Assembly: GCA_017503015.1 (NCBI GenBank)
Contig: JAFVTX010000057.1
Span: 1-64,000, forward strand
Source of the DNA: Fibrobacter sp.
GTDB taxonomy: Bacteria > Fibrobacterota > Fibrobacteria > Fibrobacterales > Fibrobacteraceae
Reading direction: 5' to 3'
Length of the DNA: 64,000 nt
How positions within the stretch are numbered: the first letter of the stretch is position 1; each line of letters starts with the position of its first letter. A model generated the notes under the pieces. The model had not been told where the DNA came from. It made no database searches and saw nothing but the letters and a program-made list of their open reading frames with translations. Both the position numbers and the translations under genes were made by a program. Shown piece after piece: positions 1 to 64,000 of this stretch.

Positions 1-2
1 AT

Positions 3-857
3 TCCATCACATTGGCTCAAACTAAAGAAGAAAAAGAAAATTATCAACGAAATGCGGGTTTGATGTTGCATTCTTTGGTTTTTTTTCAAGAAGCGCAGTT
101 AAGTTATGAAGAAAATAATCATAACAAAGAAAGTGAGCAATTGCTAGATATGGCAGTCGATGAGTTGCAGCAATCTGTCACATCTGTTGCTCTTTGTGCA
201 ATAACAGGTGGTATAGGAGGTACTGCTGTCGCTGCAAAAAAAATATCAGCTAAAATCGTAATCGAAAAAGCTTGCCTTGGAATAAAAAATTCTAATTTTA
301 TAAGTCTTTTCTTTAAACATCTGTTTAAAAAGAAACAGTTAGAACAGCAACGAAAAGAATTTTATCATTTTTTAGTTGCTGTTTTTGATAAATTGAATCG
401 TTATCGAAAAAATTTTGGAAATAATCAAATAATCCTTGCAGAAATGATCAACGATTATAGGGAAAAAATTATTGAAGACGCTGGTGATAAAACAGAAGAA
501 CTAAAACGCCTTGCAGAACAAAATGGAGAAATTTTGAATTATATGCCCGTGTTACCTTCAGAGCCCAGTAAGGGTGTGCTTGCGAAAGCCGTTTCAGTTG
601 TTATTCCTTTGGTTGTGATGTTGGGTGTTGATGGATATATGATTCAAAATTATTTTAGTCAGTCGCCAATACTCGTTACGCTGGCGTCAGTAGCTGTTTG
701 TATTGTGATGGCAATTGCACTTATAGTATCTCTATGGACAGTAAATGGAAAAATTAAAAGGCGCCAAACAGATTATCAAAACGAAATTACTAAATATCAT
801 AGAGAGGTTGCAGATTATTATTACAAAACGCTTGCAGATTTTTTCAGTGCTGCTTGA
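3..857 (+). CDS. Membrane protein of unknown function, 5' end outside the window
   Basis: I do not recognise this protein. The frame is open to the left edge, so the 281 residues counted from a TTG at position 12 are probably not the full length. The visible part is Lys/Glu/Asn-rich with helical, coiled-coil-like segments around residues 105-180. Two clear hydrophobic segments follow at about residues 190-212 and 218-243, and the tail is charged, so it is probably an inner-membrane protein with most of its mass in the cytoplasm. The DNA is conspicuously AT-rich compared with dnaB or cysS downstream, as in the gene at 1589, which suggests acquired DNA. It ends just before the next gene, and the three genes up to 2371 run in one direction and may be co-transcribed. 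Confidence 0.6.
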   Translation, partial: SITLAQTKEEKENYQRNAGLMLHSLVFFQEAQLSYEENNHNKESEQLLDMAVDELQQSVTSVALCAITGGIGGTAVAAKKISAKIVIEKACLGIKNSNFISLFFKHLFKKKQLEQQRKEFYHFLVAVFDKLNRYRKNFGNNQIILAEMINDYREKIIEDAGDKTEELKRLAEQNGEILNYMPVLPSEPSKGVLAKAVSVVIPLVVMLGVDGYMIQNYFSQSPILVTLASVAVCIVMAIALIVSLWTVNGKIKRRQTDYQNEITKYHREVADYYYKTLADFFSAA

Positions 858-877
858 TTTTTTTTGATGTGATTTTT

Positions 878-1531
878 ATGTCTATTATTGTATATGATAA
901 TCGATTTGCTTCCTCGCAATACATCAACTTTTACCCATACGTGGGTAAGGATTATGCGAGCGCACGGCACAAGATTCTTGTGCTGGGAGAATCGCATTAT
1001 GGCCCGCAATCTAGCAACGGCTATCATGAGTGGACTCGGGAAGTTGTCGAGAATGATTTCCTGGAAAACTACGATAAGGGTGAGGCACTCCCCAAATGGG
1101 CGCAGTGCCACCGCAATACGGCAAATGTTCTTGCCTCTGTCCGTGATGTCAATCCACATGAGGTTTATGACAAGATTGCCTTCTATAATTTCTTCCAAAA
1201 AAGCATTGGCGAAGGCGACCATGCGGATAAGCGCTATTTAACAGTTGAGTTAAAGGCTTTGTCTGCAAAGGCCCTTGCCGAGGTTATGGAAATTCTGCGT
1301 CCTGATTTGATTGTCGGTTGGGGGTGGGATAATCTAGAATGGAAATATCTCCCGCAGGCTCGTGATCAAGTTGAGATTAGCAAGAATTGTGCTGGAATAA
1401 ACCTACATTTGTTCACATTAAATGGCTTCCTGCCCGTCCCCATTTGGTGTATGCACCATCCGTCTATGGGTATAAACATTGACGCCCATCGAGAATGCTT
1501 TGCGGAGTTGAAGAAGTATTTGGGATGGTGA
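878..1531 (+). CDS. Uracil-DNA-glycosylase-fold family protein (divergent)
   Basis: 217-residue protein. I chose the ATG at 878 over an upstream TTG at 854 because that TTG overlaps the end of the preceding gene. The order of motifs resembles the family 4/5-like UDG superfamily: a strand ending in LGESHYGP near the N-terminus (position of the GExPG loop), AFYNFFQ (position of the 'TNVVK' segment), LIVGWGWDN (position of the 'ALG' segment) and a C-terminal WCMHHPSMG (position of the HPS motif). The catalytic loops are not canonical, so uracil excision should not be assumed. The fold is my inference from motif order. The neighbour at 1589 has the same motif order, making a pair of divergent paralogs. 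Confidence 0.65.
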   Translation: MSIIVYDNRFASSQYINFYPYVGKDYASARHKILVLGESHYGPQSSNGYHEWTREVVENDFLENYDKGEALPKWAQCHRNTANVLASVRDVNPHEVYDKIAFYNFFQKSIGEGDHADKRYLTVELKALSAKALAEVMEILRPDLIVGWGWDNLEWKYLPQARDQVEISKNCAGINLHLFTLNGFLPVPIWCMHHPSMGINIDAHRECFAELKKYLGW

Positions 1532-1588
1532 TATTGCTAAAACGTCTATTCTTTTGGGTAATGCTCGCTTAATCAAAAGAGTGCTTGT

Positions 1589-2371
1589 ATGGATGATTTG
1601 GAAAAAATTCAAAATGAAATACAGAAACTAGCTTATGAGTGCTTTCGAAATGTGGATTGTTCGGAGGGCTTTACCTATCCGCTAATACCTCGGATATCGG
1701 AGATGTATTTGAAAAATAGAGTTGTTGTTATGGCTCAGGAAACAAATACTTGGGTGGGCCATATTGATTGTCCTGAAAAACAGGAGAAATTTTTAGGGGG
1801 ATGTTTAGCGGAGTATGATAGATTTGTTAGAGATGATGTGGCTCGACATCGCGGTAAACTATGGCAATTTTCGAGAAGCCTTTATAAAAGAGGGCTTCTT
1901 GACGGATGCATTCAAAATGGAAGCATGTTGTCTCATTGCTGGATGAATCTTTTTTGTATAGAAAAAAGTGTTTACAGAAATGATAAAAATAAGGGACACC
2001 TTCCATCGCAAAATAGGGAACTTGCAAATCGCGTGCTAGAAATACAACAAGATTTTATTTTTCAAGTTCTGCGTTTGATCCAACCTAAGGTTATTCTCGC
2101 TTTGATTGGAAATAAAAATGATGATTTGCTAAAAAAGTATGCTTTGGGAACGACAAATGTTAAATCAATTTCAATTGATTCGAGTAACGCGTTTGGCGAA
2201 CATGAATTGGCTGAACTTAAAGTCTGCGAAAATACAAATCCATTACATGAGACGCTGATTCTCAGGACGTATCATCCAACTTATTTTATGGGGCGAATGA
2301 AAGGTCGAGAAAGAAGGGCTTTGTATAGAGATTTAATATATGACAGAATACAGTCATTCTTGGGAAAATAA
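1589..2371 (+). CDS. Second UDG-fold family protein (divergent)
   Basis: 260 residues in AT-rich DNA. Motifs in order: VVVMAQETNTW (residues about 45-56, position of the GEAPG loop), CWMNLFCIEKS (position of the 'TNVVKCRP' segment), VILALIGNK (position of the 'ALG' segment) and LRTYHPTYF near the C-terminus, very like the TYHPAA/S motif of family 4 uracil-DNA glycosylases. Unlike thermophilic family 4 enzymes I see no clear four-cysteine Fe-S set. Together with the gene at 878 it forms a tandem pair of UDG-fold proteins. Its role is unknown; DNA or nucleotide recognition is an inference from the fold. No strong Shine-Dalgarno sequence precedes the ATG. Confidence 0.65.
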   Translation: MDDLEKIQNEIQKLAYECFRNVDCSEGFTYPLIPRISEMYLKNRVVVMAQETNTWVGHIDCPEKQEKFLGGCLAEYDRFVRDDVARHRGKLWQFSRSLYKRGLLDGCIQNGSMLSHCWMNLFCIEKSVYRNDKNKGHLPSQNRELANRVLEIQQDFIFQVLRLIQPKVILALIGNKNDDLLKKYALGTTNVKSISIDSSNAFGEHELAELKVCENTNPLHETLILRTYHPTYFMGRMKGRERRALYRDLIYDRIQSFLGK

Positions 2372-2388
2372 AGAATATTTATACGGCG

Positions 2389-3414
2389 CTAATTGCCTTT
2401 CCCCTCGTACATCCCTACCAGTTCCTTCGCGCTGTCCAGGACCATCTGGCGGAGCTTAGCGGGCTTTAGCACCTCGGCAATCGGGCCGAAGTACATGACC
2501 CATTGCTTGAGCAGTCCGTTGACCGCGACATTCATTGTCACGTGCAAATCGCCGCATGGTAGTTCCTTGATTTTCATGCTGGGGTGGTAGGGCCGCTCTT
2601 GCAGGAAGTTCTTGGCGTAGCCGGGGAAGTAGATGACAACCTTTTCGCAAGGCTGGTCCTGGTCGCCGGAAAGCAGCGTGCCCGAGCGGATGCGCCTGCG
2701 GAGGATTTCGACTACCTTCGGGTCTTCGACGAACTGTTCGCGCAGGGGCTTTACGGACTTAATGCGCCGGAGCTTGAGGGCGTATGTCTTGCCGGGGAAT
2801 CTTTGTGAGACGCAGCCTACATAAATTTCTCCCTGGTGGATGGCGACCATCAACGGTACGCGGGGCTTGTCGGAAAAGTTCCCCCAGTTGTCGGTGTAGG
2901 CGATTTGGACTTTCTGTTTTTTGCGGATGGCGTCAAGGATTATGGGCAGGTTCTTGCCTACATTCTCGTCAACGTCGGGCGGTGTGCCTGTAAAGAGAAT
3001 CCGCCCGTTCAGTTCCTTTGCGTAACTTGCTAGGGTGGCCTGTTCTCGTGCGGGCAGGTCTTGCATAATCCTTCCGGTAAGGTCTTCGATGAGGCTTGCG
3101 GTGGCGGGGTAGATGTTGGCGATGCGTTGCAGGAACATGAAGTGCAAAAGGGTATCGCCGAATTCCGGGAACACGAGTTTTTCCGCCCGTTCGAGAGCCA
3201 CCTGGTACTCGGTCTTGCCGCTATCGACGATGCGCCGGATGTAGCCTCCGTCAATGTCCGCCAACGCCTGCATGTCGCGCTGGACGCTCCTCAGGTCGCC
3301 TTCGGGTATTTCCAGGCGGTTCATGATGTCGGCTACGCTGTAGTGGTTGTTGTAGTGCGCCATCAGGTAAGCGAAGATGCGTATCATGCGTTCGCCGCGG
3401 GTCTGTTCTGCCAT
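2389..3414 (-). CDS. WYL-domain transcriptional regulator
   Basis: 341 residues from the chosen start. A helix-turn-helix occupies residues about 5-65 (SVADIMNRLEIPEGDLRSVQ region). A WYL-type sensor domain follows at about 165-260 (KKQKVQIAYTDNW, then YALKLRRIKSVK), then a C-terminal WCX-like extension. The frame is open further upstream, but that part translates an intergenic palindromic repeat (CCPPAFAGMT). The ATG at 3414 has a good GGAGG six nucleotides before it, so I reject the longer start. WYL proteins are ligand-sensing regulators, some of which control defence or DNA-damage genes. It converges on the UDG-fold pair with a 17-nt gap. Its target is unknown. A second WYL regulator lies at 37533. 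Confidence 0.8.
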   Translation of the reverse strand: MAEQTRGERMIRIFAYLMAHYNNHYSVADIMNRLEIPEGDLRSVQRDMQALADIDGGYIRRIVDSGKTEYQVALERAEKLVFPEFGDTLLHFMFLQRIANIYPATASLIEDLTGRIMQDLPAREQATLASYAKELNGRILFTGTPPDVDENVGKNLPIILDAIRKKQKVQIAYTDNWGNFSDKPRVPLMVAIHQGEIYVGCVSQRFPGKTYALKLRRIKSVKPLREQFVEDPKVVEILRRRIRSGTLLSGDQDQPCEKVVIYFPGYAKNFLQERPYHPSMKIKELPCGDLHVTMNVAVNGLLKQWVMYFGPIAEVLKPAKLRQMVLDSAKELVGMYEGKGN

Positions 3415-3430
3415 AGGGCCTCCTGCAAAT

Positions 3431-3451
3431 GTCATCCCCGCGAAGGCGGGC
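3431..3451. repeat. REP-type palindrome, GTCATCCCCGCG family
   Basis: GTCATCCCCGCGAAGGCGGG copy in the 5' region of the WYL gene. Further members lie at 21200, 21269, 28250, 43158, 50543, 50671, 52682, 52723, 52889 and, inside a gene, 53370. Confidence 0.75.
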
Positions 3452-3739
3452 GGACAGCACTTAACAACTTGTTGTTTAGTGCGCATGGCCACCAAGGCGG
3501 GGATCTTTCTCAATATACAAAAAGCAGACGACAATAATTGTCGCGGGCATCTTTTCCCGTAATTGCGTTAGGGATCGTCGCGCCGTGCGGCGAGACGCGT
3601 AGCGGCTCGATGAGCCACCGAGGTGACGAGGGGGCGAGCAGAGCCCGACCTGGCCCCGTTTTTTGCGGACCTTTCGGGAACTGGGGCTAGGGAACGCCCG
3701 ATTAAAAAACTTGCGAGGCAATTTTTCAGGCAAAAATTT
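3452..3739. other. Divergent intergenic region between the WYL gene and dnaB
   Basis: No gene is visible. The stretch from about 3570 to 3660 is GC-rich with short hairpins, for example GGCTC-GAT-GAGCC. The AT-rich last 40 bases lead into the dnaB promoter. No tRNA cloverleaf can be formed here. Confidence 0.5.
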
Positions 3740-3747
3740 TATCTTTA
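3740..3747 (+). promoter_or_regulatory. TAnnTTTR promoter box before dnaB
   Basis: TATCTTTA ends 12 nt before the dnaB ATG and resembles the Bacteroidota -7 element TAnnTTTG. The short distance leaves almost no room for a ribosome binding site. Confidence 0.45.
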
Positions 3748-3759
3748 TCGTGAATATTT

Positions 3760-5187
3760 ATGTCTGAAAATGTAAGTGACAACAGGAATTTTGAGAGCCG
3801 CCAGGTGCCAAACGACCTGGAGGCGGAGCGCTTTTTGCTGGGCGGTATCCTCCGTGACCCGGAAGTCATGGGGACCGTCATCATGGTGGTTACCGAAGAG
3901 GACTTTTTCTACTACGAACGGCACAAGCTCATTTGGCGCGGCCTGAGCGGGCTGTACCGCAAGGGCACTCCCATTGACCTTCTGACCCTTTCGACGGAGC
4001 TGGAAAGCTACGGCAAGCTGGCCGAGGCAGGCGGCCGGGAATACCTTTTCGACCTGATGGAGTCGGTGGCCTCTTCGGCCAACGTGGAATGGAACTTGGA
4101 ACACCTGAAAAACAAGTCCACCCTGAGGAAGATGATCAAGTCGGCCTCGGAGACCATCAAGAAGGCCATGGACCCCTCCTTCAACCCCGACGACGTGATC
4201 CAGGATGCGGAACGGGATATCTTTGCCATTGCCGACAAGCAGGTGAAGGGGGCAGTCAAGCCCATCGAGAATTTTGTTTCCCCCTTGCTGGAGCGGCTCA
4301 ACAACCGCAAGGACGGCATTACGGGAATCCCCACCGGTATCAAGGAGCTGGACGACCTGACCAACGGCCTCCAGAATTCGGACCTGATCATCCTTGCCGC
4401 TCGCCCGGGTGTTGGAAAGACCTCTTTTGCCCTGACCATCGCGGCCAACGCCGCCATCGACTACAACAAGCACGTGGCCTTCTTTAGCCTGGAAATGGAC
4501 GGCATGCAGCTGGCACAGCGTCTGCTTTGTTCCAGGGCCGAGGTGGACCAGTCCAAGCTCCGCAACGGCAAGCTGAACCGTGACGAGATGAACAAGATTA
4601 TCGCGAAGGTGGCTCCCATCAACCAGTCCCCGCTGTATGTCGATGACAACGCCGACCTGGGCATCATGGAGCTCATGAGCAAGGCCCGCCAGCTCAAGCA
4701 CAGGGGCCAGCTGGACCTGCTGGTGGTGGACTACCTGCAGCTGATGAAGACCGGCAACGAAGAGAACCGCGCGGTGGCTATCGGCAATATTTCCCGCGGG
4801 CTCAAGATTCTGGCCAAGGAGCTGCACATCCCGGTGATTGCCCTCGCCCAGCTGAGCCGAAAGGTAGAAGAGAAGGGCCGTGACCGGCCTCAGCTCAGTG
4901 ACCTTCGTGAATCGGGCTCTATCGAACAGGATGCCGATATGGTCTGGTTCGTGGAACGTGCTTTTGTGCGGACCCACAAGGAAGAGGACAAGTTCAGTGC
5001 GGAACTGATTGTGGCCAAGCACCGTAACGGTTCGGTGAAGGACATCCCCATGACCTTTATACCGGAATACACCACCTTCTACAATGCTTCACCGGACGGT
5101 GGCGACGAGGGCGGCGACCAGCCGTACTCTTGCGACGATTACGGTGGCGGCTCTGAACCTGTTGGCTTTGGAGATTTCGGCCCATGA
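3760..5187 (+). CDS. dnaB: Replicative DNA helicase DnaB
   Basis: 475-residue hexameric 5'-3' helicase of the replication fork. The N-terminal primase-interacting domain covers residues about 15-120 (VPNDLEAERFLLGGIL is the usual start). A linker and a RecA-like ATPase domain follow: Walker A ARPGVGKTS near residue 215, FFSLEM, Walker B LLVVDYLQLM near 320, then LAQLSR and the DLRESGSIEQDAD arginine-finger region. The C-terminus has a Gly/Asp-rich tail of about 35 residues (GGDEGGDQPYSCDDYGGGS) that is not part of the core fold. No intein is present. The stop overlaps the ATG of mlaE (ATGA), so dnaB, mlaE and mlaF probably form one operon. Confidence 0.97.
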   Translation: MSENVSDNRNFESRQVPNDLEAERFLLGGILRDPEVMGTVIMVVTEEDFFYYERHKLIWRGLSGLYRKGTPIDLLTLSTELESYGKLAEAGGREYLFDLMESVASSANVEWNLEHLKNKSTLRKMIKSASETIKKAMDPSFNPDDVIQDAERDIFAIADKQVKGAVKPIENFVSPLLERLNNRKDGITGIPTGIKELDDLTNGLQNSDLIILAARPGVGKTSFALTIAANAAIDYNKHVAFFSLEMDGMQLAQRLLCSRAEVDQSKLRNGKLNRDEMNKIIAKVAPINQSPLYVDDNADLGIMELMSKARQLKHRGQLDLLVVDYLQLMKTGNEENRAVAIGNISRGLKILAKELHIPVIALAQLSRKVEEKGRDRPQLSDLRESGSIEQDADMVWFVERAFVRTHKEEDKFSAELIVAKHRNGSVKDIPMTFIPEYTTFYNASPDGGDEGGDQPYSCDDYGGGSEPVGFGDFGP

Positions 5188-5963
5188 TCCTGCTCAGCCC
5201 TATCATTTGGATCGGTAAGGTCATTGTCCAGGGTATCGCCAGCGTCGGCGAGATCGTGTGCCTGCTGCTTTCGACCCTGAAGCAGCTGCCCCACGTGTAC
5301 AAGAATCCGGACCTGATCGTGAAGCAGATGATTTCCATCGGCGTGTCGTCTTTGCCCCTGCTCTTTGTGACGTCAATCTTTACGGGCATGGTGGCTACCA
5401 TCATGGCGGAGTTCGAGTTCCACAATCTGGTGTCGGACAAGTTCGTGGGGACTGCCGCCTGCAAGATGGTGCTGATTGAGCTTGGACCCCTGCTGACCGC
5501 TATCGTGTTGGCGGGCCGTGTAGGGAGCGCCGTGGCCGCAGAACTTGGCTCCATGAAGGAGAAAGAGGAACTGATGGCCTACACGGTGCTTGGGCTTGAG
5601 CCGTACCGCTATTTGGCCTTGCCCCGGTTTGTGGCCTTCATTACCATGATCCCTTGCCTTACCGCCATCTCCAACGCTCTCGCTTTGATTGGTGGCTGGA
5701 TTGTGTGCGTGCTCGCCCTGGATATTACCACCTACACCTACTATACGGGTATGCAGTACCTGTTCGACTCCATGGATTTGTGGGCGGGTATTATCAAGTC
5801 CTTCGTGTTTGGAACCCTGATTTTTGCGCTGGCTTACTACAACGGAGTGAATGCGAAGCCTGGCGCCCGCGGCGTGGGCCTTGCTACCATGAACGTGGTG
5901 GTGTCCAGTTGCCTCATGATTTTGATTGCGGACTTTGCCCTGGATGCGGTGATGTTCTTCTAG
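5184..5963 (+). CDS. mlaE: MlaE-family lipid ABC transporter permease
   Basis: 259 residues with five to six hydrophobic segments and the MlaE/YrbE hallmarks ELGPLLTAIVLAGRVGSAVAAELG and KEKEELMAYTVLGL. Permease of the Mla/Tgt type system that moves phospholipids between outer and inner membrane. It overlaps dnaB by 4 nt and is followed 15 nt later by its ATPase. The usual MCE-domain substrate-binding partner (MlaD) is not next to them, since cysS follows, and must be encoded elsewhere. Confidence 0.92.
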   Translation: MILLSPIIWIGKVIVQGIASVGEIVCLLLSTLKQLPHVYKNPDLIVKQMISIGVSSLPLLFVTSIFTGMVATIMAEFEFHNLVSDKFVGTAACKMVLIELGPLLTAIVLAGRVGSAVAAELGSMKEKEELMAYTVLGLEPYRYLALPRFVAFITMIPCLTAISNALALIGGWIVCVLALDITTYTYYTGMQYLFDSMDLWAGIIKSFVFGTLIFALAYYNGVNAKPGARGVGLATMNVVVSSCLMILIADFALDAVMFF

Positions 5964-5978
5964 GATATAGGTAACGTT

Positions 5979-6773
5979 ATGCCCAATGTAAAGATTGACC
6001 CGAACGATATTGCCATTCGCCTGAAGGGGCTTCGGAAGTCCTTTGGCGCTCAGACCGTCTTGGAAGACGTGAACTTGGATATTCGCCGTGGGGAGACCAT
6101 GGTGATTATCGGTAAGTCCGGCGGTGGAAAGTCCGTGATCCTGAAGCACATGATTGGGCTTCTGCAGCCCGACGGTGGCGAGGTGTCGGTAGATGGCGTG
6201 ACCATCAGTACGCCCAAGTTCTTTGACACCCATACCATCCGCCGCAAGATGGGCATGCTTTTCCAGATGGGAGCGCTGTTCGACTCCATGACCACCGGCG
6301 AGAACATCGCCTTTGCCCTGCGGGAACACCATCCGGAACTTTCCGAGAGGCAAATCCAGAACGTGGTTACCGAAAAGCTCAAGATGATCAACCTGGTGCC
6401 GGAATTTCGCACCAAGATGCCCTCGGAACTTTCGGGCGGTATGAAAAAGCGTGTGGCCCTTGCCCGTGCCATCGCCCTGAACCCTGAAATCCTTCTGTAC
6501 GACGAACCCACCACCGGTCTGGACCCCATTACCAGCGACGTGATCAACGACCTGATTCTGGACATGCAGAGCAAGCTGGGCGTGACCTCTGTGGTGGTGA
6601 CCCACGACATGGTGAGCGCCTTCAAGGTGGCGGACCGCATTGCCATGCTTTACAACGGTCGCATTATCGAGGTGGGGACGGTAGATGAAATCAAGAATAC
6701 CGCGAACCCCTACGTGCACCAGTTCATTACGGGCCAGCGGAAAATGTCTGTGGAAGGGGAGCCGCAGGAATAG
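5979..6773 (+). CDS. mlaF: MlaF-type ABC transporter ATP-binding protein
   Basis: 264 residues. Walker A GKSGGGKS near residue 45, Q-loop LFQMGALFDSMT (the MGALFDSMT stretch is typical of MlaF), signature LSGGMKKRVALARA, Walker B LLYDEPTTGLDP and switch His in VVTHDM. Energises MlaE in lipid transport across the periplasm. Last gene of the dnaB-mlaE-mlaF unit; a terminator begins 4 nt after its stop. Confidence 0.93.
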   Translation: MPNVKIDPNDIAIRLKGLRKSFGAQTVLEDVNLDIRRGETMVIIGKSGGGKSVILKHMIGLLQPDGGEVSVDGVTISTPKFFDTHTIRRKMGMLFQMGALFDSMTTGENIAFALREHHPELSERQIQNVVTEKLKMINLVPEFRTKMPSELSGGMKKRVALARAIALNPEILLYDEPTTGLDPITSDVINDLILDMQSKLGVTSVVVTHDMVSAFKVADRIAMLYNGRIIEVGTVDEIKNTANPYVHQFITGQRKMSVEGEPQE

Positions 6774-6777
6774 TTTT

Positions 6778-6800
6778 GGCGGCTTAGGAGCGCCTTTTTT
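6778..6800 (+). terminator. Rho-independent terminator after mlaF
   Basis: GGCG and CGCC arms with an inner CT/AG pair, followed directly by six T. Confidence 0.8.
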
Positions 6801-6801
6801 C

Positions 6802-6809
6802 TATATTTG
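6802..6809 (+). promoter_or_regulatory. TATATTTG promoter box for cysS
   Basis: Exact TAnnTTTG match. A TTTG lies 23 bp upstream (6775-6778), fitting the Bacteroidota -33/-7 pair. The mapped start would give a leader of about 40 nt containing GGAGG. Confidence 0.55.
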
Positions 6810-6854
6810 CCCCCGCTTGGCGCAGGTTGCGCCGCATTTAACCGGAGGCTTAAA

Positions 6855-8309
6855 ATGGCACTTCAATTCTACAACACTGCATCGCGCAAGAAAGAAGTAT
6901 TCACTCTCCCGGAAGGCGTTCCCGCCGTGCGCATGTACTGTTGTGGCCCGACGGTGTACCACTTCGCCCACATCGGTAACCTCCGCACCTACATTTTCGA
7001 AGACTTTCTAGTCCGTACGCTCAAGTACTACGGCTACAAGGTGAATCACATCGTGAACATCACCGACGTGGGCCATTTGACCAGCGACGCGGACTCTGGC
7101 GACGACAAGATGGAAAAGGGCGCCGCCCGCGAAGGCAAGTCCGTCTGGGACATCGCGAAGTTCTACACCGACGCGTTTATGGCCGACTGGCACCGTTTAA
7201 ACATCCAGGAACCGACCCGCTGGACGCCTGCCACGCAGCACATCCAGGAACAGATTGAACTGGTGAAGACCCTGGAAGAAAAGGGCTACACCTACCGCAC
7301 CAGCGACGGCATCTACTTCGACAGCCTCAAGTTCCCGCGCTACGCGGACTTCGCTCACCTCGACGTGGAAAACCTCCGCAAGGGTAGCCGCATCGACATG
7401 GGCGAAAAGCACAACGCCACCGACTTCGCGCTGTGGAAGTTCAGTCCGAAGGACAAGAAGCGCGCCATGGAATGGGACAGCCCGTGGGGTGTCGGATTCC
7501 CCGGCTGGCACATCGAATGCTCCGCCATGGCCATGAAGTATAACGGCCCGACGCTTGACATTCACTGCGGCGGTACGGACCACATCCGCGTGCACCACAC
7601 GAACGAAATCGCCCAGAGCGAATGCGCCAACGGCGTGCAGTTCGCCCGCTTCTGGATGCACGGTGAGTTCCTGCGCACCGCTAGCGAAGAAAAGCTGGAA
7701 GACGGCACCACCGAGACTAAGTTCGGCAAGATGAGCAAGTCCAGCGGCGAATTCCTGACAGTTTCGTTGTTGATGGACCGCGGCTTCAACCCGCTGGACT
7801 ACCGTTTCTTCGCGATTGGCAGCCACTACCGCAACTACCTGAACTTCACGTGGGAAGCTTTGGAAGGCGCTAAGGAAGGCCTCAAGAGCTTGCACAAGAA
7901 GACGGATCCGCTGATCGGCAAGGCTACCGCGATTACGAGCGATGCCGCCAAGGCTTTCCAGCAGGAATTCAAGGACGCCATCGGCGACGACCTGAACATG
8001 CCGCGTGCGCTCGGTATCATGAACACGATGCTCAAGAGCGAAATCGACGACGGCGAAAAGGCCGCCCTCGTGGCCGACTTCGACCAGATTTTCGGCTTGA
8101 AACTCGACCAGCCTCGTGAAGAATACGCTAAGAAGGGCGCAAACGACGGCGTGGATGTCACGAAGATCGAAGCGCTGATTGCCGCCCGCAAGGAAGCCCG
8201 TGCCGCCAAGAATTGGGCCGAAAGTGACCGCATCCGCGACGAGCTCGCCGCCATGAACGTGGTCATCAAGGACAGTAAGGAAGGCACGACCTGGGAGATT
8301 AGGGGCTAG
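6855..8309 (+). CDS. cysS: Cysteinyl-tRNA synthetase
   Basis: 484 residues, class I synthetase charging tRNA-Cys. Start set at 6855 (MALQFYNT) because GGAGG precedes it; an upstream ATG in frame reads into non-coding sequence. HIGH signature as HFAHIGNLR near residue 37, the zinc-site region YCCGPTVY, and KMSKSSGE near residue 292. The C-terminal anticodon-binding helices end in KDSKEGTTWEI, as is usual for the family. Monocistronic between a terminator and the CTAG-rich repeat. Confidence 0.97.
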   Translation: MALQFYNTASRKKEVFTLPEGVPAVRMYCCGPTVYHFAHIGNLRTYIFEDFLVRTLKYYGYKVNHIVNITDVGHLTSDADSGDDKMEKGAAREGKSVWDIAKFYTDAFMADWHRLNIQEPTRWTPATQHIQEQIELVKTLEEKGYTYRTSDGIYFDSLKFPRYADFAHLDVENLRKGSRIDMGEKHNATDFALWKFSPKDKKRAMEWDSPWGVGFPGWHIECSAMAMKYNGPTLDIHCGGTDHIRVHHTNEIAQSECANGVQFARFWMHGEFLRTASEEKLEDGTTETKFGKMSKSSGEFLTVSLLMDRGFNPLDYRFFAIGSHYRNYLNFTWEALEGAKEGLKSLHKKTDPLIGKATAITSDAAKAFQQEFKDAIGDDLNMPRALGIMNTMLKSEIDDGEKAALVADFDQIFGLKLDQPREEYAKKGANDGVDVTKIEALIAARKEARAAKNWAESDRIRDELAAMNVVIKDSKEGTTWEIRG

Positions 8310-8339
8310 GATCTAGGGATTGGGATCTAGGGGCTAGCG
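8302..8339. repeat. CTAG-rich intergenic repeat, copy 1
   Basis: GGGGCTAGGATCTAGGGAT-type sequence with three CTAG tetramers, between the 3' ends of cysS and the convergent secreted-protein gene. It provides the stop codon of the latter. Relatives lie at 18212, 36185, 47055 and 60705. Confidence 0.7.
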
Positions 8340-10235
8340 TGTCCTGATAATTAGCGAGGTCCTTGGCAAGTTTTTCAGGGAAATGGTTGTCGTTCCCTGA
8401 AAATCCTGTGCCATAAGCCTATGTCCCATCAGGTCGAAAATCTCCACACGACGGGCGTTCTGGACCGTAAGGGTCTGGCCGTGATTTTCCAGGCGGATAG
8501 TCTTGCCGCCTTTTGCATTTTTTGATGCCGGGATTGCCGTAACTACAGGAGCCTTCTTGCTCAGCACGAAACTGCCTACCAGGTTAGCGCCAGTCTCCTT
8601 GTCGTAGTAGGCGGAGTCGTTGGCGAAGCGGACTACGGAGTAGTTAGAGTCGGCGGGCCAGTTCCCGTACTGGGAAATTCTCAGATAGACGGCATACTTT
8701 CCTTCGGCGAGCGAATCGGGGAGCTGGGCCGCCACCTTCACGTCATTGATGCCGTCGGAGACAGTTTCGGACTGCACGTTGCTGTAGTCGGCGATGTTCC
8801 CGTTGGCATCAAACGCCGACTTCAGCACAACCTTTCGGCAGAGAATGTCTTGCGGGTCGAAGTTCCCGGTCTGCTTAAGTTCCAGCGGCGCGCCATAGAC
8901 GGTGTCGCCTGCGGATTCGGTGACGCTCCTGAGCACGACGGTGACGGGGCGTTTCTTGGTCATGTTGCCAAAGCCCACGTTCTGGATTTTCATGTCCAGC
9001 TGGAGCAGGCTGCCTGGCCCCAGGGAATCCATCATGGAGGAACGACGCAGCACGTAGCGGTAGCCCAGATGGTCGTCGATGTACTTGAAGGCGGAATTCT
9101 GCAATACGCCGTTTCCGTCGGTGTAGGATTCGTAGGCCTTGTCGATGGTGTCCCGCGGGTGGAATTCCTCTAGCCGCCATTCTCCACCGTCGGGTTTTGT
9201 CAGGGCCCAGGTATGTTCGTAGTTCAGGTAAGAAGTGTGGGTGCGGAAAGCTTCGTAAGAAATGAATTTTGCGGTGTTTATTTTAGCATAGCCGCTGGGA
9301 GGGGAGCAGGCCTCGCCGCCGTAGGGAACGTGATGGGCGTAGTTCTCCATAAACGCCACCCCTTCTTCGCGACAGACGCTGCTGTTGCAGTTGCCGCCCC
9401 AGGTGCCGTAGTCGTATTCGGTTCCTACGTAGCAGTCGTTGTAGAATCCCGCCCGGTAGATGTCCTTGCCCAGGGAGTCTGCCTTCATCTTGAAATAGGG
9501 GTGATTTACATTGAAGGAGACGTTGTAGTTCCAGGCGGTGGTGTCGCCTGCGGCGTTGACTTCTGTTGTCGGGCTAAAACCGAGCCCGCGGGCGAGAACG
9601 CTAGGGTTTCTCGGACCTACATCTACATCGTCGTCGGTATTCTGCAGGAGGGTGGCAAGACCTTCGCCTACATAAAGCGGGTTGCTGATGGCGCTGGTGT
9701 GCTGTTCTCCGAAGGGGCCGTACATGCCCTGCTCCACGAAGGTAATCACGTCTTTGTATTCGTTGAAAACGGCGCTCAGTTGCTTGACGTGTTTCAGGAT
9801 CCATTCCTGGGGCGGCTCCATGTTGCCCTTGCCGTTGTACCAGGGGTCGTAGGAAAAGCGGACAATGACGGTGGAGTTTGTGGCACGGATCTTATCCAGG
9901 TAGGCGCGGAAAGAATTCAGCATGGCCTCGGTCAGGTCCTGGGTGGTGCCGTGGGCATTCGGGTCACTTTCATCCCAGACGGCGTTGCTGGAGAAAGCGG
10001 AAATTTCCGCCCGCAGGTGCATGAGGCGGTTCTTGTAGTATGGCTCCACTTCGATAGTTTCGGGCCGAAAGTGAATTACCTGGGGCCTGTAAAAGCCCCG
10101 GTCCGGATTGTAGAAACTTTGCAGTTGGTCGGTGTAGTCTAGCGGCTGCACTACGGCACTTGTCGCAAGGGCGGAAGTAGCCACGGCAAGGGCTGCGACG
10201 GTCAACGCCCCGAAAGTCTTTCTTGAAACGAACAT
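8334..10235 (-). CDS. Secreted DUF4874/DUF4832-domain protein with sorting-type C-terminus
   Basis: 633 residues. A signal peptide (KTFGALTVAALAVATSALA) precedes a DUF4874-like domain at residues about 35-240 (FYNPDRGFYRPQ, FVEQGMYGPFGE). A DUF4832-like domain spans about 270-560 (SYEAFRTHTSYLNYEH, HLGYRYVLR). The C-terminal 60 residues (VEIFDLMGHRLMAQDF, then TISLKNLP) resemble the type A sorting domain of type IX secretion cargo. These domains are found together in presumed extracellular carbohydrate-active proteins with a TIM-barrel-like core; the activity is unproven. Its ATG has GTAGGAG at a good distance. The stop codon lies inside a CTAG repeat, so the last residues may have been remodelled by that repeat. 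Confidence 0.8.
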   Translation of the reverse strand: MFVSRKTFGALTVAALAVATSALATSAVVQPLDYTDQLQSFYNPDRGFYRPQVIHFRPETIEVEPYYKNRLMHLRAEISAFSSNAVWDESDPNAHGTTQDLTEAMLNSFRAYLDKIRATNSTVIVRFSYDPWYNGKGNMEPPQEWILKHVKQLSAVFNEYKDVITFVEQGMYGPFGEQHTSAISNPLYVGEGLATLLQNTDDDVDVGPRNPSVLARGLGFSPTTEVNAAGDTTAWNYNVSFNVNHPYFKMKADSLGKDIYRAGFYNDCYVGTEYDYGTWGGNCNSSVCREEGVAFMENYAHHVPYGGEACSPPSGYAKINTAKFISYEAFRTHTSYLNYEHTWALTKPDGGEWRLEEFHPRDTIDKAYESYTDGNGVLQNSAFKYIDDHLGYRYVLRRSSMMDSLGPGSLLQLDMKIQNVGFGNMTKKRPVTVVLRSVTESAGDTVYGAPLELKQTGNFDPQDILCRKVVLKSAFDANGNIADYSNVQSETVSDGINDVKVAAQLPDSLAEGKYAVYLRISQYGNWPADSNYSVVRFANDSAYYDKETGANLVGSFVLSKKAPVVTAIPASKNAKGGKTIRLENHGQTLTVQNARRVEIFDLMGHRLMAQDFQGTTTISLKNLPRTSLIIRTR

Positions 10236-10304
10236 ATACCCAAACTCCTACAGGTAAGATATATTATTTCCCGAGAAAAAGCACGGAAAATAAATGCTGG
10301 ACCT

Positions 10305-10332
10305 AAAAAAAGGTCCGGCCTCGCAGCCGGAC
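10305..10332 (-). terminator. Rho-independent terminator after the 42-codon gene
   Basis: On the minus strand GTCCGGC-loop-GCCGGAC (7 bp, 6-nt loop), then seven T. Positioned 20 nt after the stop of the small gene. Confidence 0.85.
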
Positions 10333-10351
10333 TTCGATTGTCGTAAGATTG

Positions 10352-10480
10352 TTACTCTTTGCAGATTTCTGTCTTTATCTTTTTGCAGGATTCTTGGGCC
10401 AGGACGTCGTCAAGGGAACTCATGCTGGAATCTTCTTCAATCTCTGGCGGGTTGCCGTCGCCATAATCCGTACTTACCAT
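10352..10480 (-). CDS. Small acidic protein, 42 residues
   Basis: ATG-started frame encoding a 42-residue, Asp/Glu/Ser-rich peptide (begins MVSTDYGDGNPPEIEEDSS, ends KIKTEICKE) with two cysteines. AAGG lies 4 nt before the ATG and a strong terminator follows the stop, which argues that the strand is transcribed and that this is a real small gene. The frame is open about 30 codons further upstream without a usual start codon, so it could also be the remnant of a longer protein. It lies between the DUF4874 gene (downstream, same strand) and the divergent fusion gene. Function unknown. Confidence 0.5.
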   Translation of the reverse strand: MVSTDYGDGNPPEIEEDSSMSSLDDVLAQESCKKIKTEICKE

Positions 10481-10599
10481 GACCTTTTCGCCTTCGACGG
10501 TCCAAAAAACAGGTGTGAGGAAATTGTAAGATTTTTGCCCTATTTCGTAACCTACCTTATTTTGGGGATAATGCTACATTTGCCGAAATTTGAGGATAT

Positions 10600-13500
10600 A
10601 TGAAGCTTTGCCGTTACCCTAGCGTGGTGCCCTATTTCATTTTGGTTTTTTGCAGTATTTTTGTGCAGATGGGGCTGTTCGTCCACTTTCAACGGTGGCT
10701 TTCGTTTTCCTTCGAGGGGTCGGCGTTCTGGTGGCGCAGCATGCTTTTGCAGTTCGCCATTTTTGTGCCCAGCATTTTCATGATGCCTGCGGCGAGTTAC
10801 TTTGCGGGGCATTTCCGCAAGGGCCGCGTGATGGCCTGGTCGTCGGTGGGCATGCTGGCATCGGTGATTGCGGTGGTGGTGTGCTACGTGGCGGGGGCCG
10901 AGTGGGTGGCCTACGGCCTGTTGCTGCTTTACGGGATTTTCCTTTCGATTCTGAGCCCCGCCAAATTGGGTATCATGAAGGAGATGGTGGCGGCTGAGGA
11001 CCTGGTGAAAATCAATTCCTGGTACATGGTGCTGTCGGTGCTGGGGACTGCGGGAGCGGCATTTTTTGCCATGGGGCTTTCGGGCCACGAGAATTCGCCG
11101 GTGAGTATCGATTTGACCCTCTGGATTTATCTCGGGCTTTCGGTGGTGACCACCGTTTCGGCGTTCTGCATTCGGGTGGGGGAGTCCCACGACTCCCTGA
11201 AAATGCGGTCCCCGGTGCGGGAATTTTCGGCCACCTGGAGCCACCCTATCGTGCGGCTTTCGATTCTCGGGCTTTCGGCGTTCTGGGGCGTGACCCAGAT
11301 TTTCCTGATTCTTATCCAGCGCATGAACGACATGCTGAATACGGCGGTGATTCCCGTGTCCATGTTCAGCGCCACCGTGGGCTACGTGGTGGGCGCCCTG
11401 AGCGCCGGACGTGCGTCAAAGGGGTTCGTGGAGACCGGGCTGATTCCTTTTTCGGCGGCGGTATCTGCCGTGACTATGTTCTCGCTGCCCTTTGTGAATA
11501 ACGACTGGCTTGAGGCTGTGCTTTACGGCGTGATCGGCTGGAGCGCGGGTTCTGCCTACGTGATTTTGCGGACGGTCATCCAGGGCTTTACCAGGCCCGA
11601 TACGGCGGGCCGGATTCATGCGGTGGCGAACGCTATCCAGATGGCGTTTTTGGCCCTGATTATGGGCGGGCAGACCCTGCTTTTGATTTTTACGCCGGTG
11701 ACCATCGACCATTGCTTCATGATTCTGTCGGTGATTCTCGCCCTGTGCTTTATCATGAATCTGCGGCAGACCCCCATGACGCTTTTGCGGGCGGCGCTCC
11801 GCTTTGCCTTTGCCTTCGTGTTCCGTTACCGGGTGAAGGTGATTGGCGTGCAGAACATTCCGGAATCGGGACCGCTTCTTTTGGTGGGCCCCCATTTCAG
11901 TTTTATCGACTGGGCGGTGCTGCAGATGTCTTCGCCTAGGCCGCTCCGCATTGCTAGTAACCGCAACACCTTTGCCGACTGGTACCAGCGCTGGTTCTTT
12001 CATGGAAATTTTCTGATTAGCATCAACCGCCGCGACCCGGCACCCGCCATGGAGCAAATCCACAAGGCCCTTTTGAACGGCGAGGCGGTAGTGATTTTCC
12101 CGGAAGGCGAAGTTTCCAAGACGCCCTATGTCTCGAAGTTTTCGCTGGACTATTCCAAGGCCATTGAAGGAACGGACGCGCAGATTGTGCCGTTCTACAT
12201 ACAGGGTCTGTGGGGGAGCCGTTATAGCCATGCCTCTGAAAGCGTGAACCGGCCGCAATCCTTTAACCGGGTGATTAGCGTGGGTTTTTCGAGGCCGCTC
12301 CCGACGGATGCCTCCGAGCAGAAAATCCGCAGCGACCTGCAGTTCTTGGCGGCGGACATCTGGAACATGGCCATGGACCATTCCGAAAGTATTGTGCCGC
12401 TCTGGTTCAAGGCTATGGAAAAACGTCGCTTCCGCCCGATTCTCATAGACCCTGCGGGCCGACATGTGAACGGCTTTGGCATGATTCGTCTGTGCCGTTA
12501 CTTTGGTCGAAAGATTCGGGCTGTGGCGAAGGGCGAAAGGAACGTGGGGTTCATGATTCCCACCAGCCGCGATGCCGCCCTCGGGATTATTTCCATCTTG
12601 GGTGCGGGCAAGACGTCTGTCAACCTGAACTATACCGCCCCGGTGGATACCATTCTTGGCTGTATGGGAAAGGCGGAACTTTCTACCGTCGTCACCACTC
12701 GAGCGTTTTTCGAGAAACTGTGCGGCAAGAATCCGGCCTTTGCCCAGGTCGCCGAGAAGTGTCGCTTGATTTATTTGGACGAAGAGGAACAGAAGGTTTC
12801 GACTCTTGGCCGTCTGTTGGCGACGCTTGTCATTTTGACTTGCCCTGCGGCAATCCTTCGCAGGCTCTGGTTCAGTTCCGCCAAGCTGGAAGACGATGCT
12901 GTCATCTTGTTCAGTTCCGGTTCCGAAGGAACTCCGAAGGGAGTGGAACTGACCCACAAGAACGTGATTTCCAACGCCCAGCAGTGCGACTACGTGGTGA
13001 AACTCTGCCGTACAGACGTGATGACGGCGCTGCTCCCGCTGTTCCATTCCTTTGGCTTCACCATGACCTTCATGATGCCCTTGCTGGATGGCGTGCCTAT
13101 GGTGCTTTGCCCGGACCCCACCGACATCAAGACTCTCGCCCGGGTTTGTGCCCAGTACAAGACGACCATTATGATGGGTACTCCCACATTCCTGCGGGCT
13201 ATCGCCATCAACCGCTGGGTCCACCCCATGTGTCTGGATTCTCTCCGCTATATCATCGCTGGTGCCGAAAAGCTCCGCCCCGAAATGCGGGAAACCTTCA
13301 AACTCAAGTTCGGCAAGGACATTTACGAAGGTTACGGCTGCACGGAACTCACGCCCCTTGCTACTATTAATGCGCCCAATGTATTGCTGGATGACTTCTT
13401 GACCATGGAAAAGTGCAGCGACCACTCGAGCATCGGGCTTCCGCCTCCGGGAACCGTGGCCGCCATCATCAACCCCGAAACCAACGAGGTGTTGCCTCAG

Positions 13501-13986
13501 GGCGAAGAAGGCATGCTCGTGGTTACGGGCCCCCAGGTCATGAAGGGCTACCTGAAGGATGGCGAAAAGACTGCGTCCGTAATCATTGAAAAAGATGGCC
13601 GCCGTTGGTACAAGACCGGCGACAAGTGCGTGCTTACCGACGAAGGCTTTGTGCAGATTCTTGGGCGCTACAGCCGCTTTGCGAAACTGGGCGGCGAGAT
13701 GATTTCGCTCACGGCGGTGGAACTCCGTATCGCCGAAACCAAGGTTCTCGATGGTCTTGAATTTGCCGTCACTGCGGTTCCCGATTCCGTGAAGGGCGAA
13801 CGCATTGTGCTGCTGGTCAAGGGCGGCGACGCCGAAGATATTTCCCGCAGGCTCCGCAAGTCGGGAATTCCGCCCCTGATGCTGCCCGGTTCCGTTTTCT
13901 GCGTAGAGAGCGTGCCCAAGCTCGGGTCCGGCAAGTGGGATTTCAACGGTATGAAAAAGCTGGCCCAGGAACTGGTGGGAAAGTAG
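10600..13986 (+). CDS. aas: MFS / lysophospholipid acyltransferase / acyl-ACP synthetase fusion (LplT-Aas type)
   Basis: 1128 residues in three parts. Residues about 10-395: twelve-helix MFS transporter like the lysophospholipid flippase LplT. About 405-600: PlsC-type acyltransferase with HFSFID near 430 (the HX4D motif) and FPEGEVSKT near 500. About 620-1128: AMP-forming acyl-ACP synthetase with SSGSEGTPKGV near 771, YGCTELTP near 912 and YKTGD near 1004. Together they would flip lysophospholipids inwards, activate a fatty acid on ACP and re-acylate the lipid at the inner membrane. In E. coli these are two proteins, LplT and Aas. All catalytic motifs appear intact. Gene symbol given by analogy. 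Confidence 0.88.
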   Translation: MKLCRYPSVVPYFILVFCSIFVQMGLFVHFQRWLSFSFEGSAFWWRSMLLQFAIFVPSIFMMPAASYFAGHFRKGRVMAWSSVGMLASVIAVVVCYVAGAEWVAYGLLLLYGIFLSILSPAKLGIMKEMVAAEDLVKINSWYMVLSVLGTAGAAFFAMGLSGHENSPVSIDLTLWIYLGLSVVTTVSAFCIRVGESHDSLKMRSPVREFSATWSHPIVRLSILGLSAFWGVTQIFLILIQRMNDMLNTAVIPVSMFSATVGYVVGALSAGRASKGFVETGLIPFSAAVSAVTMFSLPFVNNDWLEAVLYGVIGWSAGSAYVILRTVIQGFTRPDTAGRIHAVANAIQMAFLALIMGGQTLLLIFTPVTIDHCFMILSVILALCFIMNLRQTPMTLLRAALRFAFAFVFRYRVKVIGVQNIPESGPLLLVGPHFSFIDWAVLQMSSPRPLRIASNRNTFADWYQRWFFHGNFLISINRRDPAPAMEQIHKALLNGEAVVIFPEGEVSKTPYVSKFSLDYSKAIEGTDAQIVPFYIQGLWGSRYSHASESVNRPQSFNRVISVGFSRPLPTDASEQKIRSDLQFLAADIWNMAMDHSESIVPLWFKAMEKRRFRPILIDPAGRHVNGFGMIRLCRYFGRKIRAVAKGERNVGFMIPTSRDAALGIISILGAGKTSVNLNYTAPVDTILGCMGKAELSTVVTTRAFFEKLCGKNPAFAQVAEKCRLIYLDEEEQKVSTLGRLLATLVILTCPAAILRRLWFSSAKLEDDAVILFSSGSEGTPKGVELTHKNVISNAQQCDYVVKLCRTDVMTALLPLFHSFGFTMTFMMPLLDGVPMVLCPDPTDIKTLARVCAQYKTTIMMGTPTFLRAIAINRWVHPMCLDSLRYIIAGAEKLRPEMRETFKLKFGKDIYEGYGCTELTPLATINAPNVLLDDFLTMEKCSDHSSIGLPPPGTVAAIINPETNEVLPQGEEGMLVVTGPQVMKGYLKDGEKTASVIIEKDGRRWYKTGDKCVLTDEGFVQILGRYSRFAKLGGEMISLTAVELRIAETKVLDGLEFAVTAVPDSVKGERIVLLVKGGDAEDISRRLRKSGIPPLMLPGSVFCVESVPKLGSGKWDFNGMKKLAQELVGK

Positions 13987-13993
13987 ACATTGC

Positions 13994-14001
13994 TACATTC
14001 T
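13994..14001 (+). promoter_or_regulatory. TACATTCT box 4 nt before the hydrolase ATG
   Basis: Weak match to TAnnTTTG at a distance that would give a leaderless transcript. There is no Shine-Dalgarno sequence. Read-through from the gene ending at 13986 is the alternative. Confidence 0.3.
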
Positions 14002-14005
14002 CCCT

Positions 14006-14662
14006 ATGCTGCTCCAACAATTTGTTTTCAATTCTTTTGGCGTGAACGGCTTTGTGCTGGGTGGCGACTCCGGCGAAGCCATTCTCATAGACCCTAGCGC
14101 TGGCCGCGAGGCGGAACGCAAGGCCCTTGCGGACTATATCGAAACGAAGGGTCTGAAGGTGCGGCACCTCTTGAATACCCACCTGCACCTGGACCATGTG
14201 CTGGGAAATGCCTTTGTGGAGCGTACTTACGGTGTGCAGCCCGAGGCCCACGAAGAGGACGCCTTCTTGCTGGACTTGCAAGAGGAACAGAGTGGGATGT
14301 TTGGCCTGCCGCTGGAGGAACCTTCTCCCGCATTGGGAGACTACCTGGCCGAAGGTGACATCGTGGAAGTGCCGGGCATTCGCCTGCAGGTGATTCACGT
14401 GGCGGGACATTCTCCCGGCGGAATCGCTTTTTACTGCGAGAATCCGGGCGAAGTGAACGGCCAGAAAGATGTTCCTCCGCTCCTATTTCCGGGCGACATT
14501 TTATTTGCCGGGAGCCGTGGTCGAAGCGATTTGTTTGGCGGCGACGAGGATGCCTTGGTTAAAGGGATAAAGGAAAAATTGTTGGTGCTGCCCGAAGACA
14601 CCATAGTATTCCCTGGACACGGACCGAGTACAACCATCGGCGATGAACGCCGCTGGTACTAA
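14006..14662 (+). CDS. Metallo-beta-lactamase-fold hydrolase (glyoxalase II-like)
   Basis: 218 residues. THLHLDHVLGN carries the HxHxDH zinc motif (residues about 57-62), HVAGHSPGGIAFY the next zinc ligand, LFPGDILFAGSRGRSDL the bridging Asp, and FPGHGPST the last His. This is the YcbL/GloB-like set for thioester (for example S-D-lactoylglutathione-like) hydrolysis; the substrate cannot be told from sequence. It starts 20 nt after the fusion gene. No ribosome binding site is visible, in line with the promoter box just before it. Confidence 0.85.
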   Translation: MLLQQFVFNSFGVNGFVLGGDSGEAILIDPSAGREAERKALADYIETKGLKVRHLLNTHLHLDHVLGNAFVERTYGVQPEAHEEDAFLLDLQEEQSGMFGLPLEEPSPALGDYLAEGDIVEVPGIRLQVIHVAGHSPGGIAFYCENPGEVNGQKDVPPLLFPGDILFAGSRGRSDLFGGDEDALVKGIKEKLLVLPEDTIVFPGHGPSTTIGDERRWY

Positions 14663-14704
14663 ATAGGGGCTGCGACGGACGCCCTCATATTTGAGCCTGC
14701 TGCC

Positions 14705-15622
14705 TTATTGAAATGCTTGCGGCAGGCATTCAATGACATCGCTGGGGAGCATGGAGAAAGCTCCCAGTTTTTGACGGGCGATTTGGCCCGCTTTCTGGTG
14801 TAAAAGCGCTCCCAGGACGGCTGCATCTGCAGGCGTGCAACCTTGGGCCAATAGTGCCACGATGATTCCGGTAAGCACATCTCCGGAGCCGCCCTTGGCC
14901 ATACCAGAATTCGCGGCAGGCACCGCGAAAATTTCTCCGTCGGGTGTGGCGACCAGAATAGGACTGTTTTTCAGCAGGATTATCTTTCCAAATTCCTTCG
15001 CTTTTCCTGCCAGGAATTCAGGAAGCGCGGCGGCCTCTTGCGGAAGTTCGCCGAAGAGTCTTGCGAATTCCCGCCGGTGTGGCGTCAAGATGGCGGGTGC
15101 GTCTATCCGTTTCAGGTCGCTTGCCGTGAGGGAATTCAGACCGTCGGCGTCGATGACCATGGGCACGCTGCATCGGGTGACGAAGTTCCGGACGGCGGTC
15201 CGGGTCTCTTGCCTCTGGCCCAGTCCCGGCCCGATGGCGACCGCCTGCTGGTATTTTGTGCTTTTTAAAAGCACTGGGACATGTCGGTCTTTCAGAAAGT
15301 CGCATTCGTCGATACCGCCGATTTCGTCGGGTGAGCGCTTCGTAAAATTCGTGCCGCCGGCACGGCTGTCTTCAAGACTTATAAAAACGGGTTCGGAAAG
15401 TTTCGCTTGCAGGATGGGGACAATCCTTCTCGGGGCGGCGAGGGTTACAAGTCCAGCACCGCTCCGGAGGGCGGCCTTGGTGCACAGGGCAGCTGCTCCC
15501 GGCATGTCCTTGGAGCCGGCAATCACCAGGGCACAACCTTGCGCCCGTTTGTCGCCTTTTTCGTTTCGTGTCGGGAGCAGTTCCGAAATGGTTTTTTCCA
15601 TGTCCTCGATTTCGTGAATCAT
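14705..15622 (-). CDS. nnrD: ADP/ATP-dependent NAD(P)H-hydrate dehydratase
   Basis: 305 residues, ribokinase-like fold. Motifs: GSKDMPGAAALC, IGPGLGQ, VIDADGLNSL, ILTPHRREFARLFG and GMAKGGSGDVLTGIIVALLAQG near the C-terminus. Repairs hydrated NAD(P)H. Only the dehydratase half is present; the epimerase half (NnrE), often fused in front, must be encoded elsewhere. The ATG at 15622 is preferred over an internal one at 15601, where the GAGG would be too close. It is 31 nt downstream of the CBM9-like gene and probably co-transcribed. Confidence 0.93.
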   Translation of the reverse strand: MIHEIEDMEKTISELLPTRNEKGDKRAQGCALVIAGSKDMPGAAALCTKAALRSGAGLVTLAAPRRIVPILQAKLSEPVFISLEDSRAGGTNFTKRSPDEIGGIDECDFLKDRHVPVLLKSTKYQQAVAIGPGLGQRQETRTAVRNFVTRCSVPMVIDADGLNSLTASDLKRIDAPAILTPHRREFARLFGELPQEAAALPEFLAGKAKEFGKIILLKNSPILVATPDGEIFAVPAANSGMAKGGSGDVLTGIIVALLAQGCTPADAAVLGALLHQKAGQIARQKLGAFSMLPSDVIECLPQAFQ

Positions 15623-15653
15623 TCTTCTGCCTGCAGGTTGTAGGTGTTGCGTT

Positions 15654-16205
15654 TTACAGGATTTTCTGGAAAAATTCGGGCCGGTGAAAATCTGGCTTTT
15701 CGGTATTTATGGGGAATGCGCTCAGGTAGTGGGGCGTCTTGGCCTTGTCGGCGCACTTGTACAGGTTTCCTTCCAGGGAGATGCCTTCGAAGGTTTCCAG
15801 ACCGAAAATTTCCGGCGGAATGGTGACCGTCATCCCCCAGCAAATCAGGTTCCCTGCCACGCTGGCCAACTGTTTTGCCCGTTTGATTTTGGCGAGGGCG
15901 TCTGCGGATAGCTTTTCCCGGTTTTGCCTGTCCGTGCCCCGTGCCGCCAGAACAAAGCCCCGGCTGGTCACCTCGAAGTTGAAATATTCCGCGGGATTCT
16001 TGGGGTTCCTGAGGAAAATCTCTACGCAGGAATCTTCCCAGCTGGTGGAGTTGTCTTCTTGGACTTCGGCGCGGAAACAGTCCAGGGGCTCTTCTACCAG
16101 GAATTCTATCTGGAGAGAACCCTCTGCGCAGGCGATGTTGGCCTGGACGGCGGGCAGGGTGATTCCCTGGTTGGCTTTCCAGTCAAGATTCGGTTTTAGC
16201 AGCAT
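15654..16205 (-). CDS. Carbohydrate-binding family 9-like protein
   Basis: 183 residues. The pattern (WEDSCVEIFLRNP, YFNFEVTSRG, WGMTVTIPPEIFG, LEGNLYKCADK) is that of CBM9-like/DOMON-type beta-sandwich proteins found next to sugar-active enzymes. No signal peptide is visible at the chosen ATG, so a cytoplasmic location or a missed upstream start are both possible; no better start exists upstream. The start codon overlaps one of two TGATTAATCA palindromes that may serve the divergent spoVG promoter. Confidence 0.75.
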   Translation of the reverse strand: MLLKPNLDWKANQGITLPAVQANIACAEGSLQIEFLVEEPLDCFRAEVQEDNSTSWEDSCVEIFLRNPKNPAEYFNFEVTSRGFVLAARGTDRQNREKLSADALAKIKRAKQLASVAGNLICWGMTVTIPPEIFGLETFEGISLEGNLYKCADKAKTPHYLSAFPINTEKPDFHRPEFFQKIL

Positions 16206-16246
16206 GATTAATCACCTTTTTAGTGACTAAAATATATGATTAATCA
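16205..16246. promoter_or_regulatory. Paired palindromes, candidate activator sites for the sigma-54 promoter
   Basis: Two identical perfect palindromes TGATTAATCA at 16205-16214 and 16237-16246, start to start 32 bp (about three helical turns), with TAGTGACTA between them. They lie 55-100 bp upstream of the sigma-54 promoter, where enhancer-binding proteins usually sit. They also overlap the start of the minus-strand CBM9-like gene. Confidence 0.6.
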
Positions 16247-16300
16247 CTTGGTCAAATCTAGGCACTGCCGAAATTTTGTCAAAAAAGCCGAAAATCTCCT

Positions 16301-16319
16301 TTGGCACGATTCTTGCATT
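16301..16319 (+). promoter_or_regulatory. Sigma-54 (-24/-12) promoter of spoVG
   Basis: TTGGCACGATTCTTGCATT fits the RpoN consensus YTGGCACGrNNNTTGCww, with GG (16303-16304) and GC (16315-16316) separated by exactly 10 bp. The expected start is near 16328, followed by AAAGGAGG and the spoVG ATG. Confidence 0.85.
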
Positions 16320-16355
16320 TAGCGGGCTACCGAACAACAAACAAAAGGAGGCCTT

Positions 16356-16685
16356 ATGGCTAATACAAACGAAACGAAAAAGACAACAGAAGAAAAGGAA
16401 TGTTCCTTTGATTGCCTGGCGGTAACCAAGGTGGAAGTGTTTCCTTTTAAGGAAGGTGCCGGCATGGGCCACATGAAGGGCCTTGCCCAGGTGGTGCTCA
16501 ACGACCAGATGGTCATGCGTGGGCTTCGCGTGATGGACGGCGAATACGGCCTGTTCGTGAGCTACCCCAATGACCCGTTCTACAAGGGCGACGATTACCG
16601 CAATATTTACAACCCGATTACCCGCAAGCTTCGTGAACATATCGAGAATTGCGTGCTGGAAAAATACCAGGCCGCGGTGGCATAG
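16356..16685 (+). CDS. spoVG: SpoVG family regulator
   Basis: 109 residues. The conserved core LAVTKVEVFPF, GLAQVVLNDQMVMRGLRVMDGEYGLFVSYP and NPITRKLREHIE is SpoVG, a small nucleic-acid-binding protein that acts as a global regulator in many bacteria; the organism need not sporulate. A charged 15-residue N-terminal extension precedes the core. AAAGGAGG is ideal. It is preceded by a sigma-54 promoter with candidate activator sites, an unusual control for this gene. The ComM/YifB gene begins 2 nt after its stop. Confidence 0.95.
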   Translation: MANTNETKKTTEEKECSFDCLAVTKVEVFPFKEGAGMGHMKGLAQVVLNDQMVMRGLRVMDGEYGLFVSYPNDPFYKGDDYRNIYNPITRKLREHIENCVLEKYQAAVA

Positions 16686-16687
16686 TT

Positions 16688-18217
16688 ATGTTCCGAAGGA
16701 TCCGTTCTTATTGCTTGTTGGGCATCAAGGCTATTCCGGTAAGCGTAGAAGTTGATGCTGCGCTTGGATTGCCCGGTTTTACCCTGGTGGGGCTCCCGGA
16801 CAATGCGGTAAGAGAGTCTAGGGAGCGAGTCGTTTCGGCGATACGTTCCGTGGACAAGGTGGTGACAGGTTTCCGGACAACCGTAAACCTGTCACCCGCG
16901 GATTTGCGTAAAGAAGGTAGCGCTCTGGATTTGCCTTTGGCCATTGGGCTCTTGACCGCTACCGACGAGTTGTCCATTCCTAATTTGGAAAAGTGTGTTT
17001 TTGTTGGGGAGCTCTCCCTGGATGGTCTCTTGAAGGGCGTCCGGGGAGTCCTTTCCATCGCTATGGATTTGATTCACGACAAGGATTCCATTCTGGTAAT
17101 CCCTAGGGAAAACGAACAGGAGGCATCCCTGGTGGAGGGCCTGCGTTATATCTGTGCGGACACGCTTAAGGAATGTATAGACATTTTAGAACAAAATAAT
17201 GAAGAACTTGTTTGCCGGGCGAGGGGGCTTGACCGGCAGAAGTTTTCGTCGGGACTGGATGTTCCCGACTTCGAGAACGTGGTGGGCATGGAAGGGGTCA
17301 AGCGGGCCCTGGAAGTGGCCGCCGCAGGCGGGCACAATTTCCTTCTGGTGGGTTCGCCTGGCGCAGGGAAGACTCTTTGCGCCAGGTGTCTCCCGGGAAT
17401 CTTGCCGGAAATGTGCGACGAAGAAATTCTGGAGACCACCCGCATTCATTCTTGCGCCAGGCGCTCCGGCGACATGGAGTCGTTTCGTCCGGTGCTTTTA
17501 CGCCCCTTCCGCACGCCGCACCACAGCGCTTCCATGGTGGCGCTGGTGGGCGGCGGTGCGCGGCTCTTGCCCGGCGAGGCGAGCCTTGCCCACAACGGCG
17601 TGCTGTTTTTGGACGAACTTCCGGAATTCAACCGTAGCGTGCTGGAGGCTCTGCGGGAGCCTATGGAAGACGGTGAGATTTCGGTGAGCCGTGCCAGCGG
17701 AACGGTGGTGTGGCCTGCACGCTTTATGATGGGGGCTGCCATGAACCCTTGCCCCTGCGGGTATTCTATGGACCCGAAGAAGGTCTGCACCTGCCTGCCC
17801 GATGCCCGCAAGCGTTACCAGGAAAAAATATCTGGCCCGCTGCTGGACCGTATCGACATCCAGGTGAGCGTGCCGCCGGTAGAAACGTCCCAGTTTGCCT
17901 GCGGGTCAGGCGCCGAGACTTCGGCGGAAATCCGCCAGCGAGTGTGTGCCGCCCGGGAAATTCAACGCAGGCGTTTTGCCGGACTTTCGTTCCGTTGCAA
18001 TGCCGCCATGAATTCCGAAGCGGCAAGACGTTTTGCCCAGATGGATGGGGCGACCGAAAAGTTCGCCGTCGCCTCTGCGGACAAGATGAACCTGAGCGCT
18101 CGGGGGTATTACCGCCTGCTGAAGGTGGCCCGCACCATTGCGGACCTGCGCCATTCGGAGCCCGTAGAAATTCCGGACCTGGCCGAAGCGCTACGGTACC
18201 GGGCGTTTAGGGGATGA
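16688..18217 (+). CDS. comM: YifB/ComM family Mg-chelatase-like AAA ATPase
   Basis: 509 residues from the ATG at 16688, which follows spoVG directly. An N-terminal Lon-protease-like S5 domain (FTLVGLPDNAVRESRERV, then GELSLDGLLKGVRG) precedes a magnesium-chelatase-like AAA domain (GSPGAGKT near 221, VLFLDELPEF near 304, DRIDIQV) and a C-terminal helical domain. ComM is a hexameric helicase promoting branch migration during natural transformation in Vibrio and Haemophilus; the role here is inferred from family. Likely shares the spoVG transcript. Confidence 0.93.
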   Translation: MFRRIRSYCLLGIKAIPVSVEVDAALGLPGFTLVGLPDNAVRESRERVVSAIRSVDKVVTGFRTTVNLSPADLRKEGSALDLPLAIGLLTATDELSIPNLEKCVFVGELSLDGLLKGVRGVLSIAMDLIHDKDSILVIPRENEQEASLVEGLRYICADTLKECIDILEQNNEELVCRARGLDRQKFSSGLDVPDFENVVGMEGVKRALEVAAAGGHNFLLVGSPGAGKTLCARCLPGILPEMCDEEILETTRIHSCARRSGDMESFRPVLLRPFRTPHHSASMVALVGGGARLLPGEASLAHNGVLFLDELPEFNRSVLEALREPMEDGEISVSRASGTVVWPARFMMGAAMNPCPCGYSMDPKKVCTCLPDARKRYQEKISGPLLDRIDIQVSVPPVETSQFACGSGAETSAEIRQRVCAAREIQRRRFAGLSFRCNAAMNSEAARRFAQMDGATEKFAVASADKMNLSARGYYRLLKVARTIADLRHSEPVEIPDLAEALRYRAFRG

Positions 18218-18309
18218 GAGGATCTAGGGGCTAGGATCTATGGATTAGGAGCCTGAGGTTGGACTAGTGGCCCTTTGGGGTGTGAGATTTTTCATTACAC
18301 ATCTCACAC
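18212..18309. repeat. CTAG-rich repeat (copy 2) followed by a palindrome
   Basis: 18212-18258 carries several CTAG and CTATGGATTAG-like words. 18280-18288 GTGTGAGAT pairs perfectly with 18301-18309 ATCTCACAC across a 12-nt loop. Both lie between the convergent comM and folB genes, where a two-way terminator would be expected, but no T-run follows. Confidence 0.6.
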
Positions 18310-18332
18310 TACGTATTTCACATCGCCCTTGT

Positions 18333-18698
18333 TTACCTCGTCACCTTAATGCTGGCCATGGCTCCCTTGCTCTGGGGGATGGCGTTTGGCTTGCACACGG
18401 ATACCTGCGCGGCCTGGGTCTTGGGGTAGTGGTCCAGAATGAATTTGGCGGTTTCCAGCACCAGCGTTTCTACCAGCTGGAACTTGCTGTCCTTGATAAA
18501 CTTTTGTAGGTGTTCTGCCAGCTGGGCGTAGTCGATGGAGTGAATCAGGTCGTCGTTTCGGGCGGCAAGTGAAAAGTCCAACCACAGGTCCACGTTTAGC
18601 ACCACGGGCTGAACGGCCTCCCTTTCGTAGGGAAGCGTCCCGATGATGCAGTCGAACTGCAGGTCTTTTATAGAAATACAGCCGCTACTGACTACCAT
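18333..18698 (-). CDS. folB: Dihydroneopterin aldolase
   Basis: 121 residues. ISIKDLQFDCIIGTLPYERE is the classic FolB N-terminus with the catalytic Glu region; IDYAQLAEHLQKFI and FQLVETLVLETAKFIL follow. Folate biosynthesis: dihydroneopterin to 6-hydroxymethyl-dihydropterin. Its ATG overlaps the end of the preceding envelope-protein gene (ATGGTAG), which suggests translational coupling. Confidence 0.93.
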   Translation of the reverse strand: MVVSSGCISIKDLQFDCIIGTLPYEREAVQPVVLNVDLWLDFSLAARNDDLIHSIDYAQLAEHLQKFIKDSKFQLVETLVLETAKFILDHYPKTQAAQVSVCKPNAIPQSKGAMASIKVTR

Positions 18699-19741
18699 AC
18701 GTAGAGCACGATGGCGGCAGTCAGGCTGAGTCCAGCCACGCCGAACCAGATGTTACGGGCCGTGGAGTAGGAATCCTGGGTCTTCTTGTTGGTCTTTTTG
18801 CGCTTCTGGAGCTCGGCGATGGTATAGCCGTTACCCAGGTCCGCCTTTTGTATCATGGCCTCTCGGCACTTGCCGTCGAAGTTACAGGCCTTGTCCACTT
18901 CGCCGAGGAGCTGGTCTTCGACATCGGACAGGTCATCGTAGGCGTCCTTGGCCTCGTTGGCCTTGGAGTGCTGGATGACGCCCATGACGGCGGAACCCAC
19001 GAAGACGGCGGCAAGACCAACTGCAGACCAGAAACGGACTTCGTCAGCGATACCGAAACGGTCGGTCACGTCACTGGATGCGTCATAAGCGGCGTCATCG
19101 CGGCTGTCGGCTTCACTGTTGTCAACGTCGCTGGCCACGTCGTAGCCTTCGTCTTCTTCCTCTTCTTCTTCGCAATCGGGGTCATTTTCGTCACACTCTT
19201 CTTCCTCTTCGTCTTTCGGACCAGCGCCAGCATCTGCGGCGGCAAATTCTGCGTCTTCGGCGGCGGCATCGGCGGTTGCGGACTTGAGCTGTATGGGGTC
19301 GCCGTTGATAAAGGCGATGGCGGTAGTGGCACCCGGGATAAACACGGACTTGCCGTCGAAGTAAACCTTTTCCACGTCGTCGGTGGCAGGCATGCCGCGA
19401 CGGGGGTAAAGCTTGGCCTTGACCAGGGCTGTGTAGTCCGTACCTTCGGGGGCGGTCAGGGCCGACATGGAACTCAGGTCGCCCGCGCTACCCTGGTAAA
19501 TCTGGTAGGCGGTGGGCTGCTCGCCGAAGGGGTCGGTGAACTTTTGGCGGACCACCAGGCGCCCCTCTTGGAGGGAGGAAACTTCTTCGACGGGAATGGT
19601 TTTCAGTTCGCCACCGAATTCTGCGGTGATGACTTCGTCCGGAGACCCAGGGTCCTGGGCGGTAAATTCTTCAATATCGTAGGGGCCGGCAAAGGCGGCG
19701 GCCACAAAAAGACATATCGTCGCTAAAAACGAACGCTTCAT
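18692..19741 (-). CDS. Exported acidic protein with C-terminal membrane anchors
   Basis: 349 residues, family not recognised. Signal peptide (RSFLATICLFVAAAFAG), then a beta-rich region to about residue 160. An extremely acidic low-complexity stretch follows at 180-220 (runs of Glu and Asp with paired Cys: ECDENDPDCEEEEEE). A hydrophobic segment lies at about 240-262, then a coiled-coil-like stretch, and a last hydrophobic segment ends at the C-terminus (IWFGVAGLSLTAAIVLYVW). Probably an envelope protein. TTGGAGTG before the ATG is a good ribosome site, and TATATTTC about 25 nt before the start is a promoter candidate. It overlaps folB by 7 nt. Confidence 0.75.
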   Translation of the reverse strand: MKRSFLATICLFVAAAFAGPYDIEEFTAQDPGSPDEVITAEFGGELKTIPVEEVSSLQEGRLVVRQKFTDPFGEQPTAYQIYQGSAGDLSSMSALTAPEGTDYTALVKAKLYPRRGMPATDDVEKVYFDGKSVFIPGATTAIAFINGDPIQLKSATADAAAEDAEFAAADAGAGPKDEEEEECDENDPDCEEEEEEDEGYDVASDVDNSEADSRDDAAYDASSDVTDRFGIADEVRFWSAVGLAAVFVGSAVMGVIQHSKANEAKDAYDDLSDVEDQLLGEVDKACNFDGKCREAMIQKADLGNGYTIAELQKRKKTNKKTQDSYSTARNIWFGVAGLSLTAAIVLYVW

Positions 19742-19851
19742 TTTTCACTCCAATAATAAATACCCATTGAAATATATAAAAAAAAACGGAAAATGTTAAA
19801 AAATTGCGACAAAACAGCATTTAGACCCTGTTTTTGGGGCGTCAGCGGTTA

Positions 19852-19932
19852 TTTTAGGGTAGATATTGCCTTTTTTTACCGAAAATTCTACTTTTTAGCC
19901 CGTAAATTTTAACCCTAAAAGAGGAATCCATA
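19852..19932 (+). promoter_or_regulatory. Inverted repeat in the pgk leader
   Basis: TTTTAGGGT (19852-19860) and ACCCTAAAA (19912-19920) form a 9-bp perfect match enclosing 51 nt. The right arm ends exactly where the GAGGAA ribosome binding site of pgk begins, so pairing could influence translation. Confidence 0.4.
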
Positions 19933-21189
19933 ATGGCAAAGCTCTCTATCGAAGATCTCGAACTCGCCGGCAAGCGCGTGTTCATCCGTGTTGACTTCAA
20001 CGTTCCGCAGGACAAGGTGACTGGCGAAATCACCAACACCAAGCGTATCGAAGCCGCTCTCCCGACCATCCAGTACGCTCTCGATCACGGTGCAGCCGTC
20101 GTGCTCGCTTCCCACCTGGGACGCCCGAATGGCGAAAGGAACATGAAGTACACCCTCGCTCCGGTTGCAAAGAAGCTCGAAGAACTCATCAAGAAGCCGG
20201 TGAAGTTCCTCTCCGACTGCGTGGGTCCGGAAGTCGAAGCCGCCTGCGCCGCTATCAAGCCGGGTGAAATCATCCTCCTCGAAAACCTCCGCTTCCACAT
20301 CGAAGAAGAAGGCAAGCGCAAGATCAAGAACGCCGATGGCACCGAAACTAAGGAAAAGGCCGGCAAGGAAGCCGTGAAGGCCTTCCGCGCAAGCCTCACC
20401 AAGCTCGCTGACGTCTACGTGAACGACGCTTTCGGTACCGCTCACCGCGACCACTCCTCTATGACTGGTGTTGAACTTCCGCAGCGCGCTGCCGGTTTCC
20501 TCATGAACAAGGAACTCAAGGCGTTCGACCAGGTGCTCAACAATCCTCCGCGTCCGTTCCTCGCCATCCTCGGCGGTGCAAAGGTCGCCGACAAGATCCA
20601 ACTCATCAACAACCTCCTCGACAAGGCCGACAAGATCATCATCGGCGGTGGCATGGCTTTCACCTTCAAGAAGGTTCTGAACAACATCGAAATCGGTTCT
20701 TCTTTGTTTGACGAAGAAGGCGCCAAGCTGGTTCCGGATCTGATGGCCAAGGCCAAGGCTGCAGGCAAGGAAATCATCCTCCCGGTCGACTACATCGCTG
20801 CAGACAAGTTCGCTGCCGACGCTGCCACGAAGGCTGTCTCTGACGCCGAAGGCATTCCGGCTGGCTGGATGGGCCTCGATGTGGGTGCCGAGTCCACCAA
20901 GCTCTTCGTGAACGCTATCAAGTCCGCAAAGACCATCGTTTGGAACGGTCCTGCAGGCGTGTTCGAATTCGAAGCCTTCGAAAAGGCCACCAAGGCTATG
21001 GCTGACGCTATCGTCGAAGCTACCGCTGCTGGCGCAATCACCGTGATCGGTGGTGGCGATACCGCTACGGCTGCCAAGAAGTACGGCGCCGACAAGAAGG
21101 TGACCCACACCTCTACGGGTGGTGGCGCATCCCTCGAACTCTTGGAAGGTAAAGTCCTCCCCGGTGTTGCAGTGCTTACTGACAAGTAA
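19933..21189 (+). CDS. pgk: Phosphoglycerate kinase
   Basis: 418 residues. [73 protein letters not shown] and [13 protein letters not shown] are all in place. ATP-forming step of lower glycolysis. GAGGA precedes the ATG. The strong bias towards a few C-ending codons (CTC, GTC, AAG, GAA) fits a highly expressed gene. Monocistronic, followed by a repeat and terminator. Confidence 0.97.
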
Positions 21190-21199
21190 TCACAGGAAT

Positions 21200-21223
21200 G
21201 TCATCCCCGCGAAGGCGGGGATC
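21200..21223. repeat. REP-type palindrome after pgk
   Basis: GTCATCCCCGCGAAGGCGGGGATC unit forming a 7-bp stem, between the pgk stop and the terminator. Confidence 0.8.
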
Positions 21224-21229
21224 TCCTTT

Positions 21230-21263
21230 AGAAACTCTCGTTCGCGCGGGGGTTTCTTTTTTT
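21230..21263 (+). terminator. Terminator after pgk
   Basis: AGAAACTC (21230-21237) pairs with GGGTTTCT (21250-21257, one G-T pair), followed by six more T. Confidence 0.7.
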
Positions 21264-21268
21264 GCATT

Positions 21269-21316
21269 GTCATCCCCGCGTCTTGTGGTGAGCGAAGTCG
21301 AACCAAGGCGGGGATC
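21269..21316. repeat. REP-type palindrome, long variant
   Basis: GTCATCCCCGCG ... AAGGCGGGGATC arms around an inner insert (TCTTGTGGTGAGCGAAGTCG), so the outer stem is kept and the loop is enlarged. Confidence 0.7.
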
Positions 21317-21375
21317 CCCTTTATGTTGACGAAATATTGTATATTGGTTCGTAGGAATTTCGATAGGGAGCATTT

Positions 21376-21723
21376 ATGTCCATTGCTGAACTTTCAAAGA
21401 ATTTTCATGCCGAACATCGTGGCAATTGTGCCATGTCGGTAGCCTACGGTTATGCCCGCGCGACAGGCAAGTCCGAAGCGGAGGCGGTGGACGCCGCCGA
21501 GATGTTCCGTGCTTTCGGTGGCGGCAAGGCTCCGAACGGCCAGTGCGGCGCGCTCTATGCGGCAAAAATGATGCAGCCCGACCATGCCGAAGCCATCGAG
21601 GACTTTTTCAGGCGCGGTGCGCAGAATTTTACCAAGTGCAGCGAAATCCGCCCGAACAAGGTCATCCCGTGCAACCGCTGCGTGGAACTTGCGGGCGAAG
21701 CTTTGGACTTTTTGAACCAGTAG
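21376..21723 (+). CDS. Cysteine-motif protein, C_GCAxxG_C_C family-like
   Basis: 115 residues. Cysteines lie in a pattern like the C_GCAxxG_C_C redox family: GNCAMSVAYGY, NGQCGALYAAKMM, then CSEIRPNKVIPCNRCVELAG. Members are small proteins thought to act in electron or thiol chemistry; no function can be assigned. The ATG at 21376 follows GGGAGCATTT. TATATTGG at 21340 is a possible promoter box. Family assignment is by motif only. Confidence 0.7.
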   Translation: MSIAELSKNFHAEHRGNCAMSVAYGYARATGKSEAEAVDAAEMFRAFGGGKAPNGQCGALYAAKMMQPDHAEAIEDFFRRGAQNFTKCSEIRPNKVIPCNRCVELAGEALDFLNQ

Positions 21724-21773
21724 CGGCGTTCGTGTAAAAACTCTACGTCGCCCAAGGAATTGTGCTCGGAGGG

Positions 21774-21929
21774 CTAAGCCCGCCCTTGTTGTTTCTCTGG
21801 CGCCTTTTCGTCGTGTTCCTCGATTTTACCGACCTTGGTGAACCAGTAGTCCTCGCTGTTGATGGAACTCATGTTGTTCACGAGGGCGTCGAGATCGATG
21901 TTGCTTAAGTCATTGTTTTCGTTGGGCAT
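21774..21929 (-). CDS. Small hydrophilic protein, 51 residues
   Basis: ATG frame encoding MPNENNDLSNIDLDALVNN ... EDYWFTKVGKIEEHDEKAPE, 51 residues, acidic N-terminal half and Lys/Glu-rich end. The composition is protein-like, and the region is otherwise an unexplained 280-nt gap. A weak AGGA lies almost against the ATG. It is divergent from the gene at 22006 and convergent with the one at 21376. Function unknown. Confidence 0.45.
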   Translation of the reverse strand: MPNENNDLSNIDLDALVNNMSSINSEDYWFTKVGKIEEHDEKAPEKQQGRA

Positions 21930-21992
21930 ATCCTGAATATATAAAATCCCTGATGCTTGTGTTGTCTAGAGCCGGGGTTTGCTTGTATTTTT

Positions 21993-22000
21993 TATCTTTC
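21993..22000 (+). promoter_or_regulatory. TATCTTTC box 5 nt before an ATG
   Basis: TAnnTTTS match with 5 nt to the start codon at 22006 and no ribosome binding site: candidate leaderless promoter. Confidence 0.5.
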
Positions 22001-22005
22001 TTATC

Positions 22006-22647
22006 ATGAAAATCGCGATTTGCTTTTTTGTTCTTTTGTTTACGCTCCTAGCCCAGGCTCAGGAGCTGGATACCACCTACGTCATAGACGAGCAGGGCCG
22101 CACAATCGGGCTTATCCACGAGAAGGGAACTGTTCCGAAGATTGCTCCTGTTGCCGCCCCTGCACCGACGTTGCAGAATCCTGAGCCGGTTTCTACTTCG
22201 GTGTCGAATGGATATGTTGATGGCGTAGACAGTGCCGCCTATTACCAGAACCTGGTGGAACGCTATACCCTTTCTGGAGAAAAGAAACGCCGTGTCGGAA
22301 ACGGCATGATGATTGGTGGCGGAGTTGGCTTGCTGCTTGGAGTTCTCATGATGGTTGATGCGGCTGAAGGGGAGGATCGCTGTGGGAATGACGATTATGG
22401 CTGTAATGACGAAGAATTCCTAGAGTTTTTTACGGGGTATGGAGTAGCCATAGCAGGGGGCGTTGTTTTTGGTGTAGGTGTAACCCTCAAAATTGTAGGC
22501 GGTGCGAAACTTCGCCGTGCCGCACGTTACCGGGAATCCCTGGAACGTTACAATTCAAGCCGCCTTCAGGCACTGGAGTTTAGATTAGAACCTTCATTCA
22601 ATCCATATAACGGTTCTTACGGCAGTAAACTGTCTCTAAGTTTCTAA
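22006..22647 (+). CDS. Exported protein with Gly-rich membrane segments, unknown function
   Basis: 213 residues. Signal peptide MKIAICFFVLLFTLLAQA, then a Pro/Ala linker. Two Gly-rich hydrophobic segments (GNGMMIGGGVGLLLGVLMM and YGVAIAGGVVFGVGVTLKI) flank an acidic Cys-containing loop, and the tail ends in SKLSLSF, an outer-membrane-like aromatic end. Family not recognised. The ATG at 22006 is preferred to the upstream TTG at 21979. No ribosome binding site is present. Confidence 0.7.
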   Translation: MKIAICFFVLLFTLLAQAQELDTTYVIDEQGRTIGLIHEKGTVPKIAPVAAPAPTLQNPEPVSTSVSNGYVDGVDSAAYYQNLVERYTLSGEKKRRVGNGMMIGGGVGLLLGVLMMVDAAEGEDRCGNDDYGCNDEEFLEFFTGYGVAIAGGVVFGVGVTLKIVGGAKLRRAARYRESLERYNSSRLQALEFRLEPSFNPYNGSYGSKLSLSF

Positions 22648-22653
22648 AAATTC

Positions 22654-22661
22654 TATCTTTG
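22654..22661 (+). promoter_or_regulatory. TATCTTTG promoter box
   Basis: Exact TAnnTTTG, 31 nt before the lipoprotein ATG at 22693, which has AAGGA before it. Confidence 0.5.
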
Positions 22662-22692
22662 GCGCCGGTGGATGGGCAAAAAAAGGATACAT

Positions 22693-23889
22693 ATGAAATT
22701 GATACCCCTGGCCCTTTTGTTTTTTTGTCTTGCTGCAATGAATGGCTGTGGTGATGACAAGGCATCTTCTACGCAAATGGAAACTGGAGAAAATCCTGAA
22801 CAGGATAATCCGCAAGAGGTTTCTGAACCATGTGCATCTGCAGAAGATGGTACTTACCGCTGGGTAGAAGAAGGCGTCATTTTCCAGGTTTGTGAAAATG
22901 GACTGTGGACAACGGATTCTGTCAAAACGGTGAAGCGAGGTTTTGATCCGTGCAAGTTTAATTTTGGTGCGGCTTGGCAGAGTTCTCACGAGGATTCTAT
23001 TTATTACGCTGGACTGGATTATGTTTCTGTTTGGCTGGGGGACAACGATTGGTATAACTCTTTTGAACAACGCATGGTGAAAATGAGCTTGAAAACAAAG
23101 GCCACCCCTATGATTTATGCTTATGTAATTGCCGAATTTGGCAAGGATCATGATATGGATGATTGTGACGTGGCCAAGGCTCGTGGAAAAAAGTCATTGT
23201 GCGTCTATGGTGCTGATTTGATTCGGAATAATTTTGCAGACTCCATATTATATCGTTATCAGCAGTATGCCTCCGGAATGGCTAGACAGGTAAAGTCTCT
23301 TTTGAAAGAAGGAGAAAAATTTGAGCCCATCTGGATGATTGAACCAGACTTTTATCAATATTCGGAGATGGCGTCGGAACAGAGTGTGGCCCATCACGGA
23401 GAGGAACAACAAAATGGCGGCATTCCTGATTCTATGATGGGCGTTTATTTCAAGCAGATTGTAGATACCATCAAGGCTTATTTGCCCGATGCCAAGATTG
23501 CCATAGATATTTCTCCCTGGGTTTCCGACAAGGATTCAATGGGGCTAGAAAAGTGGTTTTCCAATTTCGATATGTCCTTGGTGGATTACGTGAGTACTTC
23601 TGGTGGACGTACTTTAGCAAATTCTGAAAAAATCAGGAGCGCCAACAAACTCACGTGGAAAAAACTTTACGACACGCTGAAAAAGCCTATTCTTGCAGAC
23701 GTAGGTTATTCAACAGGTGGAAAGGCCACCAAGCACGACACGAACTGGGACGATATTTCTAATTTGGAAGCACGAGCCAAGGATGGGGTTGTCGGGGTGA
23801 TGCAGATGGATGCCGCCCTGGACTACCCGTTGCGGGCAAGCTATATCCGTTCACGCTTGCAGGTGGACTATCCCTGGTGCAAGGAGTAA
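22693..23889 (+). CDS. Lipoprotein with glycoside-hydrolase-like barrel
   Basis: 398 residues. Lipobox AMNGC at about residue 20 and a short acidic linker. A small Cys-bounded module (PCASAEDGTYRWVEEGVIF, then VCENGLW) follows, of a kind also seen in the FISUMP protein at 56241. Residues about 90-398 look like a TIM barrel: FNFGAAWQSS, LDYVSVWLGDNDWY, MIYAYVIAEFG, EPIWMIEPDFYQYS, DAKIAIDISPW, VDYVSTSGG, ILADVGYSTGG and GVMQMDAA. The carboxylates at strand ends (IEPD, IDIS) would suit a glycosidase. I cannot name the family. AAGGA precedes the ATG at 22693. Confidence 0.65.
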   Translation: MKLIPLALLFFCLAAMNGCGDDKASSTQMETGENPEQDNPQEVSEPCASAEDGTYRWVEEGVIFQVCENGLWTTDSVKTVKRGFDPCKFNFGAAWQSSHEDSIYYAGLDYVSVWLGDNDWYNSFEQRMVKMSLKTKATPMIYAYVIAEFGKDHDMDDCDVAKARGKKSLCVYGADLIRNNFADSILYRYQQYASGMARQVKSLLKEGEKFEPIWMIEPDFYQYSEMASEQSVAHHGEEQQNGGIPDSMMGVYFKQIVDTIKAYLPDAKIAIDISPWVSDKDSMGLEKWFSNFDMSLVDYVSTSGGRTLANSEKIRSANKLTWKKLYDTLKKPILADVGYSTGGKATKHDTNWDDISNLEARAKDGVVGVMQMDAALDYPLRASYIRSRLQVDYPWCKE

Positions 23890-23893
23890 GTTT

Positions 23894-24508
23894 ATGAGTG
23901 TAATCGTCGTGGATTACAATGCCGGAAACCTGACTTCGGTAATGAATGCACTCTCCCGTATCGGGGTAGATGCAAAGTTCAGCCGGGATGCCGATGAAAT
24001 TGCAAGGGCGACGCGCCTGGTGTTCCCGGGCGTAGGAGCCGCCGCGTCTGCCATGGAAACCCTGACCCGCACGGGTATCGGAGATGCCATCAAGACTGTG
24101 GTAAAAGCCGGGAACCCGGTGCTGGGAATTTGCATTGGCTGCCAAATCATTCTGGAAAAAAGCGAAGAAGACGGCGGCGTGAAGACCCTCGGTCTCATTC
24201 CGGGGCGTGCGGTGCGGTTCAAGGACGAACCGGGCCTGAAGATTCCTCACATGGGCTGGAACCAGGTGAACTTTACCCAGGATCACCCGATTATGGCAGG
24301 CATCCGGAACGGTTCGGACTTCTACTACGTGCATTCGTATCATCCGGTGGTGCCTGCGGAGAACGCCTTTGCTGAAACCACCTACGGCACTCAGACCTTC
24401 CAGGGACTTATCGGCAAAGGCAACCTGGTGGCCTCCCAGTTCCATCTGGAAAAGAGCGGCGACGTGGGCCTGAAAGTCCTGGAAAATTTCTGTAATTGGA
24501 ACCCTTGA
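23894..24508 (+). CDS. hisH: Imidazole glycerol phosphate synthase, glutaminase subunit
   Basis: 204 residues. N-terminus [18 protein letters not shown]; nucleophile Cys in [18 protein letters not shown]; catalytic His-Glu in QFHLEKSG, where most HisH have QFHPEKSG. Supplies ammonia to HisF in histidine biosynthesis. No other his gene is adjacent. The ATG at 23894 is 4 nt after the previous stop with AAGGAG before it. ispF follows within 8 nt. Confidence 0.92.
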
Positions 24509-24515
24509 GGTGAGT

Positions 24516-25004
24516 ATGGAAAAAGTTTATCGCTCCGGAATCGGTTTTGATGTCCATAAACTGGTAGAAGGCCGCAAGTGCATTATCGGCGGGGTAGATA
24601 TTCCCTACGAGAAAGGTCTCTTGGGTCACAGCGATGCCGACGTGCTGTTGCATGCCATCAGTGACGCTCTTTTGGGTGCTGCCGGTCTGGGCGACATCGG
24701 GACGTACTTCCCCGATACGGATCCGGCCTTCAAGGGAGCCGACAGTCTGGAACTGCTCCGCAAGGTGGGGGAAGAAGTCCGCAAGGCCGGTTTTGAAATC
24801 GTGAACATCGACAGTATTGTGATGTGCGAACGGCCCAAGGTGAACCCTCACAAGGACCAGATGAAGGCGAACATCGCCCGAGTGCTTGGCCTGGACATAA
24901 AACAGATTGGAATCAAGGGAACTACCACCGAAAAGCTGGGATTTACGGGTCGTGGCGAAGGTATTGCCAGCCAGGCAATAGCCATGGTTTACAGTTTGGT
25001 GTGA
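24516..25004 (+). CDS. ispF: 2-C-methyl-D-erythritol 2,4-cyclodiphosphate synthase
   Basis: 162 residues. GIGFDVHKL (zinc Asp and His), [35 protein letters not shown], and [19 protein letters not shown]. Non-mevalonate isoprenoid pathway. The ATG at 24516 has GAGGTG just before it; a GTG at 24510 is an alternative start. Same direction as hisH with an 8-nt gap. Confidence 0.95.
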
Positions 25005-25057
25005 TTTGGCTCAAATTTGCGGGTTTGTGCAGGATTGCGCTTGCCTGGAATAAAATA

Positions 25058-25065
25058 TATATTTC
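25058..25065 (+). promoter_or_regulatory. TATATTTC box 5 nt before an ATG
   Basis: TAnnTTTS match ending 5 nt before the ATG at 25071, with ATTG 20 bp upstream (25034-25037) as a possible -33 element. No ribosome binding site: candidate leaderless promoter. Confidence 0.5.
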
Positions 25066-25070
25066 GGTAT

Positions 25071-25487
25071 ATGAAGCGACTGTCTTGTGTTGTTGGTTTT
25101 GCTTTTGCCTTGGGGGCCGTTGCTCCCTTGCTTGCGGAGGATTTACCCAGCCATATAGATGTGATCATTGTTTCCGCGTCAAGTTCCAGTTTGGAAAATG
25201 AAAATAGCTCCAGTTCCGCTTCGGCGGAAAGCAGTTCCAGCGTAAAGCAGAGCAGTTCCAGTCGCAGTCTGGACGATTCGCCGCTGCTGCCGGTAATTTC
25301 TCACGATACGCTTAGAAGCTCTTTGCCGGAGAATGGCGATGCTTCGATGGCGCTTCCCCGCAGTGTTTCTGCACCTGTCGCTCAGGGAGAGGATCGCTGG
25401 TTCGATTTGCAGGGACGCCTGCTGAAAGGCAAACCTACGGTTAAGGGGACCTATTACCATAATGGCAAGGCCGTTGTGGTAAAGTAA
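25071..25487 (+). CDS. Small exported Ser-rich protein with sorting-like tail
   Basis: 138 residues. Signal peptide (KRLSCVVGFAFALGAVAPLLA), then a Ser-rich linker (residues about 35-65). The last 30 residues (WFDLQGRLLKGKPTVKGTYY ... KAVVVK) resemble the end of type IX secretion sorting domains (D-x-x-G-R-x-L, then KG-x-Y). No catalytic domain lies between, so this is little more than a leader, a linker and a tail: a stand-alone cargo remnant or a small surface protein. Confidence 0.6.
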   Translation: MKRLSCVVGFAFALGAVAPLLAEDLPSHIDVIIVSASSSSLENENSSSSASAESSSSVKQSSSSRSLDDSPLLPVISHDTLRSSLPENGDASMALPRSVSAPVAQGEDRWFDLQGRLLKGKPTVKGTYYHNGKAVVVK

Positions 25488-25551
25488 AAATGAATAATGG
25501 CGCATTGTGGCAAGTGCCGCATGCGTAGATTCGATTCAAGGATCTTTAAAA

Positions 25552-26298
25552 ATGACTTTGTTCAAAAAATCTGTTTTCGTAGTCGCTTTACTGGGGGCTG
25601 TTCTTTGCTGGTCGGCTGACGACCCTAAGCCCTATGTAGAAGGTGATGCCTTGCCCAACGCTCTCAAGTTTTATCCGCCTCCGCCTGACACGAATTCGGC
25701 GGCATTTGCCTACGACATGGCGCAGTATAAGTGGGGAAAGTCTGTCCGGGAGACTGATACGGCTCGGGCAAATTTGGCCATCGCCCAGGCCGTGACAGAA
25801 GAAGCCGAGATGGCGAAAATGTTCAGCGAACCCTTTGGCATGGAAATTTCGGAAAAGAACACGCCCGCCATTATGAACGTGCTTAAGCGCGGGATATTCA
25901 CCATGCGTCTTGCATCCCGCATTGCAAAGAAGCACTACATGAGGGTGCGCCCTTACGCCCGCCTCAAGGAGCCGACCCTGATTCCAAGTGCCGAAGAAAG
26001 TCACCTGACTAACGGCTCGTATCCTTCGGGCCATACTGTTCGCGGCTGGGGCATGGCGCTCCTGCTTGCCGAAATCAATCCGGCGGCCCAAGACGCACTG
26101 CTAAAGTACGGCTACGAATGGGGACAGAGCCGTGTGATTGCGGGTTACCACTGGCAAAGTGACATCGAGGCCTCCAAGGCCGTGGTTACGGCGGTTTTTG
26201 CCCGCTTACATGCCGAAGAGGCGTTCCTTGCCGACATGAAAAAGGCCAGGGACGAATTCAAGAGGCTTTCGGCCAAGCAAAAGAAAAAGACGAAATGA
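25552..26298 (+). CDS. Class A acid phosphatase (PAP2 superfamily)
   Basis: 248 residues with a signal peptide (KKSVFVVALLGAVLCWS). The three PAP2 motifs are in order: KKHYMRVRPYAR, GSYPSGHTVRGWG and SRVIAGYHWQSDIEA. This is the pattern of periplasmic non-specific acid phosphatases (PhoN/PhoC). The C-terminus is Lys-rich. AAGGA precedes the ATG at 25552. The next gene is a Na/Pi cotransporter, so phosphate released in the periplasm could be taken up directly. Confidence 0.9.
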   Translation: MTLFKKSVFVVALLGAVLCWSADDPKPYVEGDALPNALKFYPPPPDTNSAAFAYDMAQYKWGKSVRETDTARANLAIAQAVTEEAEMAKMFSEPFGMEISEKNTPAIMNVLKRGIFTMRLASRIAKKHYMRVRPYARLKEPTLIPSAEESHLTNGSYPSGHTVRGWGMALLLAEINPAAQDALLKYGYEWGQSRVIAGYHWQSDIEASKAVVTAVFARLHAEEAFLADMKKARDEFKRLSAKQKKKTK

Positions 26299-26367
26299 TT
26301 TGCTTTTTACAGAAATTGGATAGACTGCTTGCGTATAAGCGTTCTCTAACCCAAAAATAAGGTTGTT

Positions 26368-26400
26368 CCCCTTTGACGATTCAAGGGGGATTTCTATTTT
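26368..26400 (+). terminator. Terminator after the acid phosphatase
   Basis: CCCCTTTGA-CGA-TTCAAGGGG hairpin (six strong pairs plus weaker inner ones), then GGATTTCTATTTTT. Confidence 0.6.
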
Positions 26401-26429
26401 TGTGTATAGATTTAGAAACAAATGATTCT

Positions 26430-26507
26430 ACGATGCAAATCCGGACTAGCTGAAAGGCAGCGACGATGACCCCGGTAAGCGGCGCCAATGAATAGGAAAA
26501 ACCTATG
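26430..26507 (+). promoter_or_regulatory. Structured leader before the Na/Pi cotransporter
   Basis: GC-rich leader with CCGG repeated at 26441 and 26472, a CTG-AAAGG-CAG hairpin and a GGCGCC palindrome. It ends in ATAGG (26492-26496) pairing with CCTAT (26502-26506), which hides both the ribosome site and the first bases of the AUG. It looks like a riboswitch-type leader but matches no class I know. Confidence 0.4.
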
Positions 26508-28211
26508 ACCTTAATGATTCTCAAGATGCTTGGATGCCTCGCGCTCCTCATGTTCGGCATGAAGACCATGAGTGAAGGCCTCCAGAAACTTACCGGTGGA
26601 CACCTTCGTGCGTTTCTTGGCACTATGACCAAGCATCGGGCCGGTGGATTGCTTACGGGAACCTTTATTACCGCCGCCGTGCAGTCTTCTACTGCCACTA
26701 CCGTCATGACCGTCAGTTTCGTCAATGCTGGTCTGCTTACCCTTAAGCAGGCCATTCCTGTTATTATGGGGGCGAACATCGGTACCACGGCCACGGCCTG
26801 GATCATGTCCATCTTCGGATTCCAGTTCAACATGAGTAATTTCGTGTGGCCCTTCTTTGCCCTGGGAATTATCCTCTCCTATGTGCGGAAAAGCAACGTC
26901 AAGAGTTTCGGCGAATTTGTTTTCGGATTTTCTTTCATGTTTCTGGGGCTTACCACCCTACGCGAAAATGCGGTGGCCATGGATTTGTCCCACAACCAGG
27001 CAGTTATTGACTTTTTTGCGGCCAGCGGCAACTGGGGCATTCTGTCCACCTTGTTGTTCCTGCTTTTGGGAAGCGTCCTTACCATGTGTGTGCAGTCTTC
27101 TGCCGCCATCATGGCCATTACCCTCCTTCTTTGCAGTAGCGGGGTGCTCCCGATTTACCAGGGCATTGCCCTTGTGATGGGTGAAAATATTGGAACCACG
27201 GTGACTTCGAACCTGGCCGCCCTTTCGGCTAGCACTCAGGCTCGGCGTGCGGCCCTGGCCCACATGCTTTTCAACGTGTTCGGCGTGGTGTGGGTACTGA
27301 TTGTTTTCCACCCCTTCGTGAACATGGTTTGCCATATCGTCGGCTTTGACCCGAACTTTGTCCCCCAGACCCAAGAAGAAATTGCCGAGGCCAGCGTGCG
27401 GGTGACTTACGCCCTGTCCGGATTCCATACGGCATTCAACCTCTGCAACGTGGCGATCCTCATCTGGTTCATCAAGCCCATGGAAAATATCATCTGCAAG
27501 ATTATCCGTGAAAAGGAAGATGGCGAAGATTTCAGCATCAAGTTTATCAGTGCTGGCCTCATGAGTACCGCCGAACTTTCCCTGTTCGAAGCCCGTAAAG
27601 AAATCAACCTGTTTGCCGAACGCACTTTGAAGATGTTCCGCTTTGTGCCGGACTTGCTCAAGATGAAGGACGAGGGAGAGTTCACGAAGCTATTCGCCCG
27701 AATCGAGAAGTACGAGAACATCAGCGACAAGATGGAAATCGAAATTGCAGGTTACCTGAACAAGGTGAGTGAAGGCCGCCTGAGCCCGGAAAGTAAGCGG
27801 GTGCTGCAGTCCATGCTCAAGGAGATTTCTGAAATCGAGAGCATTGGCGATTCCATCTATAACATGTCCAGGGCTATACGGCACAAGTTCCAGAGTGCCG
27901 ACGACTTTACCGAAGAGCAGTACAGCCGTATCGAAGGCATGATGAAGCTTTGCGACAAGTCCATGGCCCAGATGGTGGATATCATCGAAGACGCTCCCCA
28001 GGCCGATGTGAAGTCCACCTTGATGATGGAATACGAAATCAATGACTACCGCAAGATGCTCAAGCAGTTGAACATAGACGACATCAATGCCCAGCGCTAC
28101 AGCTACCAGATGGGCGTGCACTACATGGACGTGATCAACGACTGCGAAAAGCTGGGCGACTACGTGATTAACGTGGTGGAAGCCCACGTGAACCACAAGC
28201 TTTCGGGCTAG
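26505..28211 (+). CDS. Na/Pi cotransporter family protein with PhoU-like tail
   Basis: 568 residues. Two NptA-type repeats with the QSST signature: TGTFITAAVQSSTATTVMTV (residues about 52-70) and a second LTMCVQSSAAIMAITLLLCSS (about 190-210), each followed by MGANIGTT / MGENIGTT. About nine membrane segments to residue 335, then a cytoplasmic PhoU-like helical domain (residues 350-565). Sodium-driven phosphate uptake is the family role. The start codon sits in a leader hairpin. Confidence 0.9.
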   Translation: MTLMILKMLGCLALLMFGMKTMSEGLQKLTGGHLRAFLGTMTKHRAGGLLTGTFITAAVQSSTATTVMTVSFVNAGLLTLKQAIPVIMGANIGTTATAWIMSIFGFQFNMSNFVWPFFALGIILSYVRKSNVKSFGEFVFGFSFMFLGLTTLRENAVAMDLSHNQAVIDFFAASGNWGILSTLLFLLLGSVLTMCVQSSAAIMAITLLLCSSGVLPIYQGIALVMGENIGTTVTSNLAALSASTQARRAALAHMLFNVFGVVWVLIVFHPFVNMVCHIVGFDPNFVPQTQEEIAEASVRVTYALSGFHTAFNLCNVAILIWFIKPMENIICKIIREKEDGEDFSIKFISAGLMSTAELSLFEARKEINLFAERTLKMFRFVPDLLKMKDEGEFTKLFARIEKYENISDKMEIEIAGYLNKVSEGRLSPESKRVLQSMLKEISEIESIGDSIYNMSRAIRHKFQSADDFTEEQYSRIEGMMKLCDKSMAQMVDIIEDAPQADVKSTLMMEYEINDYRKMLKQLNIDDINAQRYSYQMGVHYMDVINDCEKLGDYVINVVEAHVNHKLSG

Positions 28212-28249
28212 GCCGTCTTGGTTGACATTTTATAACTGTTTTTTCTCTT

Positions 28250-28281
28250 GTCATGCCCGTCCCGCATCAAGTGCGGGATAA
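28250..28281. repeat. REP-type palindrome, GTCATGCCCG variant
   Basis: GTCATGCCCGTCCCGCATCA... with CCCGCA/TGCGGG arms, between the cotransporter and the SAH-hydrolase-like gene. Confidence 0.65.
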
Positions 28282-28326
28282 ACTCCAGCGGTCAACGTCT
28301 CGTTAAATTTGTATAATAGGCATATC

Positions 28327-29481
28327 ATGCTTTTTGACGAAATTATAGACGACACCTACGAGGTGTCGGAATACCCCGCCCTTGCAGGCCTTGCGCAGGA
28401 ATGGCTTGAAACCAGGCCCTTTGCGGGTCTGCGCGTGCTGGCGGCGACACCCGTGTTCCGGAATACGCTGGTGCAGTACCGTGCACTATTGGCCGGCGGG
28501 GCTGATCTTTCGGTAGGTATTTCGAACGATTCCGACGCGGGTGCCGAAATGCCTTGTGACTCTGGCGTTGTCGCTCTACTGCGGGAATCGAACATTCCGG
28601 TGGTTGGCCTGCAGGACGCCTTGAAGGCGGAGTCCCGTGGCGAAGGTTTCGACCTGATTCTGGATTGCGCGGGCCAGTTTTCGGTATGCCATCCGAAATA
28701 TGGTTTTGTGGAACTTACCCGCAGCGGTGTGCAGTTTTACGAGAACAGCGAAAAGCCGGTGTATGTGGCGGACAGCGGAATCGTCAAGCGTATCGAGACC
28801 AGCCTCGGGACCGGGGAAGGTTATGTGCGGGCCCTTTTGCAGCTGGGCTACGGCAATGTTGGTCGAAATGGCGCAGATGCCGGTGGTGCCGGTGCGGCTT
28901 TTGCAGGAAAAAGTTTTGTGGTGTTCGGGAGCGGCAAGGTAGGGCAGGGAATCGTTCTGCAACTCTTGCGGGAAGGCGCTCACGTGCAGGTGGTAACGGA
29001 TAAGGCTCGCGGCGTTAGTCCTTTTTTGGATGCAAACGACGTGCCTGTTGCGGATTGCAACGACCTGAAATCGGTTGTAGCTCTTGTGAGTGCTGCCGAC
29101 TTTGTGGTGACGGCTACCGGCGTGAAGGGTGCCCTTGACCGGCCGGAGCTGACGGCGGCTCTGCTCTCTTCGAAAGCGGTGCTCGCCAACATGGGTGTCG
29201 AAGACGAATATGGCTCTAGTGTTCCTGCAGGTCGCGTGCTTGCCGAAAAGAAACCCCTGAACTTCATTCTAGAAGAACCGACCCACCTGAAATATATCGA
29301 CGCGTCCCTCGCTTTGCACGGGGCACTGGGGGAACTTCTGGTGCGTGAAGCTGCGGATGCTTCGGACAAAAAAAATGCGGGCCCAATGGACCCGCCAAGC
29401 GAACTAGAACAGCGCATTCTCTCGATGACCATGCAGGACGGCCTTATCGGTCCTGAAATCGCCGAGATGCTGAGCCTTTAA
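28327..29481 (+). CDS. Divergent S-adenosylhomocysteine-hydrolase-like protein
   Basis: 384 residues from the ATG at 28327. The second half has the Rossmann NAD-binding domain of the SAHH family: GKSFVVFGSGKVGQGIVLQL, then GAHVQVVTD, ADFVVTATGVKG and VLANMGVEDEYG. The first half has a weak SAHH-like substrate domain (LILDCAGQF, then VYVADSGIVKRIETSLGTGEG, where true enzymes have the NLYGCRESLIDG/KRATD stretch). Standard catalytic Lys/Asp/Cys residues are not obvious, so the substrate may differ. TATAAT at 28312 is a promoter candidate very close to the ATG. metH lies elsewhere in the window (43331). Confidence 0.7.
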   Translation: MLFDEIIDDTYEVSEYPALAGLAQEWLETRPFAGLRVLAATPVFRNTLVQYRALLAGGADLSVGISNDSDAGAEMPCDSGVVALLRESNIPVVGLQDALKAESRGEGFDLILDCAGQFSVCHPKYGFVELTRSGVQFYENSEKPVYVADSGIVKRIETSLGTGEGYVRALLQLGYGNVGRNGADAGGAGAAFAGKSFVVFGSGKVGQGIVLQLLREGAHVQVVTDKARGVSPFLDANDVPVADCNDLKSVVALVSAADFVVTATGVKGALDRPELTAALLSSKAVLANMGVEDEYGSSVPAGRVLAEKKPLNFILEEPTHLKYIDASLALHGALGELLVREAADASDKKNAGPMDPPSELEQRILSMTMQDGLIGPEIAEMLSL

Positions 29482-29486
29482 TTCGG

Positions 29487-30920
29487 CTAGTTCTTTTTCC
29501 CCTCAAGTTTTTCGAAGAACTTCTTGGTTTCCCGGGCGACGACCCCGCTCAGGAGGATAAGGGCCACCAGGTTCGGGAAGGCCATGAGTCCGTTGAAAAT
29601 GTCGGCACTGGTCCACACGGCACTCACCGTGAGATAGGGGCCAATAAACACGGCCGCTACATAGAACCAGCGGAAAGTGAGAATGGCTCCTTTCTTGCCA
29701 CGGCCCACCAGGTATTCTAGGCAACGTTCAGAATAATAGGCCCAGCCGAGAATAGTGGTGAAGGCAAAGAATACCAGGGCGGCGGTGAGAATGTAGGGAG
29801 CGACACTTGAACCGGCGGGCAGATTCGAAAGCCCGCGGACAAAAGCTTCCATGGTAATGTTCACGCCCTGGAGTCCAAGTTCGGGAGTCCAGGCTCCGGT
29901 CACCACGATGGCAAGGCCTGTCATGGAGCAGATGACGATGGTATCAATGAAGGTCCCCGTCATGCAGACCAGTCCCTGACGGACAGGCTCCTTGGTCTTT
30001 GCTGCGGCAGCGGCGATGGGAGCAGAACCGAGACCCGCCTCGTTGCTGAAGATGCCGCGGGCGATACCCTTTTGCATGGCGATAAAGATGGTGCCCACCA
30101 CGCCGCCGGTAACGGCGCTAGGGTTGAATGCGGCCTGGATAATCATTTCGATAGCGCTAGAAATTTTAGAGAAATTGAAACCGAGAATTAGTAGGCAGAA
30201 AAGAATGTAGAAGATGGCCATGAGGGGCACAATATAAAGAGAGACTTTCGCGATACGCTTGAGCCCGCCGATGATGACCATGGCCGTAAAGCCTGCGCAC
30301 AGGAGGCCTGCAATGGCGGTGGATACGGAGACGGAATTACCATCGATGTTCACGAATTCTCGGGAGGGAAATACTGTTGCTACTGCCGAGGTGATGCCGT
30401 TTACTTGGGTGATGGTGCCGATGCCCAAAAGTCCGGCAAGCACGCCGAAGATGGCGAACAGCACGGCTAGCCACTTGAAGTTAAAGCCAAAACGTTCCTT
30501 GATGCCGGTTTCAATGTAGTAGAAGGGGCCTCCTAGAACTTTTCCGTCGCTAGCCACCTTGCGGTACTTGACGGCCAAAAGACCTTCGGCATACTTGGTG
30601 GCCATGCCAAAGAATGCGGCCACTTCCATCCAGAAAAGGGCTCCCGGACCGCCTGTCCCGATAGCGGTAGCCACGCCAACGATATTTCCGGTACCTACCG
30701 TTGCCGCAAGAGCCGTGCAGAGGGCGGCAAAGCTTGAAACTTCTCCCTGGCCTTCTTTTTCGCTGTTGAGCATGTAGCGCAGGGCGTTGCCCAGGTTTGT
30801 GACCTGGAGTACACCCAGGCGACAGGTGAGCAAGATACCTACAAACAGGATGACGACGATAAGGGGGATACCCCACACGTAGCCGTCGATGGTATCAAGG
30901 ATGGAATTTAGGGTTGCCAT
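29487..30920 (-). CDS. Alanine/glycine:sodium symporter (AGCS family)
   Basis: 477 residues. The AGCS signatures are clear: FAALCTALAATVGTGNIVGVATAI, GGPGALFWMEVAAFFGMATKYAEG, GIFSNEAGLGSAPIAAAAAKT and ILGWAYYSERC. About ten membrane segments. Imports small amino acids with sodium. The ATG at 30920 has AAGGAG at 6 nt; an in-frame TTG at 30935 is unlikely. Confidence 0.95.
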   Translation of the reverse strand: MATLNSILDTIDGYVWGIPLIVVILFVGILLTCRLGVLQVTNLGNALRYMLNSEKEGQGEVSSFAALCTALAATVGTGNIVGVATAIGTGGPGALFWMEVAAFFGMATKYAEGLLAVKYRKVASDGKVLGGPFYYIETGIKERFGFNFKWLAVLFAIFGVLAGLLGIGTITQVNGITSAVATVFPSREFVNIDGNSVSVSTAIAGLLCAGFTAMVIIGGLKRIAKVSLYIVPLMAIFYILFCLLILGFNFSKISSAIEMIIQAAFNPSAVTGGVVGTIFIAMQKGIARGIFSNEAGLGSAPIAAAAAKTKEPVRQGLVCMTGTFIDTIVICSMTGLAIVVTGAWTPELGLQGVNITMEAFVRGLSNLPAGSSVAPYILTAALVFFAFTTILGWAYYSERCLEYLVGRGKKGAILTFRWFYVAAVFIGPYLTVSAVWTSADIFNGLMAFPNLVALILLSGVVARETKKFFEKLEGKKN

Positions 30921-30972
30921 AGCAATCTCCTTCAAGGCGGTTTCTATGAGTGTGGCGCGAAATGGGCGCGAG

Positions 30973-30980
30973 CAAATTTA
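30973..30980 (-). promoter_or_regulatory. TAAATTTG promoter box of the symporter
   Basis: Exact TAnnTTTG on the minus strand, 52 nt before the ATG. Confidence 0.45.
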
Positions 30981-31046
30981 GAAAAAAAGATTTTGCTTGC
31001 TCTCTGTTTTTTTATTATTTTACCAATAAAAGACTGAGAGGCCCCT

Positions 31047-34000
31047 ATGTTCGGACACCACCTTCCTTTGAGCGAACAGTCCCTGCAAGTTATCGAGCAG
31101 ATTGGAAACGACATGCCCGGCGGTTTTTTTATATACAAGGCCACGGGGAACGAGGAACTGCTTTATGCCAACAAGGCGGTATTTCGAATTTTCGGTTGCG
31201 AGACCCTGGAAGAATTCAAGGCCCTGACCGGCTACACCTTCAAGGGAATGCTTTACCCCGAAGACTATGGAAAGATTTCGGCATCCATAGTGGAGCAAAT
31301 AAAAAAAAGTCAGGGGAATCTGGATTATGTGGAGTACCGCATTGTCCGCAAGGATGGAGAAATTCGCTGGATAGACGACTATGGGCACTACGTGGAATCC
31401 GACGTCTATGGCGGCCTCTATTACGTGTTTATTTCGGACATTACCGAAAAACGGATGCAAATGGAAACGGACAAGGCCGTCCGGACAGCGGTTATCGAAG
31501 CCCTTAGCAGAAGCTACAATGCGGTGTGGCTCATTAATGACATTGCCACGGGGAGTTTTTCGCTTTTCCGTGGCGAGACGAAGGGCGAGAGCATTCATGC
31601 AAGGCCCACCCGCGAAGCTTTGGAACTTTTGGATTACGAAGATGCCAAGAGAAACTACATTGACAACTTTGTCGTGGAAGAAGACCGGGAACGCCTCCGC
31701 AGGGAACTGACCCTTGAAAATCTCAAGGAGTGTACCAGTGACAACCACATGTTCACAGAAAGTTTCAGGCGAATCATCGGTAATGAAGAACGGTATTACC
31801 GTATCGAATTTATGCAGGTGAAGCTGCCCAACGGCAAAACCGGGATTGTTGCGGGCTTTAGGGATGTAGATTCTGAAGTCCGCGAAGAAGAGGAAACCCG
31901 GAGAAAACTCCTGGAGGCCGAAGCCGCCAAGGCTGAAAACCGAAGGCTCATGGAACGGGTGGAATCCGCTGCGGAACTGGCGGAACTTATGGGCTCGGTA
32001 ACTTCGCTTCTTTCGAACATGCCGGCCCTGAGTTTTTCGAAGGATGCCCTTACCGGCAAGTACCTCGCCTGTAACCAGGCCTTCGCCGAATACGCCAACA
32101 AGGAAAATCCCGACGGTGTTATCGGACTTACGGATTACCAAATTTTTGACCCCGTGACGGCGGCGCATTTTGCTGAGGACGACCGCAAGGCGCTTGAAAT
32201 GGACAAGCCCTACGTGTTCTTCGAGGATGTTCCCAACGCGGTGGGGACAGAAATCCGCAACCTCCAGACAACCAAGATGAAGTTCAAGGATTCTTCGGGC
32301 AGGCTCTGCACCTTGGGTATGTGCGTGGATGTGACGGAAATGACCCGCATAAAATCAGCAGAAGCCCATCAGCAGGAACTGGAAGCGAGGCTTGAATTAC
32401 AAGAAACCCTTTTGCAGGAACGGCACCACCGCGAACAGCTGGATAACATGATAACGGCCATGGCTTCTGATTACCGCAGTATTTATCATGTGAATCTTGA
32501 TGCCGACGAAGCGGTGTGTTACCGTGCAGACGCAAGCGACAAAGACCAGCATGCGGAAGGGGTCCGTTTCCCCTATCTCGAACGGTTCCGCTACTATGGA
32601 AACACCTATGTGACGGAAGCCTTCCGTGAAGGATTCCTGAATTTTATCGAACCCGAAAATATCCGCAGGGCACTTGCGAAGGACTCTCTGATCGTTTATC
32701 GTTACCTAGTGAACCGCGCAGGCAAGGAATATTACGAGATGATTCGCGTCGCGGACGTGCAGGGAGCGGAAGAACGTACGGACGGAATTGTCCATGCGGT
32801 GGGTCTTGGCCTTACGGTTATTGACGAAGAAATGCGGGACTCTCTGGCAAGGAACAAGGCACTAACGGAGGCCCTGGCGGCAGCCGAATCGGCAAGCACC
32901 GCAAAGACGGCGTTCCTCTCCAACATGAGCCACGAAATAAGAACTCCGATGAATGCCATCATTGGCCTGGATAGTCTTGCTCTCAGTGACGAGACCCTAA
33001 GCGACAAGACTAAGGACTATCTTGAAAAAATTGGAGGCAGTGCAAGGCACTTGCTAGGACTCATCAATGACATTTTGGACATGAGCCGCATCGAAAGTGG
33101 AAAGCTTATGCTCAGGAACGAGGAGTTTTCCCTGAACGACATGTTGGAGCAGATAAACACACTGGTCATGACGCAGTGCAGCGAAAGGGGAATCCGCTTC
33201 CAATGCAACCAGAAAGGGAAGGTTGGCTCTTACTTCATTGGCGACGAGATGAAACTGAAGCAGGTGCTCATCAACATCCTGAGCAACGCCATCAAGTTCA
33301 CGGAACGCTTGGGCGAAATCCGTCTTGACGTGGAGTGTACGGCCTCGTACCAGGGCCAGTCTACGCTGAAATTTTCCGTGCAGGATACAGGAATAGGAAT
33401 TTCAGAATCCTTCATCCCGAAGATATTTGACTCCTTCACGCAAGAAGATTCCACGCGGAACTCTAAGTTCGGCAGTACCGGGCTTGGAATGGCGATTACC
33501 AAGAACATCGTAGAGATGATGAATGGCTCCATTTCTGTAGAATCTAAGAAAGGGGTGGGTTCCACCTTCACCGTGGTTGTGACTCTCAGGGAATGCGAAC
33601 ACGCTCTCCCCTCCATAGGGAAAATCCAGACGAAGGACTTGTCCGTTCTCGTGGTGGACGACGACGCCATCGCCTGCGAGCACGCAAGGCTCGTACTTTC
33701 GGAAGCGGGCGTCAAGTCGGATACGAGCTTGAGCGGAGAAGAGGCTCTCCACATGCTTGAGGTTCACCATGCAAAACATGAACCCTATAATCTGGTGCTT
33801 CTCGATTGGAAAATGCCAGACATGGATGGAATCGAGGTAGCTAGGCGCATCCGTGAACGCTACGACAAGGAAACCACCGTCATCATTCTTACGGCATATA
33901 ACTGGGATGAAATTATGGACACCGCGCTGCATGCGGGAGTAGACAGTTTTCTTTCAAAGCCCTTGTTTGCCATGGGTGTGTTGGACGAGTTTGAACGTAT

Positions 34001-34442
34001 TGCCCGACGCAATAATATGGGAATTCTTAGGGAAAAGAAACGGGCGAGCCTAGAAGGAAGGCGCATCCTCCTTGCTGAAGACATTGCCATTAACGCCGAA
34101 ATCATGAAGGAAATTCTGAAGGCGCGGGGGATGGCGGTTGGCCTGGCCGAAAATGGGAAACTCGCTCTCGAGATGTTCAGGGAAAGCGATTATAATCATT
34201 ACGATGCTATTCTCATGGATGTGCGGATGCCCGAAATGGATGGCCTGGAGGCCACCGCAGCTATCCGTGCTTTGGACCGCCCCGATGCAAAGACCGTGCC
34301 TATTGTTGCCATGACGGCTAACGCCTTTGACGAGGATGTGCAAAAATCCTTGCAGGTCGGCATGAATGCCCATCTTTCAAAACCTGTGGAACCCGACATC
34401 CTTTACCTGACTCTGGCGGAGCTCATTTACGACTCCAAATAG
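31047..34442 (+). CDS. Hybrid sensor histidine kinase with PAS domains and two receiver domains
   Basis: 1131 residues, no membrane segment, so probably cytoplasmic. PAS-type sensing regions at residues about 20-130, 150-270, 330-430 and 455-595, with a coiled-coil between the second and third. HisKA domain with FLSNMSHEIRTPMNAIIG (phospho-His near 629), HATPase_c with N box SNAIKFTE (about 745), FTQEDSTRNSKFGSTGLGMA and G boxes. Receiver 1 from about 865 (VLVVDDDAIACEHARL; Asp in LLDWKMPDMDG near 921) and receiver 2 from about 1005 (ILLAEDIAINAEIM; Asp in LMDVRMPEMDG near 1058). No output domain or neighbouring regulator is present, so a separate Hpt or response regulator is expected. Confidence 0.93.
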   Translation: MFGHHLPLSEQSLQVIEQIGNDMPGGFFIYKATGNEELLYANKAVFRIFGCETLEEFKALTGYTFKGMLYPEDYGKISASIVEQIKKSQGNLDYVEYRIVRKDGEIRWIDDYGHYVESDVYGGLYYVFISDITEKRMQMETDKAVRTAVIEALSRSYNAVWLINDIATGSFSLFRGETKGESIHARPTREALELLDYEDAKRNYIDNFVVEEDRERLRRELTLENLKECTSDNHMFTESFRRIIGNEERYYRIEFMQVKLPNGKTGIVAGFRDVDSEVREEEETRRKLLEAEAAKAENRRLMERVESAAELAELMGSVTSLLSNMPALSFSKDALTGKYLACNQAFAEYANKENPDGVIGLTDYQIFDPVTAAHFAEDDRKALEMDKPYVFFEDVPNAVGTEIRNLQTTKMKFKDSSGRLCTLGMCVDVTEMTRIKSAEAHQQELEARLELQETLLQERHHREQLDNMITAMASDYRSIYHVNLDADEAVCYRADASDKDQHAEGVRFPYLERFRYYGNTYVTEAFREGFLNFIEPENIRRALAKDSLIVYRYLVNRAGKEYYEMIRVADVQGAEERTDGIVHAVGLGLTVIDEEMRDSLARNKALTEALAAAESASTAKTAFLSNMSHEIRTPMNAIIGLDSLALSDETLSDKTKDYLEKIGGSARHLLGLINDILDMSRIESGKLMLRNEEFSLNDMLEQINTLVMTQCSERGIRFQCNQKGKVGSYFIGDEMKLKQVLINILSNAIKFTERLGEIRLDVECTASYQGQSTLKFSVQDTGIGISESFIPKIFDSFTQEDSTRNSKFGSTGLGMAITKNIVEMMNGSISVESKKGVGSTFTVVVTLRECEHALPSIGKIQTKDLSVLVVDDDAIACEHARLVLSEAGVKSDTSLSGEEALHMLEVHHAKHEPYNLVLLDWKMPDMDGIEVARRIRERYDKETTVIILTAYNWDEIMDTALHAGVDSFLSKPLFAMGVLDEFERIARRNNMGILREKKRASLEGRRILLAEDIAINAEIMKEILKARGMAVGLAENGKLALEMFRESDYNHYDAILMDVRMPEMDGLEATAAIRALDRPDAKTVPIVAMTANAFDEDVQKSLQVGMNAHLSKPVEPDILYLTLAELIYDSK

Positions 34443-34449
34443 GAATGGT

Positions 34450-34473
34450 GCACCCCCGCTACAGCGGAGGTGC
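34450..34473 (+). terminator. GC-rich hairpin after the histidine kinase gene
   Basis: GCACC-C-CCGCT-AC-AGCGG-A-GGTGC: two 5-bp helices with a one-base mismatch, 7 nt after the stop. No T-run follows, so termination is uncertain. The rest of the gap to gltX (34474-34697) shows no gene. Confidence 0.4.
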
Positions 34474-34697
34474 GTTACTGCGCCGTTGAACCTTCAACCC
34501 TTAGCAAGCTCCGGAAGTTGGGAACTTGTATCCCCAAAGACATTCGTTGGAGTTTTCTAAAAAACGAAAAAGTAGGCGCTAACATAGAATGCGATGCGAA
34601 CCTGCTGAAAATGGATCTTGTGTAAATTGCTATTTTTTGACACGGAAAACTCCTGCGCAGAGTTGCGCGGGATATTTGAGCTTTATAAGAGGAAATT

Positions 34698-36173
34698 ATG
34701 TGCGAAAATTGCTGTTCTAACCGTCCTGTCCGAGTACGCTTTGCCCCGAGCCCCACGGGCTACCTGCATGTGGGCGGTGCGCGTACCGCTATTTACAACT
34801 ACTTTTTTGCCAAGCACATGGGTGGCACGTTCTACCTGCGTATCGAGGATACCGACCGCAAGCGTTACAACGAAACTGCATTGCACGACTTGATGCGCGA
34901 CCTCAAGTGGCTTGGACTCCAGTGGGACGAGGGTCCGGGTTGCGAAGGCGACTGCGGTCCGTACTTCCAGAGCGAACGCCTGGACATTTACCACCGTGAA
35001 ATCAAGAAACTCTTGGATGCGGGTTGCGCCTACTATTGCTTCTGCTCCGAAGAGCGCCTGCAGGAAGTCCGCGCCGAACAGGAAAAGAGCCACGTGCCGG
35101 TTACCGGCTACGACCGCCACTGCCGTAACATTAGTCGCGAAGAAGCCGAAGCCCGCATTGCCGCCGGCGAAAAGGCCGTGATCCGCTTCAAGGTGCCGGA
35201 AACGGGTGTTACCGAATTCGACGACATGATTCGCGGTCACATCAGCTACCAGAACGAACTTTTGGACGACCTGGTGCTTATCAAGCGCGACGGATACCCG
35301 ACGTACCACTTTGCAAGCGTCGTGGACGACCACTTGATGGGAACGACCCACGTGCTCCGCGGCGACGAATGGATCAGCTCCACGCCGAAGCATGAACTCC
35401 TTTACAAGGCCTTTGGCTGGCAGCCGCCCGTATGGTGCCACCTGCCGGTGATTCTCGACAAGAACGGCGGTAAGCTTTCTAAGCGCAAGGGTGCTGCTTC
35501 TGTGGGCGATTTCCGCGACCTCGGCTACCTGCCCGAAACGCTCGTGAACTACCTCGCTCTCCTGGGCTGGAACCCGGGCGACGACCGTGAAGTCATGACC
35601 ATCAAGGAAATGGTGGAAAGCTTTACACTGGAACGCATCAACCCGAAGTCTGCCAGCTTCGACGAAAAGAAATTGCAGTGGATGAACGGCCAGCACATCC
35701 ACCTGTGCGACGACGCTTTCCTCAAGAATATCATGAAGGAAGGCTTGGCTGCGAAGGGTATCGACCTCTCGAAGGAACCGGAAGAACGCCTCGACGAAAT
35801 CGTGAAGCAGCTCAAGCCCCGTGCCCACTTTGTGCAGGATTTGGCCGACATGGCCGTGTACTTCTTTGTTGCTCCGACCACCTACGACGAGAAGGGTGCG
35901 AAGAAGCACTTCGGCGAAGGTTCCAAGGAAGTGGCGACCCTCGTGCGCGACATGCTCGCTTCCATTGAAGACTTCAAGACGCCTGTCATCGAGAAGGGTT
36001 TCTACGACCTGGCCGAACGTTGCGGCCACAAGGTGGGTGAACTCGTCGGTGCCCCGCGTCTCGCTGTCTCTGGCGTTACTGCTGGCCCCGGCCTCTGGGA
36101 AATGTTCGAACTCATCGGCAAGGAAGAAGTGCTCCGCCGCATTGATGTCGCCCTCCCGCTGATGAAGGATTAG
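34698..36173 (+). CDS. gltX: Glutamyl-tRNA synthetase
   Basis: 491 residues. VRFAPSPTGYLHVGGARTA carries the HIGH-type motif, RIEDTDRKR follows, and KLSKRKGAAS near residue 258 is the KMSKS equivalent. A Cys-rich segment CEGDCGPYFQS and YYCFCSEE correspond to the zinc-binding insert of many bacterial GluRS. AAGAGGAAATT precedes the ATG. Confidence 0.97.
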   Translation: MCENCCSNRPVRVRFAPSPTGYLHVGGARTAIYNYFFAKHMGGTFYLRIEDTDRKRYNETALHDLMRDLKWLGLQWDEGPGCEGDCGPYFQSERLDIYHREIKKLLDAGCAYYCFCSEERLQEVRAEQEKSHVPVTGYDRHCRNISREEAEARIAAGEKAVIRFKVPETGVTEFDDMIRGHISYQNELLDDLVLIKRDGYPTYHFASVVDDHLMGTTHVLRGDEWISSTPKHELLYKAFGWQPPVWCHLPVILDKNGGKLSKRKGAASVGDFRDLGYLPETLVNYLALLGWNPGDDREVMTIKEMVESFTLERINPKSASFDEKKLQWMNGQHIHLCDDAFLKNIMKEGLAAKGIDLSKEPEERLDEIVKQLKPRAHFVQDLADMAVYFFVAPTTYDEKGAKKHFGEGSKEVATLVRDMLASIEDFKTPVIEKGFYDLAERCGHKVGELVGAPRLAVSGVTAGPGLWEMFELIGKEEVLRRIDVALPLMKD

Positions 36174-36184
36174 TTCAAAGTTCT

Positions 36185-36271
36185 GAGTTACTAGTTACTA
36201 GTGAATTCCTAATGCAAGATGTATCTTGGTGTTAGTTGTCCTAGTAACTAGTAACTATTAACTAGTAACTC
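36185..36271. repeat. CTAG-rich inverted repeat after gltX (copy 3)
   Basis: GAGTTACTAGTTACTAG at the left and CTAGTAACTAGTAACT / CTAGTAACTC at the right can fold into a long hairpin. It contains five CTAG tetramers and probably ends gltX transcription or acts as a mobile palindrome. Confidence 0.7.
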
Positions 36272-36276
36272 AAGAA

Positions 36277-37518
36277 ATGCGTAAACAGTTCCCCTACAAA
36301 CTTCTGACCCAGAAAATGTTTTGCTGCCGTTGCCAGCGGGTAACGGAGCACGGGATATTTGCGCGGGAACCCTATTCTACCCACGGTGGCATGGAACCGA
36401 AAATTCCGCTTCTGTGTTCGTGCGAAGCGTGCCAGAATGTCATCATCTGCTTTTCCAACGAGTTTAGCTTTGGAACAAGCGTGGAACATGCGGACTACAC
36501 GAAGATTTACGGGCACAACCGAATCCAGCCCGGGAACTGGTTGTTTTTCAAGGGTGGTGTGAAGCCGGGGTTGGTCAAGAGTTGTTTCCAGACTCACGAC
36601 AAGGAAATTTACGTGCTTACCTACGGTGGCGCCAAGGACGAAAAGGTGGAATGCCCCAAGTGCCATGTGGAGTCGGAGGTAGCGCCGGGCGGGTATCGGC
36701 TGCTTCCGGCCCAGAGCGCCTTGACGCTTATCGGCGACCATGTGTATCACGCCATTCGGGACATGTTCGGCGTGGCGGTAGGGTATGTGAACGACGGCGA
36801 AAAGGACAAGCTGGCCGTGCAGATGGAAGACAAAAGCCTGCTGTTCATTACGCTGCCCCAGGCCATACAGAACCTGCCCAATGCAAAACTTTCGGACATG
36901 ACCCGCAACAAGCTGATGCAGTTTTTTCCGGAGGATTCCCGCCGAGTCTCGGTGACGGTGGGGCAGGGGATTGTGTATCTCGACGGCCTTGTGAAGAATT
37001 TGTCCGTAAAGCGTGCCATCAGGGCCTGCGTCAACGGCATGCAGAGGGTTCGGGGCTGCGTTGACTTTATGAAAATCAGTGCGGAATCCTACACTTCGGA
37101 CGAGCAGATTGAAAAGGCAATTCTTTCCCTCCTGGAAACCCCGGGCCTTAAGATTTTTAACTATAGGGTCCAGGTGGAACAGGGGCGCGTGCAGGTGTCT
37201 CTGGACTGCGTTCGTGAATATTTCCCCAAAGAAATCGAGAACAAGATTGCGGAATTTCCGGGCGTGCAGGACTTGGACGTGAAAATTAATTCGATTCCTA
37301 TGGACGAAATGGAAAATACCAAGGTTTGTAAGGAACTGGAATATGAGCTTTCCATGAATACCCGCCTGGGAGATTCCTTGATTCGCGTGAATTACGTAGA
37401 TGATAAATTTTTGCTGGAAGGAAAGGTTCATTCCATGATCCAGAAACAGCTGGCCATGTTCTGCGTGGCAAGGCGCGTGCTGAGTACGTCTATTGAAAAC
37501 AGGCTGAGGATAGTTTAA
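36277..37518 (+). CDS. Zinc-ribbon protein with BON-like domains, unknown function
   Basis: 413 residues with no signal peptide. N-terminal Cys pairs (FCCRCQ at 15-19, LCSCEAC at about 47-52) and a second set ECPKCH near 127 suggest two zinc ribbons. From about 215 there are BON-like repeats: VSVTVGQGIVYLDGLVKNL ... VRGCVDF, a middle alpha/beta unit ending LDVKINS, and SLIRVNYVDDKFLLEGKVHS ... IENRLRIV. BON domains usually sit in periplasmic proteins, so the cytoplasmic zinc-ribbon combination is unusual. Followed after 14 nt by a WYL regulator and then queA, probably one operon. Confidence 0.6.
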   Translation: MRKQFPYKLLTQKMFCCRCQRVTEHGIFAREPYSTHGGMEPKIPLLCSCEACQNVIICFSNEFSFGTSVEHADYTKIYGHNRIQPGNWLFFKGGVKPGLVKSCFQTHDKEIYVLTYGGAKDEKVECPKCHVESEVAPGGYRLLPAQSALTLIGDHVYHAIRDMFGVAVGYVNDGEKDKLAVQMEDKSLLFITLPQAIQNLPNAKLSDMTRNKLMQFFPEDSRRVSVTVGQGIVYLDGLVKNLSVKRAIRACVNGMQRVRGCVDFMKISAESYTSDEQIEKAILSLLETPGLKIFNYRVQVEQGRVQVSLDCVREYFPKEIENKIAEFPGVQDLDVKINSIPMDEMENTKVCKELEYELSMNTRLGDSLIRVNYVDDKFLLEGKVHSMIQKQLAMFCVARRVLSTSIENRLRIV

Positions 37519-37532
37519 ACAAAGAGGTCGAT

Positions 37533-38531
37533 ATGGCTGGAAAAGGATACGAGAAAATCAACGATGTAAAGGCCCTGCTGAAAGAATACAGGACCGTAGA
37601 AGAAATTGCGACCCATATCGGGCGCGGTCCTCGCACGGCATTCCGCTATCTGGAATACCTGCGGGGCGAAAACTGCGGGCTCCGTAAAGGCAAGAATAGC
37701 CTGGGCCAGACCGCGTTCAAGATTCAAGTGAACGAGCAGGTTTCCTTCAATCAGGAATCCGTAAAGCAGCTTGAAAAAATCAAGAAGAACATGACGGGAA
37801 AATCTCCCAGCGATATGAAAAATCGTAAGCTGGTGGACAAACTGATTGCCGCCATGCAGACCACCAATCCCGATGAATTCAGGCCCGAGGCTATCACTAC
37901 GGACAAGGACTTGATTATGGATTATGGCCCCTGGAGCGACAACAAGATTCAGGACCTGTACGTGAACAAGGTGCTGGACGCTATCCACAGCGGTGTGAAA
38001 ATCCGTATCGCCTACCACCACGGCACCAAGAAAAAAGATGACGAAACCATCGAGATTAGCCCCGTGAAGGTGGTGATGCGCATGGACACGGTTTACATTA
38101 TCGGCGCAGACGATACCTTTGCGGAAACGGGTATCTTGAAGATGTACATGCTGGAAAACGTGATGAACATTACGGTCACCAACAAGTTGGCCCAAAGCGG
38201 AATCTTTTTTGACGAGCAGAGTTATTACAAGTATGCCTATGGGAAATATATAGACCCAAAAATTGCGCCCCAGGATATTTCCCTGCAGATTCGCTCCAGC
38301 AATAACGACTGGCTCAAGACCCAGTTCGAAAAGTCCCATTTCAATCCGCCTGCGGTTGTGCGCAAGGACAAGAACAGGAACGACGTGGTGGACCTGAAAC
38401 TCCGCATTACGCCCGACTTTAAGGCTTGGCTTATGGGCGTCTTGCCGGACGTGAAAATCCTGAAGCCGGAATCCCTGAAAAAAGAAATGAAGGACCTGCT
38501 GAAGAAGACCTTGTCCGAAATGGAAGACTGA
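37533..38531 (+). CDS. WYL-domain transcriptional regulator, second copy
   Basis: 332 residues. HTH at about 10-60 (DVKALLKEYRTVEEIATHIG, RTAFRYLEYL), then a WYL-type domain around residues 150-230 (SGVKIRIAYHHGTKK, PVKVVMRMDTVYIIGAD) and a C-terminal WCX-like region. Less than 30% of the sequence looks shared with the WYL protein at 2389, judged by eye. It lies between the zinc-ribbon gene and queA; its target is unknown. Confidence 0.8.
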   Translation: MAGKGYEKINDVKALLKEYRTVEEIATHIGRGPRTAFRYLEYLRGENCGLRKGKNSLGQTAFKIQVNEQVSFNQESVKQLEKIKKNMTGKSPSDMKNRKLVDKLIAAMQTTNPDEFRPEAITTDKDLIMDYGPWSDNKIQDLYVNKVLDAIHSGVKIRIAYHHGTKKKDDETIEISPVKVVMRMDTVYIIGADDTFAETGILKMYMLENVMNITVTNKLAQSGIFFDEQSYYKYAYGKYIDPKIAPQDISLQIRSSNNDWLKTQFEKSHFNPPAVVRKDKNRNDVVDLKLRITPDFKAWLMGVLPDVKILKPESLKKEMKDLLKKTLSEMED

Positions 38532-38550
38532 CGGAAAGGGACGTAGCTCG

Positions 38551-39600
38551 ATGGAATCGGAACACAAACTTTCGGATTACAATTTCGAGTTCCCGAAGGA
38601 ACTGATTGCAAGCCGCACGGCAGGCAAGGGCAAGACCCGCATATTGCACTGTCCCAAGGACGGCGGTGAACGCCACATTATGAAGGCCCCCGAAATTGTG
38701 GAGCTGTTCCGCCCCGGTGACTGCCTTGTGGTGAACAATACCAAGGTGATTCCGGCCCGCCTCTACGGTCACACCCTCCATGGCGGCGAAGTGGAAACCC
38801 TCCTGGTGCAGGCGCTGATTCCTGCAGAAAACGGAGAGGCTCGCTACGAGGCCCAGGTTCGCCCCGGCAAGGCTTTCAAGATTGGTCGCGAACTTGAAAT
38901 CGCCGGTGTCAAGACCGTTGTGGAAGACATCAAGGAAGACGGCGCCCGGGTGCTCCGTTTTGCGGTAACTCCGGTGGAACTGGAAGCGGTGATGAACCGT
39001 GAAGGCCACGTTCCGCTGCCGCCCTACATTGACCGCCCCGATGACGAAGACGATAAGTTGGCCTACCAGACGATTTTTGCAAAGTATTCGGGCGCCGTGG
39101 CCGCCCCTACGGCAAGCCTCCACTTCAGCGAAGAAATGCTCGAAGCCCTCAAAGCGAAGGGCGTTTACGTTGCCGAAGTCACCTTGCATGTGGGACCTGG
39201 AACCTTCCAGAATATTTCGGTGGAAGACTTTACCCAGCACAAGATGCACGGCGAGCATTACGAGCTGACCAGGGAAAATGCCGAGATTATCAACAAGGCA
39301 AAACGGGAAGGCGGTCGTATCGTGACGGTCGGCACCACCAGCACCCGTGTAGTGGAAACCATAGCCGATGCCAACGGAATCGTAAAGGCGCAATCGGGCG
39401 TGACCCATGCCTTCTTCTATCCGGGTTATCGCTACAAGATTGTGGATGGCCTCTTGACCAATTTCCACTGGCCGAAGAGCAGCCTCATTCTTTTGGTGTC
39501 CGCCTTCTATGGCCGCGAAAACACTCTCGCCGCCTACAAGATGGCTGTAGAGAACAAGATGAAACTGTTCAGCTACGGCGACGGGATGCTGATACTGTAG
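38551..39600 (+). CDS. queA: S-adenosylmethionine:tRNA ribosyltransferase-isomerase
   Basis: 349 residues. LSDYNFEFPKELIASRTA, CLVVNNTKVIPARLYGH, GHVPLPPYIDRPDDEDDKLAYQTIFAKYSGAVAAPTASLHF, VTLHVGPGTF, GTTSTRVVET, and the C-terminal NFHWPKSSLILLVSAF. Penultimate step of queuosine synthesis on tRNA. Start and length are normal. Confidence 0.96.
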   Translation: MESEHKLSDYNFEFPKELIASRTAGKGKTRILHCPKDGGERHIMKAPEIVELFRPGDCLVVNNTKVIPARLYGHTLHGGEVETLLVQALIPAENGEARYEAQVRPGKAFKIGRELEIAGVKTVVEDIKEDGARVLRFAVTPVELEAVMNREGHVPLPPYIDRPDDEDDKLAYQTIFAKYSGAVAAPTASLHFSEEMLEALKAKGVYVAEVTLHVGPGTFQNISVEDFTQHKMHGEHYELTRENAEIINKAKREGGRIVTVGTTSTRVVETIADANGIVKAQSGVTHAFFYPGYRYKIVDGLLTNFHWPKSSLILLVSAFYGRENTLAAYKMAVENKMKLFSYGDGMLIL

Positions 39601-39607
39601 CCTTGGC

Positions 39608-40096
39608 TTACTTTGCAGTAGAATCTGCTCCCAGGGTGGGAATCAGCTTATTCTCTTGGCAGAGATTTTCTTCCCTGATTTTGAAGGTGAAGTCTACCAG
39701 GTTGTTCTCGAACATTTTCTGGTAGGGCTTCTTTTGCTGCACGCTCTGGAGGGCGCAAGTGCAGTAGTTGATACGCTGGACCAGCTTCGCCTCGTCTGAA
39801 GGTGTTCCCTGGGCAAAGACGCATTCGTGCATGATGGCGTATTCCATGGGACGGTCGTAACGTCCCTTGCACTTGTTTTTCAGGTCGGGCTGTGCGGCCA
39901 CCTTTTCGATAATCCCCTGGCTTGGAACGTCGTTGACAACCTTGCAGGTGACAAAGCCGCCGGCAAAAAAGGCGAGGCAGAGAGCCATGTTGATAAGGAA
40001 TCGCTTGCCGCGGCTAATCTTGTTGTAGTTCCGCTCTACGGCTTCCAAGGTTTGGGTGGCGTGTAGCCTGACGTCATCTAAATCGTTGTTTTCCAT
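39608..40096 (-). CDS. Single-pass membrane protein, unknown function
   Basis: 162 residues. A cytoplasmic N-terminus of about 30 residues, one membrane segment (FLINMALCLAFFAGGFVTC) and a periplasmic part with several Cys (NKCKGRYDRP, IMHECVF, NYCTCALQ, NLCQEN) that could form disulfides. Family not recognised. It lies 10 nt after hpt, with which it is probably co-transcribed. Confidence 0.65.
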   Translation of the reverse strand: MENNDLDDVRLHATQTLEAVERNYNKISRGKRFLINMALCLAFFAGGFVTCKVVNDVPSQGIIEKVAAQPDLKNKCKGRYDRPMEYAIMHECVFAQGTPSDEAKLVQRINYCTCALQSVQQKKPYQKMFENNLVDFTFKIREENLCQENKLIPTLGADSTAK

Positions 40097-40106
40097 GGAG
40101 TGTACC

Positions 40107-40634
40107 TTAGTTTTCGCTTTCCAGAGTCCAGATGTCGGGCATGGTGCGGTATTCTCCGGCGCAGTCCAGCCCGTAGCCCACTACGAAACCGTCTTCGATG
40201 GAGAACCCGACGAAGTCCGCCTTGTAGTCCACTTCCCGACGGGCCCGCTTTTCTAGCAGCACGCAACTGCGGACTTCGGCGGCGCCTTTTTCCTTAAGCA
40301 GGTCCACCAGTTTTTGCAGGGTGCGGCCCGTGTCCAGAATGTCGTCGATGAGCAGGACCTTTTTGCCGTTCAGGTCCAGTTCTTCCAGCAGGGAGACCTT
40401 CAGCTGGCCGGAACTTTCCGTAGAGTCGCCATAGCTGGACGCCCTGATGAAGGAAACCTTGATGTCCTTGTTGGGGAAATGCCTGCACAGGTCCGACACG
40501 AACACGAAGGAGCCCGTAAGCACGCCTACGATGGTGTCGAACTTGTAGTTCCGGGCGATTTTTTCGCCCAGAAGTTGGACCATCTCCTGGATGGCCTCAG
40601 CCGTAAAGAGTGGCATGAGGCTCATCTTATACAT
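40107..40634 (-). CDS. hpt: Hypoxanthine phosphoribosyltransferase
   Basis: 175 residues. VGVLTGSFVFVSDL, IRASSYGDSTESSG (mobile loop) and the PRPP-binding VLLIDDILDTGRTLQ, with DFVGFSIEDGFVVGYGLD as the purine-binding end. Purine salvage. Its ATG overlaps the stop of the GH57 gene (ATGTATAA), so translation is probably coupled; an internal ATG at 40625 is an alternative. Confidence 0.94.
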   Translation of the reverse strand: MYKMSLMPLFTAEAIQEMVQLLGEKIARNYKFDTIVGVLTGSFVFVSDLCRHFPNKDIKVSFIRASSYGDSTESSGQLKVSLLEELDLNGKKVLLIDDILDTGRTLQKLVDLLKEKGAAEVRSCVLLEKRARREVDYKADFVGFSIEDGFVVGYGLDCAGEYRTMPDIWTLESEN

Positions 40635-43053
40635 TGCCTACCTCGAAATTCAGCCACTGGAACACGGGAATCATGGCTTTCAGCTTGCCCTTGGGATTCT
40701 TCTTGAATTCCTGGAACATGGGGAAGGCCTGGTTCTCGATGGAGGTCTTGTCGATGTAGATGTGCAGCCAGTCCGCCAAAGAAATCAGGTTCGTGATGTA
40801 GAGGACGGTGGGCTGTTTCAGATTCTCGAAAACCTGGTCCAGGCATTCTACAATTTTGCGGTGGATCATGCGGCCCGTCCCGCCGAAGGAGAAGGTGGCG
40901 TTCAGGGAGTTGGCTTCCTTGACCAGGGCCTCGATTTCCTTGAAGTTTTCCTGCTCCGGATTATCCAGGTATTCCAGCACCAGGTGGTGGATCTTGGAAT
41001 TGATGTCCAGGGAAAGAATGGTCCGAATGGTGTCCGGCAGGGTATGGTCCGGGTCGGCCAGGCTGTCGATGGAAAGCCCCTTCTGAACGGCAAAGTCCGA
41101 GAAGGCCTCCGTAATGTCCTTGAGGTTCCGCTTGGTTTCCAGCTGGTTGATGCGCTTCAGGGAATCGCTCATCAGGTGACGCATCTGCACCACGTAGGCG
41201 GTGGGAAACTGGTGCTGAAGTTCTTCGGCACTCTTGTTCGGGTTTTCTACGAAGGAGAGTTTGTTCACCTCGGGTTCGCCGTCGGCCACCACCAGGTTCA
41301 CGCGGCCCATGGAATCGGACAGCACCAGGATTGTTGCCACCCGGGATTCCCCGATGGTCTTGTCGTCGTAGGTGGCTCGCACCAGGGTCTGCTTGCGGCG
41401 GGAGGCGATCTTTGTAGAAGTGAGCTTGGCGTTTTTCTGGTCGTAGCCCTCTTCCAGTCCCAGGTGGAAAATGGCGGCCCGTTCGGCCATGAGCTTCACC
41501 GTCACGGGGACCTCGTCCTTGGCGTAGCGGGTGTAAACTTCGGCGCCGTTCCACTTGTGCTCATTGCTGGTGGCCCGGGCGAGGATGCTCATGAAACGGT
41601 TCTCGATGGAGTGCCCGAAGGGGAGGAACGGCTGCATCAGTTCCATGGCCCGGAGGGCGTAGCGCATGTTCTGCACAGGTTCCAGGCCTTCGATGTCGTT
41701 GAAGAACCAGCCGCAGCTGGTAAAGCTGAACAGGCAGAATTTCTGGATTTCCAGAAGACGCACGGCCTTGGCGCTTTCTTCGGCGTTTTCGGGATTGTTC
41801 AGGATAGTCTTCAGGAATGCGGAGAGTCGTGTCTCGTCTTCGGGAGCGACCAATGCCTGCACGTATCCGTTCCGGGCGTCCCAGGGATTCACCTTGCTCA
41901 CCTTCTCGAATTCCCGCACAAAGATTTCGTCGGCCAGTTCCTTCAGGTGGTTGAATGCGTCGCGCAACGGACCGCGCCATTTCTGGTTCCAGCCGGGGCC
42001 ACCTCCGGTGGAGCATCCGCAGTCCCTGTACCAGCGGCCCACCCCGTGGGCGCAGCTCCAGGCGCAACCTTCGCCGTGGAAATTCTTCAGCAGTACCTCG
42101 TGCTTGGGCGGGAACTTTTCCAGGTACCAGCCGTAGTTGACGGGCACCATGTTGTTCTCGGGAGCGTATCGGTTGTAAAGGTAGGCGGCGCACATGTCGC
42201 CGAAGGGCTCGTGGTGTCCGTAGCTTTCGCCGTCGGTGCCGATGCTCACCAGCTGCGGGTCTTCGCGGTTCGGGTCCCAGGCGTCCTGGATGCGCTTGCC
42301 GAACACGCCCGCATCGCGGAGCAGATGCTCGAAACCTACGGCGCTGCTGAGCCAGGGGTTGTAGAAGAACACGTCCAGGTAGCCGTCGCAGACCAGATTG
42401 CCCTTTTCGTCCCGCGGGTAAATGCGGTAGGGCCTGGTGGTGTCGATATCGGTATTGCTACAGCCAATCCATTTTTCGGCACCCAATTCACGGAAGGAAT
42501 CCGCCTGGGTGGGGGAGAGGATGGTAAACTTGATTCCCGCCTTGATGAGTTCCACCACTGTCGGCAGGTTGATGGCGGTTTCAGCCAGCCACATGGCCTC
42601 GGGCATGCGTCCGAAATGGAACTTGAAATCTTCGATGCCCCAGAGAATCTGGGTCCGCTTGTCCTGCTCGCTGGCGAGAGGCATGATGATGTGGTTATAG
42701 ACCTGGGCGATGGCGTTGCCGTGGCCGTTTAGACGTTCGGCGCTCCGCTTGTCGGCTTCCTGGATTCTCTTGTAAGTGTCGGGAGTATGGGTCCGGATCC
42801 AACCCATGAGGGTGGGGCCCATGTTGAAGCTCATAAAATCGTAGTTGTTGACGATATCCTGGATGCGCCCCTCTGAATTCAGAATGCGGCTTGCGGAGTT
42901 GGGGGAGTAGCACTGGCTTGCGATACGGTCGTTCCAGTCGTGAAATGGCCGCGCACTGGGCTGGTTCTCGATGACGCCTGTCCAGGGATTTTCGCGGGGA
43001 GGCTGGTAAAAGTGACCGTGAATCGTAAAATAGAGGGGGTGCTTCTTTTCCAT
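40627..43053 (-). CDS. Glycoside hydrolase family 57 protein with DUF3536
   Basis: 808 residues from the ATG at 43053. Residues about 5-300 form the GH57-type barrel: LYFTIHGHFYQPPRENPW, FNMGPTLMGW, GHGNAIAQVYNHIIMPLAS, MWLAETAINLPTVVEL and LVSIGTDGESYGHHEPFGD (acid Asp region). The remainder is DUF3536-like (WSCAHGVGRWYRDCGCSTGG, SCGWFFNDIEG), then a long helical tail. Such proteins are thought to act on alpha-glucans. The longer upstream frame is rejected: a perfect TTTG-N20-TACATTTG promoter lies just before 43053 and would be inside it. Confidence 0.85.
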   Translation of the reverse strand: MEKKHPLYFTIHGHFYQPPRENPWTGVIENQPSARPFHDWNDRIASQCYSPNSASRILNSEGRIQDIVNNYDFMSFNMGPTLMGWIRTHTPDTYKRIQEADKRSAERLNGHGNAIAQVYNHIIMPLASEQDKRTQILWGIEDFKFHFGRMPEAMWLAETAINLPTVVELIKAGIKFTILSPTQADSFRELGAEKWIGCSNTDIDTTRPYRIYPRDEKGNLVCDGYLDVFFYNPWLSSAVGFEHLLRDAGVFGKRIQDAWDPNREDPQLVSIGTDGESYGHHEPFGDMCAAYLYNRYAPENNMVPVNYGWYLEKFPPKHEVLLKNFHGEGCAWSCAHGVGRWYRDCGCSTGGGPGWNQKWRGPLRDAFNHLKELADEIFVREFEKVSKVNPWDARNGYVQALVAPEDETRLSAFLKTILNNPENAEESAKAVRLLEIQKFCLFSFTSCGWFFNDIEGLEPVQNMRYALRAMELMQPFLPFGHSIENRFMSILARATSNEHKWNGAEVYTRYAKDEVPVTVKLMAERAAIFHLGLEEGYDQKNAKLTSTKIASRRKQTLVRATYDDKTIGESRVATILVLSDSMGRVNLVVADGEPEVNKLSFVENPNKSAEELQHQFPTAYVVQMRHLMSDSLKRINQLETKRNLKDITEAFSDFAVQKGLSIDSLADPDHTLPDTIRTILSLDINSKIHHLVLEYLDNPEQENFKEIEALVKEANSLNATFSFGGTGRMIHRKIVECLDQVFENLKQPTVLYITNLISLADWLHIYIDKTSIENQAFPMFQEFKKNPKGKLKAMIPVFQWLNFEVGNV

Positions 43054-43058
43054 GGGCG

Positions 43059-43090
43059 CAAATGTAGAAATATTTAATCTACTGCCCAAA
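43059..43090 (-). promoter_or_regulatory. Complete -33/-7 promoter of the GH57 gene, leaderless
   Basis: On the minus strand TTTG (43090-43087), 20 bp, TACATTTG (43066-43059), then CGCCC and ATG. The best match in the window to the Bacteroidota consensus TTTG-N(19-21)-TAnnTTTG. The start point would fall on or next to the ATG. Confidence 0.7.
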
Positions 43091-43103
43091 GTATTGACTT
43101 GGA

Positions 43104-43270
43104 TGGGGAAAGTCTCCCCCTCGCTACAGCCTTGGCGATTAGACAAAAGCCGGTAGTGTCATTGCGAACCCCGAATAGGGGTGAAGCAATCACAATCCAA
43201 CGTTCTCGCCAAGTCTGCCGCTACCCCCTCTACGGGGCCTCAGACGTCGGCCCCGTAACGCCCCGACTTT
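43104..43270. repeat. Mosaic intergenic repeat (modules A, B, C)
   Basis: Module A: GGGGAAAGTCTCCCCCTCGCT hairpin-type unit near 43106. Module B: GTCATTGCGA ... GAAGCAATC palindrome at 43158-43192. Module C: TACCCCCTCT followed by ACGGGGCC/GGCCCCGT hairpin and AACGCCCC at 43221-43268. The same module order recurs at 50491 and 52630. Confidence 0.65.
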
Positions 43271-43273
43271 TTC

Positions 43274-43307
43274 TATATTTATGCATATAAACAAATAAAT
43301 GCATAAA
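43274..43307 (+). promoter_or_regulatory. metH promoter box overlapping an inverted repeat
   Basis: TATATTTA (43274-43281) is a TAnnTTTR box. TTTATGCAT (43278-43286) and ATGCATAAA (43299-43307) are perfect 9-bp inverted arms 21 bp apart, overlapping the box and the expected start: a candidate operator. Confidence 0.5.
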
Positions 43308-43330
43308 GACTGGTTACGGCGGTTCGTGCC

Positions 43331-46300
43331 ATGGAAAAGAAAATGACGCTACGTGAAGCTTTCGAAAACAAGATGTTGCTGCTGGACGGCGGCATGGGTT
43401 CTGTCATTCAGACTTACGGGATCAAGGGCGCGAACAACGACATGCTCTCCATCGAGAAGCCGGAAATCATTCTCGATATCCAGCGCCGTTACGTGGATGC
43501 GGGCGTGGACTGCCTGACCACCAACACGTTCTCGAGCCAGCGCGTAAGCCAGCACGAATACCACCAGGAACACCGCATTGCCGAGATGAACCGCGCCGCT
43601 GTGAAGATTGCGAAGCAGGCCGCGGCAGAGGCCATGGAAAAGTACGGCCGTCAGGTGTACATTCTGGGTGACGTGGGCCCCACCAGCAAGATGCTTTCCA
43701 TGAGCGAAGACGTGAACGACCCTGCGAGCCGTAGCATTACTTTTGACGAACTGGAAGACGCCTACCTGGAACAGATTCAGGTGTTGGTGGAAGAAGGCGT
43801 CGACGCGATTCTGATTGAAACGATTTTCGATACACTGAACGCGAAGGCTGCCGCGAGCGCTTTTACCAAGGTGATGGAAAAACGCGCTGCCGACGCCGGT
43901 GACAAAGCCGCCGACCTCAAGTCAGTCGAAGTCATGTTCTCCATGACAGTGAGCGACGCTTCGGGCAGAACACTTTCGGGCCAGACGGTGGAAGCTTTCG
44001 CCGTGAGCGTGATGCACATGCACCCGCTTTCTATTGGTTTGAACTGCGGGCTCGGTGCCGACGGTATGGTGCCGTACCTGCGCCGCATGGGCAAGGTTGC
44101 GCCCTGCTATATTTCTTGTCACCCGAATGCGGGGCTGCCGAACCAGTTCGGCGGTTACGACGATACGCCCGAAGACATGGTACGCCTGATGGGCGTTTAC
44201 CTGGACGACAAGCTGGTGAACATGATTGGCGGTTGCTGCGGTACCACACCGGAACACATCGCTGCCATGCGCAAGATGCTTGACGCCCTGCCGGCTGATT
44301 ACGAACGCCGCAAGCCCGCGCCCAAGTACGCCACGAGCCCGCTACTCCGCCTCGCGGGTCTCGAACCGCTGTTTAAGGAACAGGTGCGCCCCAGCAACGG
44401 TGCCGACAGTTGCAACGCCGAAGACTTTGTGAAGGTGGGCGAACGCTGCAACGTCGCCGGCTCCAAGAAGTTCCTGCGGCTCATCAACGAAAAGAATTAC
44501 GACGAGGCGCTTGACATTGCACGCAAGCAGGTCGAAGACGGTGCCGACGTGATTGACGTGAACATGGACGATGGTCTGCTGGACGCCACCGCCGAAATGC
44601 AGACCTTCCTGAACCTGATTGCATCGGACCCGGCCGTGAGTCGCGTGCCCATCATGGTGGACTCTTCCCGATTCGAAGTCATCGAGGCGGGCCTCAAGTG
44701 CATCCAGGGCAAGAGTATCGTGAACTCCATCTCCCTCAAGATGGGCGAACAGGCGTTTATCGAGCACGCACTCACCATCAAGCGCCTGGGGGCCGCCGTC
44801 ATCGTGATGCTCTTCGACGAAGAAGGTCAGGCCACCAACTACGAGCGTCGCGTGAATATTGCCGCCCGCGCCTACGACATTCTGGTGAAGCAACTGGATT
44901 TCGCGCCCTCCGACATCATCTTTGACCCGAACGTTTTGACAGTCGCAACCGGCATGGCCGAACACAACGCCTACGCCATCGACTTTATCCGCGCGGTCCG
45001 CTGGATTATGGACAACCTGCCCGGTGTGCGCATCTCGGGCGGTCTTTCGAACCTCTCGTTCGCCTTCCGCGGCAACAACTACCTGCGCGAAGCGATGCAC
45101 ACCACCTTCTTGCATTACGCGATTCCGAACGGCATGGGCATGGCCATCATGAACCCCAGCGCGATTATCGAATACAAGACGATTCCGCTGGAACTCCGCA
45201 TGGCCATTACCGAAGTGCTGTTGAACACGGAACCAGATGCAAGCGAAGCGCTTATTGAAATTGCAAGCCGCATGACCGCAGCTGCCGCTGCCGCCAAGGA
45301 AGCGGGTACCAAGTACGACCCGAAGGCGATTTTCGCCATGAGCACAGGCGCGGGCAGTTCCGACGCGGGTAGCAACAGCGTCGCCGACTCCGCGCAGGCA
45401 AAAACCACGCCCGAAGAACGCCTGCAAGAAGCACTTCTCAAGGGAACTTCCACCACTCTTCAGCCCGACCTGATGGAACTCATCAACCGCGGCGATAGCC
45501 CGGTGGGAATCATCTCTGGCCCGCTCATGGACGGCATGAACGAAGTCGGTCGCCGCTTCGGTGAAGGCAAGATGTTCTTGCCGCAGGTGGTAAAGACAGC
45601 ACGCACCATGAAGAAGGCGGTAGAAATCTTACAGCCCTACATCGAGGCGGGCAAGGACGCGAACGCTTCTAGCCGCGGCAAGATTGTGATTGCCACCGTC
45701 AAAGGCGACGTGCACGATATCGGCAAGAATATCGTCTCCGTGATTATGGCCTGTAACGGCTACGAGATGGTGGACCTGGGCGTGATGGTTCCCGAAGACG
45801 TCATCGTGAAGGCGGTCATCGAAAACAAGGCCGATATATTGAGCCTCTCCGGATTGATTACGCCCTCCCTCGAAGAAATGTGCACCGTGGCTAAAGCCAT
45901 GCAAGATGCGGGCCAGCGCATCCCGATTATCGTCGGCGGCGCCACCACCTCGCCCACGCACACGGCCGTGAAAATCGCCCCGTGCTACGAAGGCCCTGTA
46001 TTCCACGTGCGCGACGCCGCAAGCAACCCGGGCCTCGTGCAAAAGCTTTTGGATCCGGCCACTAGCGAACAGACCATTCAAGAAAACCGGGTCGAACAGC
46101 AGCGCATTCGCGACAAGCAAAACGGCATCCAGACCGAAGCCGCAAGCGCCATGGCTGCAGCAGAGAAGACTCCCCTCGAACGTCGCTACAGCTGCGACTG
46201 GAGCAAGTACCAGCCCGTGGAACCTCCGTTCATGGGCGAAAGCAAGCTCCCGCCGATTCCGCTGGAAAAAGTCATCCCGCTTATCAGCTGGGAATACTTC

Positions 46301-46990
46301 TTCTTCACCTGGAAAATCAAGCCGGACCAGGAAGAAGCAAAGAAACTCAAGGCCGATGCCGAAGCGCTCATCAAGAGTCTCACGAAGCCCGAGTATGCGC
46401 TGCGTGCCGTGCAGGCGTTCTACCCTGCAGCCGGTACGGAAAATTCCATCAAGTTCAACACGGGCCGTACCGGCACCGACTCCGACTTTGTCGAAGTCGC
46501 TACGGCACGCCAGCAGAACCCGGAAGGCACTTGCCTTGCCCTCTGCGACTACGTAGCCCCTGCCAATGCGAATACCGCAAGCGTCTTCGCCGCTCCCGCC
46601 GGTAAAGATGTTTTCCGCGACATTGTGGGCGCCTTCGCCGTCACCGTGAGCGACGCCTTCGTCAAACGCCTCGAAAAGCTCAAGGCCGAACAGGGCGGCA
46701 GCGACTACGACGTTCTTTTGATGCAGACCGTCGCCGACCGCCTCGCCGAAGCGGGCGCCGAATACCTGAGCCAGGAACTCGCCCGCACCAACAGCTGGAA
46801 GGGCATCCGCCCGGCCGTCGGCTACCCGGTACTCCCGAACATCAAGGAAATCTTCAACGTGGCGAAACTCATCGACTTCGGTAGCGTGGGCATCAGCCTC
46901 ACCGAGAACGGCGCCATGTACCCGCAGGCCTCCGTAAGCGGCCTCTACATCAGCCACCCCGAAGTGGATTATTTTCACGTAAAGTCGTGA
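43331..46990 (+). CDS. metH: Cobalamin-dependent methionine synthase
   Basis: 1219 residues with all four MetH modules. Homocysteine domain 1-330 (MLLLDGGMGSVIQ; zinc Cys in LNCG near 238 and IGGCCGTTPEH near 303). Methyltetrahydrofolate domain from about 360 (VGERCNVAGSKKF). Helical cap and B12 domain from about 680 (DVHDIGKNIVS, His near 795; LSGLITPSL). AdoMet reactivation domain from about 950, with RPAVGYPVLPN near 1157. Methylates homocysteine to methionine. No cobalamin or SAM riboswitch is recognisable in the 280-nt leader; a palindromic operator-like element is present instead. Confidence 0.97.
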   Translation: MEKKMTLREAFENKMLLLDGGMGSVIQTYGIKGANNDMLSIEKPEIILDIQRRYVDAGVDCLTTNTFSSQRVSQHEYHQEHRIAEMNRAAVKIAKQAAAEAMEKYGRQVYILGDVGPTSKMLSMSEDVNDPASRSITFDELEDAYLEQIQVLVEEGVDAILIETIFDTLNAKAAASAFTKVMEKRAADAGDKAADLKSVEVMFSMTVSDASGRTLSGQTVEAFAVSVMHMHPLSIGLNCGLGADGMVPYLRRMGKVAPCYISCHPNAGLPNQFGGYDDTPEDMVRLMGVYLDDKLVNMIGGCCGTTPEHIAAMRKMLDALPADYERRKPAPKYATSPLLRLAGLEPLFKEQVRPSNGADSCNAEDFVKVGERCNVAGSKKFLRLINEKNYDEALDIARKQVEDGADVIDVNMDDGLLDATAEMQTFLNLIASDPAVSRVPIMVDSSRFEVIEAGLKCIQGKSIVNSISLKMGEQAFIEHALTIKRLGAAVIVMLFDEEGQATNYERRVNIAARAYDILVKQLDFAPSDIIFDPNVLTVATGMAEHNAYAIDFIRAVRWIMDNLPGVRISGGLSNLSFAFRGNNYLREAMHTTFLHYAIPNGMGMAIMNPSAIIEYKTIPLELRMAITEVLLNTEPDASEALIEIASRMTAAAAAAKEAGTKYDPKAIFAMSTGAGSSDAGSNSVADSAQAKTTPEERLQEALLKGTSTTLQPDLMELINRGDSPVGIISGPLMDGMNEVGRRFGEGKMFLPQVVKTARTMKKAVEILQPYIEAGKDANASSRGKIVIATVKGDVHDIGKNIVSVIMACNGYEMVDLGVMVPEDVIVKAVIENKADILSLSGLITPSLEEMCTVAKAMQDAGQRIPIIVGGATTSPTHTAVKIAPCYEGPVFHVRDAASNPGLVQKLLDPATSEQTIQENRVEQQRIRDKQNGIQTEAASAMAAAEKTPLERRYSCDWSKYQPVEPPFMGESKLPPIPLEKVIPLISWEYFFFTWKIKPDQEEAKKLKADAEALIKSLTKPEYALRAVQAFYPAAGTENSIKFNTGRTGTDSDFVEVATARQQNPEGTCLALCDYVAPANANTASVFAAPAGKDVFRDIVGAFAVTVSDAFVKRLEKLKAEQGGSDYDVLLMQTVADRLAEAGAEYLSQELARTNSWKGIRPAVGYPVLPNIKEIFNVAKLIDFGSVGISLTENGAMYPQASVSGLYISHPEVDYFHVKS

Positions 46991-47054
46991 GACGGCTACG
47001 CCTCTCCAGGATGACATTCCCCGTGCCTCGCGCCCCGCGCCTCGAACCTCTTGT

Positions 47055-47145
47055 CCCCTGCGGCCCTACCACCTACAACCTATCCCCTAAATCCTAGATC
47101 CTAGCCCCTATCCCCTAAATCCTATCCCCTCATCCCTAGCCACTA
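47055..47145. repeat. CTAG-rich repeat (copy 4), opposite orientation to copy 1
   Basis: CCCCTAAATCCTAGATCCTAG and CCCCTATCCCCTAAATCC-like words in tandem, between metH and malQ; the reverse complement resembles the copy at 8302. Confidence 0.65.
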
Positions 47146-47147
47146 TA

Positions 47148-47155
47148 CTATCTTT
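47148..47155 (+). promoter_or_regulatory. TATCTTTC box 6 nt before malQ
   Basis: TAnnTTTS match, six nucleotides (CCCACC) to the ATG, no ribosome binding site: candidate leaderless promoter. Confidence 0.5.
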
Positions 47156-47161
47156 CCCACC

Positions 47162-49135
47162 ATGCGTTACAGTGATATTTCTTGTTTCCAGAGCGGTGTA
47201 GCCGTTCCCCTGTTCAGCCTCCGTAGCAAAAACAGCATCGGTATCGGCGAATACCTCGACCTGATTCCCTTTGCCCAGTGGTCCAAGCTTTGTGATTTCA
47301 ACGTCATCCAGCTTCTGCCGGTGAACGATACCGGTGCCGAGGCCAGCCCTTACAGCGCCCGCAGCGCCTTTGCCCTGAACCCGGTGTTCATCAACATCCA
47401 GGCGGTGCAGGGTTCCTCCGAATTCGAAGACGACATCGAAGAGGCCAAGGAAAAGTTCGACGAGCAGGAACGCATCGACTACTACAAGATTTCCACTTGG
47501 AAACGCTCCATCCTGAGAAAAATTTTTGACAACCGTTACGACCAGCTCCGCAAGGACAAGGTCTTGCAGGAGTGGCTGGACAAGAACCCCTGGGCCAAGG
47601 CCTACTGCGCCTACAGCACCTTGAAGGCCGAAAACGGCGAGAAGAGCTGGAAGGACTGGAAAAATTTCAAGAACCCCACGGACGCAGACATTGAAAAAAT
47701 CTGGACCAAGTACAAGAAAGACGTTTGGTTCCAGGCCTGGATGCAGTTCGTTGCCGAGACGCAGTTCTGTGCCGCCGTGTCGGAAGTTTCCAAGTTGGGC
47801 ATCAACATCAAGGGTGACATTCCTATCCTCATCAACGAGGACAGCGCCGACGTGTGGGCGAGCCGCAAGTATTTCTCCCTGGAAGACCGTGCCGGCGCAC
47901 CTCCCGACATGTTCAGCTACAGCGGCCAGAACTGGGGATTCCCCACCTACCGCTGGGATGTCATTGAACAGGACGGCTTTGCCTGGTGGAAAGCCCGTCT
48001 CGCCCAGGCAAGCAAGTTCTACCACGCCTACCGTATCGACCATGTGCTGGGATTTTTCCGTATCTGGAGCATCCCCCAGACCGAGACCACGGGCATCCTC
48101 GGGCACTTCAATCCTAGCATCCCGCTGACCCTGGAACGCCTGCAGGCCGCAGGCTTCAAGCAGGAATCCCTGGAATACCTGCGCAAGCCCAACTATTCCG
48201 TGGATCAGCTGCGGCAGTTCCTGGAAGGCGATACGGAACGCCTGCTGCCCGTCTGCTTCAAGACGCTCTACGGCACTACAGACCGCTACATTTTGAAAGA
48301 CGAATTCCTCTCGGAAAAGGCCATTCTCGGTCTTTCCGAACCCCAAGAAATTAAGGACAAGCTGCTGAAGGTTTACTGGAACCGCGTGTTTGTCCCTACC
48401 GGCGACGAACACACCTTCTACCCTTACTGGTACTGGTACAATGCCCCGGTGCTCTTCACCCTGCCGGAATATGAACAGCAGAAACTTCACGAGATTATCG
48501 GCGAAAACGAGGCCGCCCAGAATGGGCTCTGGGAGGCGAACGCCACCAAGCTTCTGTCGGTCCTTGCCAAGGAAACGGACATGCTGGTCTGCGCCGAAGA
48601 CCTGGGCTCCGTGCCCCGCTGCGTTCCTGCGGTTCTCAAGAAACTGAATATCCTTTCGCTCCGTATCGAACGCTGGGCCCGCAACTGGGACGCTCCCTAT
48701 TCTCCCTACTACGCTATGGAAGAATACCCCCGCCTCTCGGTGTGCACCACCAGCTGCCACGACACCTCCAGCCTTCGCGGGCTCTGGAAGGAGCCTGACT
48801 TTGATAGGGCCTTCTACTGGTCTCACGCGGGACTTCCGGGCAACGCTCCGGAAGAACTGACCCCCACCGTGGTGCGGAATATTCTGGCCCACGTGTTCTC
48901 CGCCAACAGCCTGCTCTGCATCTTGCCGGTGCAGGACTATTTCGCCTTGTCGCCCGCCCTTTCGGAATGCGCTCCCGAAGAGGAACGGGTGAACATCCCG
49001 GGCACCGTCGGCGGCAAGAACTGGACCTACCGCCTGCCCTGTTCCGTAGAGGACCTCGCGAAAAACAACTTCCTCTGTTCCGAAATCCGCAAGCTGGTGG
49101 ACGCCCGCAAACGCAGACCCATGTGGAAAATTTAA
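47162..49135 (+). CDS. malQ: 4-alpha-glucanotransferase (GH77)
   Basis: 657 residues. GVAVPLFSLRSKNSIGIGEYLDL, IQLLPVNDTG, SPYSARSAFALNPVFI, GDIPILINEDSADVW, PPDMFSYSGQNWGFPTYRWD, YRIDHVLGFFRIW (catalytic Asp), CAEDLGSVPRCV (acid/base region) and TSCHDTSSLRG. Transfers maltodextrin chains during glycogen or maltodextrin turnover. The GH13 enzyme gene lies 94 nt downstream in the same direction. No ribosome binding site. Confidence 0.94.
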   Translation: MRYSDISCFQSGVAVPLFSLRSKNSIGIGEYLDLIPFAQWSKLCDFNVIQLLPVNDTGAEASPYSARSAFALNPVFINIQAVQGSSEFEDDIEEAKEKFDEQERIDYYKISTWKRSILRKIFDNRYDQLRKDKVLQEWLDKNPWAKAYCAYSTLKAENGEKSWKDWKNFKNPTDADIEKIWTKYKKDVWFQAWMQFVAETQFCAAVSEVSKLGINIKGDIPILINEDSADVWASRKYFSLEDRAGAPPDMFSYSGQNWGFPTYRWDVIEQDGFAWWKARLAQASKFYHAYRIDHVLGFFRIWSIPQTETTGILGHFNPSIPLTLERLQAAGFKQESLEYLRKPNYSVDQLRQFLEGDTERLLPVCFKTLYGTTDRYILKDEFLSEKAILGLSEPQEIKDKLLKVYWNRVFVPTGDEHTFYPYWYWYNAPVLFTLPEYEQQKLHEIIGENEAAQNGLWEANATKLLSVLAKETDMLVCAEDLGSVPRCVPAVLKKLNILSLRIERWARNWDAPYSPYYAMEEYPRLSVCTTSCHDTSSLRGLWKEPDFDRAFYWSHAGLPGNAPEELTPTVVRNILAHVFSANSLLCILPVQDYFALSPALSECAPEEERVNIPGTVGGKNWTYRLPCSVEDLAKNNFLCSEIRKLVDARKRRPMWKI

Positions 49136-49136
49136 T

Positions 49137-49229
49137 TCAATGTGGAATGTGGGATGTGGAATGTGTAATTAGACGTTTCACATTGCGGCGCAGCCGCTCG
49201 CATCACACACTTCACACTACACATTGCCT
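49137..49229. repeat. GTGGAATGTG-type repeats between malQ and the GH13 gene
   Basis: AATGTGGAATGTGGGATGTG at the left and CACACTTCACACTACACATT at the right are imperfect inverted arms around a GGCGGCGCAGCCG-like core. The same vocabulary as the palindrome at 18280. Confidence 0.45.
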
Positions 49230-50489
49230 ATGTTCGCTCCCGCTTGGACAAAAGACGCCGTATTCTATCAGATATTCCCTGATAGGTTCTGCCGGAGTCC
49301 CCGCTACCATGCGGTAGGCAGGTTCGTGCCTTGGGGCTCCAGGCCCACCCGCGAAAACATGTTCGGCGGGAATCTCGCGGGCATCGAGGACCATCTGGAC
49401 TACATCGCGGGCCTCGGCGTAAACGCCATCTATCTCTGTCCCATCTTCAAGAGCAATTCCAACCACCGCTACCATACCGTCGATTACTTCGAAATCGACC
49501 CGGTGCTGGGCACGCTCAAGGATTTCGACCGCCTTGTCAAAAAAGCCCACAGGCTTGGGCTGCGTATCATTCTCGACGGTGTGTTCAACCACTGTTCCCG
49601 CGGGTTCTTCCAGTTCAACAGCCTGCTGGAACTGGGCGAAAATTCCCCCTACGTGGACTGGTTTCATGTAAAGGGCTGGCCTCTCAACGCCTATTCGGGC
49701 AAACCCAATTACGAATGCTGGTGGAACTACCCGGCGCTTCCCAAGTTCAACACCGGCTGCCCCGATGTTCGGGAATACCTTTTCTCCGTGGCCGAATACT
49801 GGACCCATCGCGGCATCGACGGCTGGCGTCTCGACGTTCCCAACGAAATCGACGACGACTCCTTCTGGCAGGAATTCCGCCGCCGCGTCAAGGCCATCAA
49901 TCCCGAGGCTTACATCGTAGGCGAAATCTGGGACGAGCCCTCCCGCTGGTTGCAAGGCGACCAGTTCGACGGCGTCATGAACTACATCTTCCGCAAGGCG
50001 GTCATGAAGTTCCTCTTCGACGAGAACCCCATTTCCGTCCAGGAATTCTGCGACCGGGTCCGCGCCGCCTTCCCCGAGGGCCGTGGCGACATCCCCATGA
50101 ACCTTTTGGGTAGCCACGACACCACCCGCCTCCTGTCCCAGCCCTGCGCAAGCCTCGAACGCATCAAGCTGGCATACGCCCTCCTGTTCTTTATGCCCGG
50201 CGCGTCCTGCATCTACTACGGCGAGGAACTCTCCATGAAGGGCGGCAAGGACCCCGACTGCCGCCGAAGCGTCCCCTGGGACGAACTGGAAAACCGCAAG
50301 TCCCAACCGCTATACGAATTTATCTGTAATCTGGTGAAAATGCGCCGCGAAAACCAGGTCCTCCGCGACGGCAGCCTCTCCATCGCAAACATCGCCGACG
50401 GCTTCACCGTCACCCGCACCCTGGGCAAAAAGACCATGACCCTCTCCGTCACAACCTCTGGCGCCCAACCTTCTTTTGAAATTAAATAA
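49230..50489 (+). CDS. Alpha-amylase family enzyme (GH13, neopullulanase/maltogenic type)
   Basis: 419 residues, cytoplasmic (no signal peptide). WTKDAVFYQIFPDRF, GLGVNAIYLCPIF, ILDGVFNHCS (region I), GWRLDVPNEI (region II, nucleophile Asp), YIVGEIWDE (region III, acid Glu) and LLGSHDTTR (region IV). The N-terminal beta domain of larger neopullulanases is absent. With malQ upstream it should degrade linear maltodextrins inside the cell. The ATG at 49230 is preferred to the TTG at 49224. Confidence 0.92.
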   Translation: MFAPAWTKDAVFYQIFPDRFCRSPRYHAVGRFVPWGSRPTRENMFGGNLAGIEDHLDYIAGLGVNAIYLCPIFKSNSNHRYHTVDYFEIDPVLGTLKDFDRLVKKAHRLGLRIILDGVFNHCSRGFFQFNSLLELGENSPYVDWFHVKGWPLNAYSGKPNYECWWNYPALPKFNTGCPDVREYLFSVAEYWTHRGIDGWRLDVPNEIDDDSFWQEFRRRVKAINPEAYIVGEIWDEPSRWLQGDQFDGVMNYIFRKAVMKFLFDENPISVQEFCDRVRAAFPEGRGDIPMNLLGSHDTTRLLSQPCASLERIKLAYALLFFMPGASCIYYGEELSMKGGKDPDCRRSVPWDELENRKSQPLYEFICNLVKMRRENQVLRDGSLSIANIADGFTVTRTLGKKTMTLSVTTSGAQPSFEIK

Positions 50490-50490
50490 A

Positions 50491-50715
50491 GGGGGAAGCC
50501 TCCCCCTCGCTTCTGCGACTTATCGTCCCCGCAAACAATCTCGTCATCCTCGCGAAGGCGAGGATCCACAAACTTCTTAGCGGGGATCTCCTAATCGCAT
50601 CCGCTACCCCCTCTCCTAGGGGCTCTGCCCCTAAGACCCCGTTCCTCTTGTCATGCCCGCGCCTTTTTTCGTCATCCTCGCGTAGGCGAGGATCCGCTAT
50701 CATCTTGGCAGGCAA
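50491..50715. repeat. Mosaic intergenic repeat (A-B-C-B)
   Basis: A: GGGGGA-AGCC-TCCCCC hairpin (50491-50506) right after the GH13 stop. B: GTCATCCTCGCGAAGGCGAG (50543-50567). C: TACCCCCTCTCC with TAGGGGC-TCT-GCCCCTA hairpin (about 50601-50640). B again: 50650 and 50671-50695. No coding potential is visible. Confidence 0.65.
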
Positions 50716-50936
50716 TCTCCTTTAACAAATCTTTCCCTCGATGTGAATATCTCTCGTTCACAGGGACTCACTTTGTTCGACTGTTCACTCGAGAAACTCA
50801 CATCTCGGTCGAAAAACAAGCGGTGGGTTCGGGAAATAAATGCTTTTGTGGGCGAAATCTGCTTTAGCAGGTTTGGCTAGTTGCTACAGGAGGAAACTCT
50901 TGTGACTGTTAGTCCCTGCGAGTTTCCGCCGAGAGT
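50716..50936. repeat. Left copy of a long direct repeat flanking the small-gene array
   Basis: Shares three blocks with 52912-53228. Block 1 (50716-50746): AACAAATCTTTCCCTCGATG region. Block 2 (50768-50807): identical 40 nt beginning TCACTTTGTTCGACTGTTCA. Block 3 (50887-50936): identical 50 nt beginning CAGGAGGAAACTC with nested stems. The segment 50937-50996 has no gene. Confidence 0.75.
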
Positions 50937-50996
50937 CCTGATCACTTGCGTATTATCGGAAATTTCCAGGAGTTATAACAGTTTTTTTCTGTTCTG

Positions 50997-51032
50997 GTTT
51001 TATCCCTGCTCATAAAGAGCCACTATAAGACT
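50997..51032 (-). repeat. Leader repeat copy D (last, without a gene)
   Basis: Minus-strand AGTCTTATAGTGGCTC then TTTATGAGCAGGGATAAAAC. It starts exactly at the stop codon of the gene at 51031-51264 and is followed by no start codon. Confidence 0.75.
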
Positions 51033-51264
51033 ATTTCTTTTTACGAAAGAAATTTGCCCAGTAAGGATTTTCTTTATCAAAGAGTTCCTTTTCTTCTTGC
51101 GTGAAATTCTTCGGATAATCTCCGAATAGAAACAAAATTTTTTTCTTATCAAAGGAAACCGCATATAATCCATGATAATCGACATAATCGACCCACCAGA
51201 TTTTATCATCTTCGTTGTTCTTGTAGAATTCGATTCTTTTTGTCTCTTTGTCAACCATGATCAT
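51031..51264 (-). CDS. Small cytosolic protein, unknown function
   Basis: 77 residues (MIMVDKETKRIEFYKNNEDD start). Rich in Lys, Asp, Phe and Tyr with an alternating pattern (DKIWWVDYVDYHGLYAVSFD, KKILFLFGDYPKNF) suggesting a small beta sheet; no signal peptide. I chose the ATG at 51264, 10 nt after AGGGA of its leader repeat; an ATG at 51285 would lie inside the repeat. A competing frame at 51000-51254 has an unlikely Lys/Arg/Ile-rich composition. Third transcribed gene of the array. Confidence 0.6.
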   Translation of the reverse strand: MIMVDKETKRIEFYKNNEDDKIWWVDYVDYHGLYAVSFDKKKILFLFGDYPKNFTQEEKELFDKENPYWANFFRKKK

Positions 51265-51268
51265 GATT

Positions 51269-51304
51269 GTTTTATCCCTGCTCATAAAGAGCCCCTATAA
51301 GACT
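51269..51304 (-). repeat. Leader repeat copy C
   Basis: AGTCTTATAGGGGCTC then TTTATGAGCAGGGATAAAAC, directly before the gene ending at 51031. GCTC-TTTAT-GAGC forms a hairpin with the ribosome site AGGGA just after it. The 69 nt between this copy and the next gene's stop hold nothing recognisable. Confidence 0.8.
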
Positions 51305-51373
51305 TGAAGAGCTTCGCCCTGAACACGTGTTCTATAATGTTTTTCCATACGCCTTTTCGGTATTAGAATCACT

Positions 51374-51952
51374 TCACCCTTTTTCCTTAAAATGCCAAAC
51401 TTCGCCGGTGCTTTTGTCAACCACCCTGGCAGAATCGAGCGTTACCGTGTATGAATATTTTTCCGATTCGAAATAGAACGGTCCGATTCTCGCATAAATT
51501 CCTTCCGGGAGATTCTTGATGCCAAAGACATCTTTTTCCTCGTTGCCAATGAAGAACATTGCCAGCCCCGACGAACAACCCGTACTAATTTCAATAGCCC
51601 CTGCATAATATGCCGTTGTATATTCTTCACAGGCAATCAGCGAATCAGGAGCAAGGCATCTCTTAGTGTACCTAAACGGAACGTGCCCAACGGAGTTGCA
51701 TTCTTCCGCTGCGCTGCTGGACTCAACGTTTTCCGCAGAGCTGCTGGATTCAATATCCGTCGAAGATTCGCTAGATTTTATTGAATCTATAGAACAGCTT
51801 GATTCGTCAACAGTCCCGGAAGAACTGGATTTTTCCGACAGCGGGACTGGTGTACTTTCTGCTGAAACGGAACTCGAATCGTCTCCGCATGCGGCAAAGG
51901 TTAAGAGGATTGCAGCAAAAGTTGCGTGTGCAATTGTTCTTATTTTCATCAT
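51374..51952 (-). CDS. Small lipoprotein with Ser-rich linker
   Basis: 192 residues. Signal peptide and lipobox (TFAACGDDSSS, Cys near 22), a Ser/Glu-rich linker to about residue 85, then a folded part of about 105 residues with three or four Cys (CNSVGHVPFRYTKRCLAPDS, ACEEYTTAYYAG). It ends in a beta-rich stretch (IYARIGPFYFESEKYSYTV, then VVDKSTGEVWHF). Family unknown. The leader repeat places GGGG 8 nt before the first of two adjacent ATGs (51952 or 51949). Confidence 0.7.
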   Translation of the reverse strand: MMKIRTIAHATFAAILLTFAACGDDSSSVSAESTPVPLSEKSSSSGTVDESSCSIDSIKSSESSTDIESSSSAENVESSSAAEECNSVGHVPFRYTKRCLAPDSLIACEEYTTAYYAGAIEISTGCSSGLAMFFIGNEEKDVFGIKNLPEGIYARIGPFYFESEKYSYTVTLDSARVVDKSTGEVWHFKEKG

Positions 51953-51988
51953 GTTTTACCCCAGCTCATAAAGAGCCCCTATAAGACT
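51953..51988 (-). repeat. Leader repeat copy B
   Basis: AGTCTTATAGGGGCTC then TTTATGAGCTGGGGTAAAAC, then ATG. The last codons and the TGA stop of the upstream gene (51966) are encoded by the repeat itself. Confidence 0.8.
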
Positions 51989-52427
51989 TTAGGCGCCTCT
52001 CGCCTTCTTCAACAGAAACAAATTCGCTGTTTCGACATCTATATCCCGATAAAGCGGAGTCGGCCTTTATATGGTCTAAAGGGCAATTCTCCCGAATTTG
52101 ACATTGTTCTTCATAAGTTATACTGCAGGGATCCTTGAAGCAGACGCCGTATTCGTTTATGTTACGGAGCCTCCGTGCTTTTATCGTGTCTAAAATATCT
52201 TGTTCGCATTCGCTATAGTCTTTCCCTGTCATGGCATCGTAATTAATCTCTGGAACACAATCCAAAGCTGGATCGTAGCAGTTTTCATGACAGGGGTCAT
52301 CTGTCCCGTAAGCACAAGAAAAAGCCTGCAAAGCAAACGAAGACGCCACAATGCTCGATATTCTAAAGCGGTGGCTCCAAAAAATGGATCCAACCCATAA
52401 GAATATTTTGCGAAGAAAATTTCTCAT
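51966..52427 (-). CDS. Cys-rich exported protein, possible lipoprotein
   Basis: 153 residues. Basic, hydrophobic N-terminus ending in FALQAFSC, a possible lipobox (Cys near 38) or signal peptide. The mature part has about ten Cys in a regular pattern (CHENCYDPALDC, CEQDILD, GVCFKDPCSITYEEQCQIRENC), suggesting a disulfide-knotted small domain. The final residues KSYRGSL and the stop come from the downstream leader repeat, so the original C-terminus may have been replaced. First gene of the array in transcription order. Confidence 0.65.
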   Translation of the reverse strand: MRNFLRKIFLWVGSIFWSHRFRISSIVASSFALQAFSCAYGTDDPCHENCYDPALDCVPEINYDAMTGKDYSECEQDILDTIKARRLRNINEYGVCFKDPCSITYEEQCQIRENCPLDHIKADSALSGYRCRNSEFVSVEEGERRLKSYRGSL

Positions 52428-52428
52428 G

Positions 52429-52464
52429 TTTTACCTCAGCTCATAAAGAGCCCCTATAAGAACT
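52429..52464 (-). repeat. Leader repeat copy A
   Basis: AGTTCTTATAGGGGCTC then TTTATGAGCTGAGGTAAAAC followed directly by ATG. GAGG is the ribosome site. Confidence 0.8.
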
Positions 52465-52911
52465 ACTTTCTGAATATACCTTATTTTATGCGGGTTCGCA
52501 AGCGGTTTGACGCTGAAAAGATTAGAATAAATAGATGGGTTTCTGGGATTTTGTTGATTTCCATCAGAGAAAATGTCAACGGCATAACGATTCTTTCCGA
52601 ACAAGAAAAGTTGAAAAGCGCAAGCTGACGATGTGGGGGGGGAGGGGGACGTGCCCCCTCGGCAAAGCCTTGCCCCACCATGTCATGCCCGCCTTGTGCG
52701 GGCTCCTCCGACCTTGACCAGCGTCATCCTGGAGCGCAGCGACGGGATGCATACTTTTCTTACCAACATTTTTCAGGGGCAAGTCTTTGCCTACCCCCTC
52801 TGCGGGGACACACCACCTAAAGGTGGCCATGCCCACATAAGCGCTGAAGCGCTAAGTGGTCAAAGGCCGCAACGCCCCGCACCCTCTTGTCATGCCCCGC
52901 TTGACGGGGCA
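52465..52911. repeat. Gap with mosaic intergenic repeats
   Basis: 52465-52629 holds no convincing gene. From 52630: A-like GGGGG-ACGT-GCCCCC unit, B units at 52682-52703 and 52723-52750, C unit with TACCCCCTCTGCGGGG and CCACC-TAAA-GGTGG plus AGCGCT-GA-AGCGCT inner hairpins (52790-52885), and a B unit at 52889. Confidence 0.6.
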
Positions 52912-53228
52912 TCTCCATTAACAAATCTCTCCCTCGATGTGAGCCATCCCTCGCTCGTCATAATGACTGCTCGGCTCAATCTTGTAGCTGAATCTACGAA
53001 ATCGCCTCGCTCTCGCCGACACAACTCGTTGATACGAGTTGCTTTCGGCTCACAGATTCACTTTGTTCGACTGTTCACTCGAGAAACTCACATCTCGTTC
53101 AAAAAACAAAAAAATGTGGCTCTGGATTCCAAGTGCTTTGAGGTGTAGACCCGCCTTTACTGGTATGAACCGTTACTGCAGGAGGAAACTCTTGTGACTG
53201 TTAGTCCCTGCGAGTTTCCGCCGAGAGT
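52912..53228. repeat. Right copy of the long direct repeat
   Basis: Same blocks as 50716-50936: AACAAATCTCTCCCTCGATG (from about 52919), the identical 40 nt at 53058-53097 and the identical 50 nt at 53179-53228. Between blocks 1 and 2 it carries an extra structured element at 52967-53053 that recurs at 60595-60683. Confidence 0.75.
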
Positions 53229-53241
53229 TCTGTTTCCAGTG

Positions 53242-53291
53242 CCATACCCCCCCAATTTGTTGCCTAAATTTTACAATGGGGGGGGGTATGG
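53242..53291 (+). other. Large G/C-run hairpin before the FISUMP operon
   Basis: CCATACCCCCCC (53242-53253) pairs over 12 bp with GGGGGGGTATGG (53280-53291); loop of 26 nt. The runs of seven C and nine G are prone to slippage. Confidence 0.6.
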
Positions 53292-53310
53292 ATTTTATCG
53301 GGTCTTTATC

Positions 53311-53318
53311 TATCTTTA
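53311..53318 (+). promoter_or_regulatory. TATCTTTA promoter box of the FISUMP operon
   Basis: TAnnTTTR match 30 nt before the first FISUMP gene. Confidence 0.4.
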
Positions 53319-53348
53319 ACAAGATAAACTATAGACGGGGATGTTCTT

Positions 53349-54440
53349 ATGAAGAAGTCTTTCCAGCGTGTCATTGCGACCCTGAACTTGTTTCAGGGGA
53401 AGCAATCTCTAACCATCTGTTTATTGGCGGCATTCTTCGCCCTTTCCGCCTGTGACGACTCTTCGTCGGCGGGTGACGATGACAATAACGTCATTCTGAG
53501 CGGCGATAGCCGCGAAGAATCCAGTGATTCTCGTTCCAACGATAAGGACGAAGCAATCTCCAGCAGCGGCAAGGTCACTGATAAGGATAGCGACTCCATG
53601 TCCAGCGACAGCAAGTCCAACGATCCCGCCGAAGTGACCGACGACTCCAGCGACAGCAAGGGCAATCCTTCTTCGGCAGGAACATCGACCAAATCCAGCA
53701 ACTCGAATTCATCTGGAACGACTACGAAGTCAAGCAGCAGTTCTGCGGGCAAGGTGAATGGCTTGGCGACGCCGTGCAAGACTGAAACCGAAGACAACTG
53801 CGAGTATGGCGAGTTGGTGGATGAACGCGATGGCCAGACATACAAGACGGTGAAAATCGGCACCCAGACTTGGATGGCAGAAAACCTGAACTATGACCCT
53901 GGACAGGGTGGTTCAGGTTCGTCGGCATACGATTGGTCATGGTGCTATGACGACGACCCTTCCAATTGCGCCAAATACGGGCGGCTTTACACCTGGGCCG
54001 CCGCGATGGACTCCGCTACGACCTATTGTGGTTTCGGCAAGTCCTGCACGGCGACGCATCCCGTCCAGGGCATCTGCCCGAGCGGCTGGCATTTGCCCGA
54101 TACGACCGATTGGCACGATCTCATCGTAGCTGCCGGCGGACAGTATTCCGCGGGAGCAAAGTTGAAATCGACCTCTGGGTGGGAGAACGATGAGTGGGGG
54201 AACGATGGCAACGGCACGGATGCGTTCGGCTTCTCGGCGCTCCCGTCCGGCTACAGGAGCCGCGACGGGGGGGACTACTACACCGCCGGCGGCTATGCGT
54301 ACATCTGGTCCTCTTTTGAGTACATCACGGGCCTCGTCGCGTACGAAATGCGCCTGCGCTGCACCAACGCGTACGCAACCGTGGATCGCGGCAACGAGGA
54401 CTACGGCTACGCGGTCCGCTGTCTCAAGGACTCGGACTAA
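53349..54440 (+). CDS. FISUMP-domain lipoprotein 1
   Basis: 363 residues. Signal peptide with lipobox LSAC, a long Ser/Asp linker (residues about 38-140), then the Fibrobacter major paralogous domain: DERDGQTYKTVKIGTQTWMA, ENLNYD, WCYDDDPSNCAKYGRLYTW, ICPSGWHLPDTTDW, FGFSALPSGYRS and the end YGYAVRCLKDSD. Such proteins are surface lipoproteins of unknown function. The signal peptide is abnormal: residues about 8-21 (VIATLNLFQGKQSL) are the translation of a GTCATTGCGA palindromic repeat, absent from the sister gene at 58097. First of five tandem paralogs. Confidence 0.88.
   Translation: MKKSFQRVIATLNLFQGKQSLTICLLAAFFALSACDDSSSAGDDDNNVILSGDSREESSDSRSNDKDEAISSSGKVTDKDSDSMSSDSKSNDPAEVTDDSSDSKGNPSSAGTSTKSSNSNSSGTTTKSSSSSAGKVNGLATPCKTETEDNCEYGELVDERDGQTYKTVKIGTQTWMAENLNYDPGQGGSGSSAYDWSWCYDDDPSNCAKYGRLYTWAAAMDSATTYCGFGKSCTATHPVQGICPSGWHLPDTTDWHDLIVAAGGQYSAGAKLKSTSGWENDEWGNDGNGTDAFGFSALPSGYRSRDGGDYYTAGGYAYIWSSFEYITGLVAYEMRLRCTNAYATVDRGNEDYGYAVRCLKDSD
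53370..53407 (+). repeat. Palindromic repeat inside the signal-peptide region
   Basis: GTCATTGCGA, hairpin CCCTGAA-CTTGT-TTCAGGG, GAAGCAATC. The same unit as the intergenic copy at 43158, here read in frame by FISUMP gene 1. Confidence 0.8.
53477..53593 (+). repeat. 117-nt exact repeat, copy 1 (linker-coding)
   Basis: Identical to 54557-54673; encodes the Ser/Asp linker of FISUMP genes 1 and 2. Confidence 0.9.
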
Positions 54441-54458
54441 ATCCCCAAAGGTTTCTCT

Positions 54459-55559
54459 ATGAAAAACACATTCGCGAAAAAGTTTACGGTCTGCGCCCTT
54501 GCGTGGGTGTTCGGGTTTGCCCTTTCGGCTTGCGATAATTCGTCGTCGGCGGGTGGCGATGACAATAACGTCATTCTGAGCGGCGATAGCCGCGAAGAAT
54601 CCAGTGATTCTCGTTCCAACGATAAGGACGAAGCAATCTCCAGCAGCGGCAAGGTCACTGATAAGGATAGCGAGCCTGCCGAAGTGTCCAGTTCATCGGT
54701 GGAGTCTTCTGATTCCAAGAGTTCAAGTTCCGTAAAGTCGGGTGATTCTTCGAGTTCGACTGAAGCGTCGAAAAGTTACGCCGAAGCGAAGGTCATGCCG
54801 TCGGGAACTTACGCGTGTTCCAAATACAAATGCTTCACGACAGAATACCTGAATCAGGACTTTCTGGAAGCGGGGAAGTATGGCGAAATTCTCGACGAGC
54901 GAGATGGTCAGGTCTATAAGACTATTGAGATTTGCGACGAGGAAAATGAAAATTGTCAGATATGGATGGCTCAGAATTTGAACTACGCATACACTAACGT
55001 TCCCTATAACTATGGTGACTACACCTCCGATTCCACCAGTTGGTGCTATGACAACGCCCCTGCCAATTGTTTCAAGTACGGACGACTTTACACCTGGGCT
55101 GTGGCCATTGATTCGGTGAAGTTGGCGAGCGATGCAGACAATCCGCAGGACTGCGGCTTCCGCAAAGATTGCGACCTCATTTCGGTAGGTTCGGCAACCT
55201 TAATTCAGGGTTTTTGTCCCAACGGCTGGCATCTGCCGAACGGAGATGAATGGAATGCCTTATTCACGGCGGTTGGCGGAAGAAACATAGCAGGTACAAA
55301 GTTGAAATCTACAAATGGTTGGCAAGAAAATGGCAACGGCGATGACGCTTTCGGTTTTTCTGCGCTCCCTGCTGGTAGAAGGGCCTACAGTGGCGACTTC
55401 TTCAATGACGCCACTAGGACGTACCTATGGAGTTCTATTGAAGGCGAAAGCCTCGGCGCGTACAGCGTGAATTTGGACTATCACAGCGGCCTTGCGGACT
55501 TGGGGAGTTTCTACAAGAACCACGGGTACTCCGTCCGTTGCCTCAAGGACTCTGAATAA
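54459..55559 (+). CDS. FISUMP-domain lipoprotein 2
   Basis: 366 residues. Lipobox LSAC near residue 24, linker encoded by the 117-nt exact repeat, then GEILDERDGQVYKTIEICDE, WMAQNLNYAY, WCYDNAPANCFKYGRLYTW, FCPNGWHLPNGDEWN, FGFSALPAGRRAYSG and YSVRCLKDSE. Starts 18 nt after the previous stop with AAAGG before the ATG; genes 3 and 4 repeat this spacing. The signal-peptide segment (MKNTFAKKFTVCALA) is nearly the same in genes 2, 3 and 4. Confidence 0.88.
   Translation: MKNTFAKKFTVCALAWVFGFALSACDNSSSAGGDDNNVILSGDSREESSDSRSNDKDEAISSSGKVTDKDSEPAEVSSSSVESSDSKSSSSVKSGDSSSSTEASKSYAEAKVMPSGTYACSKYKCFTTEYLNQDFLEAGKYGEILDERDGQVYKTIEICDEENENCQIWMAQNLNYAYTNVPYNYGDYTSDSTSWCYDNAPANCFKYGRLYTWAVAIDSVKLASDADNPQDCGFRKDCDLISVGSATLIQGFCPNGWHLPNGDEWNALFTAVGGRNIAGTKLKSTNGWQENGNGDDAFGFSALPAGRRAYSGDFFNDATRTYLWSSIEGESLGAYSVNLDYHSGLADLGSFYKNHGYSVRCLKDSE
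54557..54673 (+). repeat. 117-nt exact repeat, copy 2 (linker-coding)
   Basis: Identical to 53477-53593, 1,080 bp apart; a direct substrate for recombination between the two genes. Confidence 0.9.
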
Positions 55560-55577
55560 ATTCCAAAAGGTTTTGCT

Positions 55578-56222
55578 ATGAAAAATACATTCGCGAAAAT
55601 GTTTACGGTCTGTGCCCTTGCGGGGGTGCTTGGTGCTGCGTTTATCGGTTGCGGGGAAGACTCGTCTTCTACCAGGGCGTCAGGCTCCTATGCCGGTCGA
55701 ACAGTCACCATTGGCAATCAGGTTTGGATGGCGGAGAACTTGAACATCGATACAGAAGATTCCTGGTGCTATGACAATAATCCTGAAATGTGCGCCAAAT
55801 ATGGACGTCTTTATACCTGGGAAGCTGCGATGAAGGCTTGTCCGTCAGGGTGGCGTTTGCCAAGCCATGAAGATTGGATGACGTTGTTTGATACGATTGA
55901 CGAAACTGGCTTTGGGCCAGGTTTCGGAATGGACGTCGGCGGTATAAAGTTGAAGTCCGTTGATGGCTGGGAAGACGATCCGAAAGTGACAAAGAGCGAG
56001 GATGTATACGGCTTTTCTGCGTTTCCTGCAGGCGAAGGCGAGAAGGATGGTGAAAAGTTCCACGGGATGGGAAGGTACACCAAATTTTGGTCAACTGAAG
56101 AAAAAAGCTTCAGCGAGGATGCTTATGCTATGGTACTCAGTTACAATCATGATGAAGCGAGGTATTTGGACTACAAGAAAACGGATGCCTACTCCGTCCG
56201 CTGCGTGAAGGACTCGGACTAA
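55578..56222 (+). CDS. FISUMP-domain lipoprotein 3, short form
   Basis: 214 residues. Same signal-peptide block as its neighbours with lipobox FIGC, but almost no Ser linker: the FISUMP domain begins at about residue 35 (GRTVTIGNQVWMAENLNIDT), then WCYDNNPEMCAKYGRLYTW, ACPSGWRLPSHEDWM, YGFSAFPAGEGE and YSVRCVKDSD. The minimal version of the family in this array. 18-nt spacers on both sides. Confidence 0.87.
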   Translation: MKNTFAKMFTVCALAGVLGAAFIGCGEDSSSTRASGSYAGRTVTIGNQVWMAENLNIDTEDSWCYDNNPEMCAKYGRLYTWEAAMKACPSGWRLPSHEDWMTLFDTIDETGFGPGFGMDVGGIKLKSVDGWEDDPKVTKSEDVYGFSAFPAGEGEKDGEKFHGMGRYTKFWSTEEKSFSEDAYAMVLSYNHDEARYLDYKKTDAYSVRCVKDSD

Positions 56223-56240
56223 ATCTCAAAAGGTTTCCCT

Positions 56241-58064
56241 ATGAAAAACACATTCGCGAAAAAGTTCACGGTCTGCGCCCTTGCGGGGGTGCTCGGTTTC
56301 GCCCTTTCCGCCTGCGGAAGCGATTCCTCTAGTTCTCCCTACGAAACATCTGCCAAGGATGCCAACGAACCCTTTTCTGGAGATGTTTCGGGAATTGCGC
56401 AGGTGGGGCCCTTTGTGGAAGGCAGCAACATTGTCATTCAAGGGCTAGATTCAACCTTCATTATGGTCTTTGAGGAATTCACCGGTGAGGTTGCCGACAA
56501 TGATGGGGCATATTCCATAAAGGAAGTCTCCTCGGAAACCAACTATGGTTATGCAAAGGTAACTGGTAAATTTTACAATATCGTTACAGGCTCCATTTCT
56601 TCATCGGAATCATCGCTAAAGGGCGTCATAAACCTAAAGCAAAAAAACAGTGCGAATATCAATGTTGCAACATCCTTGGTTTATAGCCGTATCGAAGAGT
56701 TAGTGGATTATGGAGCGTCTATCTATGATGCCAAAAAGCAGGCCGAACAGGAACTTTTCAAGACCTTTGGCTTTGAAGGAAACTTTGACGAATTGAACAA
56801 ACTGAACGTTTACTCCGATACCGATGGGGGAGCGGCACTGCTGGCTATGACGATCCTTATGCTGAATGAATCGGAAACTGGTTTTGATTATCGCCTACAG
56901 ATGTTCGCTCTTGACTTTAAAAAGGACGGAGAATGGAACGATTTGGATAATCGTACGGATGCGGCAGACTTTGCAGTGGACCAGGATTTCGTACATGTGC
57001 GAAAGAATATCCAGGAAAGTGGTGGCGTTGAAAAAATCCCAGACTTTGATTCCTACATAAACTCCTTTGTTGCCGCAGAGTACAAACTGGGCGAGTGTTC
57101 TGACAACTTCGATAAGAAGATTGTTGCTGCCCGAAATACTTACAGTAAAAATGATGGGGTCTACTTTATTTGCGATAATGGAATGTGGCGAAAGGCGACA
57201 GCCTTGGAGCAGAACACCCATGGCCTCAAGTGCGACGCTGACGGAAGTGTTTTAGCGGGTGCTGTCGATACGAGTTCTTTTTATGTATGCGAATCCGGTG
57301 CGTTTAGAGAAGCGTCCGCATCTGAAACAGATGTTAAGAAAGGGTGCGGCGATTATAACGAGGGAGCGTCCGCAACAAAATCTGTTAGCAAGTTTTGGGT
57401 ACGGTCTTTCACATGTAAAGATAAAGAGTGGATGGCCGACGGGGTAAAGCAAAATATGGAGTCCTACGAAATTTTGACCGATTCAAGGGATGGAAAAGAA
57501 TATCCGATTGTAACCATTGGCGAACAGACTTGGATGGCTAAAAATTTGGAATATAACTGTGGTGCGAATCGTTACGGTTGTTACTATTCCTGGATCAAAG
57601 CTGTTGTTGACTCTACGAACTTAAGCGAACCTGTCCGGGGAATATGTCCTGAGGGATGGCATATCCCAAGCCTTGCTGAATTCGAAAAACTATTTGAAAC
57701 GACCGGTGTGGATGCATCGCATTCAAGCATGTTGTTTGCACCGCCAGCATGGGATACGGAAGGATCGTTTGTCATGGGTTATTTTCAATCGAGCGGCAAG
57801 ACGGATATCGAAGTAATGCAGGTCAATGGCTTTAAGGATGAATATGGATTTGCTCTTTTGCCGGGTGGAACCAGTTCTTTCACTACTGGGGTTAATAGTG
57901 GAGCCGAGGCTGTTCTTCTGACATCTTCAAGGGATGATGCAGGAATCAGTATAAATATGAGATTCGACTTGGCTTTGAAAAAAGGCACTTCTACAATGGA
58001 TTCATATTCTAATGCGGTTGCTATGCAACAGAGTTCGTATAATCTCCGCTGCTTGAAAGATTGA
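56241..58064 (+). CDS. FISUMP-domain lipoprotein 4 with large N-terminal region
   Basis: 607 residues. Lipobox LSAC, then about 350 residues not found in the sister genes: a beta-rich part (SGIAQVGPFVEGSNIVIQ, which resembles surface-protein carboxypeptidase-regulatory-like folds) and a helical part (residues 130-290). Two small Cys modules follow (GVYFICDNGMWRKATALEQN, SFYVCESGAFREASASETD) and a CKDKEWM unit. The FISUMP domain covers about 410-607 (SRDGKEYPIVTIGEQTWMAK, GICPEGWHIPSLAEFE, YGFALLPGGTSS, YNLRCLKD). The usual YGRLYTW is changed to YGCYYSW. Confidence 0.85.
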   Translation: MKNTFAKKFTVCALAGVLGFALSACGSDSSSSPYETSAKDANEPFSGDVSGIAQVGPFVEGSNIVIQGLDSTFIMVFEEFTGEVADNDGAYSIKEVSSETNYGYAKVTGKFYNIVTGSISSSESSLKGVINLKQKNSANINVATSLVYSRIEELVDYGASIYDAKKQAEQELFKTFGFEGNFDELNKLNVYSDTDGGAALLAMTILMLNESETGFDYRLQMFALDFKKDGEWNDLDNRTDAADFAVDQDFVHVRKNIQESGGVEKIPDFDSYINSFVAAEYKLGECSDNFDKKIVAARNTYSKNDGVYFICDNGMWRKATALEQNTHGLKCDADGSVLAGAVDTSSFYVCESGAFREASASETDVKKGCGDYNEGASATKSVSKFWVRSFTCKDKEWMADGVKQNMESYEILTDSRDGKEYPIVTIGEQTWMAKNLEYNCGANRYGCYYSWIKAVVDSTNLSEPVRGICPEGWHIPSLAEFEKLFETTGVDASHSSMLFAPPAWDTEGSFVMGYFQSSGKTDIEVMQVNGFKDEYGFALLPGGTSSFTTGVNSGAEAVLLTSSRDDAGISINMRFDLALKKGTSTMDSYSNAVAMQQSSYNLRCLKD

Positions 58065-58096
58065 CTAAGGGGTAAAATTTTGTAATGGGTGTTTTT

Positions 58097-59176
58097 ATGA
58101 AAAAATTTATTTTACTGTTGGCATTCTTCGCCCTTTCCGCCTGTGACGACTCTTCGTCGGCGGGGGGTGATAATGGTAGTGGCGGGAACCGTGGTGGAAT
58201 TCCCGACACAGTCGAGACATTCATGGAACTGTCGGATTACGACTGCGGCAAGAGTCAGAAGTGCGTTGCCACCTACCTGACGGAATACCATGACATGGCT
58301 GTTTGCGATGGCGACAACGGCTGGGTCATCGGGACTCTCATCGAGAAGATGGACTGCGACTTCTCTTCATCGAGTGTCAAGTCCAGCGATCCCGCCGAAG
58401 TGACCGACAAGTCCAGCGACAGCAAGGACAATTCTTCTTCGGCAGGAACATCGACCAAATCCAGCAACTCCAATTCGTCTGGAAATGGCGCAAAGTCAAG
58501 CAACAGTTCTGCGAAGTCCTCGAGTTCTGTATATGGAAGTGGACAGTGTGAAGTTGAAACAGACGAGAACTGTTTTAAAGACGCTCGTGATGGTCAGACA
58601 TACAAGATGATGAAAATCGGAGACCAAGTGTGGATGGCTCAGAATTTGAATTACCAGACGGAGAAAAGTTGGTGCGGTGGCGGAAGACACGAAACGATGG
58701 AGGAAGGCGATTGCGCCATCTACGGGCGGCTCTACACCTGGGCCGCCGCCATGGGCAAGTCTGAGGACGAGTGCGGCTGCTACCACGATTGTACCACCCT
58801 GGGTACGGGCAACGTGCAGGGCGTGTGCCCCAACGGCTGGCATGTTCCCGCGCAGAGTGAATGGGAGGAACTGTTTGGTGCAGTGGGTGGAACAACTTGG
58901 GCCACGGCGGGCTTGAAACTCAAGACCAAGACGGGTTGGATAGGTGAAGGTAACGGCACGGATGACTACGGTTTTTCTGCGCTTCCTGCAGGCATCGCGT
59001 ACTACGAGGGCTACTTTGCACGTGTCGGCCGCAATGCCTATTTCTGGAGTGCCTCGCAGTTCAGTAAAGACTACGCCTACTATGCGTACCTTTACTTCCT
59101 CAAATCTGCGTGGCTATATCACGATTACAGCAAGGACCATGGTTTCTCCGTCCGTTGCGTCAAGGACTCTGAATAG
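58097..59176 (+). CDS. FISUMP-domain lipoprotein 5
   Basis: 359 residues from the ATG at 58097 (MKKFILLLAFFALSACDD); an in-frame ATG at 58085 is possible, but its ribosome site is farther away. Lipobox LSAC at about residue 15. The N-terminal block shares about 45 identical nt with gene 1 but lacks the palindrome insertion. A Cys-containing stretch (YDCGKSQKCVATYLTEYHD) precedes a linker partly identical to that of gene 1. FISUMP domain: ARDGQTYKMMKIGDQVWMAQ, CAIYGRLYTWAAAM, VCPNGWHVPAQSEWE, YGFSALPAGIAYY and FSVRCVKDSE. Its stop overlaps the convergent ATPase gene by 17 nt. Confidence 0.86.
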   Translation: MKKFILLLAFFALSACDDSSSAGGDNGSGGNRGGIPDTVETFMELSDYDCGKSQKCVATYLTEYHDMAVCDGDNGWVIGTLIEKMDCDFSSSSVKSSDPAEVTDKSSDSKDNSSSAGTSTKSSNSNSSGNGAKSSNSSAKSSSSVYGSGQCEVETDENCFKDARDGQTYKMMKIGDQVWMAQNLNYQTEKSWCGGGRHETMEEGDCAIYGRLYTWAAAMGKSEDECGCYHDCTTLGTGNVQGVCPNGWHVPAQSEWEELFGAVGGTTWATAGLKLKTKTGWIGEGNGTDDYGFSALPAGIAYYEGYFARVGRNAYFWSASQFSKDYAYYAYLYFLKSAWLYHDYSKDHGFSVRCVKDSE

Positions 59177-60326
59177 GGGTTATTTCTTTCCAGCTGATGA
59201 ATTTCTGATTTTCCCCGCGGTAAGAATCGTCGCCGCCATAGACGACTCTTGTGTTCGTTAGCGGAATGCCTGCGACTTCGGCAAATTTCTTCAATCCGTC
59301 GTAGAATTTCTGGTTCTTTGTCTCGCCAGACTTGATTTCGATGGCGTTCAGTTCACCATCGGTTTCGCAAAGCAAGTCGACTTCATTCTGGTTCGTGTCG
59401 CGCCAGAAATAAAGTTGCGGTTCTTCGCCTTTAAACAGTGCATTTTTCATGTATTCGGTAACCACGAAATTCTCGAAGATTGCTCCGCGCAATCCGCTTT
59501 TTTGCAACTGTTCCCGGTTGAAAATGTTCAACAGATTGCACAGCAGCCCCGTGTCGCAGAAATAGATTTTAGGCGATTTGATGACTCTTTTTGAAAAATT
59601 CTTATAGTACGGAGGCAGGCGAAGAAGTATAAAACTGGCTTCAAGAATCGAAATCCAGGCGTTTGCCGTTATGACGGATATTCCCGCGTCTTTGGCAAGC
59701 GAGGTTACGTTCAAAATGGATCCGACGTTTGCCGCGCATAGTTTGAGAAAACGCTTGAAAGCCGCCATGTCGGTTATGTTTCGCAATAGGCGGACATCCC
59801 GTTCGACATACGTCTGTAGGTAAGATGTGAAGTATTCCTTTGCCGAAACTTTCTTGTCATAGAGTCTAGGGTAACAACCTTTGAGCAAAATTTCGTCAAG
59901 ATCATTTGGAAGCTTGTCAACAGCCCTTAATTCTTCGGCGGAAAATGGGAAAAGCTTGAGAATGCCTGTGCGTCCGGCGAGGCTTTGCGAAATACGTTCC
60001 ATCAATAAGAAATTGTGCGAACCGGACAAAATAAACTGTCCGCACTCGTCACGAGAATCTACGATTGTCTGTAGATAGGAAAATAAGTCTGGAACGCGTT
60101 GCGCCTCGTCTATAATACATTTTGTTCCGCAGTCCTTTAGGAATCCGCGGGGGTCGTTTTCGGCGAGTTGGCGAATATCGGGGTCTTCTAGCGAAATGTA
60201 TTTATAGTCCACAAAGCATGATTTCAGCAAGGTGGATTTGCCACTTTGCCTAGGCCCCGTCAGCGTGACCACGGGAAATTTAGACGCCATATCCAGAACA
60301 GTCTCAAAAATCGCCCTTTCAATCAT
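59160..60326 (-). CDS. AAA ATPase with DUF4143 (AAA_14 family)
   Basis: 388 residues. TLTGPRQSGKSTLLK (Walker A near residue 25), CIIDEAQRVPDLFSYLQ (Walker B), FILSGSHNFLLM (sensor 1), LAGRTGILKLFPFS, then the DUF4143 part with FFIL-type helices and a C-terminal PD-(D/E)xK-like strand (NQNEVDLLCETDGELNAIEIKSGE). A widespread family of unknown role, often thought to act on DNA or as part of toxin-antitoxin-like units. AT-richer than its neighbours. AAAAAGG lies about 10 nt before the ATG. Confidence 0.88.
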   Translation of the reverse strand: MIERAIFETVLDMASKFPVVTLTGPRQSGKSTLLKSCFVDYKYISLEDPDIRQLAENDPRGFLKDCGTKCIIDEAQRVPDLFSYLQTIVDSRDECGQFILSGSHNFLLMERISQSLAGRTGILKLFPFSAEELRAVDKLPNDLDEILLKGCYPRLYDKKVSAKEYFTSYLQTYVERDVRLLRNITDMAAFKRFLKLCAANVGSILNVTSLAKDAGISVITANAWISILEASFILLRLPPYYKNFSKRVIKSPKIYFCDTGLLCNLLNIFNREQLQKSGLRGAIFENFVVTEYMKNALFKGEEPQLYFWRDTNQNEVDLLCETDGELNAIEIKSGETKNQKFYDGLKKFAEVAGIPLTNTRVVYGGDDSYRGENQKFISWKEITPIQSP

Positions 60327-60479
60327 GATTATGCCTTTTTTCTTTAAATATAGCTAAATTTTTATGAAAAATCGATAGTTTTGTTTATGAAAATCATATA
60401 ATAGAATTTATGAAAATCACATAATTACGGACGTCACACCAAGTGTCTCAAGGGTTCGGACTAACCCGCCACCGAGTTG

Positions 60480-60734
60480 TCAATTCCACGCTCCACACCA
60501 CTCATCGGCAATGGGGGTATTAGGGGGCTTGCCCCCTAGGCGAGGGGGTGGAGAGCAACGAAGTGCGAACCGGGGGGAGGCTTCCCCCTTCATAGACCGC
60601 TCGGCTCAATCTTATAACAGAACCTACGATATCGCCTCGCTCTCGCCTCCACGACTCGTTAATACGAGTCGCTTGAGGCTCACGTAAGTCTTTTATACCG
60701 TCATTCCTAGTAGCTAGTAACCACTAATAGGCAA
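60480..60734. repeat. Mosaic repeats upstream of secDF
   Basis: Inverted C unit with TAGGGGGC-TT-GCCCCCTA-type hairpin (about 60530-60558) and inverted A unit GGGGGG-AGGCTT-CCCCC (60572-60588). The structured element also seen at 52967 lies at 60595-60683, and a CTAG-rich stretch (copy 5) at 60705-60734. The segment 60327-60480 shows no gene. Confidence 0.6.
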
Positions 60735-60741
60735 CTTTTTC

Positions 60742-60749
60742 TATCTTTG
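60742..60749 (+). promoter_or_regulatory. TATCTTTG promoter box of secDF
   Basis: Exact TAnnTTTG, 41 nt before the ATG. Confidence 0.5.
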
Positions 60750-60790
60750 CGCGCAAACTTAGCGTATAATGCCTTATTAAGGGATTACAA

Positions 60791-63469
60791 ATGAACAAAC
60801 ATAAATTTGGAATGCGGGAATTTATCATTCTCCTTGTAATAGCACTTTCGGCCTATACCGTGTGGCCCTCTATCCAGGTCCACTCCAGGAAGGGCGACGA
60901 AAAGAAGGCTTTCCTTAAGGAAAATCCGAAGCTGGGCTCCAAGTCCATCAATTTCGGTCTGGACCTGGCCGGCGGTACCAGCATCACGCTGGAAATCGAC
61001 AAGTCCGGCCTGAAGCCGAACGAGGACATCAAGGACATCCAGGCCCAGTCCCTGGAAATCATCCGTAACCGTGTGGACCAGTTCGGTCTTTCCGAACCCC
61101 AGATTTCCCCCTCCGGCGATGACCGCATCTTGGTGGAACTGGCCGGCGTGGACGACTCTACCGCCAAGTCCCTGGTGGGTTCTACCGCCAAGCTGGAATT
61201 CAAGATTTTGGCCGAATCCGAGAAGTTTACCCAGGTGGTTGGCCTTATCGACCAGTACCTGACCCGTCAGACTACCGACATCGTGGCTGACTCCGCTGCA
61301 ACGGACTCTACGGCTGCCGCCAAGGATTCCACCGTGGCCGCCGCTAACGCTGCTACAGCCGACAGCGCCAAGCCAGCTGCCGACACGGCGAAGGCCCTTT
61401 CCGACGACGAACTTTTGGGCAAGGCCCCCGCAGCCGAAGTTGCCGCCACCGATTCTGCCAAGGAAGCCGCTCCTGCCGAGGGTGAACCTGCCAGCGAGGT
61501 CGGGACTGCCCTCAGCGCCTATTACCTGTCCTTCGGTAACGGCGGCTTTATCGCCGAAGAGAACATCGAAAAGGTGAAGAAGCTCCTGGAGACCGAAGGG
61601 GTCCAGAAGCTGATCCCCCGCGACGTGAACTTTGCCTTCGGCAGCGGTCTCGAACCGGTGCAGCGCGGCTCCAAGATCAAGGCCAAGCGCCTCTACTTGC
61701 TCAAGCGCCGTGCCGAAATGGGTGGCGACGACATCGTTGACGCCCGTCCCTATCGTGTAAGCGACGGTACCAATGCCGGTGAAGTGGCCGTCTCCCTGAA
61801 GTTCGGCGGTATCGGCCCCAAGAAGTTCTCCGCTGTCACGGCTGCCAACATCGGCAAGCAGATGGCCATCGTTCTCGACAACCAGGTTATTTCTGCTCCT
61901 GTGATTCGTGACCGTATCCCCAACGGCGACGCCCAGATTACCGGTCTTGACGACATGGCCGAGGCCAACCGTCTGGCGGTGGTTCTCCGTGCCGGTGCCC
62001 TCAAGGCTCCTATGAAGATTATTGAAAGCCGTAGCGTGGGTGCTACCCTCGGTGAAGAAAACATCGTCCAGGGCTTCGGCTCAGGTGCTATCGGCCTTAT
62101 CCTCTGCTTGGTGTTCATGGTGGCCTACTACCGCCTGGGAGGCCTTATCGCTAGCTTCGGTATGGTCATCAACACCTTGGTGACTGCCGCCGTGATGTCC
62201 GTGTTCAACGCCACCCTGACTCTCCCGGGTATTGCCGGTTTCATCTTGGTGGTGGGTATGTCTCTCGACGCCAACGTGATTATTTACGAACGTATTCGTG
62301 AAGAACTGAAGAACGGCCTTACCGCCCGCGCCGCCGTGGCCAAGGGTTACGAACGGGCCTTCAGCGCCATCTTGGACTCCAACCTGACCACCGTGCTTAC
62401 CGGCCTTATCCTCTACAAGATCGGTACGGGTTCCGTGAAGGGTTTCGGTCTCACGCTGACTATCGGTATCCTGACCTCCCTCTTCTGCGCCATCACCGTG
62501 ACCCGCGCCATTCTCGACTGGCGCCTGGCCAAGGCCGACAGGACTACGCTCTCCATCGGTAACGGTTTCAAGGCCATCAACGAGGCGAACCTCCAGATTA
62601 TCCCCAACCGCCGTCGCTTTGGCCTGATATCTTGCATCCTTATTGTTGCAAGTATCGCCTGTGTCGCCGTCAAGGGATTCGATTTCAGCATCGACTTCAC
62701 CGGTGGCCAGGTCTATACGGTCCAGTATCAGGATGACGGCAAGCACGAGAAGGACCTGAGCGGTGCTCTCTCTGCGGCAGGCATCGACGGTGCGAAAGTT
62801 CGCACCCTGGGCGGTACCTCTGCCAACTCCTACCAGATCAGCATGCGCGCCTCCGACGACGTGAATTTCGAAGACAAGATGGCCGAAGCCTTTGCCAAGG
62901 CAGGCCAGAAGTGCGAAATCGTGGCCAAGGACAACGTGGGCCCCACCATCGGTAAGGAACTCCGTTTCAACGCTATCTTGTCTGTAATTCTCGCCTGGCT
63001 CGGCATTCTGCTCTATGTGTGGTTCCGTTTCGGCAAGTTCGGTCTCGGCTTCGGTGTGGCGGCGGTGCTTGGCCTGGTCCACGACACCATCATCACCCTG
63101 GGCTTCATCTCGGCCTTCAGCCTGTCTTTCGACGGAGCCCTGATTGCCTCGCTCTTGACCATGATTGGTTACTCCGTGAACGACACCATCGTGAACTTCG
63201 ACCGTATCCGTGAAAATACCGCCGTGTTCGGCTCCGGCAACTTCGCAGAGACCATCAACAAGTCCCTGAACCAGTGCTTCAGCCGCACCATGGTGACCTC
63301 TCTCACCACCTTGTTCGTGTGCGTGATCCTCGCCGTGAAGGGCGGTTCCTCCATCCGCGACTTCGGCCTGGTGCAGTGCTTCGGTATCCTCATCGGTACC
63401 TACTCTTCTGTGTGCATCTGCTCTCCCATCGTTCTCTGGTGGAGCAAGAAGTTCAAGAAGGGTGTGTAA
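60791..63469 (+). CDS. secDF: Fused protein translocase subunits SecD-SecF
   Basis: 892 residues. SecD part: FGLDLAGGTSITLEI, IIRNRVDQFGLSEPQI, FKILAES, then LTGLDDMAEANRLAVVLRAGAL and SRSVGATLGEENIVQG with the membrane motif VVGMSLDANVIIYERIREE. SecF part from about 600: FSIDFTGGQVYTVQY, VGPTIGKELRFNA, MIGYSVNDTIVNFDRIREN. Proton-driven partner of SecYEG. Residues about 156-236 are an Ala/Asp/Ser/Thr-rich insert (runs such as DSAATDSTAAAKDSTVAAAN) in the first periplasmic domain, not typical of SecD. Two-in-one SecDF also occurs in Bacillus and Bacteroidota. Confidence 0.95.
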   Translation: MNKHKFGMREFIILLVIALSAYTVWPSIQVHSRKGDEKKAFLKENPKLGSKSINFGLDLAGGTSITLEIDKSGLKPNEDIKDIQAQSLEIIRNRVDQFGLSEPQISPSGDDRILVELAGVDDSTAKSLVGSTAKLEFKILAESEKFTQVVGLIDQYLTRQTTDIVADSAATDSTAAAKDSTVAAANAATADSAKPAADTAKALSDDELLGKAPAAEVAATDSAKEAAPAEGEPASEVGTALSAYYLSFGNGGFIAEENIEKVKKLLETEGVQKLIPRDVNFAFGSGLEPVQRGSKIKAKRLYLLKRRAEMGGDDIVDARPYRVSDGTNAGEVAVSLKFGGIGPKKFSAVTAANIGKQMAIVLDNQVISAPVIRDRIPNGDAQITGLDDMAEANRLAVVLRAGALKAPMKIIESRSVGATLGEENIVQGFGSGAIGLILCLVFMVAYYRLGGLIASFGMVINTLVTAAVMSVFNATLTLPGIAGFILVVGMSLDANVIIYERIREELKNGLTARAAVAKGYERAFSAILDSNLTTVLTGLILYKIGTGSVKGFGLTLTIGILTSLFCAITVTRAILDWRLAKADRTTLSIGNGFKAINEANLQIIPNRRRFGLISCILIVASIACVAVKGFDFSIDFTGGQVYTVQYQDDGKHEKDLSGALSAAGIDGAKVRTLGGTSANSYQISMRASDDVNFEDKMAEAFAKAGQKCEIVAKDNVGPTIGKELRFNAILSVILAWLGILLYVWFRFGKFGLGFGVAAVLGLVHDTIITLGFISAFSLSFDGALIASLLTMIGYSVNDTIVNFDRIRENTAVFGSGNFAETINKSLNQCFSRTMVTSLTTLFVCVILAVKGGSSIRDFGLVQCFGILIGTYSSVCICSPIVLWWSKKFKKGV

Positions 63470-63528
63470 TTAGATCGCTTCGCTTGTAGAACGCCGCTGC
63501 GCGGCTACAGACGAAAGGCGAAAGATTT

Positions 63529-63555
63529 CCCTGGCTTCGGCCGGGGATTTTTTTT
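63529..63555 (+). terminator. Terminator after secDF
   Basis: CCCTGGC-TTCG-GCCGGGG (7 bp with one G-T pair, UUCG loop), A, then eight T. Confidence 0.9.
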
Positions 63556-63596
63556 GATTTCTCTCGTCTCCCGTCTTTCGTCTCCCGTCTAAATTC

Positions 63597-63604
63597 TATA
63601 TTTA
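63597..63604 (+). promoter_or_regulatory. TATATTTA promoter box of the corA-like gene
   Basis: TAnnTTTR match 26 nt before the ATG; GGGGGCG lies between. Confidence 0.4.
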
Positions 63605-63630
63605 CCCCCGTTCGATAAAAGGGGGCGCCT

Positions 63631-64000
63631 ATGCTCAAGTATTACAAAATCGAAGCCGGTCGCCTGGCGGTCGCACCCAACGAAGATGCCGCCGACATCG
63701 TGATGATGGGCTCCCTCAGCCAGGAACAGCGCAGCGTCCTGGTCAAGGAATACGAGATTACCGAACATACCATCGCCTCCGCATTCGACTCCGACGAGCT
63801 TTCCCGTATCGAATACGACGACGATTTCACCACCATCGTGTTCAAGAAGCCCAAGAACTATTCCGCCGCCGACAACTTCCAGTTCCGGGTGGAATCCTTC
63901 GGCATCTTCATCTTCAAGGACTGGGTGCTGCTCCTGACCGACAGCGACATCCCGGTGATGGACGAAAAGCGTTTCTCGAAAATCGACAGCCTGAACACCT
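63631..64000 (+). CDS. CorA-family divalent cation transporter, N-terminal part
   Basis: 123 residues, cut by the right edge of the window. The cytoplasmic N-terminal domain is of CorA type: MLKYYKIEAGRLAV, the conserved SDELSRIEYDDDFTTIVFKKP (equivalent of the DE-x-PR-x-E-x-y-DD-y motif), and FGIFIFKDWVLLLTDSDIPVMD. The membrane part with the GMN motif is beyond the window, so the call rests on the N-terminal domain. Confidence 0.8.
   Translation, partial: MLKYYKIEAGRLAVAPNEDAADIVMMGSLSQEQRSVLVKEYEITEHTIASAFDSDELSRIEYDDDFTTIVFKKPKNYSAADNFQFRVESFGIFIFKDWVLLLTDSDIPVMDEKRFSKIDSLNT

What the first reader, a model, noticed from the sequence alone, without database searches (positions are those of the whole stretch)
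50997..52464. Cassette-like array: one leader repeat before every gene, sometimes ending the gene before it
Four near-identical copies of a 36-bp element (core CTTATAGGGGCTC then TTTATGAGCnGrGrTAAAAC) occur in the same orientation at 52464, 51988, 51304 and 51032 (minus strand). Three sit immediately before the start codons of three unrelated small genes and carry the ribosome binding site next to a GCTC-TTTAT-GAGC hairpin. Copy B also encodes the last residues and stop of the gene before it, and copy D begins at the stop codon of the last gene with no gene after it. Repeat-gene-repeat-gene order with an empty end unit looks like a gene-capture or shuffling array using a new kind of boundary element, or a shared post-transcriptional control element.
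Basis: partly seen in the sequence, partly recalled or inferred. Interest (0 to 1): 0.75.

Follow-up and report, generated by a model that had tools for sequence, protein, structure and literature searches.

The report
CRISPR-like array holding gene-sized inserts
Rumen bacteria of the Fibrobacter group carry arrays that look built by the CRISPR spacer-adding enzymes Cas1-Cas2, but they store whole genes or gene fragments of about 0.1-4 kilobases from the cell's own chromosome, phages and neighbours instead of short guide spacers, and have no CRISPR effector; the array in this window is a cas-less descendant.

Summary
In detail: four ~35-bp repeats, same strand, around three unrelated genes. 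The element is not local. It occurs in 62 of 101 Fibrobacteraceae genomes, always as promoter-leader / repeat / insert / repeat. In every genome with an intact close Cas1 and enough flanking sequence, type II cas1-cas2 lies directly upstream of such an array, with the leader immediately behind cas2 and no cas9. Inserts (median ~0.5 kb, 0.1-3.7 kb) are exact contiguous copies of ordinary DNA (own dnaE, uvrA and NUDIX fragments; Mu-like phage; toxin loci) with arbitrary boundaries, either orientation, and no repeat at the donor site. One locus pair differs by exactly one insert plus one repeat at the leader end; another shares only its leader-distal insert. Both insert ends carry the same inward NNAA bias, as expected of one two-fold symmetric integrase. 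Cas1 keeps its catalytic residues and is under strong purifying selection. No integron integrase exists in 61 genomes. The window's genome has no cas1, but its leader still carries a relic of the cas2 3' end. Best reading: an effector-less CRISPR adaptation module that captures gene-sized DNA. Activity and benefit are inferred, not shown. A cas9-less relative with an unrelated repeat occurs in Alloprevotella.

The parts
52501..52551 (-). relic of the 3' end of cas2 plus the segment between cas2 and leader
   Evidence: local alignment score 42 against cas2-leader of G063, shuffled maximum 24; other orphan arrays keep up to 175 nt
52462..52501 (-). leader with sigma70-like promoter TTGCGA-17-TATATT; spacing to first repeat is 39 nt in 49 of 56 distinct leaders
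52428..52461 (-). repeat copy A (leader-proximal)
51988..52427 (-). insert 1, 440 bp, 153-aa ORF (no Pfam family); relatives at the same locus in G069 and G107, captured in opposite orientation in G047
51953..51986 (-). repeat copy B
51304..51952 (-). insert 2, 649 bp, 192-aa lipoprotein-like ORF; 99% identical insert in G079
51269..51302 (-). repeat copy C
51032..51268 (-). insert 3, 237 bp, DUF7675 ORF; 99.6% identical insert in G080; relatives in Mu-like prophages and in many arrays in both orientations
50997..51030 (-). repeat copy D (last repeat, one substitution)
50945..50996 (-). conserved trailer following the last repeat at this array type

Best explanation
This is an orphan member of a family of CRISPR-derived capture arrays. 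A type II-like Cas1-Cas2 integrase, encoded directly upstream of the leader in intact loci, inserts double-stranded fragments of roughly 0.1-4 kb at the leader-repeat junction and duplicates the 35-bp repeat each time, as in spacer acquisition but without the ~30-bp ruler and without any effector. The leader promoter can transcribe the first inserts, and the repeat offers an SD-like GGGGT/GAGGT and nearby stop codons, so captured ORFs that face forward can be expressed. Shown from sequence: cas1-cas2/leader/array linkage, exact donor copies, both orientations, leader-end growth, symmetric end signature, selection on Cas1, cas2 relic in the window. Inferred: that Cas1-Cas2 performs the insertion; that capture of genes is beneficial; that the window array was once active in cis.
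For: Cas1/Cas2 by Pfam and NCBIfam (type II Cas1 275.6 bits, cutoff 120). Leader directly behind cas2 in the intact close-Cas1 loci long enough to show it. Triad E149/H206/E221 conserved; dN/dS mostly 0.03-0.16. Eleven inserts match plain DNA end to end: dnaE 249/249, uvrA 557/557, NUDIX 244/244 and others, with unrelated donor flanks. The same source is captured as overlapping fragments in opposite orientation. G058 vs G097 differ by 363 bp plus one repeat at the leader end; G063 vs G104 share only the leader-distal insert. Repeats are near-identical within cas arrays (mean distance 0.56) but not between arrays of one genome (4.97), and last repeats are degenerate. Insert ends: AA at inward positions 3-4 in 38% and 36% against 11.5% expected. 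cas2 relic before orphan leaders, window included.
Against: No biochemical or transcript data. No cas1 in the window's own genome, so its arrays may be fossils. No PAM was found with 11 donors. How a Cas1-Cas2 complex would handle kilobase fragments is unexplained. G097 could be a deletion between repeats rather than the ancestral state.
Confidence: 0.85

Rival explanations
1. Integron-like or Xer/dif-module array: a tyrosine recombinase moves cassettes bounded by a hairpin site.
For: Same-orientation sites between small genes, leader promoter, partial hairpin, XerC/XerD present in the genome.
Against: No TIGR02249 integrase over cutoff in 61 genomes; hits are XerC/XerD lacking the IntI-specific segment. 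Donor copies carry no site, boundaries and orientation vary, and the repeat type follows the array rather than the insert. cas1-cas2 flank the leader.
Confidence: 0.04
2. The repeats are a decayed ordinary CRISPR array, and inserts entered later by break repair, transposition or homologous recombination; Cas1-Cas2 is a passenger.
For: Orphan arrays are diverged (mean repeat distance 3.55); some inserts are IS elements; the window genome lacks cas1.
Against: No ~30-bp spacer in any of 138 inserts; exact repeat duplication at the leader end; symmetric end motif; Cas1 under purifying selection.
Confidence: 0.08
3. A shared 5' regulatory leader (RNA control element) copied in front of several genes.
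For: Promoter in leader, SD-like sequence in the repeat, more ATG starts just behind repeats in sense than antisense (31 vs 13), sense ORF bias 62:38.
Against: Repeats also flank antisense genes and internal fragments of housekeeping genes; promoter only before the first repeat.
Confidence: 0.02

Closest known systems
CRISPR-Cas type II-C adaptation module (Cas1-Cas2, leader, repeats)
   Same: Cas1 and Cas2 families, catalytic residues, leader-repeat architecture, repeat length (~35 bp), leader-end growth, degenerate last repeat, orphan arrays
   Different: inserts ~0.1-4 kb instead of ~30 bp, no cas9 in the module, self-derived inserts tolerated, symmetric end signature, promoter giving mRNA-like output
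Integrons and CALINs (cassette arrays without integrase)
   Same: promoter followed by array of captured genes, variable content at a fixed locus, orphan arrays common, expression possible from a common promoter
   Different: no IntI, no attC on the captured unit, repeat stays with the array, inserts are arbitrary fragments in either orientation
Recombinase-associated acquired interbacterial defence (rAID) clusters of Bacteroidales (from memory; related papers listed)
   Same: arrays of small unrelated genes with repeated intergenic sequence; some inserts here resemble toxin-locus genes
   Different: Cas1-Cas2 instead of a tyrosine recombinase; housekeeping fragments captured too
Casposons and solo Cas1 (from memory)
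   Same: Cas1 outside an effector-bearing CRISPR system
   Different: casposons move one element with its own Cas1; here an array grows by many unrelated inserts

Membership tests
CRISPR-Cas system (type II) | Cas1 and Cas2 next to leader and repeats | tested here: met
CRISPR-Cas system (type II) | regular short (~30 bp) spacers | tested here: not met
   138 non-redundant inserts, median 494 bp, none near 30 bp
CRISPR-Cas system (type II) | effector (cas9) in the locus | tested here: not met
   no large ORF at the giant-insert cas1 loci; relatives at ~50% identity and Fibrobacter II-C have it
CRISPR-Cas system (type II) | leader-end acquisition with repeat duplication | tested here: met
   G058/G097 and G063/G104 pairs
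CRISPR-Cas system (type II) | crRNA-guided interference | not testable with these tools
   perfect matches to essential host genes argue against DNA interference
Integron | IntI integrase | tested here: not met
   0 of 61 genomes over cutoff
Integron | attC site carried by each cassette with R' and R'' core boxes | tested here: not met
   donor copies lack the repeat; repeat ends are GTCTTAT..TAAAAC, not RYYYAAC..GTTRRRY
Integron | promoter upstream of first cassette | tested here: met
   leader TTGCGA-17-TATATT, fixed spacing; promoter activity not tested
rAID cluster | array of orphan immunity genes | tested here: inconclusive
   some relatives of inserts lie in toxin loci, but dnaE, uvrA and NUDIX fragments are captured as well

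The most novel reading that the evidence does not exclude
A CRISPR-derived integron: Cas1-Cas2 modules without effector that heritably bank whole genes from the cell's own genome, phages and competitors and express the useful ones from the leader promoter and the repeat's ribosome binding site, so that bacteria adapt by acquiring genes rather than guide RNAs. It would be spread in Fibrobacteraceae and present, with an unrelated repeat, in rumen Bacteroidota.
Probability: 0.5. Interest if true: 0.96.

Novelty: categorically new. Interest (0 to 1): 0.92.

Why it matters
Cas1-Cas2 is understood as a ruler-controlled integrase for ~30-bp spacers that serve RNA-guided immunity. A natural lineage that kept Cas1-Cas2 under strong selection, lost the effector and stores gene-length DNA would separate adaptation from interference, add a second natural route to gene-capture arrays besides integrons, and offer an integrase for kilobase cargo. 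Spacer-length limits in CRISPR finders would hide such arrays. The literature searches here found no description, but subscription papers and bioRxiv are mostly not in that library.

Tried and rejected
Integron integrase: none in 61 genomes. tracrRNA: the conserved stretch behind an old repeat upstream of cas1 is the 3' end of an ATPase gene; Rfam found nothing over threshold. PAM: 11 donors show no clear flank motif apart from a weak purine excess. Strict hairpin: GCTC/GAGC in about half the repeats, compensated GTTC/GAAC in 13, but many mismatched pairs, so not a firm structural claim. 'Bank of immunity genes': suggested by G063 inserts 2-4, whose relatives lie in RHS-like loci, weakened by housekeeping captures and few toxin hits. 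Defence genes: only weak HTH hits in PADLOC. Viral contigs: no copy of the repeat, only distant Cas1.

Full report
What is in the window. On the minus strand the order is leader promoter (52501-52462), repeat A (52461-52428), insert 1, repeat B (51986-51953), insert 2, repeat C (51302-51269), insert 3, repeat D (51030-50997), trailer. The three inserts are 440, 649 and 237 bp, each with one sense ORF. Only the last has a family, DUF7675.

It is a family-wide array. The genome has 10 copies on four contigs (C57, C38, C65, C66), with 0 for the reversed pattern; 62 of 101 family genomes have the core with up to 3 mismatches. Across 40-odd loci the anatomy repeats: a promoter-like leader before the first repeat (39 nt in 49 of 56 distinct cases, the rest 37-38), then repeat-insert units in one orientation, then a trailer shared by arrays at the same kind of site. 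All three window inserts recur elsewhere. At the same chromosomal locus, next to an amylase gene, G069 and G107 hold insert 1 behind other leader-proximal inserts and G079 holds insert 2; insert 3 is 99.6% identical in a G080 array.

The machinery. Reading whole arrays in G017 and G070 showed Cas1 (298 aa) and Cas2 (103 aa) immediately upstream of the leader. Profiles confirm a type II Cas1 and a Cas2. A genus search found twelve intact or near-intact close Cas1 genes (>=70% identity, one with an internal stop) plus one split copy; where the locus extends far enough, the leader sits right behind cas2, and one copy (G042:C48) ends at its contig edge. The second Cas1 group in Fibrobacter (about 45% identity) is ordinary II-C with cas9 and 48-bp repeats with ~30-bp spacers. 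In 84,980 genomes the next relatives (about 50%) are Bacteroidota II-C systems with cas9 and 65-66-nt periods. The giant-insert Cas1 form one Fibrobacteraceae clade, support 99/97. The residues matching S. pyogenes Cas1 E149, H205 and E220 are kept, and dN/dS among unsaturated pairs is mostly 0.03-0.16.

What the inserts are. Non-redundant inserts number 138, median 494 bp, 5-95% range 188-1943 bp; none is near 30 bp. G017 array 1 holds 249 bp of dnaE and 557 bp of uvrA, matching the cell's own genes end to end. A wider probe gave eleven inserts matched along (nearly) their whole length to non-array DNA: in the same genome G047 (244 bp, 100%), G080 (346, 99.4%), G088 (648, 95%), G040 (410, 91.5%) and G070 (213 of 214, 97%); in another genome G063 (519, 96%), G026 (399, 98%), G047 (889, 95%) and G017 (950, 96%). 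Donor flanks are unrelated and carry no repeat. One G070 insert of 3.1 kb is Mu-like phage head and tail genes in antisense. Overlapping pieces of one source occur twice in opposite orientation, even within one array (407 bp, 100%), and window insert 1 has a 94.5% relative captured backwards in G047.

How it grows. G097 and G058 carry the same Cas1 locus; G058 has exactly 363 bp plus one identical 35-bp repeat more, at the leader end. G063 and G104 share only the leader-distal insert, followed by the same degenerate last repeat; G063 has four more on the leader side. Repeats are nearly identical inside cas-bearing arrays (mean distance 0.56) and diverged in orphan arrays (3.55), while arrays in one genome differ from each other (4.97), so the repeat comes from the array and not with the insert.

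End signature. Read inward from either end, inserts are enriched for A at positions 3 and 4 (58-64%; AA in 38% and 36% against 11.5% at random internal positions, maximum 20.5% in 2000 draws) in cas and orphan arrays alike. The same signature at both ends is what a two-fold symmetric integrase would leave. This is an inference from sequence.

Why the window has no cas genes. G000 has no cas1 match. The 51 nt before its leader align with the end of cas2 and the cas2-leader gap (score 42, shuffled maximum 24); other orphan arrays keep up to 175 nt of it. The window array therefore most likely descends from a cas1-cas2 locus and may now be inert or served in trans.

Function. The longest ORF faces forward in 62 of 100 inserts (p = 0.02), and ORFs start within 26 nt of the repeat more often in sense than antisense (31 vs 13). 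This fits partial selection for expression, but many inserts are fragments or antisense, so a purely by-product view remains possible. RNA-guided DNA interference is unlikely given perfect matches to essential host genes and no cas9 in the locus.

Beyond Fibrobacterota. An Alloprevotella MAG (L216) has a cas9-less cas1-cas2 followed by three copies of an unrelated repeat (TTGAAATTATAGAATAAGCATTATGATTAAAAC; the second with a 1-bp indel, the third with 6 mismatches), with inserts of about 0.56 and 2.25 kb. Its Cas1 is on a long branch, and it is one locus only.

Limits.

Noticed in passing
L216:10001-14150: Alloprevotella (Bacteroidota, roe deer rumen MAG) has solo cas1-cas2 followed by an unrelated ~34-bp repeat spaced 0.6 and 2.3 kb apart: a possible independent giant-insert array.
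   Followed up: partly
L118:2834-3756, L110:2833-3900: Canonical Fibrobacter type II-C arrays have unusually long repeats (about 48 bp) with ~30-bp spacers.
   Followed up: no
window 50704-50940 and 52900-53232: Three direct-repeat blocks (80-95% identical) flank the array on both sides at ~2.2-2.3 kb spacing; possibly a duplicated intergenic region, or a mark of how the array entered this site.
   Followed up: no
L183:5246, L185:6335, L186:5913, L187:6805, L193:839 (oriented coordinates): An old degenerate repeat lies 1.6-2.7 kb before the leader, upstream of cas1, followed by the 3' end of an ATPase gene: the cas operon itself may sit inside an older array.
   Followed up: partly
L078:5136-8326: A 3.7-kb array insert carries an EF-G-like ribosomal protection protein (tetracycline-resistance type by similarity) and an MFS transporter; the same DNA occurs in G022:C52.
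   Followed up: partly
L176, L179, L182 (about 2050-2360): DUF7675 genes sit antisense between head genes of Mu-like prophages, a moron-like position.
   Followed up: no
G017 vs Fibrobacter cas1: Cas1 of a different genus is 97% identical (dS 0.23) to Fibrobacter Cas1, which suggests recent horizontal transfer of the module.
   Followed up: partly
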